In this document: positions 1 through 64,000 of the stretch, one piece after another | Position numbering within the stretch: position 1 is the first letter of the stretch | Layout: each line of letters opens with the position of its first letter | DNA from: Leucobacter salsicius M1-8 | Lineage (GTDB): Bacteria; Actinomycetota; Actinomycetes; Actinomycetales; Microbacteriaceae | Assembly: GCF_000350525.1 (NCBI RefSeq) | Contig: NZ_AOCN01000001.1 | Coordinates: forward strand, 1 to 64,000 | DNA length: 64,000 nucleotides | Reading direction: 5' to 3' | Notes under the pieces: generated by a model | Seen by the model: only the letters and a program-made list of their open reading frames with translations | Told to the model about the DNA's origin: nothing | Database searches by the model: none | Program-made: the position numbers and the translations under genes

Positions 1-1500
<1,500 letters not shown>

Positions 1501-1515
1501 CCAGCGCCGGATCGC

Positions 1516-1551
1516 AAAAGGCCGCAGCGCCCTCGGGAGCTGCGGCCTTTT
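1516..1551. terminator. Bidirectional terminator between tgt and yhhQ
   Basis: Thirteen-base perfect inverted repeat AAAAGGCCGCAGC / GCTGCGGCCTTTT with a 10-nt loop. The A-run on one side and T-run on the other make it a good intrinsic terminator in both directions, serving the two convergent genes. Confidence 0.9.
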
Positions 1552-1565
1552 GCGTACCAGCTGGC

Positions 1566-2300
1566 TTACGCCTGGAGCTCGCGCTCTTCGGCGGTGCGCA
1601 CGTACTTGATGACGCGGGTCGTGACGGGCAGCAGCACCACCTCGGCGAGCACTTTGACGACGTAGCCGAGCACGACGTACATCACGAAGTCGATGCCGGT
1701 GATGATGCCAGCGAACGCGATCGTGCAGAAGAGGAGCGTGTCGATCAGCTGGCCGGCGATCGTCGAGCCGATCAGGCGGGTGCGCAGAAAGCGGCCCGAG
1801 GGGCGGCGGCGCAGCCGGTCCAGCACCCAGGCGTTGACGAGCTGCCCCGCCAGGAACGCGACGAGGCTGGCGAGCACGATGCGTGGCACGAACCCGAGCA
1901 CCGCCGCGTAGGCTTCTTGGTTCTCCCAGCCCGCGGCCGGAGGTGACACCTGTACCGCGAGAATCGTGAGCGAGGCCACCAGCGCCAGGCCGAATGCCGC
2001 GAAGATTGCGCGGCGGGAGGCCTTCAGCCCGTACACCTCGGCGAGCACGTCACCCAGCACGTACGCGAGCGGAAACAGGAACACCCCGCCATCGAACACG
2101 AGCGGCAGCGACAACCCGCCGAACGCGATCTCACCGAACGCAATGGGCTTGACGGCCACGACGTTTGAGATCAGCAGAATGCCCACGAACGCCGCCGAAA
2201 TGGTCGCGTATCGTGCACCCCGGCTGGCGGATCGCGCGCCGGGCGTCAGGTAGTCGCCGCTCACTGCTCGCTCCTCGGTTCGCTCCGTCGTGTTATTCAT
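1566..2300 (-). CDS. yhhQ: Queuosine precursor transporter (YhhQ / VUT family)
   Basis: Inner-membrane protein of 244 residues with about six hydrophobic segments. It has the features of the vitamin-uptake-like VUT family: an early SNVVAVK segment, FPLAYVLGDVLAEVYG near residues 75-90, and a C-terminal stretch around LGYVVKVLAEVVLLPVT. In E. coli YhhQ imports preQ0/preQ1, and in some bacteria homologues support queuine salvage. The ATG overlaps the end of the upstream reductase gene by 8 bases, so it is the last cistron of gltX / reductase / yhhQ. The facing tgt gene supports the assignment; substrate choice is inference. Confidence 0.88.
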   Translation of the reverse strand: MNNTTERTEERAVSGDYLTPGARSASRGARYATISAAFVGILLISNVVAVKPIAFGEIAFGGLSLPLVFDGGVFLFPLAYVLGDVLAEVYGLKASRRAIFAAFGLALVASLTILAVQVSPPAAGWENQEAYAAVLGFVPRIVLASLVAFLAGQLVNAWVLDRLRRRPSGRFLRTRLIGSTIAGQLIDTLLFCTIAFAGIITGIDFVMYVVLGYVVKVLAEVVLLPVTTRVIKYVRTAEERELQA

Positions 2301-3285
2301 CGATCATTCCTACCCCGAGTGCGCCCCGGATCATATCCATGTTGAGCTTGGCCGCGACGCGTGCGCCGTTGCCTGCCGCAATGATGAGTTGCTGCGGGCC
2401 GGGGGGCACGATGTCGCCCACGGCATAGACTCCGCGGGCTGAGGTCTCGCCGCGGTCATCGACCACCACGAGCCCCCAACCGTCGCGGTCCAACTCGAGC
2501 GCGCCCATGAACTCGACGGGCGCGTTCCAGCGCGGGCGCACGAAGCCGCCCACGCGGGGAATGACCTCGCCGTCGGCGAGGCGCACCCCCGTCATGTCGG
2601 CCTTCTCGCCCACGATGTCGTCGATCGCGCGGCGCTCGACACGGATGCCGATCGCGTTCAGCTGTGCTTCCTGCTCGGGCCGGATCGTATCGGCGCCGTT
2701 CGTAAAGACGATCAGGTCTGAGCTGAACCGACTGATGAGCAGCGCGCGCGCAAACAGATCCGCAGTTTCGCCGATCAGCACGAGCGGCTTGTCGGTCTTC
2801 TCAAACCCGTCGCATTCGACGCAGCTGTGCAACGCCGTGCCGTAGTAGGCGCGAATCATGGGCAGCTGCGGCAGTTGCTCGGTGAGCCCGGCCGCGATGA
2901 GCACGCGGCGCGCAATGAACTCGGCGTCGGCTGCGCCCCGGATCCCGGTGCCGCGCACCCGAAACCCGATGCCGTCGGGGAATCCGACCGCCCGGGCCTC
3001 GTCCTCGCTGAGCCGCTCCACCGAGCGCGTGATCGCCTGCGCATACTGTGCGGTCGGATACGCTTCGAATTCTTCACGCCCGAGCCTCCGCAGTTCGAGG
3101 GGCGAGGCCCCGTCACGGGTCAGAAACCCGTGCGACTGCAGGGTCGCCGAGTGGCGGGGGCGATTGCTATCAAGAATCGCGATGCGTCGGTTCGCACGCA
3201 CCAGCTGCAGCCCCGCCGACAGCCCCGCCGGGCCGCCACCGATAATGGCGACGCCGATGGGAAGGTCATTCGCACCCGCCGTCAT
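2293..3285 (-). CDS. Thioredoxin-reductase-like FAD/NAD(P) oxidoreductase
   Basis: Flavoprotein of 330 residues: FAD-binding GGGPAG at 16-21, a redox pair Cys155-Val-Glu-Cys158 followed by DG (the position of CAxCDG in thioredoxin reductase), and the second FAD signature GDIVPPGPQQ near residue 292. The canonical NADPH dinucleotide motif GxGxxA is degenerate (LIGETADLFA), so the physiological electron donor and partner are uncertain. Its AGGAG ribosome site lies inside the last codons of gltX, two bases separate the genes, and it overlaps yhhQ, so co-transcription is very likely. No thioredoxin gene lies beside it, so it may not be the housekeeping TrxB. Confidence 0.8.
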   Translation of the reverse strand: MTAGANDLPIGVAIIGGGPAGLSAGLQLVRANRRIAILDSNRPRHSATLQSHGFLTRDGASPLELRRLGREEFEAYPTAQYAQAITRSVERLSEDEARAVGFPDGIGFRVRGTGIRGAADAEFIARRVLIAAGLTEQLPQLPMIRAYYGTALHSCVECDGFEKTDKPLVLIGETADLFARALLISRFSSDLIVFTNGADTIRPEQEAQLNAIGIRVERRAIDDIVGEKADMTGVRLADGEVIPRVGGFVRPRWNAPVEFMGALELDRDGWGLVVVDDRGETSARGVYAVGDIVPPGPQQLIIAAGNGARVAAKLNMDMIRGALGVGMIDE

Positions 3286-3287
3286 GG

Positions 3288-4826
3288 CTACTCCTCGTCT
3301 GCGGCTTTCGCGGCCAGAAAGTTGGTGAGCTTGACGAGGCGCGCGAGCGTCTCTGCCTTGCCGAGCAACTCGAAGGACTCGAACAGCGGCGGTGACACAC
3401 GGCGGCCCGAAGCCGCAACGCGCAGCGCACCAAAGGCCACGCGCGGCTTGAGCTCCAGCCCGTCGATCAGCGCGGTCTGCAGCGCAGTCTGAATCGCCTC
3501 GGTGTTCCAGTCGCCCTCGGCGACTGCCTCGAGTGCGGTGGTGCCAGCGTTCAGCACCGTCTGCGAGTCACCCTTGAGCGACTTCAGTGCATCGTCCTGG
3601 TAGCTGAGCGCGTCGGCGCTCGTGAACAGGAAGCCGAGCATGTCGTTGACCTCGGAGAGCACCGTGACGCGGCTCTGCACGAGCGGAACAGCCTGGCGCA
3701 CGATGTCGAGCTGCTCAGCCGTCGGCTCCACGGGAAGTGAGCCGCCAGCGATCAGGTACGGCAGGATGCGCTGGCCGAAGTCCTCTTCGCTGAGCAGGCG
3801 AATGTGGTCGGCGTTGATCGAGTCGGCCTTCTTCTGGTCGAAGCGAGCCGGGTTCGGGTTGACGTCGGTGACGTCGAACGCCGCAATCATCTCGTCGCTC
3901 GTGAAGATATCGCGATCCGGCCCGATGGACCAGCCCAGGAGCGACAGGTAGTTCAGCAGGCCCTCGGGAATGAAGCCGCGCGCACGGTGGTGCAACAGGT
4001 TCGACTCGGGGTCGCGCTTGGAGAGCTTCTTGTTGCCCTCACCCAGCACGTAGGGCAGGTGGCCGAACTGCGGGATCGCGGTTTCAATGCCGAGCTCGAC
4101 GAGCGCGGTGTGCAGCGCGATCTGGCGCGGGGTCGACGACAGCAGGTCCTCGCCGCGCAGCACGTGGGTGATGCCCATCAGCGCGTCGTCGACGGGGTTC
4201 ACCAGCGTGTACAGGGGCGCACCGTTCGGGCGCACGACGACGAAGTCGATCGTGGAACCCGCGGGGAACGTGATGTCACCGCGCACGAGGTCGGTGAAGG
4301 ACAGGTCGATCTCGGGGACGCGGAACCGAAGTGCAGGTTCGCGGCCCTCGGCACGGAATGCGGCGCGCTGCTCTTCGGTGAGGTCGCGATCGAAGTTGTC
4401 GTAGCCGAGCTGCTTGGGGCGACCCGCCGCCTCGTTGCGCGCGTCGATCTCTTCAGCGGTCGAGTAGCTCTCGTAGAGGTAGCCGCCCTCGCGCAGGCGC
4501 TCGATGATGCCCGCGTAGATCTCACCACGCTGCGACTGGCGATACGGGCCATGCTCGCCGCCAGCGTCGATGCCCTCATCCCAGGTCAGGCCGAGCCAGC
4601 GCAGTGAGTCGAGGATCTGAGCGTAGCTCTCCTCGCTGTCGCGTGCAGCGTCGGTGTCCTCGATCCGGAACACGAACGTGCCGCCGGTGTGGCGCGCGTA
4701 AGCCCAGTTGAACAGGGCGGTTCGCACCATGCCCACGTGCGGGGTGCCCGTGGGTGAGGGGCAGAAGCGGACGCGAACATCAGAACCGGTCGCGGTGGAA
4801 AACAGTGAAGTAGCAGTCTCAGACAT
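3288..4826 (-). CDS. gltX: Glutamyl-tRNA synthetase (GltX)
   Basis: Class I synthetase that charges tRNA-Glu, and in actinobacteria usually also tRNA-Gln ahead of GatCAB amidation. Length 512 residues. The HIGH-equivalent HVGM sits at 30-33 inside [11 protein letters not shown], and the KMSKS-equivalent KKLSKRD near 265. The start ATG follows a TAGACT box by seven bases with no purine-rich ribosome site, so a leaderless message is likely. It heads the operon with the reductase and yhhQ. Two tRNA-Glu genes lie about 14 kb away. Confidence 0.97.
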
Positions 4827-4833
4827 CGGATCC

Positions 4834-4839
4834 AGTCTA
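4834..4839 (-). promoter_or_regulatory. Leaderless -10 box of gltX
   Basis: TAGACT on the minus strand ends seven bases before the gltX ATG, placing the expected transcript start at or within a base of the start codon. No clear -35 is seen. Confidence 0.55.
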
Positions 4840-4892
4840 GTCGTTGGTCAGTGGGATCGGCTGCGCATCAGCCGGAGGAATTTGGGGGCCGG

Positions 4893-6269
4893 TTAGGAGC
4901 GCCTGATCATGATCCAGAGGCGCGCCGCCACCAGCGCACCTGCGGCAAGGATGCCGCCTGCAATGAGGGACAGCATGGGGAAGTCTCCGATCGCGAAGGC
5001 GACGCCCGCGAGCGCACCGGCCACGGCTCCTGCGGCGCTCATGCACGTGTCAGAAAGCCCCTGCCACCTGGGGCGCTCGTGCTCGGGAGTGATGTCGGTG
5101 AGCAGCACGGCGCCAGCGACGGTCACCGCGCTCCAGCCGAGCCCCAGCAGAGTGAGCGAAATCTGCACCGTAATGTGTGAGGGGCCCGCAACGTAGGCCA
5201 GCCAGACCGAAGCGGCCAGCAGCACAAACCCGATGGCGATGGTCGGCATACGCCCGAACTTGGTCGCCGTGTAGCCAAACACGGGCGACAGCGCGTACAT
5301 GCCCGCAATGTGGAGGCTCAGGGTGAGCCCTACGATCTCGGCGGTGCCCCCGGTGTGCATCAGGTGCAGCGGGGTCATGGCCATGAGCCCGACCATCAGG
5401 ATCTGGGCGACCGAGATCACAATGATCGTCATGATCTGGGCACCCCGGGTGAGGGTGTGCGGGATCTTGATGCTCGCGGTCCGAGGTGTCGCGGGCGAGG
5501 ATTCCGCGGCCGCGAGCTGCCCGGCTGCCGGGGCAGCATGATCCGGATCGACACTCCCCCGCACGGTCTCGACCACAGCGGCCTCGAGCACAGCGGCCGC
5601 GGCAGCAGCGGCCTCGTGGGCCGAGACCTCGCGTGCGGTGAGCAGCGGGTCGGGCCGCAGGCCGAGCCAGTTCACAAGCGCTGCGAGGAGCTGCGCCACA
5701 CATGCGAACACGAAGACGCCAGCGAGTGGAGGCACGCCGAGGGCGTTGCCGACGACCTCACCGGGGCCAATGAGGTTCGGGCCGACGACCGCGCCGATCG
5801 TGATCATCCAGACCACGAGGGATAGGTCGCGGGCGCGACGGCGCGGCAGCGCGAGGTCGGTGGCGGTGAAGCGTGACAGCAGCTGCACGGCCGCGGCGAC
5901 GCCCAACATGCCCAGCCCGAGCGCGATGACCGGCCAGATGCCGATCGCCGCGCCAAAGATTGCGACGACGGCGCCGACGAATGCGACCATACTGCCGATG
6001 ACGAGCGCGCGTCTGCGGCCGTGACGCATCGCGATGCGGGCGAGCGGCACGCCCGCCGCTGCCGTGCCCGCGCTAAACATGGCGGAGGCGAGCCCCGAGA
6101 TGGCGTCGTTGCCGCTCACCTCGGCGAGCAGCAGAGATCCGACGGAGAGCGCTGCGCCGACCCCTAGGCCACCGAGAATTGTCGCCGCACTCAGCACGAT
6201 GATCGTGCGCCGTTGCAGCTTGGCAACACGGTCCGAGGTCAGCGCTGTGGCGTGGATTGTTGAGCTCAT
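4893..6269 (-). CDS. MFS transporter
   Basis: Major-facilitator protein of 458 residues with two six-helix halves, a basic MRHGRRR loop after helix 2, and a long hydrophilic central loop (around residues 215-270, rich in Ala and Glu) that contains the DPDHA sequence encoded by the GATCCGGATC word. The start is set at the ATG that overlaps the stop of the upstream LysR gene as ATGA, rather than a start seven codons further upstream. It is probably an exporter under that regulator. The substrate cannot be read from sequence. Confidence 0.85.
   Translation of the reverse strand: MSSTIHATALTSDRVAKLQRRTIIVLSAATILGGLGVGAALSVGSLLLAEVSGNDAISGLASAMFSAGTAAAGVPLARIAMRHGRRRALVIGSMVAFVGAVVAIFGAAIGIWPVIALGLGMLGVAAAVQLLSRFTATDLALPRRRARDLSLVVWMITIGAVVGPNLIGPGEVVGNALGVPPLAGVFVFACVAQLLAALVNWLGLRPDPLLTAREVSAHEAAAAAAAVLEAAVVETVRGSVDPDHAAPAAGQLAAAESSPATPRTASIKIPHTLTRGAQIMTIIVISVAQILMVGLMAMTPLHLMHTGGTAEIVGLTLSLHIAGMYALSPVFGYTATKFGRMPTIAIGFVLLAASVWLAYVAGPSHITVQISLTLLGLGWSAVTVAGAVLLTDITPEHERPRWQGLSDTCMSAAGAVAGALAGVAFAIGDFPMLSLIAGGILAAGALVAARLWIMIRRS
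5540..5549. repeat. GATCCGGATC site 1
   Basis: Exact palindrome inside the MFS gene, read as Asp-Pro-Asp in the central loop and extended on the minus strand to GATCCGGATCATGC. Confidence 0.9.
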
Positions 6270-7231
6270 GCGATCGCCTCCAGGCCCCACTTGGCGCCGT
6301 CGACGCCCGAAAATAGCCGCTTTGCGAGGCGCACCTGCGGGCTTTCATTCGCGGTCGCCATCGCAACGAGCCCGATCGTGCGGTGGCGCGGGGGGTCGAG
6401 CTCGAGCGCCTGCGCGTCTTCGGGGAGCGAGCGCGCCGCCGCGAGCGCGAGCCCGGGCACCAGCGCGACCGCCCCACCGGCAGCGGCCATTGCGAGCATC
6501 GCGGGAACGTTATCGGTCTCTTGAATAATGTCGGGTTCGAACCCGGCCTCGTTTGCCGCAGTCAACAGGTGACCCCGGCACTTTTCACAGCCGGCGATCC
6601 AGTGATCGGCGGCGAAGTCCTCAAGCTTGGCTCGGCTCTCGGCAGGGTCGCAGCCCCGCTCGCTCGACACCACGAGGCGCACCTCCTCGCGCCACAGCGG
6701 CAGGAAGGCGCTGCCGGCGGGCAGCTCGGCGGCCCCTTCGTAGTCGAAAATCAGCGCGCAATCGACCTCACCGTCGCGCAGCATCGAGGTTGCCTCGGGC
6801 GGCTCCGCCTCCCGATACTGCAGGGCAACATCGGGCGCCTCCGCAGCGAGCCTGCGCATCAGGTCGGGCACGAGGGTGGCCGAGGCCGAGGGGAAGCCCA
6901 CGAGCCTCAGGGTGCCGGATCGTTCGCCGCGCAGGTCGTCGATGGCAGCCAATGCAGCGTCGATCTCGGCGACCACGGTGCGCCCGTGATCGGCGAGGAT
7001 GGTGCCGGCGGTCGTGAGCCGGATCCCGCGGCCGCTGCGTTCGATGAGCGGCACACCAAGGCGCCCCTCGACGCGCTTAATGCGCTGACTCACGGCGGGC
7101 TGGCTCAGACTGAGGCTGGCCGCCGCCGCTGTCAAGGACCCGGTGGTCGCGAGGGCGTGCAGAATGCGCAGTTCTGTGGAATCGATCGACCCGAGGGGAT
7201 CAGCGCTGCGAGGCGAAGTCATGCGTTTCAT
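6266..7231 (-). CDS. LysR-family transcriptional regulator
   Basis: Regulator of 321 residues. The N-terminal winged helix-turn-helix (about 18-77) carries LRILHALATTGSLTAAAASL and SQPAVSQRIKRVE; residues from about 107 form the periplasmic-binding-like effector domain. It is translationally coupled to the MFS gene and divergent from a PLP enzyme, so it probably controls both. An alternative start three codons in (MTSPRS) is possible. The effector is unknown. Confidence 0.93.
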   Translation of the reverse strand: MKRMTSPRSADPLGSIDSTELRILHALATTGSLTAAAASLSLSQPAVSQRIKRVEGRLGVPLIERSGRGIRLTTAGTILADHGRTVVAEIDAALAAIDDLRGERSGTLRLVGFPSASATLVPDLMRRLAAEAPDVALQYREAEPPEATSMLRDGEVDCALIFDYEGAAELPAGSAFLPLWREEVRLVVSSERGCDPAESRAKLEDFAADHWIAGCEKCRGHLLTAANEAGFEPDIIQETDNVPAMLAMAAAGGAVALVPGLALAAARSLPEDAQALELDPPRHRTIGLVAMATANESPQVRLAKRLFSGVDGAKWGLEAIA

Positions 7232-7234
7232 TCT

Positions 7235-7297
7235 ACGCGATACATAACCATTTGTGCTTCAGGGATAAGAATGATTCTGTTTCATTATGCGTCGCGT
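7235..7297. promoter_or_regulatory. Inverted repeat between divergent LysR and PLP-enzyme genes
   Basis: ACGCGATACATAA (about 7235-7247) and TTATGCGTCGCGT (7285-7297) match as an inverted repeat in 11 of 13 positions. A shorter AATGA-N7-TCATT pair lies between them. The arms flank the divergent start region, as expected for a LysR dimer-of-dimers site. Binding is inferred. Confidence 0.45.
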
Positions 7298-7302
7298 GCT
7301 CC

Positions 7303-7308
7303 TACGCT
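7303..7308 (+). promoter_or_regulatory. Leaderless -10 box of the PLP enzyme gene
   Basis: TACGCT ends six bases before the ATG at 7315, and there is no ribosome-site-like sequence between them. Confidence 0.5.
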
Positions 7309-7314
7309 CGAAGC

Positions 7315-8388
7315 ATGAGCACCGTCGCTGCACACTTCATGCCCCTCGCCGAGGCCCGTACACACTTCGCGCAGGCCCCGGGATACCTCTCGGCCTGCAC
7401 CTCGGGGTTGCCACCGCGCGAAGCGCTCGAGGCAATGTCCAGCTTTACTGCTCGGTGGGCGACGGGCGCCCACGATGCCGTCGCTATCGGTGCAGAGGTT
7501 GAGCAGTGCCGAGCCCTGTTTGCCCGTATTGCGGGAGTGGCCGCTGACCGCGTCGCGGTCGGGTCGCAGACTTCGCAGCTGGTCTCGGTGATCGCGGCCA
7601 GCTTGCCCGACGGCGCCGAGGTCTTGTGCGCCGCGGGCGACTTCGCCTCACTCACCCATCCGTTTGAGCAGCAGCGACACCGGGGCGTGCGTGTTCGATA
7701 CGTCCCGGTCTCGGAGCTCGCCGCCGCCGTTTCGCCGGGCACCGCCCTGGTCGCGTTCTCGCTCGTGCAGTCGGCCACCGGCGAGGTCGCCGATCACGAG
7801 GCCATCGTGGCGGCGGCGGCGCGAGTGGGGGCACGCACGCTGGCCGACCTGACGCAGAGCCTCGGTTGGCTCCCCGTGCCGGCCTCTCTGTTTGACTACT
7901 CCGTGTGCCACGCCTATAAGTGGCTGTGCGCCCCGCGCGGTACCGCGTTTCTCACGGTTGCCAAGGGACTCGAAGACTCACTCGTGCCGATCGCAGCGGG
8001 CTGGTGCTCGGCAGAGAACGTGTGGGAGTCATGCTACGCGGGCCACACACCGCTCGCTCCGAACGCCACACAGTTCGACCTCTCCCCCGCATGGCCGGTG
8101 ATTGGCGGCACGGTCGCTGCACTCGAGTTCATCGCGACGATCGACCCGCACGAGGCGCAGGATCACGGGGTCGGCCTCGCCAATGCCGCTCGCGCCGAGC
8201 TCGGGCTCCCGGCGGGCAATTCGGCAATCGTCGCCTGGCCAGACGCCGATGGTGCTGACTTGGCAGCGATGCGGGCCGCGGGCATCACTGCGTCGGGCCG
8301 CCTGGGGAACGCCCGCGTCTCGTTTCACCTGTGGAACACCTCAGATGACGTCGAACTCCTGGCCCGCGCGGTGCGCCGCGAGCCGTAG
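7315..8388 (+). CDS. Class V aminotransferase-fold PLP enzyme
   Basis: PLP-dependent protein of 357 residues related to cysteine desulfurases and kynureninases. The segment CHAYKWLCAPRGTAFL (about 198-213) carries the Schiff-base lysine, preceded by ADLTQSLGW with the PLP-pyridine Asp and Gln. It lacks a recognisable IscS/SufS catalytic-Cys loop, so it is probably not a true desulfurase. The start is the ATG at 7315, since the N-terminal sequence before it is not family-like and a -10 box sits in that stretch. It is divergent from the LysR-MFS pair, which may export its substrate or product. Confidence 0.8.
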   Translation: MSTVAAHFMPLAEARTHFAQAPGYLSACTSGLPPREALEAMSSFTARWATGAHDAVAIGAEVEQCRALFARIAGVAADRVAVGSQTSQLVSVIAASLPDGAEVLCAAGDFASLTHPFEQQRHRGVRVRYVPVSELAAAVSPGTALVAFSLVQSATGEVADHEAIVAAAARVGARTLADLTQSLGWLPVPASLFDYSVCHAYKWLCAPRGTAFLTVAKGLEDSLVPIAAGWCSAENVWESCYAGHTPLAPNATQFDLSPAWPVIGGTVAALEFIATIDPHEAQDHGVGLANAARAELGLPAGNSAIVAWPDADGADLAAMRAAGITASGRLGNARVSFHLWNTSDDVELLARAVRREP

Positions 8389-8421
8389 GACACGCCTGGC
8401 CGGGCTACCTCTCAAAATACG

Positions 8422-8481
8422 ACAGATGCTCCAGGTTGTGCGGTTGAGAACTCGCTCAACCGCACAAGCTGGGGCATCTGT
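8422..8481. terminator. 27-bp hairpin between convergent PLP enzyme and rlmN genes
   Basis: Arms 8422-8448 and 8455-8481 pair over 27 positions with one G-T and one mismatch around a 6-nt loop AACTCG. A small ACACCG/CGGTGT hairpin follows at 8482-8498. No T-run borders the large stem. The position between converging genes suggests transcription termination or transcript 3'-end protection. It is the longest stem in the window. Confidence 0.6.
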
Positions 8482-8530
8482 ACACCGTGCGGCGGTGTGC
8501 GGGCAGCTACGCGCGCGCTGCTGCTGCGTC

Positions 8531-9880
8531 CTAGCGTGCTGCTGCGTCAGTCGCTGCGTCTGCGCGGGCTTGAATCTTGTCTTCCTCGGAGGCAACAAGC
8601 TGACCGCAGGCGCCGTCGATTTCCTTACCGCGCGTATCGCGCAGCGTCGTCGGCACACCGGCAGCATTGAGTCGGTCTACGAACTCGCGTGTGACCTCGC
8701 GCGTCGACGAGGTCCAGATCGACCCGGGGGTGGGGTTCAGCGGAATCGGGTTCACGTGCACCCAGCCGCGACCGCGCGCGTTGAGCTTGTCGGCGAGCAG
8801 GTCGGCGCGCCAGCCGTGGTCGTTCATGTCCTTGATCAGGGCGTACTCGATCGAGACGCGACGACCGGTCTTCTCGTAGTAGTGGTACGCCGCATCGAGC
8901 ACCTCCTCAACCTTCCACCGGCTGTTCACCGGAATCAGGTCGTCGCGCAGCTTGTCGTCGGGGGCGTGCAGCGACAGCGCGAACGTGATCGGCAGGTCCT
9001 CGTCCGCAAGCTTGCGGATCGCGGGAGCAAGTCCGACCGTCGACACCGTGATACCGCGGGCCGACATGCCGAGCCCCTCGGGCGACGGCGCGACCATGCG
9101 CTTCACGGCGTTCATGACGCGCTTGTAGTTGGCGAGCGGCTCGCCCATGCCCATGAACACGATGTTGTTGACGCGTTCAGCCTCTGCACCGTTGCCCTCG
9201 CGGCGCTTGCGGCCAAGACCACCCTCGGAGATGATGCGGTTCGCCTGCACCACCTGGTCGAGAATTTCGGCGGTCGACATGTTGCGGGTGAGGCCCGCCT
9301 GGCCGGTTGCGCAGAACGGGCAGTTCATGCCGCAGCCGCACTGGCTCGACACGCACAGCGTGATGCGGCCGGGGTAGCGCATGAGCACTGACTCGACGAG
9401 CGCGCCGTCGAACAGACGCCACAGCATCTTGACCGTGTCGCCGTCGTCGGTGACGAGGCGCTTCACCTCGGTGAGCAGCGGCGGGAAGAACGCGGTCGCG
9501 AGCGCCTCACGGTGCTCAAGCGGCAGATCCGTCATCTCTTCGGGCGCGGTCGTACGGTGCTCGAAGTAGTGCTTGGACAGCTGCTTCGCACGAAACTTCG
9601 GCAGCCCCATCTCGACGACCTTCGCCTCACGCTCGGCGAGCGTCATGTCGGCAAGGTGCGTGTCGGGCTGCTTCACCCGCGGCGAGGCGAACTGCAGCGT
9701 CGGGCGCCCGTCGGGGTTGGTGAGCTGGTTCCAGCCCTCGGTCTTCGGGCGCACCTGAGGGCGCGCTCCCGCTTCGGGAGGCGCTGAAGAGCCACGCGGG
9801 CGCGTCTTAATCAGCTTGGGCGGCTGATCCTGCTTCGGAGGAAGCGCGGCGGGGCCATGGTTGAGCTTGTTCGGATCCAT
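8531..9880 (-). CDS. rlmN: 23S rRNA/tRNA adenine-C2 methyltransferase (RlmN)
   Basis: Radical-SAM enzyme that methylates C2 of A2503 in 23S rRNA and A37 in some tRNAs. Length 449 residues. The iron-sulfur ligands are C183-x3-C187-x2-C190 in [18 protein letters not shown] binds SAM; the methyl-carrying Cys lies in DGACGQLV near the C-terminus. A basic, proline-rich N-terminal extension of about 75 residues precedes the core, so an internal start cannot be excluded, although the ATG at 9880 is open and in frame. Confidence 0.95.
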
Positions 9881-9933
9881 CGTGCTCTATTGTCGCATGC
9901 GGCGCGGCAAGCGAGCTGAGCCCGCCGATCCGG

Positions 9934-10416
9934 CTACAGCAGGCGGGACCGGATCAAAAACCGCTGCCCCTCGGGCGCCTCGAGCGAGAAGCCGCCCCCG
10001 CGCCCCGGCACCGCGTCGACGGTCAGGTGGGTATGCGCCCAAACCGCGAACTGCTCCCCCGACATCCAGAAGCCAATCTCGCGCGGCCGGGAGCCTGCAT
10101 GATCCGGATCCAGGGGCGGCAGCACGAGCGTGCCCAGCAGCACATCTTGCCCCCCGGTGCGGAACTCCCCCGCCTGATAACACATGGGGGCACTGCCGTC
10201 GCAGCAGCCGCCCGACTGATGAAACATCAGCGCGCCGTGCATAGCCCAGAGCTTGTCAATGAGCGCGATGGCGGCGGGCGTAAACGCGAGCCGGCTCGCG
10301 ACCTCACCCTCGACCTCGGGGCGCGCGTCAACGCAGCCGGGGATGTCGGCCGAATTCACCAGCTCGGCGGTGGGCAGATCGCACGCCTGTGCATTACCAA
10401 CGATTGAATCAGTCAT
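9934..10416 (-). CDS. DUF779 family protein (aldehyde dehydrogenase partner)
   Basis: Protein of 160 residues with the DUF779 signature HQSGGCCDGSAPMC near residue 65 and the conserved end VDAVPGRGGGFSLE. Members usually sit beside aldehyde dehydrogenase genes; their role is not established. The start at 10416 has an AGGAG site and begins MTDSIV; longer starts read through low-quality sequence. Compared with my memory of the family, a stretch of about 15 residues containing LDPDHAGSRPR is extra. It is the last gene of the alcohol/aldehyde module. Confidence 0.85.
   Translation of the reverse strand: MTDSIVGNAQACDLPTAELVNSADIPGCVDARPEVEGEVASRLAFTPAAIALIDKLWAMHGALMFHQSGGCCDGSAPMCYQAGEFRTGGQDVLLGTLVLPPLDPDHAGSRPREIGFWMSGEQFAVWAHTHLTVDAVPGRGGGFSLEAPEGQRFLIRSRLL
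10101..10110. repeat. GATCCGGATC site 2
   Basis: Exact palindrome inside the apparent insertion of the DUF779 gene, coding Asp-Pro-Asp and extended to GATCCGGATCATGC on the minus strand. Confidence 0.9.
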
Positions 10417-10562
10417 GATCTTCGTCTCCTCTGCGGCTGCGCTGCCGCCTGGCTTCCATGCTACGCCGAATGGCACAGCCTTCAATGGTGGGGCCACAAC
10501 AGCGGCGGGCCGGTGCGATGTCCCCCAACACCGCACCGGCCCACCGAGTTCACGTCGCCGAC

Positions 10563-11609
10563 CTAGGCGTCGGCAAATCTGAGCACGACCCGGCCGTCAA
10601 TCTTGCCCGCGCGCATTTCGTCGAGTACTTCGTTGACGTCCTCGAGCGGACGCTCCGCGATCGTGGGATGGATGAGCCCGCGGTTGTAGAAATCGAGCGC
10701 CTCGATCATGTCCTGCCTGGTGCCCACAATCGAACCGCGAATGGTGAGGCCCTTCAATACGATGTCGAAGATCGGGGCGGGGAAGTCCCCGGGCGGCAGT
10801 CCGTTGAAGACGATCGTCCCGCCGCGACGCGTCATGCCGATGGCCTGACCGAAGGCGGCCGGGTGGACGGCCGTGACCAGCACGCCGTGGCTGCCGCCCG
10901 TCGCGCGCTGCACCGCCTCGACCGGGTCCTCCTCGCGTGCGTTGACCGTGACCTCGGCGCCGTGCTTGCGGGCCAGGGCGAGCTTGTCCTCGGCGATATC
11001 AACCGCGGCAACGCGCATGCCCATGGCGACCGCATACTGCACCGCGATGTGCCCGAGGCCCCCAATGCCCGAGATCACGACCCACTGTCCGGGCCGCACC
11101 CCCGTCACCTTGAGGCCCTTGTACACCGTCACACCGGCGCACAGTACCGGGGCGACCTCTGCGGCATTGACGCCGGCGGGCAGCACTGCCGCGTAGGTCG
11201 CGTCAACGATCATGTATTCGCCGAAGGAACCGTCCACCGAGTAGCCGCCGTTTTGCTGCTGCTCGCAGAGCGTCTCCCAGCCGGTGCGACAGTGCTCGCA
11301 GTGGCCGCATGCCGACCACAGCCAGGCATTGCCGACCGTGTCGCCGACGGCAACGTTGGTGACGCCCTCGCCGACAGCCTCGACAATGCCGACGCCCTCG
11401 TGCCCGGGGATGAACGGCGGGGCAGGCTTGACCGGCCAGTCCCCCTCGACGGCGTGCAGATCGGTGTGGCAGACGCCCGTGGTCAGCACTCGCACAAGTG
11501 CTTGGCCCGGGCCGGGGGTGGGAACTGCATAGTCGGTCACGTCAACCGGTGTTCCGAATGCGTTGACAACGGCGGCGCGCATCGTTGCGTGTGCTGCTGG
11601 TGTAGTCAT
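10563..11609 (-). CDS. adhP: Zinc-dependent alcohol dehydrogenase (AdhP type)
   Basis: Medium-chain dehydrogenase of 348 residues that interconverts primary alcohols and aldehydes with NAD. Catalytic zinc ligands are Cys47 (GVCHTDLH), His70-Glu71 (GHEGVG) and a Cys near 155; structural zinc ligands are Cys101, 104, 107 and 115. The Rossmann motif GIGGLGHIAVQYA follows. An AGGAGAG site precedes the ATG. Between the DUF779 and aldehyde dehydrogenase genes on the same strand it forms an alcohol-to-aldehyde-to-acid path. The symbol is by similarity to AdhP-type ethanol dehydrogenases. Confidence 0.9.
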   Translation of the reverse strand: MTTPAAHATMRAAVVNAFGTPVDVTDYAVPTPGPGQALVRVLTTGVCHTDLHAVEGDWPVKPAPPFIPGHEGVGIVEAVGEGVTNVAVGDTVGNAWLWSACGHCEHCRTGWETLCEQQQNGGYSVDGSFGEYMIVDATYAAVLPAGVNAAEVAPVLCAGVTVYKGLKVTGVRPGQWVVISGIGGLGHIAVQYAVAMGMRVAAVDIAEDKLALARKHGAEVTVNAREEDPVEAVQRATGGSHGVLVTAVHPAAFGQAIGMTRRGGTIVFNGLPPGDFPAPIFDIVLKGLTIRGSIVGTRQDMIEALDFYNRGLIHPTIAERPLEDVNEVLDEMRAGKIDGRVVLRFADA

Positions 11610-11701
11610 AAGAAAGAACTCTCCTGTGATGTGTGGTGGTTATGGTGTGTCAAGCGTGGTGGTGTGGTGTGGTGAGTGAAGATTCACGTTTGCGTGCCGG
11701 C

Positions 11702-13225
11702 TTAGAAGAAGCCGTCAGCGCTCTCCTTGTAGCTCACGAGGAGGTTCTTCGTCTGCTGGTAGTGGTCAAGCATCATGAGGTGGTTCTCACGGCCAATACC
11801 GCTCGACTTGTAGCCGCCGAAGGCGGCGTGGGCGGGGTACGCGTGGTAGTTGTTGACCCAGACGCGGCCCGCCTGGATCGCGCGGCCCGCACGGTATGCC
11901 GTGTTGCCGTTGCGGCTCCACACGCCTGCGCCGAGACCGTACAGGGTGTCATTGGCGATGCGAACCGCATCGTCAAAGTCGGTAAACGTTGTGGCCGATA
12001 CGACGGGACCGAAGATCTCCTCCTGAAAGATGCGCATGTCGTTCGTGCCGCGGAAGATGGTGGGCTGAATGTAGAAGCCACCCGCCAGGTCGCCGTCGAG
12101 GTCGGCCACCGCGCCGCCCGTGAGAATCTGGGCACCCTCCTGCTTGCCGATATCGAGGTACGACCTGATCTTCTCGAACTGGTCGTTGGAGGCCTGCGCC
12201 CCCATCATGGTGTCGGTGTCGAGCGGGTTACCACGCTTGATCTTTTCGGTGCGTTCGACCACGGCGTCCAAGAAGTCGCCAGCCACGGACTCCTGGATCA
12301 GGGCGCGCGAGGGGCACGTGCACACCTCACCCTGGTTCAGGGCGAACATCGTGAAGCCCTCCTGGGCCTTGTCCCAGTACGCGTCGTCCTTGGCCATCAC
12401 ATCGTCAAAGAAGATGTTGGGGCTCTTACCACCGAGCTCGAGGGTGACCGGAATGATGTTTTCGGAAGCGTACTGCATGATGAGCCGGCCCGTCGTCGTC
12501 TCGCCGGTGAACGCGATCTTGCGGATTCGCTTGTTTGAGGCGAGCGGCTTGCCGGCCTCCGCGCCGAAGCCGTTGACGATGTTCACCACGCCCGGGGGCA
12601 GTAGATCGCCGATGAGGTCGAACAGCACGAGGATCGAGGCGGGCGTCTGCTCGGCCGGCTTCAGCACGATCGCGTTGCCTGCGGCGAGCGCCGGGGCAAG
12701 TTTCCAGACGGCCATGAGAATCGGGAAATTCCACGGGATGATCTGGCCGACCACGCCCAGCGGCTCGTGGAAGTGATAGGCGACGAGGTCTTCGTTGATC
12801 TGAGACACCCCACCCTCCTGCGCCCGGATCGCGCCGGCGAAGTAGCGAAAGTGGTCGATGGCGAGGGGAATGTCGGCGTTGAGGGTCTCACGCACGGCCT
12901 TGCCGTTGTCCCAGGTCTCGGCCACCGCGATGAGTTCGAGGTTTTGTTCCATGCGGTCGGCGATCTTGTTGAGAATCACCGCGCGCTCTGCGGGCGAGGT
13001 CTTTCCCCAGCCGGGGGCGGCTTCGTGGGCGGCGTCGAGCGCGGCTTCGATGTCCTCGGAGGTGCCGCGGGCAACCTCGCAGAATGCCTTGCCGGTGACG
13101 GGGGTGATGTTCTCGAAGTACTGGCCCTTCACGGGCGGTACCCACTGGCCGCCGATGTAGTGCTCATATCGGCTCTTGAAGTTGACCAGGGAATCGGGAT
13201 GCCCGGGTGCAGCGTAGACGGTCAT
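11702..13225 (-). CDS. NAD-dependent aldehyde dehydrogenase (ExaC/AldA-like)
   Basis: Enzyme of 507 residues that oxidises acetaldehyde or similar aldehydes to acids. FTGETTTG and [12 protein letters not shown] contain the general-base Glu region, and [15 protein letters not shown] contains the nucleophilic Cys near residue 306. The start at 13225 ([10 protein letters not shown]) has a GAGGAG site six bases upstream. The gene is the first of the module after its probable GAF regulator. A 92-base GT-rich gap separates it from the alcohol dehydrogenase gene. Confidence 0.93.
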
Positions 13226-13294
13226 GGTGTTCTCCTCAGACGACGTTGTCGGTGGCGGGCGATGTTCCTGCCCGTGTGCCACACGATACGCAGC

Positions 13295-13316
13295 GCAACG
13301 TTGCATCTACGTTGCA
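13295..13316. promoter_or_regulatory. Candidate operator upstream of the aldehyde dehydrogenase
   Basis: GCAACGTTGC (13295-13304, perfect palindrome) overlaps the first of two direct ACGTTGCA copies (13298-13305 and 13309-13316). It lies 70-90 bases before the dehydrogenase start and just past the stop of the GAF regulator gene, a plausible activator site. Confidence 0.4.
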
Positions 13317-13321
13317 CGAGG

Positions 13322-14668
13322 TCACTCGGCCGTAAGCGCCTCAAGTTTCGCGACGACTCGGGCACGCTTGGGTGACAGCGGCGGCAGCACTTGCAGCAGC
13401 GTCTGCCACACTTCAACGTCACCTGGGGCCCAATTCTGGGCGTACTCGAAGAGCGGGTCGGCCGCCGCCGACTGCAAGAGCGCCTCGCGCAGTGAAGCAT
13501 CGACCTCGGTGCGCAGCCGAACGGCTACGGGTGCTTCGGAGTCGGGCAGCAGTGGCCCCTCATAGGCCGCCAGGGCCAGCCTGTGGGCACCCCGCCCAAT
13601 GGCTTCCAGGGCCTCGAGGGCGTCGATCCGCAGCTCCCCGCTGAGTTGGTAGGGGCGTGAGCTCAGCTCCAGGGGCACCTCGACCGCGGCCAGCCATTTG
13701 CGGAGGCGCACGATCTCCGCGCGCAGGGTCTGGTCAGTTCCGTCCTGCCCGTAGACCTCGTCGACGAGCTGGGCCGTGTTGAGACCCCGGGGTGTGGCGG
13801 CGAGCGCGAGCAGGATCTCGCTGTGTCTGCCGCCGACCTGATGGGAGAGCCCTGCATGCTCAAGCTGTGCTTGGTCGCGCCCGAGGGTGACGAGTCGCGG
13901 CGGGAGCTTGCGCGGCAGCGCGTCGGCGCGGATGCGTGCGGGAGCCCGTCGTTTCGGGGTGGCCCGCTCTCGTTCGATGAGGGCGCGCAGCGACTCGAGT
14001 TTGAGTTCGGCGTGCACGGCAGCGACGGTCGCCTCGACGAGCGGCATCAGGTGCGGTGAGGCGGCCCCGTCGCCGCCGGTCACGTCGATCACGCCGAGAA
14101 TCGATCCGTTGCCCGGATTGTGCACGGGCACTGCCGTGCAACTCCACTCGTGCACCGCGCGTGAATAATGTTCGGCCCCCATCACCTGGATGGCATGGTT
14201 GAGGGCGATCGCGCTTCCCGGCGCGCTCGTACCCACGGCCTGTTCAGACCAGTCGACCCCCGCGGCGAAACCCATGTCCTCGGCCCGCGTCCGCAGCTTG
14301 TGATCGCCATCGACCCACAGCAGCCGGCCCGCCGCATCACCCACCGCGACGATGAACCCCGAATCGCTCGCCTCCTGCATGAGGAGCCGCTGCACCACCG
14401 GCAGCACTCTGCCGATGGGGTGCACCTCGCGAAACTGCGCGACCTCATCCGTCGTGAGCGTGGCCCGCTGCGGTGCATGATCCGGATCGATCGTGTGCTC
14501 GTGCGACCGCAGCCAGGAGGCGAGCACCACCGGGCGCAGCTGGGCAAATCGTCGCAGGATCGCAGGATCATCGCCCCCGTCAGAGATGAAGGCCTCGTGC
14601 GCACGCTCGAGCAGTGCTCGTCGTTCGCTCACCGATTCGCCCGCGCGCAGTGCCCGCCAGTCGCTCAT
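13322..14668 (-). CDS. GAF-domain transcriptional regulator with winged-helix C-terminus
   Basis: Protein of about 448 residues. An N-terminal helix-rich part and a GAF sensor (about 60-215; note the RSHEHTIDPDHAP and GVDWSEQAVGTSAPG segments typical of AcoR-type activators) are followed by a C-terminal region with RGLNTAQLVDEVYG and RAEIVRLRKWL that looks like an OmpR/SARP winged helix. There is no sigma-54 AAA+ domain or Fis-type helix. It probably senses an aldehyde or alcohol and activates the module downstream. Alternative starts lie at 14680 (ATG) and 14692 (TTG), and no ribosome site settles the choice. Confidence 0.8.
   Translation of the reverse strand: MSDWRALRAGESVSERRALLERAHEAFISDGGDDPAILRRFAQLRPVVLASWLRSHEHTIDPDHAPQRATLTTDEVAQFREVHPIGRVLPVVQRLLMQEASDSGFIVAVGDAAGRLLWVDGDHKLRTRAEDMGFAAGVDWSEQAVGTSAPGSAIALNHAIQVMGAEHYSRAVHEWSCTAVPVHNPGNGSILGVIDVTGGDGAASPHLMPLVEATVAAVHAELKLESLRALIERERATPKRRAPARIRADALPRKLPPRLVTLGRDQAQLEHAGLSHQVGGRHSEILLALAATPRGLNTAQLVDEVYGQDGTDQTLRAEIVRLRKWLAAVEVPLELSSRPYQLSGELRIDALEALEAIGRGAHRLALAAYEGPLLPDSEAPVAVRLRTEVDASLREALLQSAAADPLFEYAQNWAPGDVEVWQTLLQVLPPLSPKRARVVAKLEALTAE
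14479..14488. repeat. GATCCGGATC site 3
   Basis: Exact palindrome in the GAF regulator gene, coding Asp-Pro-Asp and extended to GATCCGGATCATGC on the minus strand. Confidence 0.9.
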
Positions 14669-14750
14669 CTCACGCCCCATCGTCGCAGCCAATGCTTTGA
14701 GGGTAGCTCAGGCCCCTCAAGAGCGCGAGCGCGCGGGTCGGATGCGCGGC

Positions 14751-15854
14751 TCAGTCCGTCGCGTCGTGCGAGGTGCGGTACAGCCGCAGCAGCTCGGCGA
14801 TGCCGCCCGCGTTCCAGGCCGCACGCTGCTGCTCTGCCGGCCCCTGCTGGGTGTATCGACGCTCCAGAAAGCGTTCAATGGTCGCGAGATCCCCCGCATC
14901 GTCGAGCTCCCCGGAGACGTAATCCATGAGCGCTGACACGACTTCGGCGGCCGGTCGCGGCTCCCCGAGGAATGGGTGCACCAGATCACCGGCCAGGCCG
15001 TTGCGGGCCGCGATCCAGTGCGCGCCCCGCAGTACGTCGGGTTGCGCACGCTCAAAGGGCTCGCCCGCCGTGCGCTCGCGCAGCGCACGCGCCACGAGGG
15101 CGCGCACGATGAGCGCGAATGCGACCGCATCGCCCGCGGTGAGTTGTGAATCTGCGGTGCGCAGCTCGATCGTGGGGTACTTTTCTGAGAGCCGGATCGA
15201 CCAGTTGACGAGCGCCGGGTCGAGCAGCGCGCCCGCCCGTACGAGGTCCGTGACGACGCGGTCGTAGTCGTTGGCGTTGGCAAAGTAGGGCGGGTAGCCC
15301 GAGCTGGGCCACTGCTGGATCGACAGGTAGCGCCAGCTCGCGTACCCCGAGTCCCCGCCGAGCCAGATCGGCGAATTGGCCGTGAGCGCGATGAGTGCGG
15401 GAGACCAGACGGCGATGCGGGCGAAGACCTCGACGCCCGCATCGCGTGACGGCACCTCGACGTGCACGTGAGTGCCCGTCGAGTAATACCGGGAGACCAT
15501 GCCGCGCATCGTGCGGTCAATGTCGAGGTAGCGTGGCTTCTCCACAACCCGGCCTGGCTGGCTGCCGCCGACCGGGGGCAGCCCCGTGCCCGCGAGCACG
15601 AGGCCCTCTGCGGCCGCGGCCGCGGCGGCGACCCGGCGAAACGTGGTCAGCTCGTGGAGGGCGGCCTCGCCGGATTCACAGACGGAGGTGGCCGTCTCAA
15701 CTTGGGAGTGAAAGAACTCGTGCTCACACCTGAGGTCGGGAAGCGCCCGAATCAACGCCTCAGCGCCGTCACGCGGTTGCCCGGTGACGCGGTCGAGGAG
15801 GAGGAACTCCTCCTCGACCCCAAATCGGGGAGCTGCAGGGGTGCGAGCGGTCAT
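14751..15854 (-). CDS. ybdK: YbdK-type carboxylate-amine ligase (GCS2 family)
   Basis: ATP-dependent ligase of 367 residues with the glutamate-cysteine ligase type 2 features FGVEEEFLLLD at the N-terminus, HEFFHSQVETATSVC, STGTHVHVEVP near 130 and SEKYPTIELRTADSQ near 225. E. coli YbdK has weak gamma-glutamyl-cysteine ligase activity in vitro, and its role in actinobacteria is unclear because these make mycothiol. The ATG at 15854 follows AAGGTGAG; a GTG three codons upstream is an alternative. It appears to be a single gene. Confidence 0.85.
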   Translation of the reverse strand: MTARTPAAPRFGVEEEFLLLDRVTGQPRDGAEALIRALPDLRCEHEFFHSQVETATSVCESGEAALHELTTFRRVAAAAAAAEGLVLAGTGLPPVGGSQPGRVVEKPRYLDIDRTMRGMVSRYYSTGTHVHVEVPSRDAGVEVFARIAVWSPALIALTANSPIWLGGDSGYASWRYLSIQQWPSSGYPPYFANANDYDRVVTDLVRAGALLDPALVNWSIRLSEKYPTIELRTADSQLTAGDAVAFALIVRALVARALRERTAGEPFERAQPDVLRGAHWIAARNGLAGDLVHPFLGEPRPAAEVVSALMDYVSGELDDAGDLATIERFLERRYTQQGPAEQQRAAWNAGGIAELLRLYRTSHDATD

Positions 15855-15923
15855 GACGCTCACCTTCCGTCTGGTCGCGGCAGCCGATCTGCTACCGCTT
15901 CGAACTCTAACCCAGCACCGTGT

Positions 15924-16712
15924 CTAACGCACGGTATTACGCAGGGTGCCGATGCCGTCAATCTCGACCTCGACCGTGTCACCGGCTTCGAGCCGGCCGA
16001 CGCCGGCGGGGGGGCCCGTCAAGATGACGTCACCGGGCAGCAGCGTGAACGCCTGGGAGGCATACGAGACGATCTTCGCGAGCGAGTGGATCAGCTGCGA
16101 CGTGCGGCCTTCCTGCCGCACCTCACCGTTCACGCGCGTGACGAGGCGGGCGTCGGTGAGATCCGGATCCGTTTCAATCACGGGCCCGAGCGGGCAGAAC
16201 GTGTCAAACCCCTTGCCCCGGGTCCACTGCCCGTCAGCGATCTGAATATCGCGGGCGGTAACGTCGTTCGCGCAGGTGAACCCGAAGACGTACTTGAGCG
16301 CGTCCTCCTCGGATACGTCCTTCGCGACGGCCCCGATGACGAGCGCAAGCTCGCCCTCGTGCTCGACCCGATCGGACACTGCGGGGCGCACGATCTCGTC
16401 CTCGGGCCCAATCACCGAGGTGTTGGGCTTCAGAAACAGCAGCGGTTCGGGGGTCGCTTCGCCGCCGGTGACATCGCGCATTTCAGCCACGTGGTCGGCA
16501 TAGTTCTTGCCGACACACACCACCTTTGAGCGAGGAATCACGGGGGCAAGCAGCTTGACCGCGCCGAGCGGTACCCGGCGGCCCGTGGTGTCGTAACCGG
16601 CGACGATGGGGTCACCGTGCAGTTCGACCAGCTCAACGCTGTCGCCCGACTCCGACCGGTCGATGATGCCGAACGAAATTTCGCCCTCGTACAGGTACCG
16701 CGCAATCTTCAT
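15924..16712 (-). CDS. Fumarylacetoacetate hydrolase family protein
   Basis: Protein of 262 residues with the FAH fold: VCVGKNYADHVAE near 65-77, metal ligands in EHEGELALVIG, and CANDVTARDIQ followed by GKGFDTFCPLGP. Family members cleave or decarboxylate acylpyruvates or hydrolyse fumarylpyruvate-type diketo acids using Mg2+. It is the third gene of leuB-ilvE-FAH, two bases after ilvE, an order common in actinobacteria; why it accompanies branched-chain synthesis is not known. Confidence 0.88.
   Translation of the reverse strand: MKIARYLYEGEISFGIIDRSESGDSVELVELHGDPIVAGYDTTGRRVPLGAVKLLAPVIPRSKVVCVGKNYADHVAEMRDVTGGEATPEPLLFLKPNTSVIGPEDEIVRPAVSDRVEHEGELALVIGAVAKDVSEEDALKYVFGFTCANDVTARDIQIADGQWTRGKGFDTFCPLGPVIETDPDLTDARLVTRVNGEVRQEGRTSQLIHSLAKIVSYASQAFTLLPGDVILTGPPAGVGRLEAGDTVEVEIDGIGTLRNTVR
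16160..16169. repeat. GATCCGGATC site 4
   Basis: Exact palindrome in the FAH-family gene, coding Asp-Pro-Asp in ETDPDLTD after the conserved LGPVI segment. Confidence 0.9.
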
Positions 16713-16714
16713 GC

Positions 16715-17809
16715 TTATGCCTCAGCCTTCACGATGACCTCGAGCCAGTTGTGCGGGTCCTCGCGGGTGCCGAACTGGATGCCCGTAAGCTCCTCGCGCA
16801 GGCTCATGGTGACCTCGCCCGGGGCCGCGTCACCGAAATCGATCGAGAAATCCTTGGCCTTGAGCTGGCCGATCGGGGTGATTACCGCGGCGGTGCCGCA
16901 CGCGAAGGCCTCCGTGATAGTGCCGTTTGCGACGCCCTCGCGCCACTCCGAGACAGTCACCTCGCGCTCTTCGACCGTGAAGCCACGATCCTTCGCGAGC
17001 TGGATCAGGCTGCGACGAGTAATGCCGTCAAGGATGTTGCCATTGAGCTGAGGGGTCACGAGCGTGTCGTTGCCCTTCACGAGGAAGAGGTTCATGCCGC
17101 CAAGCTCGTCGATCGTGTCGGTCGTCGCCGAGTCAGTGAAGAGCACTTGCTGGCAGCCGTTCTCCGCTGCCTCCTGCTGGGGCGACAGCGAGGCGGCGTA
17201 GTTGCCGCCGCACTTCGCAGCTCCCGTGCCGCCGCGACCGGCGCGAGCAAAGTCTTCTGACAGCCAGATCGAAACGGGGCGCACGCCGCCCGTGAAGTAG
17301 GCGCCCGCCGGGCTCGCAATGACCATGAAGCGCGCGCGCTCGGCGGCGCGCACACCGAGGAAGCTCTCGTCGGCGATCATGAAGGGTCGCAGGTAGAGGC
17401 TCTGGTCGTCACCACTGGGGACCCAGTCGCGATCGACCGAGACAAGCTCGTTGATGGCGCTCACGAACAGCTCTTCGGGGATCTCGGGCAGCGCGAGGCG
17501 CACGGCCGAGGTGTTGAGGCGTGCGGCGTTGGCGCGCGGGCGGAAGGTCACGATCGTGCCATCGGCACGGCGGTAGGCCTTGAGGCCCTCGAAAATCTCC
17601 TGCGCGTAGTGCAGCACCGATGAGGCCGGATCCATGGGGATCGGACCGTAGGGCAGCACCTCGGCGTTGTGCCAGCCGTCTTGCTTCGTCCAAGAGATCG
17701 AGACCATGTGGTCGGTGAACACGTTGCCGAAGCCGGGGTTCTCGAGCAGCTGCTCGCGCTCGGCTGCGGAGCGTGGGGTGCCCGGAGTGTGGGTGAAAGT
17801 GAGTGAGGT
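16715..17809 (-). CDS. ilvE: Branched-chain amino-acid aminotransferase (IlvE)
   Basis: Fold-type IV PLP transaminase of 364 residues for the last step of leucine, isoleucine and valine synthesis. FEGLKAYRRADG near 75, the Schiff-base Lys in GGTGAAKCGGNYAAS near 195-209, and ELGGMNLFLV near 240 match the family. The start at 17809 (MTSLTF) has AGGAA nine bases upstream. It lies 34 bases after leuB and is probably co-transcribed with it. Confidence 0.95.
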   Translation of the reverse strand, partial: TSLTFTHTPGTPRSAAEREQLLENPGFGNVFTDHMVSISWTKQDGWHNAEVLPYGPIPMDPASSVLHYAQEIFEGLKAYRRADGTIVTFRPRANAARLNTSAVRLALPEIPEELFVSAINELVSVDRDWVPSGDDQSLYLRPFMIADESFLGVRAAERARFMVIASPAGAYFTGGVRPVSIWLSEDFARAGRGGTGAAKCGGNYAASLSPQQEAAENGCQQVLFTDSATTDTIDELGGMNLFLVKGNDTLVTPQLNGNILDGITRRSLIQLAKDRGFTVEEREVTVSEWREGVANGTITEAFACGTAAVITPIGQLKAKDFSIDFGDAAPGEVTMSLREELTGIQFGTREDPHNWLEVIVKAEA

Positions 17810-17843
17810 CATGGGTAAGGTTCCTACCAAGTCTGTGAGTGAG

Positions 17844-18908
17844 TTAGGCCGCACGCGCGGGGAGCGCCGCGATCACGGCGTCGCCGATTTCGCTGGTGCC
17901 GCGCTGGGCGTCGCCTCGAACCGCAAGGTCGGCGCGCACGGCGGCGCGCACGCGCTCGGCCTCCGCGGGCAGCTCGAGGTGGTCGAGCATGATGGCCGCC
18001 GACAGGATCGCTGCGGTCGGGTCGGCCTTCTGCTGCCCGGCAATGTCGGGCGCTGAGCCGTGTACCGGCTCAAACATGCTCGGGAACGCGCCGTCGGGGT
18101 TGATGTTGCCCGAGGCCGCGATGCCGATGCCGCCGCCGATGGCGCCAGCGAGGTCGGTGAGGATGTCACCAAAGAGGTTGTCCGTCACGATGACGTCAAA
18201 GCGAGAGGGGTTCTGCACCATGTGAATGGTGGCGGCGTCGACGTGCATGTAGTCGACGGAGATTTCGGGGTACTCGGCCGAGACCTGCCCGACCACGCGC
18301 TGCCAGGTCGCACCAGCGTGCACGAGCACGTTGGTCTTGTGTACCCAGGTGAGCTGTTTGCGGGGGCGCTTCTGCGCCATCTCGAACGCGTAGCGCACGA
18401 TGCGCTCGACGCCGAAGGCTGTGTTCACCGAGACTTCGGTGGCGACCTCGTGCGGGGTGCCTCCGCGCAGCGTGCCACCGTTGCCCACGTATGGGCCCTC
18501 GGTGCCCTCGCGCACGACGACAAAGTCGACGTCGCCCGGCTCAGCGAGCGTCGAGGTGACGCCGGGGAACAGAGTGCAGGGGCGCACGTTCGCGTACTGA
18601 TCGAAATCGAAGCGCAGCTTCAGCAGCAGGCCCCGCTCAATGTTTGCGTGCTTGAGACGCGGATCACCGGGAACGCCGCCGACCGCGCCAAACAGAATCG
18701 CGTCGTGCTCGGCGATCGCCGCCTGTTCCTCTGCGGGCAGGGTGTCGCCCGTGGCGAGGAAGCGCTCGGCACCGAGCTTGAACTCGGTACGGTCGAGCAC
18801 CACGTCGCCGCCCGCGAGCACCGCGTCAAGCACACGATTGGCTTGCTCGGTAACTTCGACACCGATCCCGTCGCCGGGAATGACTGCGAGTTTAATGGTG
18901 CGGGCCAC
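17844..18908 (-). CDS. leuB: 3-Isopropylmalate dehydrogenase (LeuB)
   Basis: NAD-dependent decarboxylating dehydrogenase of leucine synthesis, 354 residues. [14 protein letters not shown] at 9-22, [14 protein letters not shown] with the substrate Arg and Glu, and the NAD site [13 protein letters not shown] near 280 are intact. A GTG start at 18908 follows AGGAG by eight bases. It is the first gene of the leuB-ilvE-FAH unit. Confidence 0.96.
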
Positions 18909-19010
18909 TGAGCGCTCCTCTTCGTGCTGAAACTAAACGTCTCCAGCTTACTGCGCACAGGGCCTCCCCCAGACTCGGGCTCGCCGTTCGAAGCGTCGGG
19001 GCAGAAATGA

Positions 19011-19040
19011 CGAAAGCCTCACCCGAAGGTGAGGCTTTCG
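19011..19040 (-). terminator. Terminator of tRNA-Glu gene A
   Basis: Perfect 13-bp stem CGAAAGCCTCACC / GGTGAGGCTTTCG closed by a TTCG tetraloop on the minus strand, directly after the tRNA 3' end. Confidence 0.85.
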
Positions 19041-19047
19041 TGTTCGG

Positions 19048-19120
19048 TGACCCCAGCGGGATTCGAACCCGCGTTACCGCCGTGAGAGGGCGGCGTACTA
19101 GGCCGCTATACGATGGGGCC
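19048..19120 (-). tRNA. tRNA-Glu(CTC), copy A
   Basis: Seventy-three bases. Acceptor GGCCCCA pairs with TGGGGTC; anticodon stem CCGCC/GGCGG holds loop CTCTCAC, so the anticodon is CTC; T-arm GGGTTCGAATCCC is intact. The discriminator is A and CCA is not encoded. Confidence 0.96.
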
Positions 19121-19278
19121 GAACGCATTGCTTCTCGCGGGTAGTCCCGCGATTGCAACGAGATATATCCTCGCACAGGCCCGAGCACCGCTGTGACCAC
19201 TCTTGCGGCCAATCGAGCCGCAACACCAAGAAATCGTTGATTTCATGCGGAACTATAGCGCGAACGCAATTTGCTCAA

Positions 19279-19288
19279 GATCCGGATC
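19279..19288. repeat. GATCCGGATC site 5
   Basis: Exact palindrome in the non-coding gap between the two tRNA-Glu genes. Confidence 0.9.
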
Positions 19289-19386
19289 GCGCGCGTGGCG
19301 CGCTTGCCGCGCGCAGCATGCCGCCGAACCATGCCGGCGCGATGGCCGCCGAGGGTGAGCCGGTTGGAGCACCAGCACAGAAACAA

Positions 19387-19416
19387 CGAAAGCCCCACCC
19401 GAAGGTGAGGCTTTCG
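19387..19416 (-). terminator. Terminator of tRNA-Glu gene B
   Basis: Same 13-bp stem and TTCG loop as after copy A, with one C-A mismatch, directly after the tRNA 3' end. Confidence 0.85.
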
Positions 19417-19422
19417 ATCCGG

Positions 19423-19495
19423 TGACCCCAGCGGGATTCGAACCCGCGTTACCGCCGTGAGAGGGCGGCGTACTAGGCCGCTATACGATGGGGCC
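19423..19495 (-). tRNA. tRNA-Glu(CTC), copy B
   Basis: Apparently identical to copy A over the 73-base mature region, 375 bases upstream of it in transcription order. A TATAAC hexamer about 50 bases upstream may be its -10 box. The gap between the copies and the two terminators suggest separate transcripts. Confidence 0.96.
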
Positions 19496-19613
19496 GGACG
19501 CGCTGCTGTGGCGCTTTTCAGCATCACCTGCAACAGGTTATATTTTGGCACACCCCCGGCGGGCTCAGCAAATCGCGACGAGAGCCCCGGGAGTGTCGAC
19601 CACTACTCGGCTG

Positions 19614-20021
19614 CTACTGGGCCGATTTCATCATTTTGCGCGCGATTCGCCGATCGAGCCATTTCTTCACCACGAACGACATGATGATCCATCCACCGAG
19701 TGCCGTAATCACCCACACAATGAGTGGTGCTAACAGCCATGCATTGAGGCCATGAATTTCGATGCCGCCCTGGAACAGCGACGCGATCCACAGGGCGAGC
19801 AGCGTGGCAACGAGCCCAACGCCCCCAGCGAGTGGGGCCGCGTAGCGCTGGGCCAGGCTCAGGACGAACGGGCCGAGGATCGCGTGCGTTACAGTAAACA
19901 CTCCGACCGCCACCAGAAACCCGCCGACGTGCAGCGTGAATCCGGGCAGCGCGAACTGCGCCACGATCAACCCGACTGCCGACAGCACGAGCTGTGAAAG
20001 AACTTGAATCAGCAGTCTCAT
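19614..20021 (-). CDS. Small membrane protein of the 'phage holin IV' (DUF360-like) family
   Basis: A 135-residue protein with four hydrophobic segments and a basic C-terminus (KKWLDRRIARKMMKSAQ). The pattern LVLSAVGLIVAQFALPGF and ALGGWIIMSF fits the four-helix proteins named after mycobacterial phage holins, which are chromosomal proteins of unknown role in most actinobacteria. The ATG at 20021 is preceded by GGAGGG. No lysis or phage gene is nearby, so a holin function is doubtful. Confidence 0.8.
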   Translation of the reverse strand: MRLLIQVLSQLVLSAVGLIVAQFALPGFTLHVGGFLVAVGVFTVTHAILGPFVLSLAQRYAAPLAGGVGLVATLLALWIASLFQGGIEIHGLNAWLLAPLIVWVITALGGWIIMSFVVKKWLDRRIARKMMKSAQ

Positions 20022-20095
20022 GACGGCCCTCCGTTGGGTGTGATGTGGCGCAATCGGCCGATACTGCCAGGCTAGCGCAGCCTGCGGGCGGTCGC

Positions 20096-21277
20096 CTAGA
20101 GTTCGTCCGCGCGAGGACGGAACGGGCGGGCCGCGAGGTCGGGCCCGTCCCACACCTTGATGATGCCCCACGCGACGGCTGCGATCGGTACCGCGAGCAC
20201 GGCCCCCAGGATGCCGCTCAGCACAGTGCCGATAGTCAAGGCCAGCAGGATGACGAGGGAGTGCAGCTTCAGCGCGCGACCCATGAGTAGCGGCTGCAGC
20301 AGGTTGCCCTCGAGCTGGTTCACCAGCACCACGACGCCTACAACCACGATCGCACTGACCGGCCCGTTGGCGACGAGCGCCACGAGGGCGGCGAGCGTGC
20401 CGGCGAGGGTCGCACCGACAATCGGAATAAACGCGAGCATGAACACCAGCACCGACAGGGGCAGCGCGAGCGGCACCTGCAGGATCACCAGCCCGATACC
20501 AATACCGATGGCGTCGACCGCCGCAACCGCAGCGGTGCCGCGAATGTACGATCCGAGCGTCTGCACCGTCTTGGCGCCGGCACGCTCGGCGCGCGCAAGA
20601 CCTTCACCACGGAAGGGGCGCAGCATGAAGCGCCAAATCTGCGGGCCGTCCTTCAAAAAGAAGAACAGCACGACGACGAGCAACACGATCCCGGTCACAA
20701 AGTTTGTGACGACGCCCACCCCGGCGAGTGCACCCGAGCCGAACTGTGAGCTGGTGAGAAAGTCCACGACGGCGGTCTGCCATTCCTGAAGCTGCTCGGG
20801 GGAGGGCCAGAACGGCAGCTCGTGCCCCCAGGCCAGCACCTGCTGGAACCCCTCTTCCGCCTGTTTCGCGAGGTCGCTCCACTGATCCTGCACTGCCCAC
20901 ACGATGAGCCACCCGACACCGGTCAGCAGCAGCATGATCGCCAGCAACATGATCACGGTCGCCACCAAGGACGGCACCCCGCGGTCGCGCAGCCACCGCA
21001 TCACGGGGGCAAAGGTGCTCGCGAGGATCAGGGCGATCAGGATCGGAATCACGACCGTACTGAGCGAGCGCATGCCGATGATTGCGGCGGCGGTCAGAGC
21101 GAGCACGATGATGATCTGCAGCGAGCGTGTGGCCAGTAGCCCAAAGGTGTCGCTCCAGGCCCCGCTCACGCCGCCCCGTGCGGCGGCGTGAGATCCGGAT
21201 CCCCCGCTCCCCTCCTCTGCAAATTCGAGCCGCGCGACGCGCCGCTCAATGTCTTCTTGATTCCTTCGGAAGAACAT
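20096..21277 (-). CDS. AI-2E family transporter (PerM/YdiK-like)
   Basis: Membrane permease of 393 residues. Paired N-terminal helices (LSTVVIPILIALILASTFAPVMRWL), a soluble middle part, and the conserved C-terminal block VNQLEGNLLQPLLMGRALKLH with LGAVLAVPIAA are diagnostic of the family. Only a few members have been linked to AI-2 export or ion antiport, so the substrate is unknown. The first 45 residues are a charged, Ser/Gly-rich tail. A GAAAGG ribosome site precedes the ATG. Confidence 0.9.
   Translation of the reverse strand: MFFRRNQEDIERRVARLEFAEEGSGGSGSHAAARGGVSGAWSDTFGLLATRSLQIIIVLALTAAAIIGMRSLSTVVIPILIALILASTFAPVMRWLRDRGVPSLVATVIMLLAIMLLLTGVGWLIVWAVQDQWSDLAKQAEEGFQQVLAWGHELPFWPSPEQLQEWQTAVVDFLTSSQFGSGALAGVGVVTNFVTGIVLLVVVLFFFLKDGPQIWRFMLRPFRGEGLARAERAGAKTVQTLGSYIRGTAAVAAVDAIGIGIGLVILQVPLALPLSVLVFMLAFIPIVGATLAGTLAALVALVANGPVSAIVVVGVVVLVNQLEGNLLQPLLMGRALKLHSLVILLALTIGTVLSGILGAVLAVPIAAVAWGIIKVWDGPDLAARPFRPRADEL
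21192..21201. repeat. GATCCGGATC site 6
   Basis: Exact palindrome in the variable N-terminal tail of the AI-2E-family gene. It is the only coding copy read in another frame, giving Gly-Ser-Gly-Ser instead of Asp-Pro-Asp. Confidence 0.9.
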
Positions 21278-21316
21278 GGTGTGCCTTTCGTAGGTGCGCG
21301 GGAGGGGTAAAGCGTA

Positions 21317-22747
21317 CTAGCGCCGGGTGGCGCGCGCCGCGACGAACGCACGCAGGGCGGCCTCGTCGTTGCCCATCTCAGTGACGTGTTGCGGCAGCTC
21401 GAGCAGGCCTGCGAGATGCTCGGGGATGCCGAGGCGTTCGCCCGTCGCCTCAAATACGATCTCGGGGAACTTCTCGGGCTTCGCGGTCTCGAGTACGAGC
21501 ATGGGCACGCCGGGCTCGACGTGCTCGCGCGCCACCTTCACGCCGTCGGCCGTGTGCGGGTCGATGAGCGTGCCGGTCGACTCGAACACCGAGCGGATCG
21601 TGGCGACGCGGTCGGCGTGAGTCGAGGTGCCGCTCTGAAACCCAAACTCCGCAACGAAGCGGGGCACCTCGGTACGCAGGTCGATGCTGCCCGTCTCGTC
21701 GAGTTCGCGCCAGGCGGCGGCGAGCCGCTCGGGGTCGCGGCCCAGCAGGTCAAAGATGAAGCGCTCCAGGTTCGACGCCTTCGAAATGTCCATCGAGGGG
21801 CTCGAAGTGAGGTAGGTTTCTGCCGCCGCGCGGGGCGTATAAACGCCGGTGCGGAAGAAGCTGTCGAGCACGTTGTTCTCGTTTGCGGCGAGCACGAGAC
21901 GGCGTACCGGCAGGCCCATGCTCTTGGCGAGGTGGCCCGAGAGGATATTGCCGAAGTTACCCGAGGGCACCGTGAACGAGACCTCGTATGTGGCACGGTC
22001 GGCCGCATCGACGTCGTCGGTAGCGCGCAGCCACGCCCAGAAGTAGTACACCATCTGCGCCGAGATGCGGCCCAGGTTGATGGAGTTGACGGTACCCAGG
22101 TCGTGCTCCCGCTTGAACTCCAGGTCGCCCGAAAGCGCCTTGACGAGGTTCTGGCAGTCGTCGAAAACACCCTCCACGGCAATGTTGTGGATGTTGTCGT
22201 CGGTGAGCGAGTACATCTGGGCGCGCTGAAAGTCGCTCATGCGACCCTGCGGCGACAGCATGAACACGGAGATGCCGTGCTTGCCGCGCAGTGCGTACTC
22301 GGCGGCCGATCCGGTGTCCCCCGAGGTCGCCCCCACGATGTTGAGCGCACGGTCGGCGGTCGCGAGCACGTGCTCGAGCGCCTGCCCGAGAAACTGCATC
22401 GCCATGTCCTTGAACGCGAGCGTCGGGCCCTCGGAGAGACCCACGAGCGAGATGTCGCCCTCGAGGTGCGTCACCGGAACGATGGCTTCGTGCACGAAGT
22501 TCTCGGTGCTATAAGCCGCGTGGCACATGCGCGACAGGTCCTCGCGCGCGATGTCGGTGGCGTAGAGCCCAAGAATCTCGGTGGCGAGCTCGGGGTAGCT
22601 CAGGTCCCGCCAGGCCTCGATCTGCGCGGCGGAGACCGCGGGGACAGTTTCAGGAACCACGAGCCCGCCATCGGTGGCAAGCCCCTCGAGGAGAATCTCG
22701 CCGTACGATGCGGACGTCATGCCGCCGCGGGTGGAAAAGTACTTCAC
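21317..22747 (-). CDS. thrC: Threonine synthase (ThrC)
   Basis: PLP enzyme (fold type II) that turns O-phosphohomoserine into threonine. At 476 residues it belongs to the longer class. MKYFSTRGG at the start, the Schiff-base Lys in LAFKDMAMQFLGQ near 112, GDTGSAAEYAL and FTVPSGNFGNILSG for phosphate binding, and SSPSMDISKASNLERF are all in place. AAGGAG precedes the ATG by eight or nine bases. Confidence 0.96.
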   Translation of the reverse strand: MKYFSTRGGMTSASYGEILLEGLATDGGLVVPETVPAVSAAQIEAWRDLSYPELATEILGLYATDIAREDLSRMCHAAYSTENFVHEAIVPVTHLEGDISLVGLSEGPTLAFKDMAMQFLGQALEHVLATADRALNIVGATSGDTGSAAEYALRGKHGISVFMLSPQGRMSDFQRAQMYSLTDDNIHNIAVEGVFDDCQNLVKALSGDLEFKREHDLGTVNSINLGRISAQMVYYFWAWLRATDDVDAADRATYEVSFTVPSGNFGNILSGHLAKSMGLPVRRLVLAANENNVLDSFFRTGVYTPRAAAETYLTSSPSMDISKASNLERFIFDLLGRDPERLAAAWRELDETGSIDLRTEVPRFVAEFGFQSGTSTHADRVATIRSVFESTGTLIDPHTADGVKVAREHVEPGVPMLVLETAKPEKFPEIVFEATGERLGIPEHLAGLLELPQHVTEMGNDEAALRAFVAARATRR

Positions 22748-22945
22748 CTGTGCTCCTTTGGATCGCTCCCCGAAATCGGGATAACTCTCTCATTCTGCCA
22801 TCTGTCGCCGCTCGGCCCGGCCATGTGTCGCGAAGTGCGGCGTTCTTTGCGATTCGAGGCGCGCCCTGGCACGGTTCGCGCTATCGTTTGCTGCACACGG
22901 TTTCGGCCACTCTTTCACTCTTCACACACGAATTGGGGACACCAG

Positions 22946-23326
22946 ATGTTCAAGGGATTCAAAGAATTCTTGCTGCGCGGTAATGTCGTTGATCTCGCGG
23001 TCGCGGTTGTTATCGGCGCTGCGTTTAACGCCGTCGTTCAAAAGGTGGTCGATTCGCTGATCACGCCGATCATCGGCATGTTCTTCCAGGCGGACTCGCT
23101 CGATACCGCACTGATGATCCAGCTGCCCGGTGGCGGTGCGATCGGGCTCGGCGCGGTGATCGGCGCAGTCCTGAACTTCGTGATCGTCGCGGCCATCGTC
23201 TATTTCGTATTCGTGCTGCCCATGAACAAGATGCGCAAGCCCGCTCCCGAGGTCGAGGCTGGCCCCACCCAGGAAGAGCTCCTGGCCGAGATTCGCGATC
23301 TGCTGCGCACGCAGCAGAAGAGCTAA
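22946..23326 (+). CDS. mscL: Large-conductance mechanosensitive channel (MscL)
   Basis: Homopentameric membrane safety valve that opens under hypo-osmotic tension. The 126-residue chain has the usual two helices: GNVVDLAVAVVIGAAFNAVV (TM1, with the gate) and AVLNFVIVAAIVYFVFV (TM2), then the cytoplasmic helix EELLAEIRDLLRTQ. A GGGGA sequence precedes the ATG. It is a single gene flanked by thrC (divergent) and a dipeptidase gene (convergent). Confidence 0.97.
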   Translation: MFKGFKEFLLRGNVVDLAVAVVIGAAFNAVVQKVVDSLITPIIGMFFQADSLDTALMIQLPGGGAIGLGAVIGAVLNFVIVAAIVYFVFVLPMNKMRKPAPEVEAGPTQEELLAEIRDLLRTQQKS

Positions 23327-23360
23327 CTCGCTGTATTTGGCGCCCGAGGGCCCCAAATGA

Positions 23361-23399
23361 CGGCGGGGCCGGATCACCTATCGTGATCCGGCCCCGCCG
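23361..23399. terminator. Bidirectional terminator between mscL and dipeptidase
   Basis: Perfect 17-bp stem (23361-23377 with 23383-23399) and a 5-nt loop, followed by TTTCTGTC on the mscL side. Confidence 0.88.
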
Positions 23400-23434
23400 T
23401 TTCTGTCTCTCTGGGCAGTTGGGTGCCCGCGTGA

Positions 23435-24874
23435 CTAGCCCTCGCGGGTGTCGAGACGCGCGAGGAACAGCGCCTCGGTGAGCACCGACTTGCGGAACGA
23501 TTCGATGTGCAGCGATTCGTTGGGGCTGTGCGCTCGACCGTCGGGGTCTTCGACGCCCGTGACAAGAATCTGCGCTTCGGGGAACTCGCTGACCAGCTCG
23601 GCGATGAACGGGATCGACCCGCCCACGCCCATGTCGACCGGGGCCTTATCCCAGGCGTCAGCCATGGCCTGGCGCACCTCGGCAACGGCCCAGCCGCTCG
23701 TGTCGACGAGGAAGGCCTGTCCCAGGCCAGCATCCTCGAACGTGAGCTTGGCGCCGTACGGGGCACGAGCTTCAAGGTGTCGCTTGATGGCGTCATAGGC
23801 CGCATCGGGGTCCTGGCCCGGCGCGATACGGGCGCTGATGCGCACGAGCGTCGAGGGAATGAGCGTGTTCGACGCATTCGCGATGTTGGGCGCGTCGATA
23901 CCGGTGATCGAGACGGACGGCTTCGCCCAGATGCGCGACAGGATCTCGCCGCGCCCGATGGGGGTCACGCCGGGCAGCAGGCCCGACTCCTCACGCAGAC
24001 GCGCCTCATCGTAGGGCGGCGAGGCGATCTCGGCCTCGGTGAGGCCCTCCACCGCAACGGCACCGTCGGCATCCCAGAGCGTGTCGAGCAGGCGCACCGT
24101 TGCCATCATGGCGTCGGGCACCGATCCGCCGAACATGCCCGAGTGCGAGGCGTGTGCCAGGGTCTCGACCCGCAGGTTGAAGGCAACGGCACCGCGCAGG
24201 GCGACCGTGAGCGCGGGGGTCTCGGAGTCCCAGTTACCCGAGTCGGCGACAATGATCGCGTCGGCCGCGAGTAGCTCGCGGTTCTCGCGTAGGAAGCTGC
24301 CGAAGGACTGCGACGCCCACTCCTCCTCCCCCTCGATGAAGAGGGCGATGCCGAGGTCGAGCTCGCGGCCCTCGGACTTGGCGGTGTCCACGAGCGCGCG
24401 AATCGCGCCGATGTGGGCCATCACGCCGGCCTTGTCATCGGCAGCGCCGCGACCGTACAGCCGGCCGTTGCGTTCGGTCGGCTCGAAGGCCGGGCTGTCC
24501 CAGTCCTCGTCCTTGCCGGGAGGCTGCACGTCGTGGTGCGCGTACAGCAGCACGGTGGGGCGTCCGTTGCGGGGTTCGCGGCGCGCCACGACGGCGGGCT
24601 GGCCGTACTGGGTTTCCGTTGCACCCTCGGGCTGCACATCGAGCGGGGCACGGCGCACGTCGACCTCATCGAAGATGCCGATCTCGCGCAGCATCTCGGC
24701 GATGTCGGCCGAGCTGCGCTGCAGGTGCTCGTGGTTGAACGACGGCCACGAGACTGACGGGATGCGCACGAGGCGCTCGAGATCCGAGATAGTGCTCGCG
24801 AAGTTGTCGCTGACGTGGGCGCGGATCGCGGCTTCGGTCTGCGTGGTGGCGTTGGAAGTGGCTTCGGTGGCCAT
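23435..24874 (-). CDS. M20-family dipeptidase
   Basis: Zinc metallopeptidase of 479 residues with the M20 signatures: metal ligand LLYAHHDVQPPG near 110, catalytic DDKAGVMAHIGA near 147, the EGEEEWAS pair of Glu residues near 179, and a C-terminal metal His in AHSPNESLHIESF. The dimerisation domain spans about 210-360. It probably hydrolyses dipeptides from uptake or peptide turnover in the cytosol. An AGGAGA site precedes the ATG. Confidence 0.92.
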   Translation of the reverse strand: MATEATSNATTQTEAAIRAHVSDNFASTISDLERLVRIPSVSWPSFNHEHLQRSSADIAEMLREIGIFDEVDVRRAPLDVQPEGATETQYGQPAVVARREPRNGRPTVLLYAHHDVQPPGKDEDWDSPAFEPTERNGRLYGRGAADDKAGVMAHIGAIRALVDTAKSEGRELDLGIALFIEGEEEWASQSFGSFLRENRELLAADAIIVADSGNWDSETPALTVALRGAVAFNLRVETLAHASHSGMFGGSVPDAMMATVRLLDTLWDADGAVAVEGLTEAEIASPPYDEARLREESGLLPGVTPIGRGEILSRIWAKPSVSITGIDAPNIANASNTLIPSTLVRISARIAPGQDPDAAYDAIKRHLEARAPYGAKLTFEDAGLGQAFLVDTSGWAVAEVRQAMADAWDKAPVDMGVGGSIPFIAELVSEFPEAQILVTGVEDPDGRAHSPNESLHIESFRKSVLTEALFLARLDTREG

Positions 24875-24967
24875 GCGTCGTCTCCTTATGAGGTGCGCGG
24901 GTGAGGATTCGGCGGGGCGAGAGACGCCCCCGTGCCCGTGTCGGGCTGCGGGTTCAGCCTAGCGGCG

Positions 24968-25717
24968 CTACTCGTGGGCGGCCCGGGCCGCCATGCGGTC
25001 GACCGCAAGACGCAGCGCGCGATCCGGATCAACGCCCGCCGCATTTGCCCGCGTTACGAGCGCGAGCATCGCGTCCCCGATCCCGGCCTCCGCAAGCCGC
25101 TGCCCATCGGGGCCGATGACCGCGGTGAACGGATCCTCGTGCGTGCCCTCGAGCGCACTCGGATCGATGAGCCGGGCCCGTTTGAGCCGCTCCACGACCT
25201 TCGCAGCGCGCGCCAGCGACGGCATGCCCGCCGGCACTCCCTCGAGCGGGCTGCGCGAGCCCCGGGTCTCCCCTGCCGCGTCCTCCTTGAGGCGCTCCCA
25301 CTCGGCCTCAAGCTCTTCGAGCGACATGTAGCCGCGCTCGCCAAACACGTGCGGGTGGCGGGCGATGAGCTTCTGGTTCAGGGAGCGGGCGACCGTGTCG
25401 AGGTCGTAGCCCTCGCCGTCGCGCTCGGCGATCGCCGCGTGAAACAGCACTTGGTAGAGCACGTCGCCCAGCTCTGAACGCACCTCTTCGGCGGGGAGCC
25501 CCCGCTCGATCGCATCGATCAGCTCGGCAGTTTCCTCGACGAGATACGGAGTGAGCGATTCATGAGTTTGAGCTTCGTGCCAAGCGCACCCGCCCGGCGA
25601 CACCATGGTGCGCACCGTCTCGCGGAGCGCGAGCAGCGGGTCGTCGTCTCCCACGGGAGACGTAGCCAGCGGGGTCGGCTCGGGCGGTCGGTCTGGACTT
25701 CTGTGGTCAGTCGCCAT
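24968..25717 (-). CDS. mazG: Nucleoside triphosphate pyrophosphohydrolase (MazG)
   Basis: House-cleaning pyrophosphatase of 249 residues that hydrolyses (aberrant) NTPs to NMP and PPi. CAWHEAQTHESLTPYLVEE, AELIDAIE and ELGDVLYQVLFHA provide the Mg-binding E-E-x-D pattern of the first MazG domain; the second half is shorter and more divergent. The usual CPWD motif is altered to CAWH. Start at 25717 (MATDHR); a TAGTGT box ends seven bases before it. In mycobacteria mazG lies next to mfd; here two lipoprotein genes sit between. Confidence 0.9.
   Translation of the reverse strand: MATDHRSPDRPPEPTPLATSPVGDDDPLLALRETVRTMVSPGGCAWHEAQTHESLTPYLVEETAELIDAIERGLPAEEVRSELGDVLYQVLFHAAIAERDGEGYDLDTVARSLNQKLIARHPHVFGERGYMSLEELEAEWERLKEDAAGETRGSRSPLEGVPAGMPSLARAAKVVERLKRARLIDPSALEGTHEDPFTAVIGPDGQRLAEAGIGDAMLALVTRANAAGVDPDRALRLAVDRMAARAAHE
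25021..25030. repeat. GATCCGGATC site 7
   Basis: Exact palindrome near the 3' end of mazG, coding Asp-Pro-Asp in AAGVDPDRALR. No further exact copy occurs for the next 19.5 kb. Confidence 0.9.
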
Positions 25718-25724
25718 ACAAAAA

Positions 25725-25730
25725 ACACTA
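25725..25730 (-). promoter_or_regulatory. Leaderless -10 box of mazG
   Basis: TAGTGT on the minus strand, seven bases before the ATG, with only T-rich sequence between and no ribosome site. Confidence 0.5.
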
Positions 25731-25738
25731 GCCCGCCA

Positions 25739-25755
25739 CACGGCTGTTAGCCTTT
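25739..25755 (+). promoter_or_regulatory. Promoter of lipoprotein gene 1
   Basis: ACGGCTGTTAGCCTT contains an extended -10 (TGT-TAGCCT at 25748-25753), leaving a leader of roughly 55-60 bases. The same 15-base word precedes lipoprotein gene 2. Confidence 0.55.
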
Positions 25756-25815
25756 GATTCGTACATCGAACGCTCAGACAACTCGTCTCCATAGACATCG
25801 GGGAACCAGCCGCAC

Positions 25816-26301
25816 ATGCTGAATTGCAAGACCATCACCCGCGTTACGGGCGCCCTCGGCGTGGCAGCTCTCGCACTCAGCCTCGCAGCGTGCTCGGGCG
25901 GTCAAAGCGTGGCTGAGGCCTGCCAGATTGCACAGGACTCAATAGCTCAAGCGAGTGATCAAGTGGACCAACTCATGTCGGAAGCCGTGTCGGGCGGCGG
26001 CACGATGAAGGATCTGGTTGACCCGCTGAATGATGCGCTGGATGGTGCCGAGAAGAAGGTCACCAATCCCGAGGTGTCCGCCGCGCTCAAATCCATGAAT
26101 AGTGAGTTTGTGCGCCTGGGCGATCTACTGGAAGGTGTACCGCTGCCCGACACGCAAGATATTGATCCGGACGCTGCGGCTACGCCCGAGGAACTCAAGA
26201 CCGAAGAAGCTCTCGAGGCAATCAGTGGTGAGCTCGAGAAACGAAATGCAGCACTCGAACAGGCCGACATGCAGCTGCAGGAACTCTGCGGCGCGAGCTA
26301 G
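25816..26301 (+). CDS. Putative lipoprotein, paralogue 1
   Basis: Exported lipoprotein of 161 residues: signal peptide, then lipobox LAACSGG with the lipidated Cys near 26. The mature part is acidic and mostly helical, with the only other Cys residues in EACQIA near 36 and in LQELCGAS at the end, which could form a disulfide. It shares SLAACSGGQSVAEAC and the overall layout with the next gene. No known domain is recognised. Function unknown; surface location on the outer face of the membrane is inferred from the lipobox. Confidence 0.88.
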   Translation: MLNCKTITRVTGALGVAALALSLAACSGGQSVAEACQIAQDSIAQASDQVDQLMSEAVSGGGTMKDLVDPLNDALDGAEKKVTNPEVSAALKSMNSEFVRLGDLLEGVPLPDTQDIDPDAAATPEELKTEEALEAISGELEKRNAALEQADMQLQELCGAS

Positions 26302-26358
26302 CGCGGTTCGTACGCGCGCGAACGATAGGCAACATGTGCTGCGGGCTACTCCTGCGAA

Positions 26359-26373
26359 ACGGCTGTTAGCCTT
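26359..26373 (+). promoter_or_regulatory. Promoter of lipoprotein gene 2
   Basis: Second copy of ACGGCTGTTAGCCTT, with -10 TAGCCT at 26367-26372 and a similar leader length, so the duplication included the promoter. Confidence 0.55.
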
Positions 26374-26436
26374 GAACTGCACACCGATCATTCAGAGAGT
26401 GCACGATCTCGTGCCCCCCAAGGAGTCTCAAAACCT

Positions 26437-26922
26437 ATGTCGATTAGCAAGACCACCTCAAGGTTCGCCGGCGTACTCGGCGCAGCAGCCCTCGTGTTCA
26501 GCCTCGCAGCATGCTCGGGTGGCCAGAGCGTCGCTGAGGCGTGCAAAGTTGCAGAGAAGACCGTGTCTGAGGCCCAGGCCGACATGGAGACCGCTGTTAC
26601 CGAGGCCATGTCGGGTGAGGGCAACTTCAGCGACCTGTTCACAGGCGTCAACGATGCCCTGGTGAAGGCAGAAAAGGAAGTTCAGAACGCCGAGGTCTCC
26701 GACGCACTCAAGGGCATCTCAACTGACTTCAGCAAGGTTGGCGAGGTCTTCAAGGACTTCAAGATGCCTTCGATGGACGACATCGACTACACCGATCCCG
26801 AGGCAATGGCTGAGCTCGAGGCAATGAGCGCTGAGCTCGAGGCCAAGAGTGGCGAGCTCGAGGAGCTCTCGGCCTCGCTCGAGAAGTCGAGCACCAAGCT
26901 GCAGGATCTCTGCAACATCTAA
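26437..26922 (+). CDS. Putative lipoprotein, paralogue 2
   Basis: Same length (161 residues) and plan as the preceding gene: signal peptide, lipobox LAACSGG, EACKVAEK with a conserved Cys near 36, and terminal LQDLCNI. The C-terminal third is a Glu-rich heptad-like segment (ELEAMSAELEAKSGELEELS), probably a coiled coil. An AAGGAG site lies 13 bases before the ATG. Tandem duplication followed by divergence in the middle region is the simplest history. Confidence 0.88.
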   Translation: MSISKTTSRFAGVLGAAALVFSLAACSGGQSVAEACKVAEKTVSEAQADMETAVTEAMSGEGNFSDLFTGVNDALVKAEKEVQNAEVSDALKGISTDFSKVGEVFKDFKMPSMDDIDYTDPEAMAELEAMSAELEAKSGELEELSASLEKSSTKLQDLCNI

Positions 26923-26960
26923 GTTGCACACCAGGCACGGTCACTTTGGCCGTGAGCGAA

Positions 26961-26994
26961 TGAGGCGGGTCACACTCGGGTGTGACCCGCCTCA
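26961..26994. terminator. Hairpin terminator between lipoprotein 2 and mfd
   Basis: Perfect 15-bp stem TGAGGCGGGTCACAC / GTGTGACCCGCCTCA with a TCGG loop, followed by GACGTTT. It serves the convergent pair. Confidence 0.85.
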
Positions 26995-26999
26995 GACGT

Positions 27000-29900
27000 T
27001 TACGCCTGGGCGGTAACCGCCGGCGGATCCTCTTCGAGCAGGGTCGCCAGCACCCGGCCCGTCCACGCGGCAATGTCACTCTCGTCACCCATCAGCTTCT
27101 GCCCCACGCCGGCGAGCGGGCTCCGCGATGAGGCGGTCCCCCCGGGCAGCGGGATCTTGAGCGACTGGGTTGCCTCGGTGTAGGTGGCCCCCGGGTACAT
27201 GCGCTTCATGCGCATGCGGCGAGAGTCAGCGATCTGTACGGGCTCGATGCGCAGCACCGTGCCCGCGGCAACCACCTTTGACAGGCCGAGGCGGGCCGCC
27301 CGACGCCGCAGCTGTGACACCGCCGCAAGGCGCTCCACTTCAAGCGGCGGCGGCCCGTAGCGGTCCTTGAGCTCCTCGAGCACGAGCTCGACGTGGTCTT
27401 CGGGGGCCTGCGGGTGCGAGGCCGCCGAGAACTTTTGGTAGGCCTCGAGGCGCAGCCGCTCGCTCTCGACGTATTCCTCGGGGATGTGCGCGTCGACCGG
27501 CAGCTCGAGTACGAGCTCGACGGGGCCCGAGACCTCTTCACCCTTGAAGGTGTTGACGGCTTCGCCGATCATACGTAGGTACAGGTCAAACCCGACCCCC
27601 GCGATGTGACCCGACTGCTCGCCGCCGAGCAGGTTGCCGGCACCGCGCAGCTCCAGGTCTTTGAGCGCCACCTGCATGCCCGACCCCAGTTCGTTGTTGG
27701 TCGCGAGGGTCTCCAGGCGCTCGTGAGCGTGTTCGGTGAGCGGCTTGTCGGGGTCGTAGAGGAAGTAGGCGTAGGCACGCTCACGGCTGCGCCCCACACG
27801 TCCTCGCAGCTGGTGCAGCTGGCTGAGCCCGTACTTGTCGGCGGCGTCGATGATGATGGTGTTGGCATTGGCGATGTCGAGCCCGGTCTCGATGATCGTG
27901 GTCGACACCAGCACGTCGTACTTGCGCTCCCAGAAGTCCTGCACCACCTGTTCGAGCTGGTGCTCCCCCAACTTGCCGTGCGCGATTGCGACGCGGGCGT
28001 CGGGCACGAGCTCGGCGATTTGGGCCGCCACGCGACTGATCGAGCTGACGCGGTTGTGCACGAAGAACACCTGCCCTTCGCGCAGCATCTCGCGGCGGAT
28101 CGCCGCGGCGATCTGCTTGTCGCTGCGGGGCCCCACAAACGTCAGGATCGGGTGACGATCTTCTGGGGCAGTGGCGAGGGTCGACATCTCACGGATGCCG
28201 GTCACCGCCATCTCGAGTGTGCGGGGAATCGGGGTCGCACTCATCGCGAGAATGTCGACGTTGGTTTTGAGCTTCTTCAGCGCGTCCTTGTGTTCCACGC
28301 CAAAACGCTGTTCCTCGTCGATGATGACGAGCCCCACGTCCTTGTACAGCACGCTCTCCGACAGCAATCGGTGCGTTCCGATCACCATGTCGACAGTGCC
28401 CGCGGCGAGCCCCTCGATCGTCTCGCGCGACTCCTTGTCGGTCTGGAATCGGCTGAGCGGGCGCACGTTGACGGGGAAGCCTGCGAACCGGGCCTGGAAC
28501 GTCTCGAGGTGCTGGGTCACGAGCAGCGTCGTCGGCACGAGCATCGCCACCTGCTTGCCGTCTTGAATCGCCTTGAACGCGGCACGCACCGCGATCTCGG
28601 TCTTACCGAACCCCACGTCGCCCGCGACGAGCCGGTCCATGGGCACCTGGCGCTCCATATCGCGCTTCACCTCGTCGATCGTGGTGAGCTGATCGAGCGT
28701 CTCGGCGTAGGCGAAGGCCTCTTCAAGCTCGTGCTGCCACGGGGTGTCGGGCGAAAACGCATGCCCCTTCGAGGCGACGCGAGCCGAGTAGAGCTTCACA
28801 AGCTCGACCGCGATGTCGCGCACCGCCTTGCGCGCCTTCTTCTTGGCATTGGCCCAGTCGTTGCCACCCATCTTGGACAGCGCCGGCGCCTCACCGCCCA
28901 CGTATCGCGACAGCTGATCGAGCTGATCGGTGGGCACGTAGAGCTTGTCACGAGGCATACCGCGTTTCGTCGACGCGTACTCGATCACGAGGTACTCGCG
29001 CAGCGCCTTCGTGGCGTCACGCCCGATGCCCGTGGGCACCATGCGCTGCGTCAGTTCGACGAATCGCCCGATGCCGTGCGTCTCGTGCACGACGTGGTCA
29101 CCCGCGACCAATTTGAGCGGGTCGACTACGTTCTTGCCGCGGCGGCGCGCAAGCTTCTGCCCGGTCGCGGCCTGAGCGCTTGCCGCCCGGCCAAAGAACT
29201 CGGCGCCGGTCGCCAGCAGCAGCTGCGCTTCGGTGTTCTCGAAGCCCGCGGGGGCGGAGCCCACGACCAGATAGATCACGCCCGCGTCGAGCTCGGCGAG
29301 CGATGCGGGGAGCTCGTCAACGATGCGCGCGGCGGCTCCCGCCTCCGCGAGCACGTCGCGTGCGCGCTCGACGAGTCCGGCCCCCTGTGCCGTAATGATT
29401 GCGCGCCAGCCGGCCTTCAGTCGCTCGCCGATGACACGGATCGCGCCGCCAGTCGGGTCGCTCTCAGCCGCGGGCCGGGGGAATGGGCCGCCAGCAACCG
29501 TGATGGTGCGTACGCTAAACGTGTCTTCTTCGGACAGCTCGGCGCCCTCGTCGTGCACGAAACTCGAGACTGTCCACCAGGGCCGGCCCTGGGAGGCGGC
29601 TTTGAGCTCGGTCATGGTCAGCATGCCGCTGTCCTCGGTGGGCACCGGCGCATCGGCGCCGGCGGTGGCCGCATACCAGGCGGCCTCGAGAAACTCGCGA
29701 TTCGTCTCTGCGAGGCTGACCGCACGGCCCGCGACGCGCTCGGGCGACGCGACCAGCACGGCCCCGCCCTCGGGCAGCAGGGCGGTGAGCGGCCGCAGCC
29801 CGGGCACGAGCTGCGGGATCAAGCTCTCCATCCCCTCGACCGCAATACCCTCGCTGAGCTTCTCGAGCATGGCGCCGAGCGCGGGGTACTGCGGCAGCAG

Positions 29901-30659
29901 CTCGGCCGCGCGCGCACGCACCTCGTCGGTGAGCAGCAGCTCGCGCGCGGGCCACAGCTCGATCGCTTCGATCGGTTCCCCGGCGCTGCGCTGATCCGAC
30001 ACCGCGAAGTGTCGAATCTGGTCGATCTCATCGCCGAAGAAGTCAACGCGGGAGGCCTGCGACGCCTCGGGCGGAAACACGTCGAGGATGCCGCCGCGTA
30101 CCGCGAACTCGCCGCGTCGCGTGACCATGTCCACGCGGGTGTATGCGCGTGCGACCAGTTCGCGGGCCGCGGCGGCGGGGCCGGATCCGGATTCAAACGT
30201 GGGTTCCTCCCCCGCGCGCAGCACGAGCGGGGAGGCCTGCGCGACCTGGGGCGAGACGGGCTGCAGCGCGGCACGCACCGAAGCGACCACGATGAGCGGC
30301 TGAGCGCCGTCGTGCTCACGGATGGTGCGCAGTACCTTGGAGCGTCGGCCAACGGTCTCGGGGCTGGGGCTCAGCCGCTCATGCGGCAGCGTTTCCCAGG
30401 CAGTGAACTCGCACGTGCGAGCCTCGGGCATGACCGAGCCAAGTGCGCTGCGCAGCGCGTCGGCCTCGCGGCTCGTCGCCGCAATGACGAGCAGCGCACC
30501 GGTGTCCCCCGCGGCACGGCGGCGGCGCATCAGGCCCGCGATGAGCGGCGCCCGCATGCCCTCGGTCGCAGAGAACTCTGCACCGCGACTCGCAGCGTCG
30601 AGCGCGCGCGCGAACGATTCGGCGGGCTCCAGCAGCCGGTCGATGCCCCCGAGGCTCAC
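27000..30659 (-). CDS. mfd: Transcription-repair coupling factor (Mfd)
   Basis: ATP-driven translocase of 1219 residues that removes RNA polymerase stalled at DNA lesions and recruits UvrA. The N-terminal UvrB-like module (about 1-350), the RNA-polymerase-interaction domain near 490-560 (GDHVVHETHGIGRF), the helicase core with Walker A GDVGFGKTE near 665 and Walker B IIDEEQRFG, the RecG-like TRG part and the C-terminal D7 domain are all present. It overlaps pth by four bases and is translated from the same message. Confidence 0.97.
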   Translation of the reverse strand: MSLGGIDRLLEPAESFARALDAASRGAEFSATEGMRAPLIAGLMRRRRAAGDTGALLVIAATSREADALRSALGSVMPEARTCEFTAWETLPHERLSPSPETVGRRSKVLRTIREHDGAQPLIVVASVRAALQPVSPQVAQASPLVLRAGEEPTFESGSGPAAAARELVARAYTRVDMVTRRGEFAVRGGILDVFPPEASQASRVDFFGDEIDQIRHFAVSDQRSAGEPIEAIELWPARELLLTDEVRARAAELLPQYPALGAMLEKLSEGIAVEGMESLIPQLVPGLRPLTALLPEGGAVLVASPERVAGRAVSLAETNREFLEAAWYAATAGADAPVPTEDSGMLTMTELKAASQGRPWWTVSSFVHDEGAELSEEDTFSVRTITVAGGPFPRPAAESDPTGGAIRVIGERLKAGWRAIITAQGAGLVERARDVLAEAGAAARIVDELPASLAELDAGVIYLVVGSAPAGFENTEAQLLLATGAEFFGRAASAQAATGQKLARRRGKNVVDPLKLVAGDHVVHETHGIGRFVELTQRMVPTGIGRDATKALREYLVIEYASTKRGMPRDKLYVPTDQLDQLSRYVGGEAPALSKMGGNDWANAKKKARKAVRDIAVELVKLYSARVASKGHAFSPDTPWQHELEEAFAYAETLDQLTTIDEVKRDMERQVPMDRLVAGDVGFGKTEIAVRAAFKAIQDGKQVAMLVPTTLLVTQHLETFQARFAGFPVNVRPLSRFQTDKESRETIEGLAAGTVDMVIGTHRLLSESVLYKDVGLVIIDEEQRFGVEHKDALKKLKTNVDILAMSATPIPRTLEMAVTGIREMSTLATAPEDRHPILTFVGPRSDKQIAAAIRREMLREGQVFFVHNRVSSISRVAAQIAELVPDARVAIAHGKLGEHQLEQVVQDFWERKYDVLVSTTIIETGLDIANANTIIIDAADKYGLSQLHQLRGRVGRSRERAYAYFLYDPDKPLTEHAHERLETLATNNELGSGMQVALKDLELRGAGNLLGGEQSGHIAGVGFDLYLRMIGEAVNTFKGEEVSGPVELVLELPVDAHIPEEYVESERLRLEAYQKFSAASHPQAPEDHVELVLEELKDRYGPPPLEVERLAAVSQLRRRAARLGLSKVVAAGTVLRIEPVQIADSRRMRMKRMYPGATYTEATQSLKIPLPGGTASSRSPLAGVGQKLMGDESDIAAWTGRVLATLLEEDPPAVTAQA

Positions 30660-31249
30660 TCGGCGGCCCGCCCGTGGAAGCGTTGCTGCGTCGCGGTGAG
30701 GCCATGCTCGACCAATGATTCGCAGGCGTCTGCCGCGTCTTCGAGTAGCACGGGAAGGTCTTTGCGCTCCGTTGAAGAGAAGGGCGCGAGCACAAAATCG
30801 GCGGGATCTTGTCGCCCGGGCGGGCGCCCGACGCCGACGCGCACACGCAAAAAGTCGGGGGTATCGAGGGCCTTGGCGATATCACGCAGGCCGTTGTGGC
30901 CGCCGTGGCCACCGCCTTGCTTGAGCTTGATCGTGTCGAAGGGAACGTCGATCTCGTCGTGCACCGCGATCACACGGTTGGGGGCAACGCCGTAGTATTT
31001 GCAGAGCGCAGACACCGGGCCACCCGAGGTGTTCATGTAGCCGTTTGACTTCGCGAGGATCAGCTTGGGGCCGCCTGGACGCAACCATCCCTCTGCGGTG
31101 CGCGAACCGGTCTTGCTGTGCGGGGCAAACTTCGCGCCGATACGGTCTGCCAACACGTCGAGGGCCATTTGCCCCACGTTATGCCGGGTGGTCTCGTACT
31201 TGGGACCCGGGTTTCCGAGTCCTACGATGAGCCAGCTGTCTTGCGACAC
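30656..31249 (-). CDS. pth: Peptidyl-tRNA hydrolase (Pth)
   Basis: Releases peptides from drop-off peptidyl-tRNA. Length 197 residues from the GTG at 31249, chosen because GGAAGGGG lies seven bases upstream and the protein begins directly before LIVGLGNPG; the longer reading adds 16 residues without family similarity. The catalytic His23 (TRHNVGQ), Asn in NGYMNTSG and Asp in HDEID are intact. It overlaps mfd by four bases at its 3' end. Confidence 0.95.
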   Translation of the reverse strand: MSQDSWLIVGLGNPGPKYETTRHNVGQMALDVLADRIGAKFAPHSKTGSRTAEGWLRPGGPKLILAKSNGYMNTSGGPVSALCKYYGVAPNRVIAVHDEIDVPFDTIKLKQGGGHGGHNGLRDIAKALDTPDFLRVRVGVGRPPGRQDPADFVLAPFSSTERKDLPVLLEDAADACESLVEHGLTATQQRFHGRAAE

Positions 31250-31363
31250 GCGGTCCCCTTCCTCACTCTTGCGAAGCTTGTTACGACGCCAAAACAATTA
31301 TCTCGCCTCCCACTGACATGACCTATCTGTGCGGCCTGACAGCATCGAGGCCGGGCAGCGAAA

Positions 31364-31396
31364 AGCCCGCCGGAGTGGATTCCACACCGGCGGGCT
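31364..31396 (-). terminator. Terminator of the L25 gene
   Basis: Ten-bp stem AGCCCGCCGG / CCGGCGGGCT followed on the minus strand by TTTTCGC. It separates the L25 gene from pth-mfd. Confidence 0.88.
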
Positions 31397-31413
31397 CACA
31401 CGCTAGATCCGAA

Positions 31414-31983
31414 TTACTCGGCTGCTGCTTCTTCGTCCTCAGCTGCGCCGCGGGGGCCAGCAACCTTAACGACGAGCTGGTCTTCAGCGTCGATCGCGGT
31501 CGAACCCTCGGGGAGTGCAACGTCGCGCACGTGCAGGTTCGTGTCGGCGGGCAGGCCGGTCACGTCGATGACAACAAAGTCGGGGATCGACGTTGCGGGC
31601 ACGCTCAGGCGGATCGTGTTGAGCTCCTGCAGAGCGTTGGTGCCCGAGAAGGGCTCGCCGGTCATGTGCAGGGGAACCTCAACCTCAACCATTTCGCCCT
31701 GGCGGACGATCAGCAGGTCAACGTGCTCGATGATCTGGGGTACGGGATCGCGCTGTACGTCCTTGACGAGCACGAGGTGCTTGTCGCCGTTCAGGTCGAG
31801 CTCGATGAGCGCGTTTGCCTGGCGGATGATGAGGCTCAGCGGGTGGGTTTCAACCGTGACGTGCAGCGGGTCGGTGCCGTGGCCGTAGACGACAGCGGGG
31901 GTCTTGCCTGCAGCGCGGAGCTTGCGGGCAGCGCCCTTGCCGAAGTTGTCGCGGGCAGTGGCGTCAAGCTGGTAATCAGCCAT
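31414..31983 (-). CDS. rplY: 50S ribosomal protein L25 / general stress protein Ctc
   Basis: 5S-rRNA-binding protein of 189 residues, with the L25 domain (about 1-90: RDNFGKGAARKLRAAGKTPAVVYG) and the C-terminal TL5 domain (LPADTNLHVRDVALPEGS) of the long CTC form. The acidic tail ends in EDEEAAAE. A TAGGAG site lies seven bases before the ATG. The gene sits in the conserved glmU-prs-ctc-pth-mfd order but has its own terminators on both sides. Confidence 0.95.
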   Translation of the reverse strand: MADYQLDATARDNFGKGAARKLRAAGKTPAVVYGHGTDPLHVTVETHPLSLIIRQANALIELDLNGDKHLVLVKDVQRDPVPQIIEHVDLLIVRQGEMVEVEVPLHMTGEPFSGTNALQELNTIRLSVPATSIPDFVVIDVTGLPADTNLHVRDVALPEGSTAIDAEDQLVVKVAGPRGAAEDEEAAAE

Positions 31984-32156
31984 GATGATCTCCTATTGCG
32001 GGCTTTCGCCCAATGAGGGCGGCAGTGCCGCCAGGATTGGTGTCTCGCACTTGCGTAAATAACGCAGCAAGATGGCCCGCTGAGGCAGTCCGTCCCGCGT
32101 CGATAACGGGCGCATGCGCCCCTCGCCGAAGTACAAGGACCTACTTTAGCAGAAAA

Positions 32157-32181
32157 GGGCCCTGGGGATTCCCCAGAGCCC
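32157..32181 (-). terminator. Terminator of prs
   Basis: Eleven-position stem with one mismatch and a 3-nt loop, followed on the minus strand by TTTTCT, just after the prs stop. Confidence 0.82.
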
Positions 32182-32196
32182 CTCTCAACAGCGTGG

Positions 32197-33174
32197 TTAG
32201 GCTGCGCCCTCAAACATGCTCGTAACCGAGCCGTCCTCGAACACCTCATGGATCGCCTTCGCGAGCAGCGGAGCGATCGGCAGCACAGTGAGCTTCTCAA
32301 AACGCTTCTCGGCGCTCACGGGCAGGGTGTCGGTGACGACGACCTGGTCGATGAAGTCCTGCGACAGGTACTCGGTCGCCTTGCCCGAGAAGATCGCGTG
32401 GGTTGCGGCAATCGTGACACCACGGGCACCAGCGGCCTTGAGCGCTTCTGCAGCCTTGGTGATCGTGCCACCGGTGTCGATCATGTCGTCGACCATGAGG
32501 CACCAGCGGTCCTTCACGTCACCGACGATGCCGTGCACCGAAGCCTGGTTCGCGACCGAGGGATCGCGGCGCTTGTGAATGATCGCGAGCGGGGCGCCCA
32601 GTCGATCGCTCCACACGTCAGCCACGCGCACGCGACCCATGTCAGGCGACACAACCGTGAGGTCGTCACGGTTGAGGTGCTTTTCGAAGTGCTGGATCAG
32701 AACGGGCATGGCGAACAGGTGATCGAGCGGCCCGTCGAAGAAGCCCTGAATCTGCGGTGAGTGCAGGTCAACCGACATGATGCGGTCGGCGCCGGCGGTC
32801 TTAAACAGATCGGCAACGAGGCGGGCCGAGATGGGCTCGCGACCGCGGCCCTTCTTGTCCTGGCGTGAGTACGGGTAGAAGGGCGCCACCACGGTGATGC
32901 GCTTTGCCGATGCGCGCTTGAGGGCGTCAACCATAATGAGGTGCTCCATGAGCCACTCATTGATTGGGTCGGTGTGCGACTGAATCACGAACGCGTCAGA
33001 TCCGCGCACGCTCTCGTCAAATCGCGCGTAGAGCTCGCCGTTGGCGAAGGTGCGTGCGTCGGTCGGCACGAGCTCGGCGCCAAGTTCAGCGGCCACCTGC
33101 TCTGCGAGCTCGGGGTAAGCCCGGCCCGTAATCAAGACGAGCTTCTTCTGCCCCGCCATCTCGATTTTGCTCAT
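32197..33174 (-). CDS. prs: Ribose-phosphate pyrophosphokinase (Prs)
   Basis: Makes PRPP from ribose 5-phosphate and ATP for nucleotide, histidine, tryptophan and NAD synthesis. Length 325 residues. The signatures DLHSPQIQGFFD near 140, the flexible catalytic loop around VVSPDMGRVRVADVWSDRL, and the PRPP site MVDDMIDTGGTI near 235 are present. It lies 24 bases after glmU on the same strand. Confidence 0.97.
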   Translation of the reverse strand: MSKIEMAGQKKLVLITGRAYPELAEQVAAELGAELVPTDARTFANGELYARFDESVRGSDAFVIQSHTDPINEWLMEHLIMVDALKRASAKRITVVAPFYPYSRQDKKGRGREPISARLVADLFKTAGADRIMSVDLHSPQIQGFFDGPLDHLFAMPVLIQHFEKHLNRDDLTVVSPDMGRVRVADVWSDRLGAPLAIIHKRRDPSVANQASVHGIVGDVKDRWCLMVDDMIDTGGTITKAAEALKAAGARGVTIAATHAIFSGKATEYLSQDFIDQVVVTDTLPVSAEKRFEKLTVLPIAPLLAKAIHEVFEDGSVTSMFEGAA

Positions 33175-33198
33175 CAGTGCTGGTTCTCCATCCCTTGG

Positions 33199-34641
33199 CT
33201 ATTCGCCGTGCTCACGCGCTGTCTTCGATTGCTGCGCCGCTTCCGCGGTGCTGGTTCCCGGCCTGTTTTCGGCAACCCATCCCTCTATGTTGCGCTGGGG
33301 TGCTACGTTCAGCGCCAGCGAACCCGAGGGAACATCCTTGCGTACGACGGTACCTGCGGCCGTGTACGAACCATCTTCAATGGTAACCGGTGCGATCAGA
33401 ACATTCTTGGAACCGATCCGCACGGCATCCCCCACGGTGGCGTGGTGCTTGTTCACGCCGTCGTAGTTTGCGAAGATCGTGCCAGCACCCACATTGGTGC
33501 CGGATCCGATGGTCGCGTCGCCCACGTAGCTCAGGTGGGGCACCTTGCTGCCGTCGCCGATCGTGGCGTTCTTGGTCTCGACATAGGCGCCGATCTTGCC
33601 ATCTGCGCCCAGCTCGGTGCCGGGGCGAATGTACGCGAACGGACCCACTTCTACGCGCGCGCCAAATACGGCGAGCGTCGCCTCGCTGCGGCGAATGCGG
33701 GCGTCTTCTCCCACCTCGCAGTCCACGAGGGTCGTGTCGGGGCCAATGATCGCGCCGCTCGAGATCGAGGTCGCTCCCTGCAAAAACGTGCCGGGCAGGA
33801 TCTCAACGTCGGGCTCGATCGAGACGTCAGCGTCGATCCAAGTGGTTGCCGGGTCCTGAATGGTGACTCCGCCGCGCTGGTGCTCGCGCACGATGCGCGC
33901 GTTGAGCTCACGGCCCGCGGCAGCAAGCTGCGTGCGGTCGTTCACACCCGCAATGATCCAGGGATCGTCGGTGGCGACGGCCTCAACCGCGCCGCCGCTC
34001 GACAGGATGCGTGCCGCGGCGTCGGTGAGGTACTTCTCACCCTGGGCGTTGTTCGTGTCGATCAGCGCGAGCGCGTCCTGCAGGGCGCGACGGGCGAACA
34101 CGTAGACGCCGCCATTGATCTCGGTGATGCGCCGCTGGGTTTCGTTCGCGTCCTTCTCCTCGACGATGCCCGTGACGGCCCCCGCGGAATCGCGCATGAT
34201 TCGGCCGAGCCCGGTGGGGTTGTCGAAGATTGCCGAGAGCATCGTCATCGCGCGACCGCCATCGATGTGACCACGCAGCAGCCGCTCGAGGGTGGCATGG
34301 TCGATGAGGGGCACGTCGCCCGAGAGCACGACCACGGATCCGTCAAAACTTTCAGGCAGTGCGCTGAGCGCCTGCTCGACGGCGCGACCCGTACCGGGAA
34401 CGTCATCTTGATCGACGATCACGGTCTCGGGGGCGTGCTCGAGAATTGCGGCGGCGACCCGGTCGCGGTCGTGACGCACAACTGCGACGACCTCGGTGGG
34501 CGCGAGGCCCGATGCGCTGTCGAGCACGTGGGCGATGAGCGAGCGCCCACCAATGCTGTGCAGCACCTTTGGCAGGGAAGACTTCATCCGCGTGCCCTGG
34601 CCTGCAGCAAGAATAATGACTGCGAGCGACCGTTCCGCCAT
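33199..34641 (-). CDS. glmU: Bifunctional UDP-GlcNAc pyrophosphorylase / GlcN-1-P acetyltransferase (GlmU)
   Basis: Makes UDP-GlcNAc for peptidoglycan and, in actinobacteria, for mycothiol. Length 480 residues. The N-terminal uridylyltransferase has LAAGQGTRMKSSLPKVLH at 10-27; the C-terminal half is a left-handed beta-helix of hexapeptide repeats with the acetyl-transfer region GAGTIFANYDGVNKH. The start is the ATG at 34641 with a GAAGGGA site; an upstream in-frame reading would run through the tRNA-Gln gene and is not credible. Confidence 0.96.
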   Translation of the reverse strand: MAERSLAVIILAAGQGTRMKSSLPKVLHSIGGRSLIAHVLDSASGLAPTEVVAVVRHDRDRVAAAILEHAPETVIVDQDDVPGTGRAVEQALSALPESFDGSVVVLSGDVPLIDHATLERLLRGHIDGGRAMTMLSAIFDNPTGLGRIMRDSAGAVTGIVEEKDANETQRRITEINGGVYVFARRALQDALALIDTNNAQGEKYLTDAAARILSSGGAVEAVATDDPWIIAGVNDRTQLAAAGRELNARIVREHQRGGVTIQDPATTWIDADVSIEPDVEILPGTFLQGATSISSGAIIGPDTTLVDCEVGEDARIRRSEATLAVFGARVEVGPFAYIRPGTELGADGKIGAYVETKNATIGDGSKVPHLSYVGDATIGSGTNVGAGTIFANYDGVNKHHATVGDAVRIGSKNVLIAPVTIEDGSYTAAGTVVRKDVPSGSLALNVAPQRNIEGWVAENRPGTSTAEAAQQSKTAREHGE

Positions 34642-34686
34642 GGTGTGTTCCCTTCCGATTGCCGCAATCATGCGACACACCTTCGG

Positions 34687-34757
34687 CTCCGCCTCCAGGG
34701 TTCGAACCTGGACCAACAGATCCAAAGACTGTTGTGCTGCCATTACACTAAGGCGGA
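34687..34757 (-). tRNA. tRNA-Gln(TTG)
   Basis: Seventy-one bases upstream of glmU on the same strand. Acceptor TCCGCCT pairs with AGGCGGA, anticodon loop CTTTGGA gives TTG, and T-arm CCAGGTTCGAACCTGG is perfect. The last pair of the anticodon stem appears as T-T. CCA is not encoded. Confidence 0.93.
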
Positions 34758-34842
34758 CCGTGCCGAGAAATGGCACCTCTATAGTCTGCCAGACTCTGGG
34801 ACCGTTTCTGCACACGCGCCGCGCTCGTCGCGTCATTCTTGC

Positions 34843-34848
34843 CATAAT
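34843..34848 (+). promoter_or_regulatory. Leaderless -10 box of the MarR gene
   Basis: CATAAT preceded by TTGC, ending six bases before the ATG. The same TGCCATAAT word stands before the GntR gene at 55375. Confidence 0.6.
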
Positions 34849-34854
34849 GGACAA

Positions 34855-35391
34855 ATGAAGCATGAGGACGAGGTCGATCAGATCATCGCGGCATGGAGCG
34901 CAGCCAGGCCAGACCTGGACCTTGCCCCGCTGTCGATTTTCTCGCGGCTATGGCGCATCGCGAAACACGTTGACCGCGCCAGGGCCCACGCGTTTGAGCG
35001 GTCGGGTCTGACGCTCTGGGAGTTTGACGTGCTCGCGGTGCTGAGGCGTGGAGGCGACCCGTTTCGCCAGAGCCCCAAGGTTCTCGTGCAGCAGACCATG
35101 GTGTCGAGCGGCACGATGACCAACCGCATTGATCGCATGGTGGATCGTGAGCTGGTGCGTCGCCTCACCGACCCCAACGATGGCCGCGGCGTGTTAGTTG
35201 AAATGACTCCGCTGGGGCTCACGCTTGTCGACGCCGCCATGACGCGCCTCAGCGACGCGGAGGAACGACTCCTCGGCGGCCTGCCCCGCTCGGAGCGCGA
35301 ACGCCTCGGCGTGCTGCTGCGTCGCCTCGCGTTAAGCGTCGAGCGATTCGAGCCCGTGATCGACGCGCTCGATCCCCCCGTCGCCGACTAG
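34855..35391 (+). CDS. MarR-family transcriptional regulator
   Basis: Regulator of 178 residues with the MarR winged helix: FDVLAVLRRGGDP, then VLVQQTMVSSGTMTNRIDRMVDRELVRRL (recognition helix, about 80-108) and the wing DPNDGRGVLVEMTPLG. Long terminal helices would form the dimer. Neighbouring genes are divergent tRNA-Gln/glmU and a convergent amidase, so its target is not obvious from context. The gene appears leaderless. Confidence 0.93.
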   Translation: MKHEDEVDQIIAAWSAARPDLDLAPLSIFSRLWRIAKHVDRARAHAFERSGLTLWEFDVLAVLRRGGDPFRQSPKVLVQQTMVSSGTMTNRIDRMVDRELVRRLTDPNDGRGVLVEMTPLGLTLVDAAMTRLSDAEERLLGGLPRSERERLGVLLRRLALSVERFEPVIDALDPPVAD

Positions 35392-35397
35392 GTCGAG

Positions 35398-35440
35398 TGG
35401 ATCCTGCGACTCCTGCGTCGCGCAGGAGTCGCAGGATCCA
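35398..35440. terminator. 20-bp perfect hairpin between MarR and amidase genes
   Basis: Arms 35398-35417 and 35421-35440 pair without mismatch around a 3-nt loop. It begins a few bases after the MarR stop and ends two bases before the amidase stop. No T-run follows. Confidence 0.75.
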
Positions 35441-35441
35441 G

Positions 35442-37130
35442 TTACTTCCGGTCCCCGGGAAGCCCGGGGGTCGACGCGGGCGACACCCGCATTGATCCGG
35501 CGCTTTCAAACGCGGCCGCGTAGCCGAGCAGCGTGGGATCCGAGTAGGCGCGACCCGCGAAGGTGAGCCCGACGGGCATACCGATATCACTCATCAGCCC
35601 CATCGGCACCGTAATCGACGGGATGCCGAGGTGGCGCAGCGCGTAGTTGCCGTTCGAGAAGAACACGCCGTTGGCCCAGGCCCGGTCGGCCGCGGCTACA
35701 TCGCGTTCAGCATTCTCGGCCCCGACGTCGGCGTTCGCGGGGAACACGATGCCGTCAAAGCCTTCGGCGTCGAGCCAGCTCTCGAAGAGATCCTCGCGCA
35801 GCTTCACGAGGGCGGTGAGGCCCGCCGCGAAGTCGTCGCGCTCGCGGGGGTCGGGGATGCCAGCCTGCGCCATTGCCATGGTCGCGCGGTAGCGATTCTC
35901 GTAGTCGTCAACCTCCTCGTAGCGGTCGGGCAGCGTGCCCTCGGGCTGCGGGAAGATCTGATCGGGGTCGACGACGCCGAGGTTGGGGATCGCGGGGTCG
36001 CCGTTGGCGCGCAGAAAGTCATCCCAACCGAAGGCGAGGAAGTGATTGAACTCGGTGTCCATCCAGCCCTCGGGCAGCACGCCGAGCGCGTCCACATTCT
36101 CCTGGCCCGGGCGATCACCCTCGTACTGCTCGATCAGCGGGAAGTCGGTTTCGACGACCTCAGCGCCGAGCGCCTCAAGCTGAGCCCGGGCGGCCGTAAA
36201 GCGATCGAGCACCGAGGGGCGCACGTCGATCGGGAACGCGGGGTCCTGGCCCAGGTACATGCGCGGCACGGCAAAGCGCTTGCCCGCGAGCGCGTCGGGC
36301 TGGTCAAGCGCCAGGTAGCTCTCGGGGCGGTGCTCACTCGGCTTGGGCAGCTTCACGACCTGCTGGTTGCGCCAGAAATCACCGCGGGTATTGTCGTCGT
36401 CGGCGACGAGCACGTCGAGCAGTCGCAGCATGTCAGTCATCGTGCGGCTGTGCGGCACCACGACATCGCGCGCGGGAAACAGCGGCCAGTTGCCGCGAAT
36501 GCTCAGCACCCCCCAGCTCGGGGTGTAGGCGCACAGGCTGTTGTTCGAGGCGGGGCTGCGCCCCGACGAGACCGTCTCCTCCCCCATCCCAAACACGGCG
36601 AGGTTCGCGGCGGTCGAGACGCCCGATCCGTTTGAGGATCCCGATGCGTAGGCTGCGGCCAGGTAGCCGCGGTTGTACGGGCTTTCGGCGCGACCGTATA
36701 CGCCACGCTGCATCCCGCCGTCGGCCATTGGGGGCATGTTGGTCTTGCCGACGAGTACGGCACCTGCGCCCAGCAGCCGGGCTACCGAGAAAGCGTCCCA
36801 CTGCGCCACGAGATGCTCGAACGCGGGCGAGCCCGAGGCCACCGTGAGGCCCTGCACCATGTACGAGTCCTTGACCGTGAACGGTACACCCTCGAGCGGG
36901 CGCGCGGTACCCTCGCGCCAGCGGCGGTCAGATTCGTCGGCCTGCGCGAGCACCTCGGGGTTTGGCACCACGATCGAGTGAAGCCCGTCCTCGCCCCGGT
37001 CGAAGACCTCGGCGCGCGTCAGGTAGCGTTCGGTGAGCCAGCGGCTCGTAATGCGGCCGTCACGGAGCGCCTCGAGCACATCCTCGATGCTGGTCTCGAT
37101 CAGGTCAAAAGTTGCGGCGTCTTGTGCCAT
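35442..37130 (-). CDS. Amidase-signature family hydrolase
   Basis: Serine amidohydrolase of 562 residues. The catalytic Lys is in VPFTVKDSY near 86; ASGSSNGSGVSTAANLAV near 160-177 provides the cis-Ser; the nucleophile segment reads MGEETVSSGRSPASNNS instead of the usual GTDTGGSIRxPA, placing the nucleophilic Ser in VSSG. The C-terminal part closes with GLTFAGRAYSDPTLL. The substrate (amide or peptide) is unknown. A GAGGAA site precedes the ATG. It is divergent from a TetR gene whose product is the likely repressor. Confidence 0.9.
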   Translation of the reverse strand: MAQDAATFDLIETSIEDVLEALRDGRITSRWLTERYLTRAEVFDRGEDGLHSIVVPNPEVLAQADESDRRWREGTARPLEGVPFTVKDSYMVQGLTVASGSPAFEHLVAQWDAFSVARLLGAGAVLVGKTNMPPMADGGMQRGVYGRAESPYNRGYLAAAYASGSSNGSGVSTAANLAVFGMGEETVSSGRSPASNNSLCAYTPSWGVLSIRGNWPLFPARDVVVPHSRTMTDMLRLLDVLVADDDNTRGDFWRNQQVVKLPKPSEHRPESYLALDQPDALAGKRFAVPRMYLGQDPAFPIDVRPSVLDRFTAARAQLEALGAEVVETDFPLIEQYEGDRPGQENVDALGVLPEGWMDTEFNHFLAFGWDDFLRANGDPAIPNLGVVDPDQIFPQPEGTLPDRYEEVDDYENRYRATMAMAQAGIPDPRERDDFAAGLTALVKLREDLFESWLDAEGFDGIVFPANADVGAENAERDVAAADRAWANGVFFSNGNYALRHLGIPSITVPMGLMSDIGMPVGLTFAGRAYSDPTLLGYAAAFESAGSMRVSPASTPGLPGDRK

Positions 37131-37193
37131 GCGGTTCCTCGCTTCTTCGCTGCGCCCGCGGGGTGCTATCGCTGCACCGCCGGATCGCGTATC

Positions 37194-37209
37194 CTGAAAA
37201 CAGTTTCAG
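37194..37209. promoter_or_regulatory. Candidate TetR operator between amidase and TetR genes
   Basis: CTGAAA-ACAG-TTTCAG is a perfect 6-bp inverted repeat. On the minus strand a TTGACA (37230 to 37225) stands about 16 bases upstream of it, so the repeat would cover the -10 region of the amidase promoter. Confidence 0.5.
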
Positions 37210-37276
37210 TTTAGTGCGTGTTTCTGTCAAGTGGGGCGCGCCCGCACTTTTCATTCGCACCACCAGAGGAGCCCTG

Positions 37277-37846
37277 ATGTCTGCAGATGCCCGCGAGCGC
37301 ATCCTTGACGCCTGCGAACGCACCATTGCCGAGGCTGGGCTGCGGGGCTTCCGCATGACCGCGGTCGCCCGCGAGGCTGGCGTATCGATTGGCCTGCTGT
37401 CCTACCACTTCGGCGACCGCGACGGGCTACTGCAGGCCGCGCTCGATCGCGTCAACGAGGGCACGGCGTTGCGCGCCGCCCACGACCCGCACGCGGTCAC
37501 CCCGCTCGCCGAACTCGAGACGCTTCTGTGCTCCGAGTTTGGCGACGAACCCCATGTTCGTGCGGGCTCGATTGTATGGAACGAGTTGCGCGCCGCAGCC
37601 GTGTTCGCACCGGCTCAGGCCGCTGCCCTGAGGAGTTCGACCGCCTCCTGGCAGGACACGGTGCGCACGCTGTCGGCTCGGGCGTTTCCCACACGCGATT
37701 CCTCGCGAGTGGCCCTCGTGCTCACCAGCCTCGTTGAGGGACTTTCGGGCCGCTGGCTCACCGGTCAGATCGACGTCGCCGAGGCGCGATCAGCGATTCA
37801 CGAGGCGATCACCACGCTGGCGAAGGGTACGCAGGCGTCACGCTAG
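37277..37846 (+). CDS. TetR-family transcriptional regulator (next to amidase)
   Basis: Repressor-type protein of 189 residues. The N-terminal helix-turn-helix (RERILDACERTIAEAGLRGF, then AREAGVSIGLLSYHFGDRDGLL, about 6-50) is followed by a ligand domain with a TetR_C-like end VEGLSGRWLTGQID. AGAGGAG lies six bases before the ATG. Divergent to the amidase gene, it probably controls it and itself through the shared palindrome. Confidence 0.93.
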   Translation: MSADARERILDACERTIAEAGLRGFRMTAVAREAGVSIGLLSYHFGDRDGLLQAALDRVNEGTALRAAHDPHAVTPLAELETLLCSEFGDEPHVRAGSIVWNELRAAAVFAPAQAAALRSSTASWQDTVRTLSARAFPTRDSSRVALVLTSLVEGLSGRWLTGQIDVAEARSAIHEAITTLAKGTQASR

Positions 37847-37853
37847 CCCGCGA

Positions 37854-38789
37854 CTAGCCCGCCCGGGGAGCGATGACGGCAGACGCGGCTCCCACGCGCT
37901 CCGCCGCAACCCGCTGCAAGATTTCCCCCAGCCATTCGACGGCCGGGGGCCGGGCGCCCTTCGCGGTCACAAACGACACGCGCCGCTCCCCCAGCCTCTC
38001 AACAGTGCGTCGAAGGGCCACCGCGAAATCCGTATCGACCGGGGCGGCGGTCGTTAATGCACAGGCAAGCCCTTCGGCGACGAGGCCGTGAATCATGTAC
38101 CAGTCGTCAGTCTCCATAAGGACCCGCGTGCGCTCCCCCAACTCGCGGTGTACCCGCCGGAGCACCCGGTCAGAGGCCTCATCATCGTTGCGGCTACAGA
38201 TCCAGCTCATACGGACGAGATCCGCGAGCTCAAGTTCCTCCCGCTCCGCCCATTCGCTGTTCTTGCCTACCAGCACCTGGTAGGGCTCCGCGAACAGTGA
38301 TTGCAGTACCAGGTCGGGGGTGTTGAACAACGGTTCTTCCGAGACGTCATAAATGACGCCAGCGTGCACCTCGCCCTGGCGGACCATGCGCACGACCTCG
38401 GTGGGTTCCCCCTCCACTACCTCCACTCGCACAGAGTACCGATGCTGCAGTTCGGCGATGGCGGCCGGCAACAACCGTGACCCCACCGAAGCGAAGGTTC
38501 CCACCCGCAACGTCACGACTCCGGAGTCCCGGCGGTCGGCGACCGCACGCTCTGCCCGGTCGAGCCGCACGATGACCGGCGCAACCTCGGCGGCATAGAA
38601 CTCCCCGAGCGGCGTGAGCGCCGATCCGGTGCGAGTGCGCACGAGCAGCTGCGCCTGCAGGTGCGCTTCGAGCGTGCGCAGATGGTGCGCCACCGTGGGC
38701 ACGCCGTACTGCAGTGCTTCAGCGGCACGCGTGAGGCTTCCGTGTTCTCGCACGGCGAGCAGCACGCGCAGTTGTTGCAAATTGATCAC
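37854..38789 (-). CDS. LysR-family transcriptional regulator (next to decarboxylase)
   Basis: Regulator of 311 residues with the winged helix at 1-60 (INLQQLRVLLAVREHGSLTR, VPTVAHHLRTLEAHLQAQLL) and a periplasmic-binding-like effector domain. It starts with GTG at 38789. Divergent from the PLP decarboxylase gene and followed, seven bases away, by the end of the TetR gene. It probably controls the decarboxylase in response to an amino acid or amine. Confidence 0.92.
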   Translation of the reverse strand: MINLQQLRVLLAVREHGSLTRAAEALQYGVPTVAHHLRTLEAHLQAQLLVRTRTGSALTPLGEFYAAEVAPVIVRLDRAERAVADRRDSGVVTLRVGTFASVGSRLLPAAIAELQHRYSVRVEVVEGEPTEVVRMVRQGEVHAGVIYDVSEEPLFNTPDLVLQSLFAEPYQVLVGKNSEWAEREELELADLVRMSWICSRNDDEASDRVLRRVHRELGERTRVLMETDDWYMIHGLVAEGLACALTTAAPVDTDFAVALRRTVERLGERRVSFVTAKGARPPAVEWLGEILQRVAAERVGAASAVIAPRAG

Positions 38790-38791
38790 CT

Positions 38792-38804
38792 CATAGACAC
38801 TATG
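38792..38804. promoter_or_regulatory. Candidate LysR operator CATAG-ACA-CTATG
   Basis: Perfect 5-3-5 inverted repeat a few bases upstream of the LysR GTG, overlapping its CATAGT -10-like hexamer on the minus strand, which would suit autorepression. Confidence 0.45.
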
Positions 38805-38850
38805 TCACTTGCAGCGAAAACGTGATATTCCGCATGAGAGCCGTACTTCA

Positions 38851-38856
38851 TACACT
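38851..38856 (+). promoter_or_regulatory. Leaderless -10 box of the PLP decarboxylase gene
   Basis: TACACT ends seven bases before the ATG at 38864. TTCCGC at 38828-38833 lies 17 bases upstream as a poor -35. Confidence 0.5.
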
Positions 38857-38863
38857 GGCGTTT

Positions 38864-40399
38864 ATGGCCACAGTTCTTTCTGCCGATCCAGTAACTTCCA
38901 TCGACGCCGCGTTCATCGAACGTCATCGTGAAACCCCGTATTCGACCGCGATACGCACCCTCGCCGGTGAGGACTGGCAACGCATCATGGTGCCGGGCCA
39001 CCAGGCCAACGCTGCGAACAGCTCGGGAGTCGCCCAGCTGGTGGGCGAGCAGGCCCTCGCGATGGATTTCCCGATGCTCTTCAGCGGAATTGACCAGAGC
39101 ACTTGGAAGCTCACCACGCCGGGTCGCGTGACCCCCATCATGCGCGCGCAGGACTTGGCGGCCGAGGCCTGGGGAGCTTCTCGCACCTGGTTCATCACCA
39201 CGGGCGCATCGGGCGGCAATCACATCGCCACCGCCGTCGCACGCGCGCTCGGCAACGAAAGCATTGTGCAGCGCAGCGTCCACTCGAGCGTGATCGACGG
39301 CTTCACCCACGCCAACCTCACCCCACATTTCGTGCACGGTGCGGTGGATACGGGGCTGGGCTCCAATCACGGTGTCACCGCAGCACAAGTGGATCAGATG
39401 CTCGTGCAGCACCCCGAGAGCGCATCGGTCTACATTGTTTCCCCCAGCTACTTCGGCGCTGTGGCCGACGTTGAGGCCATCGCGCAAGTGGCGCACCGGC
39501 ACGGGGTTCCGCTCATTGTGGACGAGGCCTGGGGGTCGCACTTTGGCTTGCACCCCAAGCTCCCGGTCAACGCAGCCCGGCTCGGCGCCGACCTCGTGAT
39601 TTCGAGCACGCACAAGGCGGTCGGGTCCCTCACGCAGTCTGCGATGCTGCAGCTCGGAAACGGCCCGCTCGCGCAGGGCCTGGCCACGCTGGTCGACCGC
39701 CTCGTTCGGTCTTACCAGTCGACGAGCACGAGTGCGCTGCTATTGGCCTCGCTCGACGAGGCACGCAGCAACATCGTCACCCACCCCGAGTACGTCGAGC
39801 GCGCGCTCGAAAGCGCCGAGGAGATTCGACGCCGGGTGCGCGCCGACCGCCGGTTCCGGGACGCCACCCCCGATATTCTGGCGAGCCCCGATGCCATCGC
39901 CAACGACCCGTTCAAGATCGCGATTGACACGCGCGGTGCGGGTATCACGGGCGATGAGGCACACTATCGCTTGCTTCGCGACCATCGGATCTATTGCGAG
40001 CTCTCGACGTCATCTGCGCTCTTGCTGCTTGTGGGCGCCACCTCCCCCGTCGATGTTGATCGATTCTGGGACTCTCTGCAGGCCCTCCCCGAGGCGGCCA
40101 TCGAGCCAGAGCGGCCGTTCACGTTGCCCGCCAGCTGTGAGCGCAGCATGGGCCTCAACGAGGCGTTCTTTGCAGACATTGAGACCGTGCCGTACACCGA
40201 AGCCATGGGCCGCGTTTCCGCCGACTCACTTGCGGCATACCCTCCCGGGGTGCCCAATGTGCTCCCCGGAGAAGTACTCAATGACGAGGTCATCGCGTTC
40301 CTCCGCGGCACGGCAGCGGCCCCCTCGGGGTACGTGCGGGGGTCGAGCGATCCAGCCCTCGACACGTTCCGCGTTGTCGCGGAGCCGCGTCGAGGCTGA
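38864..40399 (+). CDS. Orn/Lys/Arg decarboxylase-type PLP enzyme
   Basis: Fold-type I PLP protein of 511 residues of the arginine/lysine/ornithine decarboxylase class that lacks the N-terminal wing domain (as in Bacillus SpeA/YaaO). TPYSTAIRTLAG, the substrate-side motif VPGHQANAANSSGV, TTGASGGNHIATAVA, PSYFGAVADVEAIA, DEAWGSHFG and the Schiff-base Lys in ISSTHKAVGSLTQS near 251 are visible. The PGHK of the family reads PGHQ here. It probably decarboxylates a basic amino acid. The CycA-type permease 127 bases downstream may supply the substrate, though a terminator lies between. Confidence 0.85.
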   Translation: MATVLSADPVTSIDAAFIERHRETPYSTAIRTLAGEDWQRIMVPGHQANAANSSGVAQLVGEQALAMDFPMLFSGIDQSTWKLTTPGRVTPIMRAQDLAAEAWGASRTWFITTGASGGNHIATAVARALGNESIVQRSVHSSVIDGFTHANLTPHFVHGAVDTGLGSNHGVTAAQVDQMLVQHPESASVYIVSPSYFGAVADVEAIAQVAHRHGVPLIVDEAWGSHFGLHPKLPVNAARLGADLVISSTHKAVGSLTQSAMLQLGNGPLAQGLATLVDRLVRSYQSTSTSALLLASLDEARSNIVTHPEYVERALESAEEIRRRVRADRRFRDATPDILASPDAIANDPFKIAIDTRGAGITGDEAHYRLLRDHRIYCELSTSSALLLLVGATSPVDVDRFWDSLQALPEAAIEPERPFTLPASCERSMGLNEAFFADIETVPYTEAMGRVSADSLAAYPPGVPNVLPGEVLNDEVIAFLRGTAAAPSGYVRGSSDPALDTFRVVAEPRRG

Positions 40400-40413
40400 C
40401 CTTCCCCTTCCAC

Positions 40414-40454
40414 ACCCGCGGCAGTGCCCCACAATTGGGCGCACTGCCGCGGGT
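40414..40454 (+). terminator. Terminator after the PLP decarboxylase gene
   Basis: Perfect 14-bp stem ACCCGCGGCAGTGC / GCACTGCCGCGGGT around a 13-nt loop that can itself pair, followed by CGACTATGTTTT. Confidence 0.8.
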
Positions 40455-40526
40455 CGACTATGTTTTCCCACTGTGTCCCTACCCGGACAAGCAACGCACT
40501 ACCGTCACCCTCACAAAGGAGTGTTC

Positions 40527-41969
40527 ATGATTTCTGAAGTAGTTTCCGAACCGAAAACGAGCGAAATGCATCGCGGGCTCAAGAACCGCCACCTGCAGCT
40601 CATCGCCATTGGAGGTGCGATCGGCACCGGGCTCTTCCTTGGGTCAGGCAAGCTCATCAGTGTCTCGGGCCCGTCCATCATTTTCGTGTACATGGTGATC
40701 GGGTTCTTCGTCTTCATCATCATGCGCTCGCTGGGCGAGCTCCTGCTGTCGAATCTGCACTACAAAACCTTCGGCGACATCGCCAAAGACATGCTCGGGC
40801 CGTGGGCCGGATTCTTCGTGTCCTGGAACTATTGGTTCTCCTGGGTCATCGCATGCGTCGCAGACATTGTCGCCATCACGGCCTACGTGCAGTGGTTCAA
40901 TGCCGATATTCCGAATTGGGTGCCCGCGCTGTTCGCGGCGGTGCTGTTGCTGGTGCTCAACCTGCAGCCCGTAAAGTTCTTTGGCGAGACCGAGTTTTGG
41001 TTTGCCATCTTGAAAATTGTCGCGATTCTGGGGCTCATCGCGGTGGGCGTCATCATGGTCGTCATCGGGTTCCAGTCGCCCGACGGCAACGTCGCATCAG
41101 TGTCCAACCTGTGGAGCCACGGCGGCATGTTCCCGATGGGTGCGAGCGGCTTCGTTCTCGGATTCCAGATGGGCATCTTCTCGTTCATCGGTGTCGAGAT
41201 GGTCGGTACGGCTTCTGCTGAGACTGAGAACCCCCGCAAGACACTCCCTAAGGCGATCAACTCCATCGTCGTCCGCATTCTCGTGTTCTATGTCGGTGCG
41301 CTCGCGGTCATCATGTGTGTGACGCCGTGGAATCAGATCGACCCGGGCGAGAGCCCGTTCGTGTCCACGCTCGCCACCGCCGGGCTGGGTATGGCCGCTT
41401 TCATGATTCAACTCGTGGTACTCACCTCGGCCGCCTCAAGCGCAAACGGCGGGCTGTACTCGGGAACACGCATGCTCTTCGGGCTGTCCAAGGACGGCCA
41501 CGCACCGAAGGGCTTCGCCTGGACCAATAACCGAGGTGTCCCCAGCAAGGCCGTCTTCTTCACCTCGGTGTTCCTGTTCTCGGCCATTCCGCTCCTGTTC
41601 GCGGGCGATAGCGTCGTGTCCGCCTTCACGTTCGTGTCGTCGATGTGCGCAACGCTCATCTTGTTCACGTGGGGGTCGATCGTGGTGAGCTACATCGTCT
41701 ACCGTCGTCGCTTCCCCGAGAAGCACGCCGCCTCGAAGTTCAAGCTGCCATTCTCCCGCGTCTCGCCCTGGCTGGTGCTTGCATTCTTTGTCTTCATCGC
41801 GGGCACACTGCTCTACGGTGAGGACACCCGCGCACCCTTCCTAGCGGCGCCATTCTGGTTCTTGCTCCTCACCGTGCTGTGGCAGCTGCGCAAGCGAAAG
41901 CTCCAGCGCGAGGGCCGCCCCCTTACCGGCGCGATCCCCACGACCGGTCATCCCCTCGACGAGGACTAA
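40527..41969 (+). CDS. cycA: CycA-type amino-acid permease, copy 1
   Basis: APC-superfamily proton symporter of 480 residues and about 12 helices. The start MHRGLKNRHLQLIAIGGAIG, GTGLFLGSGK, KTFGDIAKDMLGPWAG and NFVVL-equivalent LTSAASSANGGLYSGTRM follow the E. coli CycA (D-serine/D-alanine/glycine) sequence closely. AAAGGAG precedes the ATG by six bases. The exact amino acid is inferred only from similarity; D-alanine, glycine and D-serine are the first guesses. Confidence 0.88.
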   Translation: MISEVVSEPKTSEMHRGLKNRHLQLIAIGGAIGTGLFLGSGKLISVSGPSIIFVYMVIGFFVFIIMRSLGELLLSNLHYKTFGDIAKDMLGPWAGFFVSWNYWFSWVIACVADIVAITAYVQWFNADIPNWVPALFAAVLLLVLNLQPVKFFGETEFWFAILKIVAILGLIAVGVIMVVIGFQSPDGNVASVSNLWSHGGMFPMGASGFVLGFQMGIFSFIGVEMVGTASAETENPRKTLPKAINSIVVRILVFYVGALAVIMCVTPWNQIDPGESPFVSTLATAGLGMAAFMIQLVVLTSAASSANGGLYSGTRMLFGLSKDGHAPKGFAWTNNRGVPSKAVFFTSVFLFSAIPLLFAGDSVVSAFTFVSSMCATLILFTWGSIVVSYIVYRRRFPEKHAASKFKLPFSRVSPWLVLAFFVFIAGTLLYGEDTRAPFLAAPFWFLLLTVLWQLRKRKLQREGRPLTGAIPTTGHPLDED

Positions 41970-41998
41970 CTCGCAACTCCCGAGTTCGCCTCGACAGC

Positions 41999-42037
41999 AA
42001 TGCCCCCGGCAGCGTGCTCCACGCTGCCGGGGGCATT
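41999..42037. terminator. Terminator 1 between cycA copy 1 and the ABC operon
   Basis: Perfect 17-bp stem with loop GCTCC, followed by CTTG on the permease side. Confidence 0.85.
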
Positions 42038-42057
42038 CTTGTGCCGTGAGACAGAAA

Positions 42058-42098
42058 CGGGCGGGGTGCTGCACCGTGTTGGTGCAGCACCCCGCCCG
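42058..42098. terminator. Terminator 2 between cycA copy 1 and the ABC operon
   Basis: Perfect 18-bp stem (42058-42075 with 42081-42098), loop GTGTT, placed on the ABC-operon side and followed on the minus strand by TTTCTG. Confidence 0.85.
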
Positions 42099-42110
42099 CG
42101 CCCATTCCCG

Positions 42111-42887
42111 TCAGAGCACGCTCTGCAAGAATCCCTGCGTTCGCGCGTGCTGTGGGTTATCAATGAGGTCTGCGGGCCGGCCGCTTTCCACCACCACGCC
42201 ACCGTCCATGAAGACCACCTTGTCGGCGACCTCACGGGCAAAGCCAATCTCGTGCGTGACGACGATCATGGTCATGCCTTCGGCCGCAAGCTCCTTCATG
42301 ACGTCTAGCACGTCTCCGACAAGCTCGGGGTCGAGCGCCGAAGTGGGCTCGTCGAACAGCATCAGCTTCGGCTTCATCGCGAGCGCCCGCGCGATCGCAA
42401 TGCGCTGTTGCTGCCCGCCCGAGAGCTGTGATGGATAGTGGTCAGCCCACGCATCCAATCCCACGCGACGCAACAACGAGTGTCCCTCTGCAATCGCTTC
42501 ACTCTTGCTCCGTCTGCTGACCACGAGCGGGGCTTCAATGATGTTTTCAAGCGCCGTCTTGTGTGGAAACAGGTTGAACCGCTGAAAGACCATGCCAATG
42601 GATCGGCGTTGCTTCGCCACCTCGCGCGGGTGCATCTCACGCAGCCGATCACCCTGGTCGCGATAACCCACCACTTCACCGTCGACGATGATTCGGCCAC
42701 CGTCGATGGATTCGAGGTGATTGATGCATCTCAACAGCGTCGACTTACCGGAGCCCGAGGGCCCCAGCAACACGGACACCTCGCCCGCGTGAACATCCAT
42801 GGAGATGCCCTTCAGGACCTCGAGCTGGCCGAAGTGCTTGCGCACGCTGCGCATTTGCACCAACGCGTCATCGCTGAGTTCAGACAT
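42111..42887 (-). CDS. Polar amino-acid ABC transporter ATPase (GlnQ type)
   Basis: ATPase of 258 residues. Walker [11 protein letters not shown] near 38-47, a Q-loop in [12 protein letters not shown], signature LSGGQQQR near 143, Walker [13 protein letters not shown] and switch His in VVTHEIGFA are complete. The start MSELSD overlaps the end of the permease gene by eight bases. It powers the permease and binding protein encoded just upstream on the same strand. Confidence 0.95.
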
Positions 42888-43842
42888 TGCGGTTTCCCTT
42901 CTTCTTCCCCTGAAGCTGCACCGCGATGGCGCCCGTGAGAGCCTTTGCCTTCTGCAGCGGGGTGGCCGGTGCATTGCGCTCGACACCCTTCGCAAAATGA
43001 CGCTCAAGGTAGTACTGCGGAATGGAGAGCAGCGAGACGATCAGGAGGTACCAAATGCTCACGACGATCAACAGCTCCACCTGCTTGAGGTTCTGTGCCG
43101 AGATCTGCGTAGCCCTCGTGTACACCTCCATGACAGCGATGAGCGACAGCAGCGACGTGTTCTTGATCATCGAAATCAGCTCGTTGCCGAGCGGCGGGAT
43201 GATGACGCGCATCGCCTGGGGCAGCAGGATCCGGGTGAAGGTGTGGAACGGGCTCATGCCCAGCGACGCTGCCGCTTCCTTCTGCCCAAAGTCCACCGAC
43301 AGCATGCCCGAGCGCACGATCTCTGCGGAGTATGCGGCCTCGTTGAGCGTCAGCGCGAGAATGCCGGCGACAAAAGCCGTGAGCAGCACATTGGTGTCGA
43401 CTTCCCAGAACACGATGTCAGTGAATGGAATCCCCAGCGTGATCTTCTCAAAGATCAGCCCAAAGTAGCCCCAGATGACAATCTGAACGAGCAACGGGGT
43501 GCCGCGGAAAAGCCAGACGTAGAACGATGAGAAGACCACCATCACGGGGTTACCCGAGAGCCGCATGGCCGCGAGGACCACGGCGAGCACCGTCGAGATG
43601 ACCATCGAGATCGCGGTGATCAGCAGCGTGACCCCCACGCCAGCGACGATGCCGTCGTTGAAGAGGTATTCCCCGACGACCGAGTAGTCGATGTTCTTGT
43701 TGGTGGCGAGGGCCTGCACGAACCAAGCTGCGAAGAGCAGCAGGGCGATCGCCCAGATCCAGCGCCCGGGGCGCCTGAGGGGCAGAGCTTCGACGTCGAA
43801 GCTCTTGTCCTGCTCAGGCCGAGTTGCGGTGAGTTGTGACAT
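42880..43842 (-). CDS. Polar amino-acid ABC transporter permease
   Basis: Membrane subunit of 320 residues with the HisMQ-type core: [16 protein letters not shown], the EAA loop region [20 protein letters not shown] followed by [21 protein letters not shown], and [15 protein letters not shown]. Both ends are longer than in typical members and hydrophilic. Only one permease gene is present, so a homodimer is likely. It starts eight bases after the binding-protein gene ends. Confidence 0.94.
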
Positions 43843-43850
43843 GAATCGAC

Positions 43851-44780
43851 TCAGCCTTCTTTGCCGGCACCGTTGACGATTGCCTCGTCCGTGGCGTAGG
43901 CACCGAGGTTGTGCTTGTCGAGAATCTCCTGGTAGACACCCTCATCGATGATCGCCTGCATGGCGAGGCGCAGCGCCTCGGTGAGCTCGGTGTTCGACTT
44001 GAGCGTGCCGATACCGGTGTAGACCGGGTTGAACCCTGCAGGGTGCTCCGGGTCCGAGATAATCTCAAAGTCCTTGCCATCGCCCGACGTCGCTGCCGTG
44101 TAGGCCGCCACCGGCGCATCGACGGGGAATGCCACAACGCGGCCCGCCTTCAGCGCGGTCTGCGGGTCCTGTGCCGTGGGGAGCTGCTGAATGTCAAGGT
44201 CTCCAGCGCCGCTTGCGACGCACTCCTTCTTCAGATCTTCCAGCAGGCCCAGCTGAGCGCTGGCCTTCTGCACTGCCACGGACGTGCCGCAGAGGTCAGT
44301 AAGCTGCTTGATGCCCTCGGGGTTGCCCTTCTTCACAACGATCGCGAAGCCAGCGTAAAGCTCTTCGACGAAGTTCAGAGTGCCCTCGCGCTCGATCGTG
44401 TCGTTCATGCCCGACATGATGATGTCGAACTTCTTTGCCTGCAGCGCCGGGATCACCGTTTCGAATGCCTGATGGCCGATCTCAAATTTCACATCGAGCT
44501 TCTCGCCCAGAGCTTGCGCCAGATCCGGATCAAGCCCGACCTGCTTGTCTCCCTCGAGCAGAATGAACGGAGGGTAGGGGATGCCGGCCGCGGCACGAAT
44601 GACCCCGGCCTCCCGGATCGCGTCGGGCAGAGCCGCCTCGGCGGCCTTGTCGACGCCGGAGGTGAGCGCGGCGGCGGGCTCTTCGGCCGTGGCCGACGAG
44701 CCGCTCGAGCCCGAGCAGGCGGTCAGCCCGAGCATTGCGGCGAGGGCCGCGGCGGTGGTGATCTTGACAATGTTCTTCAT
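43851..44780 (-). CDS. Amino-acid ABC transporter substrate-binding lipoprotein
   Basis: Lipoprotein of 309 residues of the family 3 solute-binding type. Lipobox LTACSGS gives the lipidated Cys near 22; GVIRAAAGIPYPPFILLEGD and GLDPDLAQALGEKLDVKFE are the usual first-lobe motifs, with FDIIMSGMNDTIERE near 130. The start at 44780 has AGGAA seven bases upstream. The ligand is probably a polar amino acid; the lysA-type gene just upstream suggests lysine, diaminopimelate or a related diamino acid, which is inference. Confidence 0.92.
   Translation of the reverse strand: MKNIVKITTAAALAAMLGLTACSGSSGSSATAEEPAAALTSGVDKAAEAALPDAIREAGVIRAAAGIPYPPFILLEGDKQVGLDPDLAQALGEKLDVKFEIGHQAFETVIPALQAKKFDIIMSGMNDTIEREGTLNFVEELYAGFAIVVKKGNPEGIKQLTDLCGTSVAVQKASAQLGLLEDLKKECVASGAGDLDIQQLPTAQDPQTALKAGRVVAFPVDAPVAAYTAATSGDGKDFEIISDPEHPAGFNPVYTGIGTLKSNTELTEALRLAMQAIIDEGVYQEILDKHNLGAYATDEAIVNGAGKEG
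44522..44531. repeat. GATCCGGATC site 8
   Basis: Exact palindrome in the binding-protein gene, coding Asp-Pro-Asp in GLDPDLAQ, a place where relatives usually have GFD-x-DLA. Confidence 0.9.
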
Positions 44781-44834
44781 GAGGTTCCTCTTCCTTGGGG
44801 ACAAATGAGTGTGGGGCAAATGGTGTGGGGTGAG

Positions 44835-46157
44835 TTAGGCGTGTTGTGCGCGCAGCGAGTCGTCGGCCCACGAGGTCTCGTCGGGGCCGACATGGTGCCC
44901 GAGAAACTCGGCATAGGTCTGACGTCGAACGGCAAGCCTCGCGTTACCGTCCTTGCAGAACACCACTGCGGGCTTGAGCGCACCGTTGTAGTTGTTTGAG
45001 AGCGTGTACCCGTAGGCGCCCGTGGCGGCAAGTACCACCGTGTCATTGGCTGCGGGGGCAGCCAAATGCGCCTGGTCAACCAGCAAGTCGCCCGATTCGC
45101 ACTGGCGCCCCACCAGCTGGGCGACCGTGTCCGGTGCGACGTTGGCGCGGTTGGCCACGATGGGCGTGAACTTCATGTCCATGAGGGCAACGTTGAGCTG
45201 GTCGGCCAGCCCGCCATCGACGGCGACAAAGGTCGCGCCGGTGCGCTTGACGTTGTTCACGCGGTATGCGGTCACACCGCTGCGGGCGACGAGCGATCGG
45301 CCGGGCTCGATGATGAGCCGGCTGTGGGCCGGCAGGATCCGCTTCGCGGCGGCCGTGATGGCGTCCAGGTAGTCGTCGAGCTCGGGAGCGACCTGGTCGA
45401 CGTTGTAGTTCACGCCGAGCCCGCCCCCGATGTTGTAGACGTCGAACTCCCCCAGCTCGGCCACCGCTTCGACGGCCCGTTCAAACGGTTCAAGCTGGAG
45501 TACCTGCGAGCCGATGTGCAGGTGCAGGCCGACCACGTTGATGTAGGGGTGCTCCCGCAGCCGCTCAATAAGCGCCTTGGCTTGGTCGATGGGCAGACCG
45601 AACTTCGAGGACTTACCGCCGGTCGACACTGACTTGGGAACCTGCGGATCCACGCCGGGGATGATGCGAACGAGCACGTCCTGGGGTCGGTTCAGCAGCG
45701 CGTCGAGCCGGTCGATGTCAGCCTCGCCATCGACAACGATGGCACCGATACCCGCATCCACCGCGAGCCGGAGCTCGGCTTCGCTCTTGGCATTGCCGTG
45801 GAGGTGAATCAGCTCTGCAGGGGCGCCCGACTCGAGCGCCAGCAAGAGCTCTCCTGCGCCCGCAACATCAATCGCAAGGCCCTCGTCGGCCGCGATGGCG
45901 TAGGCGCCCAGCACCGGAAACGACTTGGAGGCGAAGGCGACCTGGCTGTTGGGCCAGCGCAATGCGAGTCCCTCACGATACGCGCGCATGCGCTCCCGCA
46001 ACCCCTGCTCGTCAATGACGTACAGGGGGGTACCGAACTCCTCTGTCAGGGCGGGGAGGGCACAGCCGCCAACAGCGAGCTCCCCGTCGGTGGTTACCGT
46101 CGTGTTCGCCGGAAAAATGCGTCCCAGCCGGGAATCGTACAACCCACTCTGTGTCAC
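44835..46157 (-). CDS. lysA: Diaminopimelate decarboxylase-type enzyme (LysA)
   Basis: Fold-type III PLP decarboxylase of 440 residues that normally converts meso-diaminopimelate to L-lysine. Schiff-base Lys in QVAFASKSFPVLG near 77, HLHIGSQ near 207, the PLP-phosphate loop NIGGGLGVNY, EPGRSLVARSG, the dimer-interface catalytic Cys in GRQCESGDLL, and ATGAYGYTLSNNYN match the family. GTG start with AAGGAG seven bases upstream. It leads the operon lysA-binding protein-permease-ATPase and is divergent from a PucR regulator, not the usual argS/hom surroundings, so a catabolic or scavenging role is possible. Confidence 0.88.
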   Translation of the reverse strand: MTQSGLYDSRLGRIFPANTTVTTDGELAVGGCALPALTEEFGTPLYVIDEQGLRERMRAYREGLALRWPNSQVAFASKSFPVLGAYAIAADEGLAIDVAGAGELLLALESGAPAELIHLHGNAKSEAELRLAVDAGIGAIVVDGEADIDRLDALLNRPQDVLVRIIPGVDPQVPKSVSTGGKSSKFGLPIDQAKALIERLREHPYINVVGLHLHIGSQVLQLEPFERAVEAVAELGEFDVYNIGGGLGVNYNVDQVAPELDDYLDAITAAAKRILPAHSRLIIEPGRSLVARSGVTAYRVNNVKRTGATFVAVDGGLADQLNVALMDMKFTPIVANRANVAPDTVAQLVGRQCESGDLLVDQAHLAAPAANDTVVLAATGAYGYTLSNNYNGALKPAVVFCKDGNARLAVRRQTYAEFLGHHVGPDETSWADDSLRAQHA

Positions 46158-46218
46158 GTAGTCACTCCTTTGTTCGTGTCACAGATGACTTTATGAAGCC
46201 AAACCCGAGATTCCTTTG

Positions 46219-46234
46219 GCGAATTCGCTAATCT
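46219..46234. promoter_or_regulatory. Palindrome and leaderless -10 box of the PucR gene
   Basis: GCGAATTCGC (46219-46228) is a perfect palindrome that abuts TAATCT (46229-46234), which ends six bases before the PucR ATG. A TAAAGT hexamer on the other strand may serve lysA. The palindrome is a likely autoregulatory site. Confidence 0.5.
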
Positions 46235-46240
46235 TTGAGC

Positions 46241-47860
46241 ATGTCTTCATCGAATCCGCGCATCAGCTCGCTTTCTCCGCTCTCGACGGGGCTCCCCCTG
46301 CACGAGCTGGTGACGCAGCTCGGCCCAGCCACGATGAAGGTCATTGTGGGATCGCGCCAGTCTTCGGCGTTGAACGGCGTGGTCTACTACGACACCGAGA
46401 TCACGCCACAGCAGGTTTCGGGCCGGCTGATCATCGTCACCTCACACGACGCGCTTGGCCCCGACCGCCTGGACCGCATGTGCCGCTCGTTCCGGGATGC
46501 GGGGGCAACGGGTGTCGTCGCGAAAGCCGTGAGCGCTCTTGGGGGAACTCAGCTCACGCAGGCGTGCGAATCCCACGGTCTCTCGTTGCTCGAGCTCGCC
46601 CCGGAAGTCGAATGGCGAGAGTTTGACGCGCTCGTGAGCAGGCTGCTCGGTGAGCACGGCGCAGGCCTGCAGCTCGGGGCCAACTCGGGCGACAAGCTGT
46701 TTGCGCTCGCGAATTCGATTGCCCACGCGTTTCGGGGGTCGGTCGCGATCGAGGACCATCGCCGCAACATCCTCGCCTACTCGGTATTGCCCGGTCAGGC
46801 CATCGATAACTTTCGCGCCACCGGCATTCTCACGCGCCGCGCCCCTGAGGGCCCACTCAATGAGACGCGCTATCGGCAGGTGTTCGCGACCGACGGCGTC
46901 TCACGGTTTCCGACCAATAATGAATATGCCCCGCGCGCGGCTGTTCCCGTCAGGGCCGGCAACATGCCACTGGGCTCGATCTGGGTCATCGACCCCGATG
47001 GAGATGACGTGTCGGTGCCCCTCGCCGCCGAAAAGCAGAAGGTACTCGAGGGCGCTGCGGCCCTCGCCGCGGGCTACATCGTCGACGCCTGGCGCTTTGA
47101 GCACGGCGACGAGCGCTCCAAGGAGGCTGCGCTGAGGCGGATGCTCTCGGGCAACACTCACGAGAATGATTCCACCGTGCTGGGGTTGCGCCACGACCAC
47201 AGTTACCTCGTCATGGCGATCGATGGTGGCGCGATCCCCGAGGGCGAGCTGGGCGAGCTCAGAACGGCGACCTCGCGGCACTTCTCCGTGTACTTTCCCG
47301 GCAGCATCTGCACCGTCGTGGACGGCGCGGTGCTCGCGCTACTTCCGACAAACTCGACGGACTCGGTGAAGCGCTCACTCGACTGGTTTCTCCGCGAACT
47401 CTCCCGCCTCACCGATCATCGGTGCCACGTCGGATTGTCAGACCCGCGCAAACCCAGCGCTTCATTTGCGCCGGATCGCGAACGCGCGGTGCAGGTGGCG
47501 CAGTGTGCTCGACTCGTGGGACTCGATGTGGCGGTGCCAAGCGAGGTCAAGGCGCAGCTCATTCTGCAGGAGTGTGGCGATGCGATAGTTGCCTCCGATC
47601 TTGCACTGCCCGAAGCCGCTGAGTTGCTCAGCTCTGCCGAGTCTGAGACCCGCGAAACCCTGCTCACGTGGTTCGAGGAACAGGGCAAGGCGCCCCGGGT
47701 CGCGGAGCGGCTCAATCTCCACGAGCAGACGGTGCGCTACCGAGTGCGTAAAGCCTATGAGCGTTGGGGGCTCGCCGATATGCATGCCGATCAGCTCCTC
47801 GTGCTCTGGCTGCAGCTACGTATCGCCTCGATGAAGTCGCGGCTGGCCGAGTCCGACTAG
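46241..47860 (+). CDS. PucR-family transcriptional regulator
   Basis: Regulator of 539 residues: an N-terminal PucR domain (about 10-125, SGRLIIVTSHDALGP), a GAF-like middle part near 150-270, a GGDEF-like region, and the C-terminal PucR helix-turn-helix (TWFEEQGKAPRVAERLNLHE, then QTVRYRVRKAYERWG, about 480-515). The start is the ATG at 46241, preceded six bases away by a -10 box. Divergent from lysA and followed by the second CycA permease, it is the best candidate regulator of amino-acid uptake here. Confidence 0.92.
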   Translation: MSSSNPRISSLSPLSTGLPLHELVTQLGPATMKVIVGSRQSSALNGVVYYDTEITPQQVSGRLIIVTSHDALGPDRLDRMCRSFRDAGATGVVAKAVSALGGTQLTQACESHGLSLLELAPEVEWREFDALVSRLLGEHGAGLQLGANSGDKLFALANSIAHAFRGSVAIEDHRRNILAYSVLPGQAIDNFRATGILTRRAPEGPLNETRYRQVFATDGVSRFPTNNEYAPRAAVPVRAGNMPLGSIWVIDPDGDDVSVPLAAEKQKVLEGAAALAAGYIVDAWRFEHGDERSKEAALRRMLSGNTHENDSTVLGLRHDHSYLVMAIDGGAIPEGELGELRTATSRHFSVYFPGSICTVVDGAVLALLPTNSTDSVKRSLDWFLRELSRLTDHRCHVGLSDPRKPSASFAPDRERAVQVAQCARLVGLDVAVPSEVKAQLILQECGDAIVASDLALPEAAELLSSAESETRETLLTWFEEQGKAPRVAERLNLHEQTVRYRVRKAYERWGLADMHADQLLVLWLQLRIASMKSRLAESD

Positions 47861-48078
47861 ATCGCATCCTCCCCGCCCTGTCAATACTCGGATCGGGCAT
47901 TTCCCCGCACTCGGCGCATGGGGTGCCCCCAAAAGAGCAACGCCGTGTGCGCGTGCCCGGCGGGCCGTGCCTACAATTAACCCGTACGCCCGCGACTCAG
48001 CAGTCACGGGCCGACCAATCGGGCTAGATCCAGCCTGCCAAGTCATGTAGTCAGAACTCTCACACAGGAGTGAAGGAT

Positions 48079-49524
48079 TTGTCCGAGAATATTTCGAACG
48101 CACCAACAGAAGAGCTGCACCGTGGCCTGTCGAACAGGCACCTGCAGCTCATTGCCATTGGCGGCGCCATCGGCACCGGCCTCTTCCTCGGCTCGGGGAA
48201 GGTCATCAGCCTGACCGGCCCCTCGGTGCTGTTCATCTACGCGGTCATCGGCTTCATGATGTTCTTCGTGATGCGGGCGCTCGGCGAGATTCTGCTTTCC
48301 AACCTCAACTACAAGACCTTCGGTGACATCGCGAAGGACCTCATCGGCCCCTGGGCCGGCTTTATGGTGTCGTGGACGTACTGGTGCACCTGGGTGGTCA
48401 TCTGTATCGCCGACATCATCGCGATCACTGCCTACGTGTCGTACTTCAACGCATCGATTCCGACCTGGATTCCCGCCCTCGTTGCGGCGCTCGCGTTGAT
48501 CATCTTGAATCTGCAGCCAGTCAGGTTCTTTGGCGAGTTCGAGTTCTGGTTCGCGCTCATCAAGATTGTCGCCATCCTCGGGCTCATTGCGACGGGCGTC
48601 GTGCTGCTCGTCACCGGTTTCGAGAACCCCGACACCGGCACGCAGGCGTCCCTCATGCATCTGTTCGACCGGGGCGGCATGTTCCCGTTTGGTATCGGCG
48701 GATTCCTGCTCGGGTTCCAGCTCGGCATCTTCTCGTTCATCGGCGTCGAGCTGATCGGCACCGCGGCGGCAGAGACCAAGGATCCGCACAAGAACCTGCC
48801 CAAGGCGGTCAACTCGATCGTCGTGCGCGTGCTGATCTTCTACATCGGCGCGCTCTCGGTCATCATGGCGATCACCCCCTGGGATGAACTTGATCCGGAT
48901 CAAAGTCCGTTCGTCACGACCTTTGCGTACGCGGGATTTGCCGCAGCGGCCCTCGGCATCAACTTCGTCGTGCTCACCTCGGCAGCCTCGAGCGCCAACT
49001 CGGGGTTCTACTCGGGCACTCGCATGATGTACGCGCTGTCGAAGGACGGCCACGCGCCCAGGAAGTTCTCCCTCGTGGACAGCCGCGGCGTGCCGCGTCG
49101 CACCGTGTTCTTCTCCAGCATCTTCCTGTTCTCGGCCGTGCCGATTCTGCTCGCGGGCGACAGCGTGATTGCGGCATTTACCTTTGTGTCATCGGTGGCC
49201 TCGAGCTTCATCATCTTCATCTGGAGCATGCTGGTCATCAGCTACCTCCAGTACTACCGCAAGCATCCCGAGCGTCACCAGTCCTCCACGTTCAAGATGC
49301 CGCTGCCCCGGGTGATGCCTTGGATCACGCTCGTGTTCTTCGCGTTCATCGTGTTCACGCTGCTGATCGCCGAGGACACCCGCATCCCCACGCTGTGCAC
49401 CCCGATCTGGTTTGTGGCTCTCGCCATTGCGTGGCAGCTGCGTAAGCGTCGGCTCATCTCGAGCGGGCAGCCGTTGACAGCTGCCGTCGCACTGCCCGGA
49501 ACGGGTGAGGACGCGAAGTACTAA
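48079..49524 (+). CDS. cycA: CycA-type amino-acid permease, copy 2
   Basis: APC-family permease of 481 residues. LHRGLSNRHLQLIAIGGAIG, KTFGDIAKDLIGPWAG, GVELIGTAAAETKDP and NFVVLTSAASSANSGFYSGT are nearly shared with copy 1 and with E. coli CycA, including TAAAETKDP, which copy 1 has as TASAETENP. TTG at 48079 is preferred as start because AGGAG lies eight bases upstream; GTG at 48070 would overlap that site. A TACAAT hexamer near 47971 may be its -10 box. Confidence 0.87.
   Translation: MSENISNAPTEELHRGLSNRHLQLIAIGGAIGTGLFLGSGKVISLTGPSVLFIYAVIGFMMFFVMRALGEILLSNLNYKTFGDIAKDLIGPWAGFMVSWTYWCTWVVICIADIIAITAYVSYFNASIPTWIPALVAALALIILNLQPVRFFGEFEFWFALIKIVAILGLIATGVVLLVTGFENPDTGTQASLMHLFDRGGMFPFGIGGFLLGFQLGIFSFIGVELIGTAAAETKDPHKNLPKAVNSIVVRVLIFYIGALSVIMAITPWDELDPDQSPFVTTFAYAGFAAAALGINFVVLTSAASSANSGFYSGTRMMYALSKDGHAPRKFSLVDSRGVPRRTVFFSSIFLFSAVPILLAGDSVIAAFTFVSSVASSFIIFIWSMLVISYLQYYRKHPERHQSSTFKMPLPRVMPWITLVFFAFIVFTLLIAEDTRIPTLCTPIWFVALAIAWQLRKRRLISSGQPLTAAVALPGTGEDAKY
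48892..48901. repeat. GATCCGGATC site 9
   Basis: Exact palindrome in cycA copy 2, coding Asp-Pro-Asp in DELDPDQSPFV. The matching place in copy 1 reads NQIDPGESPFV and lacks the word. Confidence 0.9.
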
Positions 49525-49548
49525 CTTCGCGCCCTCGCCAACACCGAT

Positions 49549-50784
49549 CTACACGAAGGCACCGACGCCCGTAATATCGCGCCCAATGATGAGCGCTTGC
49601 ACGGTCTCGGTGCCTTCGTAGGTGTGCAACGCCTCGAGGTCGGCGAAGTGCCGGGCAACCCGGTTTTCGAGCAGGATCCCGTTGCCGCCCAGCAGGTCGC
49701 GCGCGTTGCGCGCCATGTCGCGGGCGGTGCGGGTCGCCGTGTACTTGCCGAGCGAGGCTCCCGGCCCGGTGAGCTCGCCCCGCTCGTCGGCACGAGTGAG
49801 CCCCATGAGGAGCGTCTGCAGCGTTGTGAGCTGGCTCAGCATCTCGGCGAGCCGGTTCTGCACAATCTGCGACGCCGCGAGCGGCCGCCCGAACTGCACG
49901 CGCTGCTTCGCGTAGTTCACCGCGGTCTCGTACACCGCGTGTGCCTGGCCGAGCGCGGCCCAGGCGACCCCCAGCCGGGTCGCCTGCAGCACCGCGGCGG
50001 TGTCCTTGAAACTGTTTGCCCCGGGCAACTTGGCGCTCGTGGGAAGCTGCACCCCGTCGAACTCGATGTGCGCCTGCCAGATGCCGCGCAGCGACACCTT
50101 GCCCTCGATCGTGGTACCGCGGTAACCGGGGCTATCTTGCGGCACGACGAAGCCCTGCACCTTGCCATCGTCGCCCCGCGCCCAGACCACGGCGATCGCC
50201 CCGTTACTGCCCGAGCCGATCCACTTCTTGTGCCCGTCAAGTACGAAGCCGCCCTCGACCGTGCGTGCGCGCGTCTCGAGGCTCACCGAATCCGAACCGT
50301 GGGTCGGCTCCGTGAGCGCGAAGGCTCCCAGCTCGGTACCGCGGGCGAGCGGCTCCTCCCACCGCGCACGCTGCTCATCTGAACCGCAACTGTTGATCGA
50401 GCGCAGCGCGAGCCCGCCCTGCACGCCCGCGATCGTCGCGATCGATCCGTCGCCGCGCGCAAGCTCCATGGTGGTCAGGCAGGCGGCGATAAGGCTTTGC
50501 TCGGGGAACCCCGGAACGCTTACGCCGTCACGCAGCAGGTCGAGCTGGCCCATGCGGCGGGCCAGGTGAACCGGATACTCGGCGCGATCCCATATCCCGG
50601 CAACGACTGGGCGGACTTCCTCCTGCACAAACCGCTGGGCGCGCTCGCGGTAGGCATTGTCGTCACTTGAGAGACCGCGAAATACCCCTGCAACGTCGAC
50701 GTCGACGGGCTCCCAGAGGCGGTATTCAGGCTCGGCCGTTCCCTGGGCGATGGGCACCGTGGGCGCGGGGTTGGTGTTTGACAT
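49549..50784 (-). CDS. Acyl-CoA dehydrogenase, glutaryl-CoA dehydrogenase subfamily-like
   Basis: FAD enzyme of 411 residues. FALTEPTHGSDSVSLETRA, GIWQAHIEFDGVQLP, NYAKQRVQFGRPLAASQIVQ, ARDLLGGNGI and the catalytic Glu in HTYEGTETVQALIIGRDITG follow human GCDH more closely than short-chain enzymes. At the position I align with the glutarate-binding Arg (human GYRSAMSVQ) the sequence reads SIATIAGVQ, so glutaryl-CoA is doubtful as substrate. GGGAGGAA precedes the ATG. Divergent from a TetR gene. Confidence 0.85.
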   Translation of the reverse strand: MSNTNPAPTVPIAQGTAEPEYRLWEPVDVDVAGVFRGLSSDDNAYRERAQRFVQEEVRPVVAGIWDRAEYPVHLARRMGQLDLLRDGVSVPGFPEQSLIAACLTTMELARGDGSIATIAGVQGGLALRSINSCGSDEQRARWEEPLARGTELGAFALTEPTHGSDSVSLETRARTVEGGFVLDGHKKWIGSGSNGAIAVVWARGDDGKVQGFVVPQDSPGYRGTTIEGKVSLRGIWQAHIEFDGVQLPTSAKLPGANSFKDTAAVLQATRLGVAWAALGQAHAVYETAVNYAKQRVQFGRPLAASQIVQNRLAEMLSQLTTLQTLLMGLTRADERGELTGPGASLGKYTATRTARDMARNARDLLGGNGILLENRVARHFADLEALHTYEGTETVQALIIGRDITGVGAFV

Positions 50785-50839
50785 GGGGTTCCTCCCTGAA
50801 TCCGAAGTGGCGCGTGAGGGTGAGTCACGTCACACCTCG

Positions 50840-50868
50840 AGCATGCCTGACACTGCGTGTCACGTCAA
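50840..50868 (-). promoter_or_regulatory. Promoter and operator of the acyl-CoA dehydrogenase gene
   Basis: On the minus strand TTGACG (50868-50863) and CATGCT (50845-50840) are 17 bases apart. The spacer holds the perfect 6-3-6 palindrome TGACAC-N3-GTGTCA (50848-50862), the classic position for a repressor site. Confidence 0.6.
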
Positions 50869-50938
50869 CCATGATTCACTCACGCATCACCGATAGGTTC
50901 GGCGATACGTAACGCGATGAAGCAGTGAAACGTAGTCT

Positions 50939-50964
50939 CAGGTGTACCTGGATTGTGCTACCTT
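50939..50964 (+). promoter_or_regulatory. Leaderless promoter and inverted repeat of the TetR gene
   Basis: TACCTT (50959-50964) ends six bases before the ATG. CAGGT-GT-ACCTG (50939-50950), a perfect 5-bp inverted repeat, lies just upstream where the -35 would be. Confidence 0.5.
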
Positions 50965-50970
50965 CGGCAT

Positions 50971-51726
50971 ATGCCAGCACACACTCCCCGTGACTCCGCG
51001 CAGCCTGCACAGGCACAGACACTCGCGCAGGGACCCGCCGCCGCCATTCGTCTCCTGGCCGACCGCGGCTACGAGGCGACCACGGCCGAGGATCTGGCTG
51101 ACGCCGTCGGGGTCAGTCGCAGCACGTTCTTTCGCCGGTTCGGCAGCAAGGACGACGTCATCTTCGCCGACCACGACCTTGCCCTGGCCGAGCTCGAGGC
51201 GCACCTGAGCTCCACCGATCTCTCCCCCAGCGAGGCGCTCATCACGGGCACATGTAACGTGTTGCGGCTGCTGATTCGCGACCCCGAGGCCGCTCGGCTC
51301 CGCTTCGTGCTCGTGCGCCAGCACGAGCAGCTCAAGGAGCGCGAGCTCGTGATCACGCACCGCTACCAGCGCGTGTTTGCCCGCTATCTGCGCGCGAATC
51401 TCGCCGCGGATGCCCCAGGCTGGGTGGCCGCGACCTTCGCCGCCGCGCTCGTCGCGCTCCACAACCAGACCCTGCGCAACTGGCTGCGTGACGACGTCGA
51501 CGACGCACCGGCGGCGCTCGGAACACAGCTGCGCGAGGTCGCCGCGTTTTACCGCGACTGGCTCGCGCCCGCGGTGCCCCCGCTCACGACCGCGACCTCC
51601 GCGCCCGCCGAGGCCCAACCGGTGCTGCCAAGCGGCTCCGGATCGCGCGTCGTGGTCGCCGTCTACGACACCGGCAGCTCCCCCGACGAGGTGCTCGCGG
51701 CGGTCGCCGCGCAGCTCAGCCACTAG
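50971..51726 (+). CDS. TetR-family regulator (next to acyl-CoA dehydrogenase)
   Basis: Regulator of 251 residues. After a Gln/Ala-rich leader, the helix-turn-helix lies at about 20-65 (AAIRLLADRGYEATTAEDLA, VGVSRSTFFRRFGSKDDVIF). The ligand domain follows, and a tail of about 50 residues beyond 200 is long for the family and rich in Pro, Ala and Thr. It probably represses the divergent dehydrogenase gene and may sense an acyl-CoA. Confidence 0.91.
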   Translation: MPAHTPRDSAQPAQAQTLAQGPAAAIRLLADRGYEATTAEDLADAVGVSRSTFFRRFGSKDDVIFADHDLALAELEAHLSSTDLSPSEALITGTCNVLRLLIRDPEAARLRFVLVRQHEQLKERELVITHRYQRVFARYLRANLAADAPGWVAATFAAALVALHNQTLRNWLRDDVDDAPAALGTQLREVAAFYRDWLAPAVPPLTTATSAPAEAQPVLPSGSGSRVVVAVYDTGSSPDEVLAAVAAQLSH

Positions 51727-51757
51727 CTCAGCAGCAGCAGGCCACCGAACTCAACAG

Positions 51758-51803
51758 CACACGGCAATGCCCGGGGCCCGCAGGCCCCGGGCATTGCCGT
51801 GTG
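51758..51803. terminator. 21-bp perfect hairpin between TetR and AgcS genes
   Basis: Arms 51758-51778 and 51783-51803 pair without mismatch around CGCA, three bases before the symporter stop. Only a short TATCT follows. Confidence 0.82.
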
Positions 51804-51806
51804 TAT

Positions 51807-53324
51807 CTAAGCCACCGGATCCGGATCGAGACTGCGCACGACCCCATTGGGCTTGGTGCGATCAAGCTCCTCCTCGTGCTCGCGCCACTCGCGGTACCCC
51901 GGATCGTTCGCGAGCCCGGCCTCGATTTCCGCCTTCGTCGCGACGAGCTTCGGATCGAACTTCAGGTACGAGCGGGTCTCGCGCGCAATCAGCCCCGACA
52001 GGATCAGCAGCCCGATCAGGTTCGGCAGCGCCATGAGGCCGTTCATCACGTCGGAGAACGACCAGACAACTGCCAGCTGCGTCGTCGCGCCGACGAACAC
52101 GACGAGCGAGAACACGATGCGGAACGGCATCACGGATTTGCGGCCGAACACGCGCTCCATGTTGCGCTCACCGTAATAGGACCATCCCAGGATCGTCGAG
52201 AACGCGAACATCGCGAGGCCGGTCGTCACGACCCAGTGTCCCCATTCGCCCGGGAGCCCCTGGGAAAACGCCTCGCCCGTCATGAGGGCCGCCGACATCT
52301 GTTCGCCAGTCTCGGGATCGATGAGCTTGTAGGCGCCCGTCGTGACGATTACGAGTCCCGTCATCGACACCACGATGATGGTGTCGATGAACGTCTGGGT
52401 CATCGAAACGAGACCCTGGCGCACGGGGTGGCTGGTCTGGGCCGCAGAGGCCGCGATGGCGGCCGAGCCCATGCCCGACTCGTTCGAGAAGATGCCACGG
52501 GCAAAACCGAACTGCACGGCGAGAATAAGGGCGGAGCCGGCGAACCCGCCGGCCGCGGCCGAACCCGTGAACGCATCCGCGAAGATCGTCGCGACTGCAG
52601 CGGGCACCTCGCCAATGTTGGTGACGAGAATGTAGAGCGCAGCGACCACGTAGAACACGATCATGATCGGCACGAAGGCGCTGGTGACCTTGCCGATCGA
52701 CTTGATGCCACCGACAAGCACCACGAGCGCGAGCGCGGTGAGCACCAGCCCGGTGGCCCAGGTCGGCACGTTGAAGCTGTTCTCCATGTTCGCCGAGATC
52801 GAGTTACTCTGCGTCATGTTGCCGATCCCAAAGCAGGCGAAGATCGTAAAGATGGTGAACATCCAGGCGAGCGTCTTGCCAAGTGGGCCCTTGATGCCCT
52901 TCTCCAGGTAGTACTGCGGACCGCCGTTACGCTCACCCTTCGTGTCCGACTGGCGATAGCGCACGCCGAGAAATGCCTCGCCGTACTTCGATGCCATACC
53001 GAGCAGTCCGGTGATCCACATCCAGAACAGCGCGCCGGGCCCGCCGATCGCGATCGCGGTGGCGACGCCCACGATGTTGCCCGTGCCCACCGTTGCGGCG
53101 AGCGCCGTCGTCAGCGCCTGAAACTGCGAGATGTCACCGCTGGCACCGGGGTCCTTGCGGCGCAGCAGGCCGAGGCTGAGAGCGGCGCCGAGGCGTATGA
53201 ACTGAATCCCGCCGAGCCGGATCGTAAGGTAGAGACCCGTGATGAACAGCAGCGGGATGAGCACGAATGGGCCCCAAATGATGCCGCTGACGGTGTCGAG
53301 AAACCCCTGGATTGAATCGAGCAT
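51807..53324 (-). CDS. Sodium:alanine/glycine symporter (AgcS family)
   Basis: Membrane protein of 505 residues with about 11 helices. ALAATVGTGNIVGVATAIAI near 75, GLLGMASKYGEAFLGVRYR, and FSNESGMGSAAIAASAAQTS near 280 are the family signatures for sodium and alanine binding. The cytoplasmic C-terminus is charged and ends in RSLDPDPVA. A GAAAGG site lies about 11 bases before the ATG. It takes up alanine or glycine with sodium; single gene. Confidence 0.94.
   Translation of the reverse strand: MLDSIQGFLDTVSGIIWGPFVLIPLLFITGLYLTIRLGGIQFIRLGAALSLGLLRRKDPGASGDISQFQALTTALAATVGTGNIVGVATAIAIGGPGALFWMWITGLLGMASKYGEAFLGVRYRQSDTKGERNGGPQYYLEKGIKGPLGKTLAWMFTIFTIFACFGIGNMTQSNSISANMENSFNVPTWATGLVLTALALVVLVGGIKSIGKVTSAFVPIMIVFYVVAALYILVTNIGEVPAAVATIFADAFTGSAAAGGFAGSALILAVQFGFARGIFSNESGMGSAAIAASAAQTSHPVRQGLVSMTQTFIDTIIVVSMTGLVIVTTGAYKLIDPETGEQMSAALMTGEAFSQGLPGEWGHWVVTTGLAMFAFSTILGWSYYGERNMERVFGRKSVMPFRIVFSLVVFVGATTQLAVVWSFSDVMNGLMALPNLIGLLILSGLIARETRSYLKFDPKLVATKAEIEAGLANDPGYREWREHEEELDRTKPNGVVRSLDPDPVA
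51818..51827. repeat. GATCCGGATC site 10
   Basis: Exact palindrome at the very end of the symporter gene, coding Asp-Pro-Asp in the last eight residues. It overlaps CCGGATCCGG (51815-51824), a related palindrome also found at 1368, 30181 and 55163. Confidence 0.9.
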
Positions 53325-53419
53325 ATGGTGTGTGCCTTTCGCGTCATTGCGGAGGTGCGGGTCGTGCGCTCTGGCGCACGTTACTCGTCACATGTTAGCG
53401 AGGTTTGGGGACGCAAAAC

Positions 53420-53452
53420 GGCCCAGGCCCCCGGTGAGGGGGTGCCCGGGCC
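53420..53452 (-). terminator. Terminator of the MBL hydrolase gene
   Basis: GC-rich inverted repeat around a GTGA-type loop, with an imperfect centre, followed on the minus strand by GTTTTGCG. Confidence 0.75.
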
Positions 53453-53457
53453 GGGAT

Positions 53458-53467
53458 GATCCGGATC
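53458..53467. repeat. GATCCGGATC site 11
   Basis: Exact palindrome in the non-coding gap between the MBL hydrolase stop and its terminator. Confidence 0.9.
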
Positions 53468-53493
53468 AGCGCATGGCCGACCGGGTTCGCGGG

Positions 53494-54162
53494 TTAGTGC
53501 CCGCGTGCGATCCATTCATCGAGCTGCGGCGCCTCAGCACCGATACTCGTTTCACCGCCGTGACCCGTGAAGACGCGGGTGTCGGCGGGGAGGGTCAGCA
53601 GCTGCGCCTTGATCGACTCGATGATCGTGGGGAAGTCGCTGTAGGAGCGACCGGTCGCTCCCGGGCCGCCCTGGAACATCGTGTCGCCCGTGAACACGAC
53701 TCCGAGGTCGCGCGCGAGAAAACTCGTCGACCCGGGCGAGTGCCCGGGTGTGTGCAGGGCCTCGAGCGTCACACCGGCCACCGTGAACGTGTCGCCCGCG
53801 TTGATCTCGGCGTCGGGGGCCGCCTCGTGCACGGCGTCCCACAGCATCCGGTCGGCCGGGTTCAGGTGAATCGGCGCGTGCAGCAGCGCGGCCGTCTCGC
53901 GCGCGGCACGCACGTGATCATCGTGGCCGTGCGTCAACAGGATCGCGCGCACCGCGCGCCCAGCCACCGCCGACGCAACCTCTGCGGCGTTGTGCGCAGG
54001 ATCGATGACGATCACCTCCGCATCGTCCCCCACGATCCAGACATTGTTGTCGACATCCCAGGTGCCACCGTCGAGCGAGAAGGTGCCGCTCGTAACGAGG
54101 CGCTCCACGCGTGCACCGGGGGCGGTGCCCACTACAGTCTCCACGTTCACTCCCCCACTCAC
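53494..54162 (-). CDS. MBL-fold hydrolase, partner of mycothiol formaldehyde dehydrogenase
   Basis: Metallo-beta-lactamase-fold protein of 222 residues. Metal motif THGHDDH near 78-84, [12 protein letters not shown] near 136 and FTGDTMF near 158 form a glyoxalase-II-like binuclear site. Its GTG start overlaps the mscR stop by four bases. In actinobacteria this gene regularly follows mscR, and it is thought to act on the S-formyl-mycothiol or a related thioester made by the dehydrogenase; direct activity is inferred. Confidence 0.88.
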
Positions 54163-55244
54163 AGCTCAACCACCGAGCGAAGCACCTTGCCGGTGCCCAT
54201 GCGCCCGAATGCTGCCTCAACGTCGCCAAGACCGATGCGTTCGGTGACAAAGCCCTCAAGGTCGAGGCGTCCGAGGCGGTACTGGTCGATGAGCATCTGG
54301 AAGTCGCGGCTCGGGAGGCAATCGCCGTACCAGGACGACTTCAGCGAGCCGCCGCGACCGAACACGTCGAGCAGGGGCAGTTCGAGCACCATCTCGGGGG
54401 TCGGCACGCCCACGAGTACGACGCGACCGGCGAGGTCGCGCGCGTAAAACGCCTGCTTGTAGGTCTCGGGGCGGCCGACCGCGTCGACCACGAGGTCTGC
54501 GCCGTTGCCGCCGGTGAGCTCCCGGATCGCCTCGACGGCGTCGACGGCCTTCGAGTTCACGGTATGCGTGGCACCAAAGCGCTTCGCCTGCTCGAGTTTC
54601 TCGTCGTCGATGTCGACGGCGATGATCGTGGTGGCGCCCGCGAGCTGCGCGCCCGCGATGGCTGCGGTACCTACGCCGCCGCAACCGATGACGGCGACGG
54701 ACTCGCCGCGCTTCGCCTCGCCCGTGTTGATCGTCGCACCGATGCCGGCCATGACGCCGCAGCCGAGCAGTCCCACGGCTGCAGCGTCCGACTCCTCGTC
54801 GATCTTGGTGCACTGGCCGGCGGCGACGAGCGTCTTCTCAATGAATGCGCCAATGCCGAGCGCGGGCGACAGCACCGTGCCGTCCTCGAGCGTCATCTTC
54901 TGCGTCGCGTTGTGCGTGTTGAAGCAGTACTGCGGCTGGCCCTTGGCGCAGGCGCGGCACTCGCCACACACGGCGCGCCAGTTCAGAATGACGCGGTCGC
55001 CCACCTCGACGCTCGTGACGCCCTCGCCGATCGCGGCAACGCGGCCCGTGGCCTCGTGTCCGAGTAGGTACGGGAACTCGTCGCCGATGCCGCCCTGCTG
55101 GTAGTGGAGGTCGGTGTGGCACACTCCGCACGTAATGATGTCGACGACGGCCTCGCCCGGCCCCGGATCCGGCACCAAAATCGTTTCGATCGTGGGCGAA
55201 GCATCCTTCGCACGCACCACAACACCCTGCACCCGATAGACCAT
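54159..55244 (-). CDS. mscR: S-(hydroxymethyl)mycothiol dehydrogenase (MscR/AdhE2)
   Basis: Class III-type zinc dehydrogenase of 361 residues that oxidises the formaldehyde-mycothiol adduct with NAD and also shows mycothiol-nitrosothiol reductase activity in relatives. [13 protein letters not shown] near 40, GHEATGR near 63, the structural zinc set in [28 protein letters not shown] and the Rossmann [12 protein letters not shown] match. AAAGGGA precedes the ATG. Forms an operon with the MBL gene. Confidence 0.93.
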
Positions 55245-55298
55245 GTGCGTCCCTTTCGATTGGCGCGGGCTCCTGTGCCCGGCGCACGTCTCCCCAGG

Positions 55299-55318
55299 CT
55301 ATCTAGCTCGTCAGATAG
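55299..55318. promoter_or_regulatory. Inverted repeat between mscR and GntR genes
   Basis: CTATCT-N8-AGATAG, perfect arms, in the 130-base divergent gap. Possible operator for mscR or for the GntR gene. The owner is not clear. Confidence 0.4.
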
Positions 55319-55361
55319 TTGCCACCGGGCCGCGCCCAAACCATCCCGGCACGCAAGCTGC

Positions 55362-55367
55362 CATAAT
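55362..55367 (+). promoter_or_regulatory. Leaderless -10 box of the GntR gene
   Basis: CATAAT within TGCCATAATCGA, ending seven bases before the ATG; nearly the same word precedes the MarR gene. Confidence 0.55.
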
Positions 55368-55374
55368 CGAGACG

Positions 55375-56055
55375 ATGAAAGCACACGAGGTCGTCATGGC
55401 CTGGGTCACCGAGGAGCTCGCGAGCGGGCGGCTCCACATTGGCGACCACCTGCCGAGCGAGCGGGCCCTCGCCGAGACGCTCGCGGTGTCGCGCAGTTCG
55501 CTGCGCGAGGCGATGCGTGTGCTCGAGGCGCTGGGCACGATCCAGACCTCGACGGGATCTGGGCCGCGCTCGGGCACCATCATCACGGCTGCCCCCGAGC
55601 AGGCGCTCTCACTCGCGCTCAACCTGCAGCTCGCGACCCGACACTTCGACCAGCGGCACATCTACGAGACCCGGCTACTGCTCGAGACCTGGGCGGCGCA
55701 GCACGCGTCGCCCGATTTGGGCGACTGGACTCACGCCGAGCAGCTGCTCGACCGCATGGATGCCCCGGATCTCTCGGCCGAGGCGTTTCTCGCCCTCGAC
55801 GCCGAGTTTCATACGCTGCTGTCCCACGCCGCCGACAATCCGCTGATCAGCGCACTGATGGACGCCCTCAGGCTCTCGGTAGCCGACCACACGGGCGCGC
55901 TTGCGCGCTCGCTGCCCGATTGGCCGACGACGGCCGCCCGGCTGCGGGCGGAGCACCGCGAGATTCTGGCTCAACTTCGCGCCGGATCGGGTGAGGCGGG
56001 CGCCGCACTGTTGCGCGCGCACATCGAGCGGTACTACGGCGAGAGCACAGTTTAG
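55375..56055 (+). CDS. FadR/GntR-family regulator (LldR-like)
   Basis: Regulator of 226 residues. The GntR winged helix (about 1-70) holds GDHLPSERALAETLAVSRSSLREAMRVLEALG split by the recognition helix; the C-terminal FCD domain has ligand residues in DAEFHTLLSHAADN and the terminal RAHIERYY. The next gene downstream is L-lactate dehydrogenase, whose promoter has a FadR-type palindrome, so lactate control is likely. Leaderless start at 55375. Confidence 0.92.
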   Translation: MKAHEVVMAWVTEELASGRLHIGDHLPSERALAETLAVSRSSLREAMRVLEALGTIQTSTGSGPRSGTIITAAPEQALSLALNLQLATRHFDQRHIYETRLLLETWAAQHASPDLGDWTHAEQLLDRMDAPDLSAEAFLALDAEFHTLLSHAADNPLISALMDALRLSVADHTGALARSLPDWPTTAARLRAEHREILAQLRAGSGEAGAALLRAHIERYYGESTV

Positions 56056-56130
56056 CCGCTCGGCAGTGGTCGTTCGGTGATGCCTGAGTTACCTCGCCTG
56101 CCAGGCCTGCCAGCAAAATCTGCGGGAGAA

Positions 56131-56161
56131 GTTCCGTCTATTCCTGGTTCATTCACGGAAC
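56131..56161 (+). terminator. Possible terminator after the GntR gene
   Basis: GTTCCGT and ACGGAAC form a 7-bp stem over a 17-nt loop in the 262-base gap. Weak; no T-run. Confidence 0.3.
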
Positions 56162-56215
56162 AATCCCCGCATATTTTGGGGTGCGCCTGCGGCGGGTCTC
56201 GAGTTTGGCAGTCGG

Positions 56216-56264
56216 TTGACGTCGGCAGGCCACCTCACGTACACTCATGTGGTCAGACCACATG
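56216..56264 (+). promoter_or_regulatory. lldD promoter with 19-bp operator
   Basis: TTGACG (56216-56221), an 18-base spacer and TACACT (56240-56245) form a good promoter. Directly after it stands CATGTGGTCAGACCACATG (56246-56264), a perfect palindrome around a central A with the TGGTC/GACCA half-sites of FadR-type regulators, covering the transcript start. Confidence 0.8.
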
Positions 56265-56317
56265 GTTGGGCCACACTGAAGTGCGTGTACGGCCCGACCC
56301 TCCTGAGAGGACCCACC

Positions 56318-57571
56318 GTGAAGCGCCAGCTCCCCCGCCCCGCCGAGCTCCTCGAGCTGCTGCAGTTCAAGAAACCCGAGCTCAATGGCAAGAAGCGCCG
56401 CCTCGACCAGGCCCTGACGATCGCCGACCTGCGCAAGGTTGCGAAGCGTCGCACCCCGGCGGCCGCGTTCGACTACACCGACGGCGCCGCCGAGGGCGAG
56501 GTCTCGCTCGCCCGTGCACGCCAGGCATTCGAAGACATCGAGTGGCACCCCGATATTCTGCGCCCCGCCGAACACGTCGACACCTCCTCACAGGTGCTCG
56601 GCGACACGACGGCCATGCCGTTCGGCATCGCCCCCACCGGGTTCACTCGCCTCATGCAGACCGAGGGCGAGATCGCCGGCGCTGGCGCAGCGGGGGCCGC
56701 AGGCATCCCGTTTACGCTCTCCACCCTCGGCACGACATCCATCGAGGGCGTGAAGGCAGCAAACCCCCACGGCCGCAACTGGTTTCAGCTCTATGTGATG
56801 CGCGAACGTGAGATCTCGTACGGCCTGGTCGAGCGCGCCGCGGCTGCGGGCTTTGACACGCTCATGTTCACCGTCGACACCCCCGTCGCCGGCTTCCGCA
56901 TGCGCGACACCCGCAACGGGTTCTCGATTCCCCCGCAGCTCACACCCGGCGTGATCCTCAACGCGATCCCTCGCCCCTGGTGGTGGGTCGACTTCCTCAC
57001 GACCCCCAAGCTCGAGTTCGCGTCGCTGTCCTCGACCGGTGGCACCGTCGGCGAGCTACTCAACTCGGCCATGGATCCGACGATCTCCTACGAGGACCTC
57101 GACGTGATCCGCGAGCTGTGGCCCGGCAAAATTGTGGTCAAGGGCGTACAGAACGTCGCCGATTCGGTGAAGCTCATCGACCGCGGCGTCGACGGCATCG
57201 TGCTCTCCAACCACGGTGGCCGCCAGCTCGACCGCGCCCCCGTGCCGTTCCACCTGCTACCCAAGGTCGTGCGCGAAGTAGGCCGCGACGCCACGGTCAT
57301 GGTCGACACCGGCATCATGAACGGCGCAGACATTGTGGCGTCCGTGGCGCTCGGCGCGAAGTTCGCGCTCATTGGTCGCGCCTACTTGTACGGCCTCATG
57401 GCTGGCGGCCGCGAGGGCGTCGACCGCACGATCGCGATCCTCAGGAGCGAAATCGAGCGCACCATGACCCTGCTCGGCGTCTCAACGCTTGACGAACTCG
57501 AACCGCGGCACGTCACCCAGCTGCACCGTTTTGCCCGCGAGGGCGCACAGGTGCGCGCCTCAAGCCGGTAG
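56318..57571 (+). CDS. lldD: FMN-dependent L-lactate dehydrogenase (LldD)
   Basis: Alpha-hydroxyacid oxidoreductase of 417 residues that oxidises L-lactate to pyruvate and passes electrons to the quinone pool. [20 protein letters not shown] near 50, [29 protein letters not shown] with the FMN Lys, and [13 protein letters not shown] near 285 with the catalytic His and substrate Arg are present. The GTG start has GAGAGGA seven bases upstream. Probably repressed by the upstream GntR protein until lactate is present. Confidence 0.93.
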
Positions 57572-57642
57572 TTCACGCAACCCCGCGTGTGCCCCGTAGA
57601 GCTGCCCACGCTTCGGGGCGCACGCGTTTGCACGCACCCCTA

Positions 57643-57670
57643 TTGCGGCAGGCCACCTTCTCGGTACAGT
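57643..57670 (+). promoter_or_regulatory. Promoter of the amidohydrolase gene
   Basis: TTGCGG (57643-57648), 16-base spacer, TACAGT (57665-57670). The start codon is about 83 bases downstream, so this message has a real leader and an AAAGGGAAA ribosome site. Confidence 0.55.
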
Positions 57671-57753
57671 GTACGGACCCGGCGATGTTGCCGATCACCA
57701 AGCTGGGATGGGCGCCGGAGCCTCCTCCAGCAGGCCCGTATGAAAGGGAAACC

Positions 57754-59370
57754 GTGACTTCTCCTACACTCACTGGCGGTTCACTCGCCGTTGTTGGCGC
57801 CCAGCTGCGCACTAACACCGCAGACCACTCGGAGGCCACCGCACTCCTCATCCGTGAGGGTCAGATCGTGGCACTCGGAGACGACGAAGGGATTCGTGCG
57901 GCCGCCGATGCCGACGGCATCACCGTGCGCGACGTCGCCGGGGCCACCGTCACCCCGGGGCTGTTCGACTCGCACTCGCACCCATTCCTCGGGTCCGAGA
58001 CCCTCGCGTGGGTAGACCTGGCGGGGAAGGGCACGCTTGACGAGATCCGTGCGGCGCTTGCAACCGAGGCCGCCCGGCTGCCCGCAGGCGCCTGGGTGCG
58101 CGGCTGGAACCTCGAGTACGAACCGTTCGAGGAGAGCGGCATTCGTGGTGATCTCTTCGACGCTGCAGTCGACGGCCACCCGTTGGCCGCGCAGTTCTAT
58201 GACTGCCACACCTACGTTGCGAACCAGGCGGCCCTCGAGATCGCGGGCGTCACGGGGGCCCGCGAGTTCGACGACGCGAGCGAGATCGTGGTCGACCCCA
58301 ATGGCGTTCCCACGGGTGAGGTCCGGGAGATCACGGCCATTCAGTTGCTGACATCGGCGGCCCCCGAGCCGACCCACGAGGAAGCCGTCGCTGCGAGCCG
58401 GCAGATCCTCGAGCGGTTTGCGAGCGTCGGGCTCACCGGCGGCGCCATCATGAACGGCGGCGCCGAGTCCATTCAGATCCTGACCGACCTCGAGGCCAGT
58501 GGCGAGCTCGTGCAGCGCATGACGCTGCACCAGTGGCACACCGCCAACACTGACGACGCCGAAATGGTGCGCATCATCGCGAGCCGGGATGCGCGTGGTC
58601 GCCTGTGGCAGGCCAACGGCATCAAGCTCATCAGCGACGGCGTCGTCGACACCGGCACGGCCTGGCTGCACGAGCCCGACACCTGCGGCGATGGCACCGC
58701 CTCACTGTGGTCCGATTGGGACGCATTTGCCGACATCGTTCGCCGCTACGACGAGGCGGGCATGCTCGTCACCACGCACGCGGTCGGTGACTATGCGGTG
58801 AGCCGCGTACTCGATATCTACGCTTCACTGCCCCCGCGCGCACGCCCCGCCCGCATTATCGAGCACCTCGAGGTGCTCGCCGACCAGGACATCGAGCAGC
58901 TCAAGGGCTCGGGCGTGCTCGCGTCGATGCAGCCTTCGCACATGCAGTGGCGGGTGGCTGACGGCTCGGACAATTGGACCGTGCGACTCGGCGAGGGGCG
59001 CAGCGAGACCGGGTACCGCGCACGCAGCGTCCTCAACGCCGGTGTCGCACTCGCCCTCGGCTCCGACTGGCCGGTGGCCACCTACGACCCCCGCGTCAAC
59101 ATGGCCTGGGCGCGCGGGCGGCGCGAGCCCGGCACCCCGAACGCGCCGGTATTTGACCCGCAGGAATGCCTCACGGGCGAGGAAGCTCTCCTCGCGTACA
59201 CGCTCTGGCCCGCCCGCGCCAGAGGCCACGACGATCGCGGCGCCCTGGCTCCCGGCATGGTGGGCGACCTCACCATCTGGGCCGAGGACCCCGTCACGGT
59301 CGACCCCGATGAACTCATCGGGGTCGACATCGTGGCGACCGTCGTTGACGGCAGAGTAGTGTTCGGGTAG
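57754..59370 (+). CDS. YtcJ-type metal-dependent amidohydrolase
   Basis: Amidohydrolase-3 family protein of 538 residues. Metal ligands HSHP near 73, a Lys in NGIKLISDG near 290, TTHAVGDYAV near 341, EHLEVL near 369 and GSDWPVATYDP near 435 describe the TIM-barrel active site. The beta-sandwich is formed by both ends (PGLFDSH and MVGDLTIWAEDP). Substrate unknown; relatives act on N-acyl or cyclic amides. The GTG at 57754 is chosen for its ribosome site. Convergent with the flavoprotein gene 18 bases away. Confidence 0.88.
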   Translation: MTSPTLTGGSLAVVGAQLRTNTADHSEATALLIREGQIVALGDDEGIRAAADADGITVRDVAGATVTPGLFDSHSHPFLGSETLAWVDLAGKGTLDEIRAALATEAARLPAGAWVRGWNLEYEPFEESGIRGDLFDAAVDGHPLAAQFYDCHTYVANQAALEIAGVTGAREFDDASEIVVDPNGVPTGEVREITAIQLLTSAAPEPTHEEAVAASRQILERFASVGLTGGAIMNGGAESIQILTDLEASGELVQRMTLHQWHTANTDDAEMVRIIASRDARGRLWQANGIKLISDGVVDTGTAWLHEPDTCGDGTASLWSDWDAFADIVRRYDEAGMLVTTHAVGDYAVSRVLDIYASLPPRARPARIIEHLEVLADQDIEQLKGSGVLASMQPSHMQWRVADGSDNWTVRLGEGRSETGYRARSVLNAGVALALGSDWPVATYDPRVNMAWARGRREPGTPNAPVFDPQECLTGEEALLAYTLWPARARGHDDRGALAPGMVGDLTIWAEDPVTVDPDELIGVDIVATVVDGRVVFG

Positions 59371-59388
59371 CGCGGCCGGGTCCCCTCG

Positions 59389-61194
59389 CTACTCGACGAG
59401 CTTGCCGTCGACCGAGTCATCGAGGTGCGCCTCGGCGAGCGCCCGGAACGCTTCGGGCGCCACGGTGGCAGGCTCGAACCGCACCCCGCGTTCGGTGTCC
59501 CACAGCATGTTGCCCTGCAACGCGTCGCTCTGCTCGGGGAAGTCGGAGCGGTTGTGGCAGCCGCGCGTCTCACGCCGCTCGAGCGCACTCTCGAGCGTTG
59601 CGCGGGCGGCCAGCAGTGATCCCTTGAGATCGTAGGCGTGGGCGAGATCGTCGAATCCGGCGATGTCGGGGTGCACAGCAAGGCGCGAGGCCCGCTCGTC
59701 CAGGTCTGCAAGCTTCTCGAGCCCGACCGTGAGACCCGCCTCGTCGCGTACGACGCCCGCGTGGGCCGTCATGAGGTTGCGCAGCGCACGCTGCAGCAAC
59801 CTCGCGCTTTCCGGTCGGGCGGGCAGGCCCGATCCGGAGCCGCTTGCTTCGGCATTGCTCGAGGCAGAACCCGACCCCAGCAGCGCCTGCATCTCTTCGC
59901 GGGCCTCGGCGACCGCGCCGGGATCGCGTCGCACCGATGTGAGGCCCGTGACGTAATCGGCCGCGTCGGCGCCCGTGATGCGACCGTAGACAAGCAGCTC
60001 GATGAGCGAGTTGCCGCCGAGCCGGTTCGCGCCATGCAGACCGCTCGATGCCTCGCCGATGGCGTAGAGGCCTGCGACGCCCATGCCGTGGTCCTCGGGT
60101 CGCACCCACACGCCGCCCATCGAGTAGTGCGCGGTGGGCGCGATCTCAATGGGCTGCTCGGTAATGTCGAGCATCTGCAGGTCAATGAGGTTGCGGTAGA
60201 CCCGCGGCAGCTTGTCGAAGATCACCTCGCGCGGCAGGTGGGAGACGTCGAGCAGCACGCCACCGTTTGCGGTGCCGCGACCCTCGGCGATCTCGGTGTA
60301 GCTCGCGAGCGCGACCCGGTCGCGGGTCGAGAGCTCCATGCGCTCGGGGTCGTACTTCTCCATGAAGCGCTCCCCCAGCGCATTGCGCAGCACGCCGCCC
60401 TCGCCGCGAGCGGCTTCAGAGACGAGGGTGCCCGCAGCCTCCGTCGGTTCGAGCAGGCCCGAGGGGTGAAACTGGACCAACTCGGCGTCGCGAATCTTAG
60501 CGCCCGCAAGCGCGGCAAGCCGAAACGCGTCCCCCGTGTTCTCGTTGCGGCGCGACGAGGTGTTGCGCCAAATGCGGGTGTGCCCGCCGGCAGCGAGGAT
60601 CACTGCGTCGGCGTGGATCACGACGGGAGTGCCGTCGACGATATCAAAGCCGTAAGCGCCGAAAATGCGCCCGCCCACCTCGAGCAACCGGGTGATGTAG
60701 ACCGTGTCGATGATGGGCACCTGGAGCTCGCGCGCGCGGCGCAGCAGGGTGCGCTGGATCTCGAGGCCGGTGTAATCGCCCGCGTAGGCCGTGCGGCGGT
60801 AGGTGTGCGCGCCGAAGAACCGCTGGCTGATGCGACCATCCGCCTCTCGGGCGAACGGCATGCCCCAGCGCTCGAGATCCTCGATGCCCTGGGCCGCCCC
60901 GCGGGCGACCACCTCAACAATGGCCGGATCGGCAAGGAAGTAGGACTCGCGCAGCGTATCGGCCGCGTGCTGTTGCCAGGAGTCCTCGGGGTCCATGGTG
61001 CCGAGCGCGGCGTTGATTCCGCCCGCCGCGAGCGTGGTGTGAGCGTCATGGGCGCGGCGCTTACCGACGGCGAGCACCTGCATGCCGCGTTCGGCGAGCT
61101 CGATCGAGGCCCGGAGGCCCGCGCCTCCGGTGCCGATCACGAGCACGTTGGTGGAGAGGTGGCGTTCGGTGCGTGAGGTGGGTGTTGTGTGCAT
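59389..61194 (-). CDS. Orphan SdhA/FrdA-type flavoprotein
   Basis: FAD protein of about 601 residues of the succinate dehydrogenase / fumarate reductase / L-aspartate oxidase class. VIGTGGAGLRASIELAERG near 20, TLAAGGINAALG, VQFHPSGLLEP near 243, SEAARGEGG, the active-site Arg/His stretch around HYSMGGVWV near 357, and ETRGCHNRSDFP in the C-terminal domain are visible. No iron-sulfur, membrane-anchor or nadA/nadC gene is adjacent. A GTG three codons upstream is an alternative start. Divergent from a LysR gene. Confidence 0.82.
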   Translation of the reverse strand: MHTTPTSRTERHLSTNVLVIGTGGAGLRASIELAERGMQVLAVGKRRAHDAHTTLAAGGINAALGTMDPEDSWQQHAADTLRESYFLADPAIVEVVARGAAQGIEDLERWGMPFAREADGRISQRFFGAHTYRRTAYAGDYTGLEIQRTLLRRARELQVPIIDTVYITRLLEVGGRIFGAYGFDIVDGTPVVIHADAVILAAGGHTRIWRNTSSRRNENTGDAFRLAALAGAKIRDAELVQFHPSGLLEPTEAAGTLVSEAARGEGGVLRNALGERFMEKYDPERMELSTRDRVALASYTEIAEGRGTANGGVLLDVSHLPREVIFDKLPRVYRNLIDLQMLDITEQPIEIAPTAHYSMGGVWVRPEDHGMGVAGLYAIGEASSGLHGANRLGGNSLIELLVYGRITGADAADYVTGLTSVRRDPGAVAEAREEMQALLGSGSASSNAEASGSGSGLPARPESARLLQRALRNLMTAHAGVVRDEAGLTVGLEKLADLDERASRLAVHPDIAGFDDLAHAYDLKGSLLAARATLESALERRETRGCHNRSDFPEQSDALQGNMLWDTERGVRFEPATVAPEAFRALAEAHLDDSVDGKLVE

Positions 61195-61230
61195 GACCTC
61201 CACGCTAAAACCGCGCGGTCAATAACTCCA

Positions 61231-61265
61231 ATGAATAGATTTCATGGTTTCAATACGATTAAGCT
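61231..61265. promoter_or_regulatory. LysR box and leaderless -10 in the flavoprotein/LysR gap
   Basis: ATGAA-TAGAT-TTCAT (61231-61245) is an inverted repeat of the T-N11-A type. TAAGCT (61260-61265) ends six bases before the LysR ATG. Confidence 0.55.
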
Positions 61266-61271
61266 ATCGAC

Positions 61272-62261
61272 ATGAATCTCGATCAGCTGCGCAGCTTCGC
61301 CGAGGTAGCCGAGCTGGGCCATTTCACCCGGGCGGCCGAGCGGTTGCATCTCACACAACCGTCGCTGAGCCGACAGATTGCGGCGCTCGAAGGCGATCTG
61401 CGCGTTGAGCTTTTTCATCGGGCACGCGGCAACATTGGGCTGACGGCGGCCGGTGAAAGACTGCTCCCCCTCGCCCGCCGCATGCTCGCCGATGCCGAGG
61501 CGGCGCGCACCGAGATGGCCGAGCTCGCTGGCCTGCGAGCTGGTCGCGTGCGTCTGGGGGCCACGCCGACGTTGTGCACGAGCCTCGTCGCCGAGGCGCT
61601 CGTGTCGTTTCGTGCGCAGTATCCCGGCATCGAGGTGCAGATTCTCGAGCGCGGATCGCGCAGCCTGATTGGGGCGCTGGCTGACGGCGAGCTCGATCTC
61701 GCGCTCATCGTGGACACCGACGCCGCCCCGGTGGGCGCGCTCGACATGCTCGACCGCACGCCCTTGCTCGCGGAGAGCCTGGTTGTCGTAGAGCGCGCCC
61801 GGCACGCCGGGAGGCCCGATGGTGCGGCGACCTCTGCTGGAAGAGCAGCCGCTGACGCGGCACCTCAGGTCACGCCGATCACCCTTGCGGAGGTCGCACT
61901 GCTACCCCAGGTCATGTTTCCCGACAGTTATGATCTGCATGCCACGTTGGCGCAGGCGTTTCGGGGCGCGGGCCTCGCACCCGTATCCGCCGTCGCGGGG
62001 GCCGAGATGGACGCCTCGCTGAGGTTCGTCGAGCGAGGATTGGGCGTCGCCGTGGTGCCCGCAATGGTCGCGCTCGACCGCCCCCAACTACTGGCGCGGC
62101 CGCTCACCAGCCCCGAGATTTCGCGCACAGTGAGCCTGGCCCGGCGCGCCGACATGAACCTCACACACGCCGGCGCGGCGATGCAACTCACCCTGCGTGA
62201 CACCGCGCACGCGCTCACCGCGCCGGGCTCGGTGACCGCTCGTTTCCTGTCGCAGGTGTGA
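61272..62261 (+). CDS. LysR-family regulator (next to flavoprotein)
   Basis: Regulator of 329 residues. Winged helix at 1-60 (MNLDQLRSFAEVAELGHFTR, TQPSLSRQIAALEGDL) and an effector domain from about 90. A stretch near 180-205 is Ala- and Gly-rich and looks inserted. Divergent from the flavoprotein gene, with a T-N11-A box between them, so it probably controls that gene and itself. Confidence 0.93.
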   Translation: MNLDQLRSFAEVAELGHFTRAAERLHLTQPSLSRQIAALEGDLRVELFHRARGNIGLTAAGERLLPLARRMLADAEAARTEMAELAGLRAGRVRLGATPTLCTSLVAEALVSFRAQYPGIEVQILERGSRSLIGALADGELDLALIVDTDAAPVGALDMLDRTPLLAESLVVVERARHAGRPDGAATSAGRAAADAAPQVTPITLAEVALLPQVMFPDSYDLHATLAQAFRGAGLAPVSAVAGAEMDASLRFVERGLGVAVVPAMVALDRPQLLARPLTSPEISRTVSLARRADMNLTHAGAAMQLTLRDTAHALTAPGSVTARFLSQV

Positions 62262-62281
62262 ACGCACGTCCATGGCCGCGG

Positions 62282-64000
62282 CTAAACATGGACGCTTTCC
62301 GAAGCGCGACGGCGCCGGGCCAGCGCGAGCAGCCCGAGGGCCAGCAGGATCGCTGCAGACCCTACGATTGCTGCGGTCTCAAACGCGGACGCGCCTCCCG
62401 TGCTAGCGAGGCTGTCGTCCTTCCCCCCATCGGCGCCCGCTCCACCGCTCGCAGTGCTATTCGCGCTACCGTTTGCGCCGCTACCGGCTTCAGCGTTACC
62501 ACTCGGGGAGGTGACCGTGAGCGCCGCGATCGCTTCGGTGCCGTCGTCGAGTATCGCCAAGATCTCGTGGGCACCGGGCGGTGTGGTGGCCGGGATACGC
62601 GCGGTGTGGGTGAACGTTCCAGTACCATCGGCGGTCACCGTGCCGAGGGGCGTCGGCCTCGAACGAAGCTCGAGTTCGACCGCTGCGCCCGCGGCAAATG
62701 CGCTGCCTGAAATTGACACGCTGTCGCCCGCTTCAACCGTGGCACGATCGAGAGCGATCTGCGCGACGGCGTCCGAGAACGTGACCGGCACGACCGCGCG
62801 GGTGCCGTTCCCCTCCACCGTCACGATGAGATCCTGCACCCCCGAGACCCCGGCAGGGGCCGCAAACTTCAGCGTGGCCCGCCCGGCCTCATCGGTCGTG
62901 TCGATCACGATCGGGTCGATGGGAGCCGTCGCAAGATTCGTTCCCGCGAGTGAGATCGTCGCGGCGGTCGGCGCAGGTTCCCCCGTGCTGAATGCCAGCG
63001 ACGAAAGCCGCACCACGACGTCTTCCCCGGCGACAAACCCGGCCCCAGCGGGCGCGTTCACGGTCGCGCCGACCGATCGCTGCGCGAGGTCGGGCACGGC
63101 GGTTGTGAACTGCGCGAACCAATCGACCATCGATTGGAGATCCGTCTTGCCCGTATCGGTGCGATTCGCACCATCACTCATGGTGTCGAATCGGTCGCCC
63201 CCCTCGGCGAGAAAGGCGTTCGCCGCGACTGTGTAGATCGCTTGTGGGTCGATCGGGCTGCCATCGACCGTCACCCGTGTCACGTGCGAGCCTTGAGCGG
63301 CGGCGGGGTCATAGGTCACCTGCACGTTCTGCGAGACACCCAGCTTCAGGAATGGGCGGCTGGATCCCTCCGGCTGCCATTGTTCTTCAAGTACCTGCGT
63401 GAGCTGGGCGCCCGTCAGTTCGATCGTTTGCAGGGCGTTTGCAAACGGTTGCACCTCCGCGGCCTCTCGGTAGCTGACGTGGCCGTCGGGGTCGTTCACG
63501 CCGGCCGAGGCGAAGGCGAGATTGGCACGGAGGGCACCCGGGTTGATGAGCCCCAGGTCAGCGTCGGCAGACCAGGCAAGCACGTCGGCAGTAAAGTTTC
63601 CAATGGTCGATTCACCGCCCCGGTTCTCAGCGACGCCATCGCTCTGCCTGGCCCGGTTAAAGTCTGCCGTGATCTGGCCGACGTTGCGAGATCCGAGCTC
63701 CTCGGCGGCTGCAGTCGCTTCGCCGACAATCGCCTGAACCGCGGGCACCGCGGGGTACAGCGGTGCCCCGTCGCTCGTCAGCGGTTTGATCTCGTTCGTA
63801 ATGGAGATGAGATCCTTCGAGACAGAATCAACCTGAATGTTCATCAAGCCGAGATTTTCGCCGTACTGGCCGCTCGACACCACGGGCCGACCATCAATGA
63901 CGTGGTCGTAGGCGAGATGGGTGTGCGCCGACACGATCGCGTCGACGTCCGCTGAGACCCCCGCCACGATCTTGCCCAGCTGAGACTCCGGGGTGATGGC
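62282..64000 (-). CDS. Wall-anchored 5'-nucleotidase / metallophosphatase, 5' end outside the window
   Basis: The 3' 573 codons of a secreted nucleotidase. The first part holds the end of the calcineurin-like phosphatase domain (SAHTHLAYDHVIDGRPVVSS), then the 5'-nucleotidase C-terminal domain with GGESTIGNFTADVLAW and LINPGALRANL, two Ig-like beta domains, a Gly/Ser/Ala linker, a sorting signal LASTGG, a hydrophobic helix and the basic tail RRRRASES. A sortase probably anchors it to the wall, where it would release phosphate or nucleosides from nucleotides. The reading frame is open to the last base, so the start lies beyond 64000. Confidence 0.9.
   Translation of the reverse strand, partial: AITPESQLGKIVAGVSADVDAIVSAHTHLAYDHVIDGRPVVSSGQYGENLGLMNIQVDSVSKDLISITNEIKPLTSDGAPLYPAVPAVQAIVGEATAAAEELGSRNVGQITADFNRARQSDGVAENRGGESTIGNFTADVLAWSADADLGLINPGALRANLAFASAGVNDPDGHVSYREAAEVQPFANALQTIELTGAQLTQVLEEQWQPEGSSRPFLKLGVSQNVQVTYDPAAAQGSHVTRVTVDGSPIDPQAIYTVAANAFLAEGGDRFDTMSDGANRTDTGKTDLQSMVDWFAQFTTAVPDLAQRSVGATVNAPAGAGFVAGEDVVVRLSSLAFSTGEPAPTAATISLAGTNLATAPIDPIVIDTTDEAGRATLKFAAPAGVSGVQDLIVTVEGNGTRAVVPVTFSDAVAQIALDRATVEAGDSVSISGSAFAAGAAVELELRSRPTPLGTVTADGTGTFTHTARIPATTPPGAHEILAILDDGTEAIAALTVTSPSGNAEAGSGANGSANSTASGGAGADGGKDDSLASTGGASAFETAAIVGSAAILLALGLLALARRRRASESVHV

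Follow-up and report, generated by a model that had tools for sequence, protein, structure and literature searches.

The lipoprotein gene pair and its promoter element

Two genes encoding 161-residue lipoproteins, LpA and LpB, lie in the gap between mazG and mfd in the window, by which the whole 64,000-nucleotide stretch of Leucobacter salsicius M1-8 DNA analysed here is meant (Table 1). Both are transcribed away from mazG and towards mfd, in agreement with a preliminary description of this DNA, in which the pair was read against both neighbours. Both open reading frames are also present as described there, each with an inner and a terminal Cys and with the lipobox LAAC at residues 23-26, by which the products qualify as bacterial lipoproteins. 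The signal peptide of LpA holds a fourth Cys, C4, and the chains end in CGAS (LpA) and CNI (LpB). That the genes are duplicates is supported by 47% identity across 157 residues (E 2e-33); they are the sole two copies in their own genome, where the third match has an E-value of 0.08. The inverted repeat between the ends of LpB and mfd overlaps the mfd stop and is a possible shared terminator of the two genes; a scan for consensus terminators found none.

Table 1. Features of the mazG-mfd gap and its flanking genes
Feature	Position	Strand	Basis and details
mazG	24968-25720	-	ORF list
Promoter element ACGGCTGTTAGCCTT of LpA	25740-25754	+	Extended -10 TG-T-TAGCCT; TAGCCT at 25748-25753
Likely ribosome-binding site of LpA, GGGGAA	25800-25805	+	Read from sequence
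LpA, 161-aa lipoprotein	25816-26301	+	ORF and translation; lipobox Cys26, presumed clasp of inner Cys36 and terminal Cys158
Promoter element ACGGCTGTTAGCCTT of LpB	26359-26373	+	TAGCCT at 26367-26372
Likely ribosome-binding site of LpB, AAGGAG	26420-26425	+	Read from sequence
LpB, 161-aa lipoprotein	26437-26922	+	ORF and translation; lipobox Cys26, presumed clasp of inner Cys36 and terminal Cys159
Inverted repeat where LpB and mfd converge	26951-27004	.	25-nt arms, 84% complementary
mfd	27000-30659	-	ORF list

The same 15-mer, ACGGCTGTTAGCCTT, precedes both genes, 61 bases from the ATG of LpA and 63 bases from that of LpB. The copied promoter with an extended -10 that had been proposed is therefore real, but its first copy begins at 25740, one base later than the start of the range first given (25739). 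The degree of identity between the proteins, together with a 15-mer at near-equal distances from the two starts, is not a matter of chance. Its 11-base core, GGCTGTTAGCC, occurs twice in the 3.19-Mb genome, both times at this pair; however, the rarity of the core alone proves nothing, since the same string read backwards is found three times. What tells against chance is common descent of the element, since a species with a single copy (locus L008) carries GGCTGTTAGCCT about 65 bases 5' of the gene. The strings TGTTAGCCT or TGATAGCCT, with a like -10, stand 62-66 bases upstream in L006, L007, L008, L035, L063, L067 and L071, and many other orthologues are without them. The element reads as an ancestral core promoter, an ordinary extended -10, which would have been copied together with the gene. 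A function as the mark of a regulon was rejected, as the core is found only at these two genes in the genome.

A promoter scan, of a kind that does not cover extended -10 sites, gave no -35/-10 pair, and no RNA family of Rfam matched within 25500-27200. The leaders of LpA and LpB fold no better than shuffled sequences (z 0.95 and -0.54), and the six leaders taken from orthologues comprise two that fold well (z -2.8 and -2.1) and four that do not (-0.04 to -1.3). In the Leucobacter leaders L062:5948-6003 and L075:5880-5937 (z -2.8 and -2.1 against shuffles), a hairpin pairs the ribosome-binding site.

Distribution of the family and divergence of the two copies

With LpB alone as query, 22 of 60 genomes were matched at E 0.01 (its own included), all of its own genus and several weakly. 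Profile A1, made from 21 members, found matches in 46 of the 48 genomes searched in the genus (E 1e-4); in G1023 the match is to the signal peptide only, and a few others are partial. When 299 genomes of the same taxonomic family were searched with a profile, 122 were matched at E 1e-3, many by the signal peptide only, and 48 (counted from the match listing) at E 1e-9 or better; the latter comprise eight of the own genus and 40 from 18 other genera, which places the lipoproteins in other Microbacteriaceae as well. Of the 22 named relatives, ten loci are from Leucobacter, 11 from Microbacterium or a MAG of that type and one from Corynebacterium kalidii. At E 1e-5, profile A4 (26 members) had matches in 34 genomes among 297 of the order and in 25 among 396 of the phylum; both tallies contain a few that touch the signal part alone. 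Eighteen of the 25 phylum matches fall in one genus with genomes of 7-11 Mb, which by its genome size and gene context looks like Streptomyces. LpA and LpB belong to an unnamed, widespread bacterial lipoprotein family and are not a local oddity; the small cell-surface family of the preliminary description gives way to one that is near-universal in the genus, widespread in Microbacteriaceae and present farther out in the phylum. At L021/L028 (G036:C2:626073-626583), a family gene is apparently split over two frames, either as a pseudogene or by sequencing error.

Within the genus, mazG lies no farther than 1.5 kb away in 13 of the 16 loci L004-L019, a count that leaves out the window locus and weaker matches. 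Among the ten named Leucobacter loci it is found within 1 kb in nine, and mfd follows in eight. The pair had been seen as an interruption of two genes that are adjacent in mycobacteria; it is not an interruption peculiar to this strain, since the gap beside mazG is the usual place in the genus. A second, distant paralogue of 182-188 residues stands at the same mazG place in some species (L062, L005).

No constant partner gene was found in the loci read, and the neighbours vary by genus (mfd/mazG, HlyIII with TetR, M6 protease, rph/Ham1). An M6 metalloprotease gene lies downstream in 8 of 11 Microbacterium-type loci, and HlyIII and TetR genes, named by Pfam, are the neighbours in L064. Other loci have icd, nagB, carD/murB or menB/menE as neighbours, names given by reading the translations with no search behind them. 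In the Streptomyces-like loci L109, L112 and L117 the gene stands between rph and a Ham1-type gene, and in L115 beside rph only, the Pfam names behind these assignments coming from L109 only. Tandem copies recur, with three in L042 and L061 and two in L044, L057 and L059; the densest array seen, at L090 (G589:C7:71286-73941), packs five family matches, on both strands, into 2.7 kb. These recurring tandem copies and the varied neighbours indicate that the family is prone to duplication and that its gene tends to stand free. The mazG-side gap is its normal place in the genus, and local duplication is ordinary for it.

Two further observations concern the neighbours. The metalloprotease of L068, L069, L070, L072, L073, L074, L076 and L078 is InhA-like and encoded on the same strand, and it could be a partner there. 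The Ham1-type pyrophosphatase beside L109, L112 and L117 recalls mazG, another NTP pyrophosphatase, in Leucobacter, which is probably a coincidence.

A tree with 38 rows places LpB together with the one copy that genome G005 has (L008; support 99/96), and LpA joins them with 86/79; this suggests, with moderate support, that the duplication predates the split between LpB and L008. The end branches in the same tree measure 0.085 for LpB, 0.72 for LpA and 0.97 for L008. Codon adaptation, corrected for amino acids and referred to the genome's own ribosomal genes, places LpB above 40 of the 44 window genes (ORFs picked by script; z +2.3) and LpA above only one of them (z -4.3), which is worse than chance. 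The corrected value of LpB, 0.18, is on the low side of the 13 reference genes (0.10-0.35). GC3 amounts to 0.65 in LpA, 0.79 in LpB, 0.82 in mazG and 0.86 in mfd. With codon weights taken from this genome's ribosomal genes for the other species too, the family gene leans to ribosomal codons in all 22 named loci and tops its own locus in 10 of them; when amino acids are left uncorrected it is highest in 15 of 18 rows, a figure that overstates the bias. Judged by codon use, LpB looks well expressed and LpA does not.

A separate question, compatible with any reading of the function, is whether LpA is a decaying or foreign copy without a role, so that only LpB matters. The low GC3 of LpA beside that of mazG and mfd, its codons and its long end branch compared with LpB all point that way; however, it keeps an intact reading frame, lipobox, promoter element, ribosome-binding site and Cys pair, its structural model is as confident as that of LpB, and low codon adaptation is also found in the single-copy L008 (0.438). 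Decay or foreign origin is considered less likely than not.

Conserved cysteines and predicted fold

The conserved Cys pair of the preliminary description was borne out across the family. When the translated ORFs of the fetched loci were searched with the A4 profile, 112 distinct hits were obtained, of which 97 have Cys in all three columns; this census includes the A4 rows, some of which had been chosen by a Cys filter, and its loci were fetched with profiles containing Cys. Taken column by column, Cys is present at the lipobox in 103 hits, at the inner position in 110 and within the last nine residues in 111, and the nine hits without the lipobox Cys are Streptomyces-like or partial alignments. 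With a profile in which every Cys was masked, all 109 full-length hits (at least 90 model positions covered) carry a Cys among their last nine residues. The same holds for 83 of 83 after removal of the A4 rows, and 82 of these have at least one more Cys inside. The masked search also gave two short hits, one of them the signal part of the split G036 gene.

AlphaFold2 models of LpB (25 input sequences, pLDDT 80.6) and LpA (21 input sequences, pLDDT 82.7, model id m3d4ebbf6668d) each contain four helices, at 32-58, 64-81, 85-104 and 121-160 in the former and at 32-57, 65-81, 85-105 and 124-160 in the latter. The predicted fold is a four-helix bundle, and the Glu-rich helix noted earlier, here the last one, is supported. 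In both models one Cys of the pair falls in the opening turn of helix 1 and the other in the closing turn of helix 4, and in an up-down-up-down bundle these two turns share one end, next to the lipid. A disulfide between Cys36 and Cys158/159 would likely clasp the membrane-side base of the bundle; against this, the disulfide might form between molecules instead. A VKOR gene is present in the same genome (E 4.6e-33, over the cut-off), so exported disulfides can probably be made. Besides the Cys, the most conserved mature positions are N84, V87, F98, L75, P121, L155 and Q30, a set of a few cap-like and core-like residues that is not catalytic-looking and would speak for a scaffold and not for an enzyme. 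With the two Cys left out, no significant excess of conservation is seen at the membrane end, as 17 of 113 rotations reach the difference.

The two proteins had been described as not linked to a known domain, and neither LpA nor LpB, nor any of eight distant relatives, reached the cut-off of any model in Pfam or NCBIfam. For the remaining members of A1 (21) and A4 (26), judged by E-values alone, the best values were 8.8e-5 (OVT1) and 5.1e-5 (TIGR03545). The model of the Cbp1 family lipoprotein, NF052320, hits 2 of 26 members weakly, with an E-value of 0.00019 at best; its cut-off of 90 bits compares with scores of 21 for L062 and 17.1 for LpB. ApoLp-III, PF07464, is likewise a weak hit (3 of 26 members, E 0.00075 at best, known here by E-value alone), and both are probably helical low-complexity matches. 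In PHROGs, which has no cut-offs, the best E-values were 0.0033 for the window proteins and 0.00062 within a set of eight proteins, both to head scaffolding proteins. Among PDB sequences the matches were to designed coiled coils and similar proteins (best E 1.5e-5), and those to LpqE and Cgl2664 cover the signal-peptide part. Foldseek gave no structural match at E 0.001. Structural matches are at bundle level only, the best with a Z of 8.9, and a Z below about 13 may mean merely a common arrangement of helical bundles; a known fold was rejected, as no structural relative stands out among the families listed. Clear similarity to a characterised lipoprotein family, which would have spoken against the claim, was looked for by profile and structure search and was not found.

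The family was likewise not found in the titles or abstract openings of the open PMC literature on Leucobacter or Microbacteriaceae lipoproteins, actinobacterial four-helix lipoproteins and spanin2, nor in excerpts of a Clavibacter secretome paper. An identity of the Streptomyces-like gene with bdtA was ruled out, as bdtA is SCO3328/SLI3328, a DNA-binding or regulatory protein according to excerpts of two papers. On the locus tag SCO2903 the open PMC literature yielded no paper.

Possible role and comparison with known systems

LpA and LpB may act as stable, non-enzymatic membrane tethers or adaptors for exported proteins, with a disulfide clasp and a division of labour between the copies, a reading to which we assign a probability of roughly 0.38; its anatomical part is strong, and the function is what we infer from it. 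After export and lipidation at Cys26, each protein would sit on the outer face of the cytoplasmic membrane, where a nine-residue linker would lead from the lipid anchor into the up-down-up-down four-helix bundle. The disulfide of Cys36 with Cys158/159, presumably made by a VKOR-type oxidative folding system of the host, would join both chain ends beside the membrane. The bundle would hold or assist exported proteins of the cell envelope, as the four-helix lipoprotein PdcF does. LpB would be the well-expressed main copy, and LpA a diverged copy with the same promoter type, probably expressed weakly or conditionally. The tether or adaptor was taken as first choice because the anatomy is like that of PdcF.

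The codon adaptation seen in LpB, and in family genes of other loci, would also suit an abundant and passive envelope lipoprotein, a spacer between membrane and peptidoglycan or a wall contact that resembles Lpp of Gram-negatives and has no dedicated partner. The varying neighbourhoods and the lack of catalytic-type conservation fit such a spacer as well, the Lpp/OprI model Ala_zip_lipo (NF040598) touches 2 of 26 members (best E 0.0034), and some relatives (L066, L040, L042) end in Lys, as Lpp does. However, neither LpA nor LpB ends in Lys, and LpB reaches 7.6 bits with this model against a cut-off of 43, LpA not being listed, so that a spacer is regarded as rather doubtful. Quite unlikely, and more so than the spacer, is a bundle whose core takes up a small ligand or lipid, to be passed on or signalled to a membrane protein; kinase and chemoreceptor sensor domains, or apolipoproteins, bind ligands in this way. 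The top structural rows do include the KinB sensor domain (Z 8.7), the ligand-binding domain of PcaY (Z 8.5) and apolipoprotein E3 (Z 8.3), but all lie in the range that may reflect only the common arrangement of helical bundles, and no kinase or transporter is a constant neighbour in the loci read.

The name of the NCBIfam model spanin2_1 (NF037950) would imply a lysis lipoprotein of phage type, which is extremely improbable. This is the best-scoring named NCBIfam model for four Streptomyces-like proteins among the eight distant relatives, which match it over most of their length at 25-31 bits (best 30.8); L062 reaches 20.4 bits, LpB 14.5 and LpA 12.8. All remain below its cut-off of 100 bits, spanins of PHROGs appear only at E 0.06-0.09, and the family is near-universal in the genus and stands beside housekeeping genes. 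At E 1e-4 the model matched none of 246 genomes of the phylum, but this shows little, as the control genomes were silent too. Nothing else here speaks for lysis.

The family is real and well delimited, unnamed as far as the libraries show, and its presumed Cys clasp is striking in being all but invariant. Near-universal within the genus, it also has relatives in Microbacteriaceae, in one Corynebacterium and apparently in Streptomyces, and no Pfam or NCBIfam name stands above the cut-off for the proteins tested singly. The fixed clasp offers a direct handle, since a protein with it would be expected to be a substrate for oxidative folding. According to an excerpt of one study, mdbA catalyses oxidative folding and its deletion is lethal in many Actinobacteria (PMC9974433). 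If LpA and LpB are true adaptors for exported enzymes, the PdcF principle, described only recently, would reach into another phylum. A wider reading, in our view unlikely, would make an actinobacteria-wide class of disulfide-clasped four-helix lipoproteins a general membrane-side adaptor; this would be a counterpart of YkyA/PdcF of independent origin, tandem-multiplied and VKOR-dependent, and in Leucobacter one copy would be a major envelope protein and the second a differently expressed variant.

The comparison behind the favoured tether or adaptor rests on PdcF of Bacillus anthracis, described in an excerpt of the published report as a predicted four-helix lipoprotein and co-factor of the deacetylase PdaN (PMC12700454). 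YkyA/PdcF (PF10368) and LpA/LpB have in common an N-terminal lipid anchor and a predicted four-helix bundle. Searched up to an E-value of 10, this genome, the window proteins included, yields no PF10368 match, and the cut-off of 28.8 bits is not reached; among family members the model matches 2 of 21 at a best E of 0.0013 and none of 26 at 0.01. A further difference is that no deacetylase is present among the ten neighbour proteins put through Pfam. The all but invariant Cys pair is a trait of the LpA/LpB family. The Staphylococcus aureus protein of unknown function 2ap3, which we take to be a YkyA structure, aligns over 139 residues with a Z of 7.9, within bundle noise. The best guess, by analogy, is that LpA and LpB would work like YkyA/PdcF without being members of that family.
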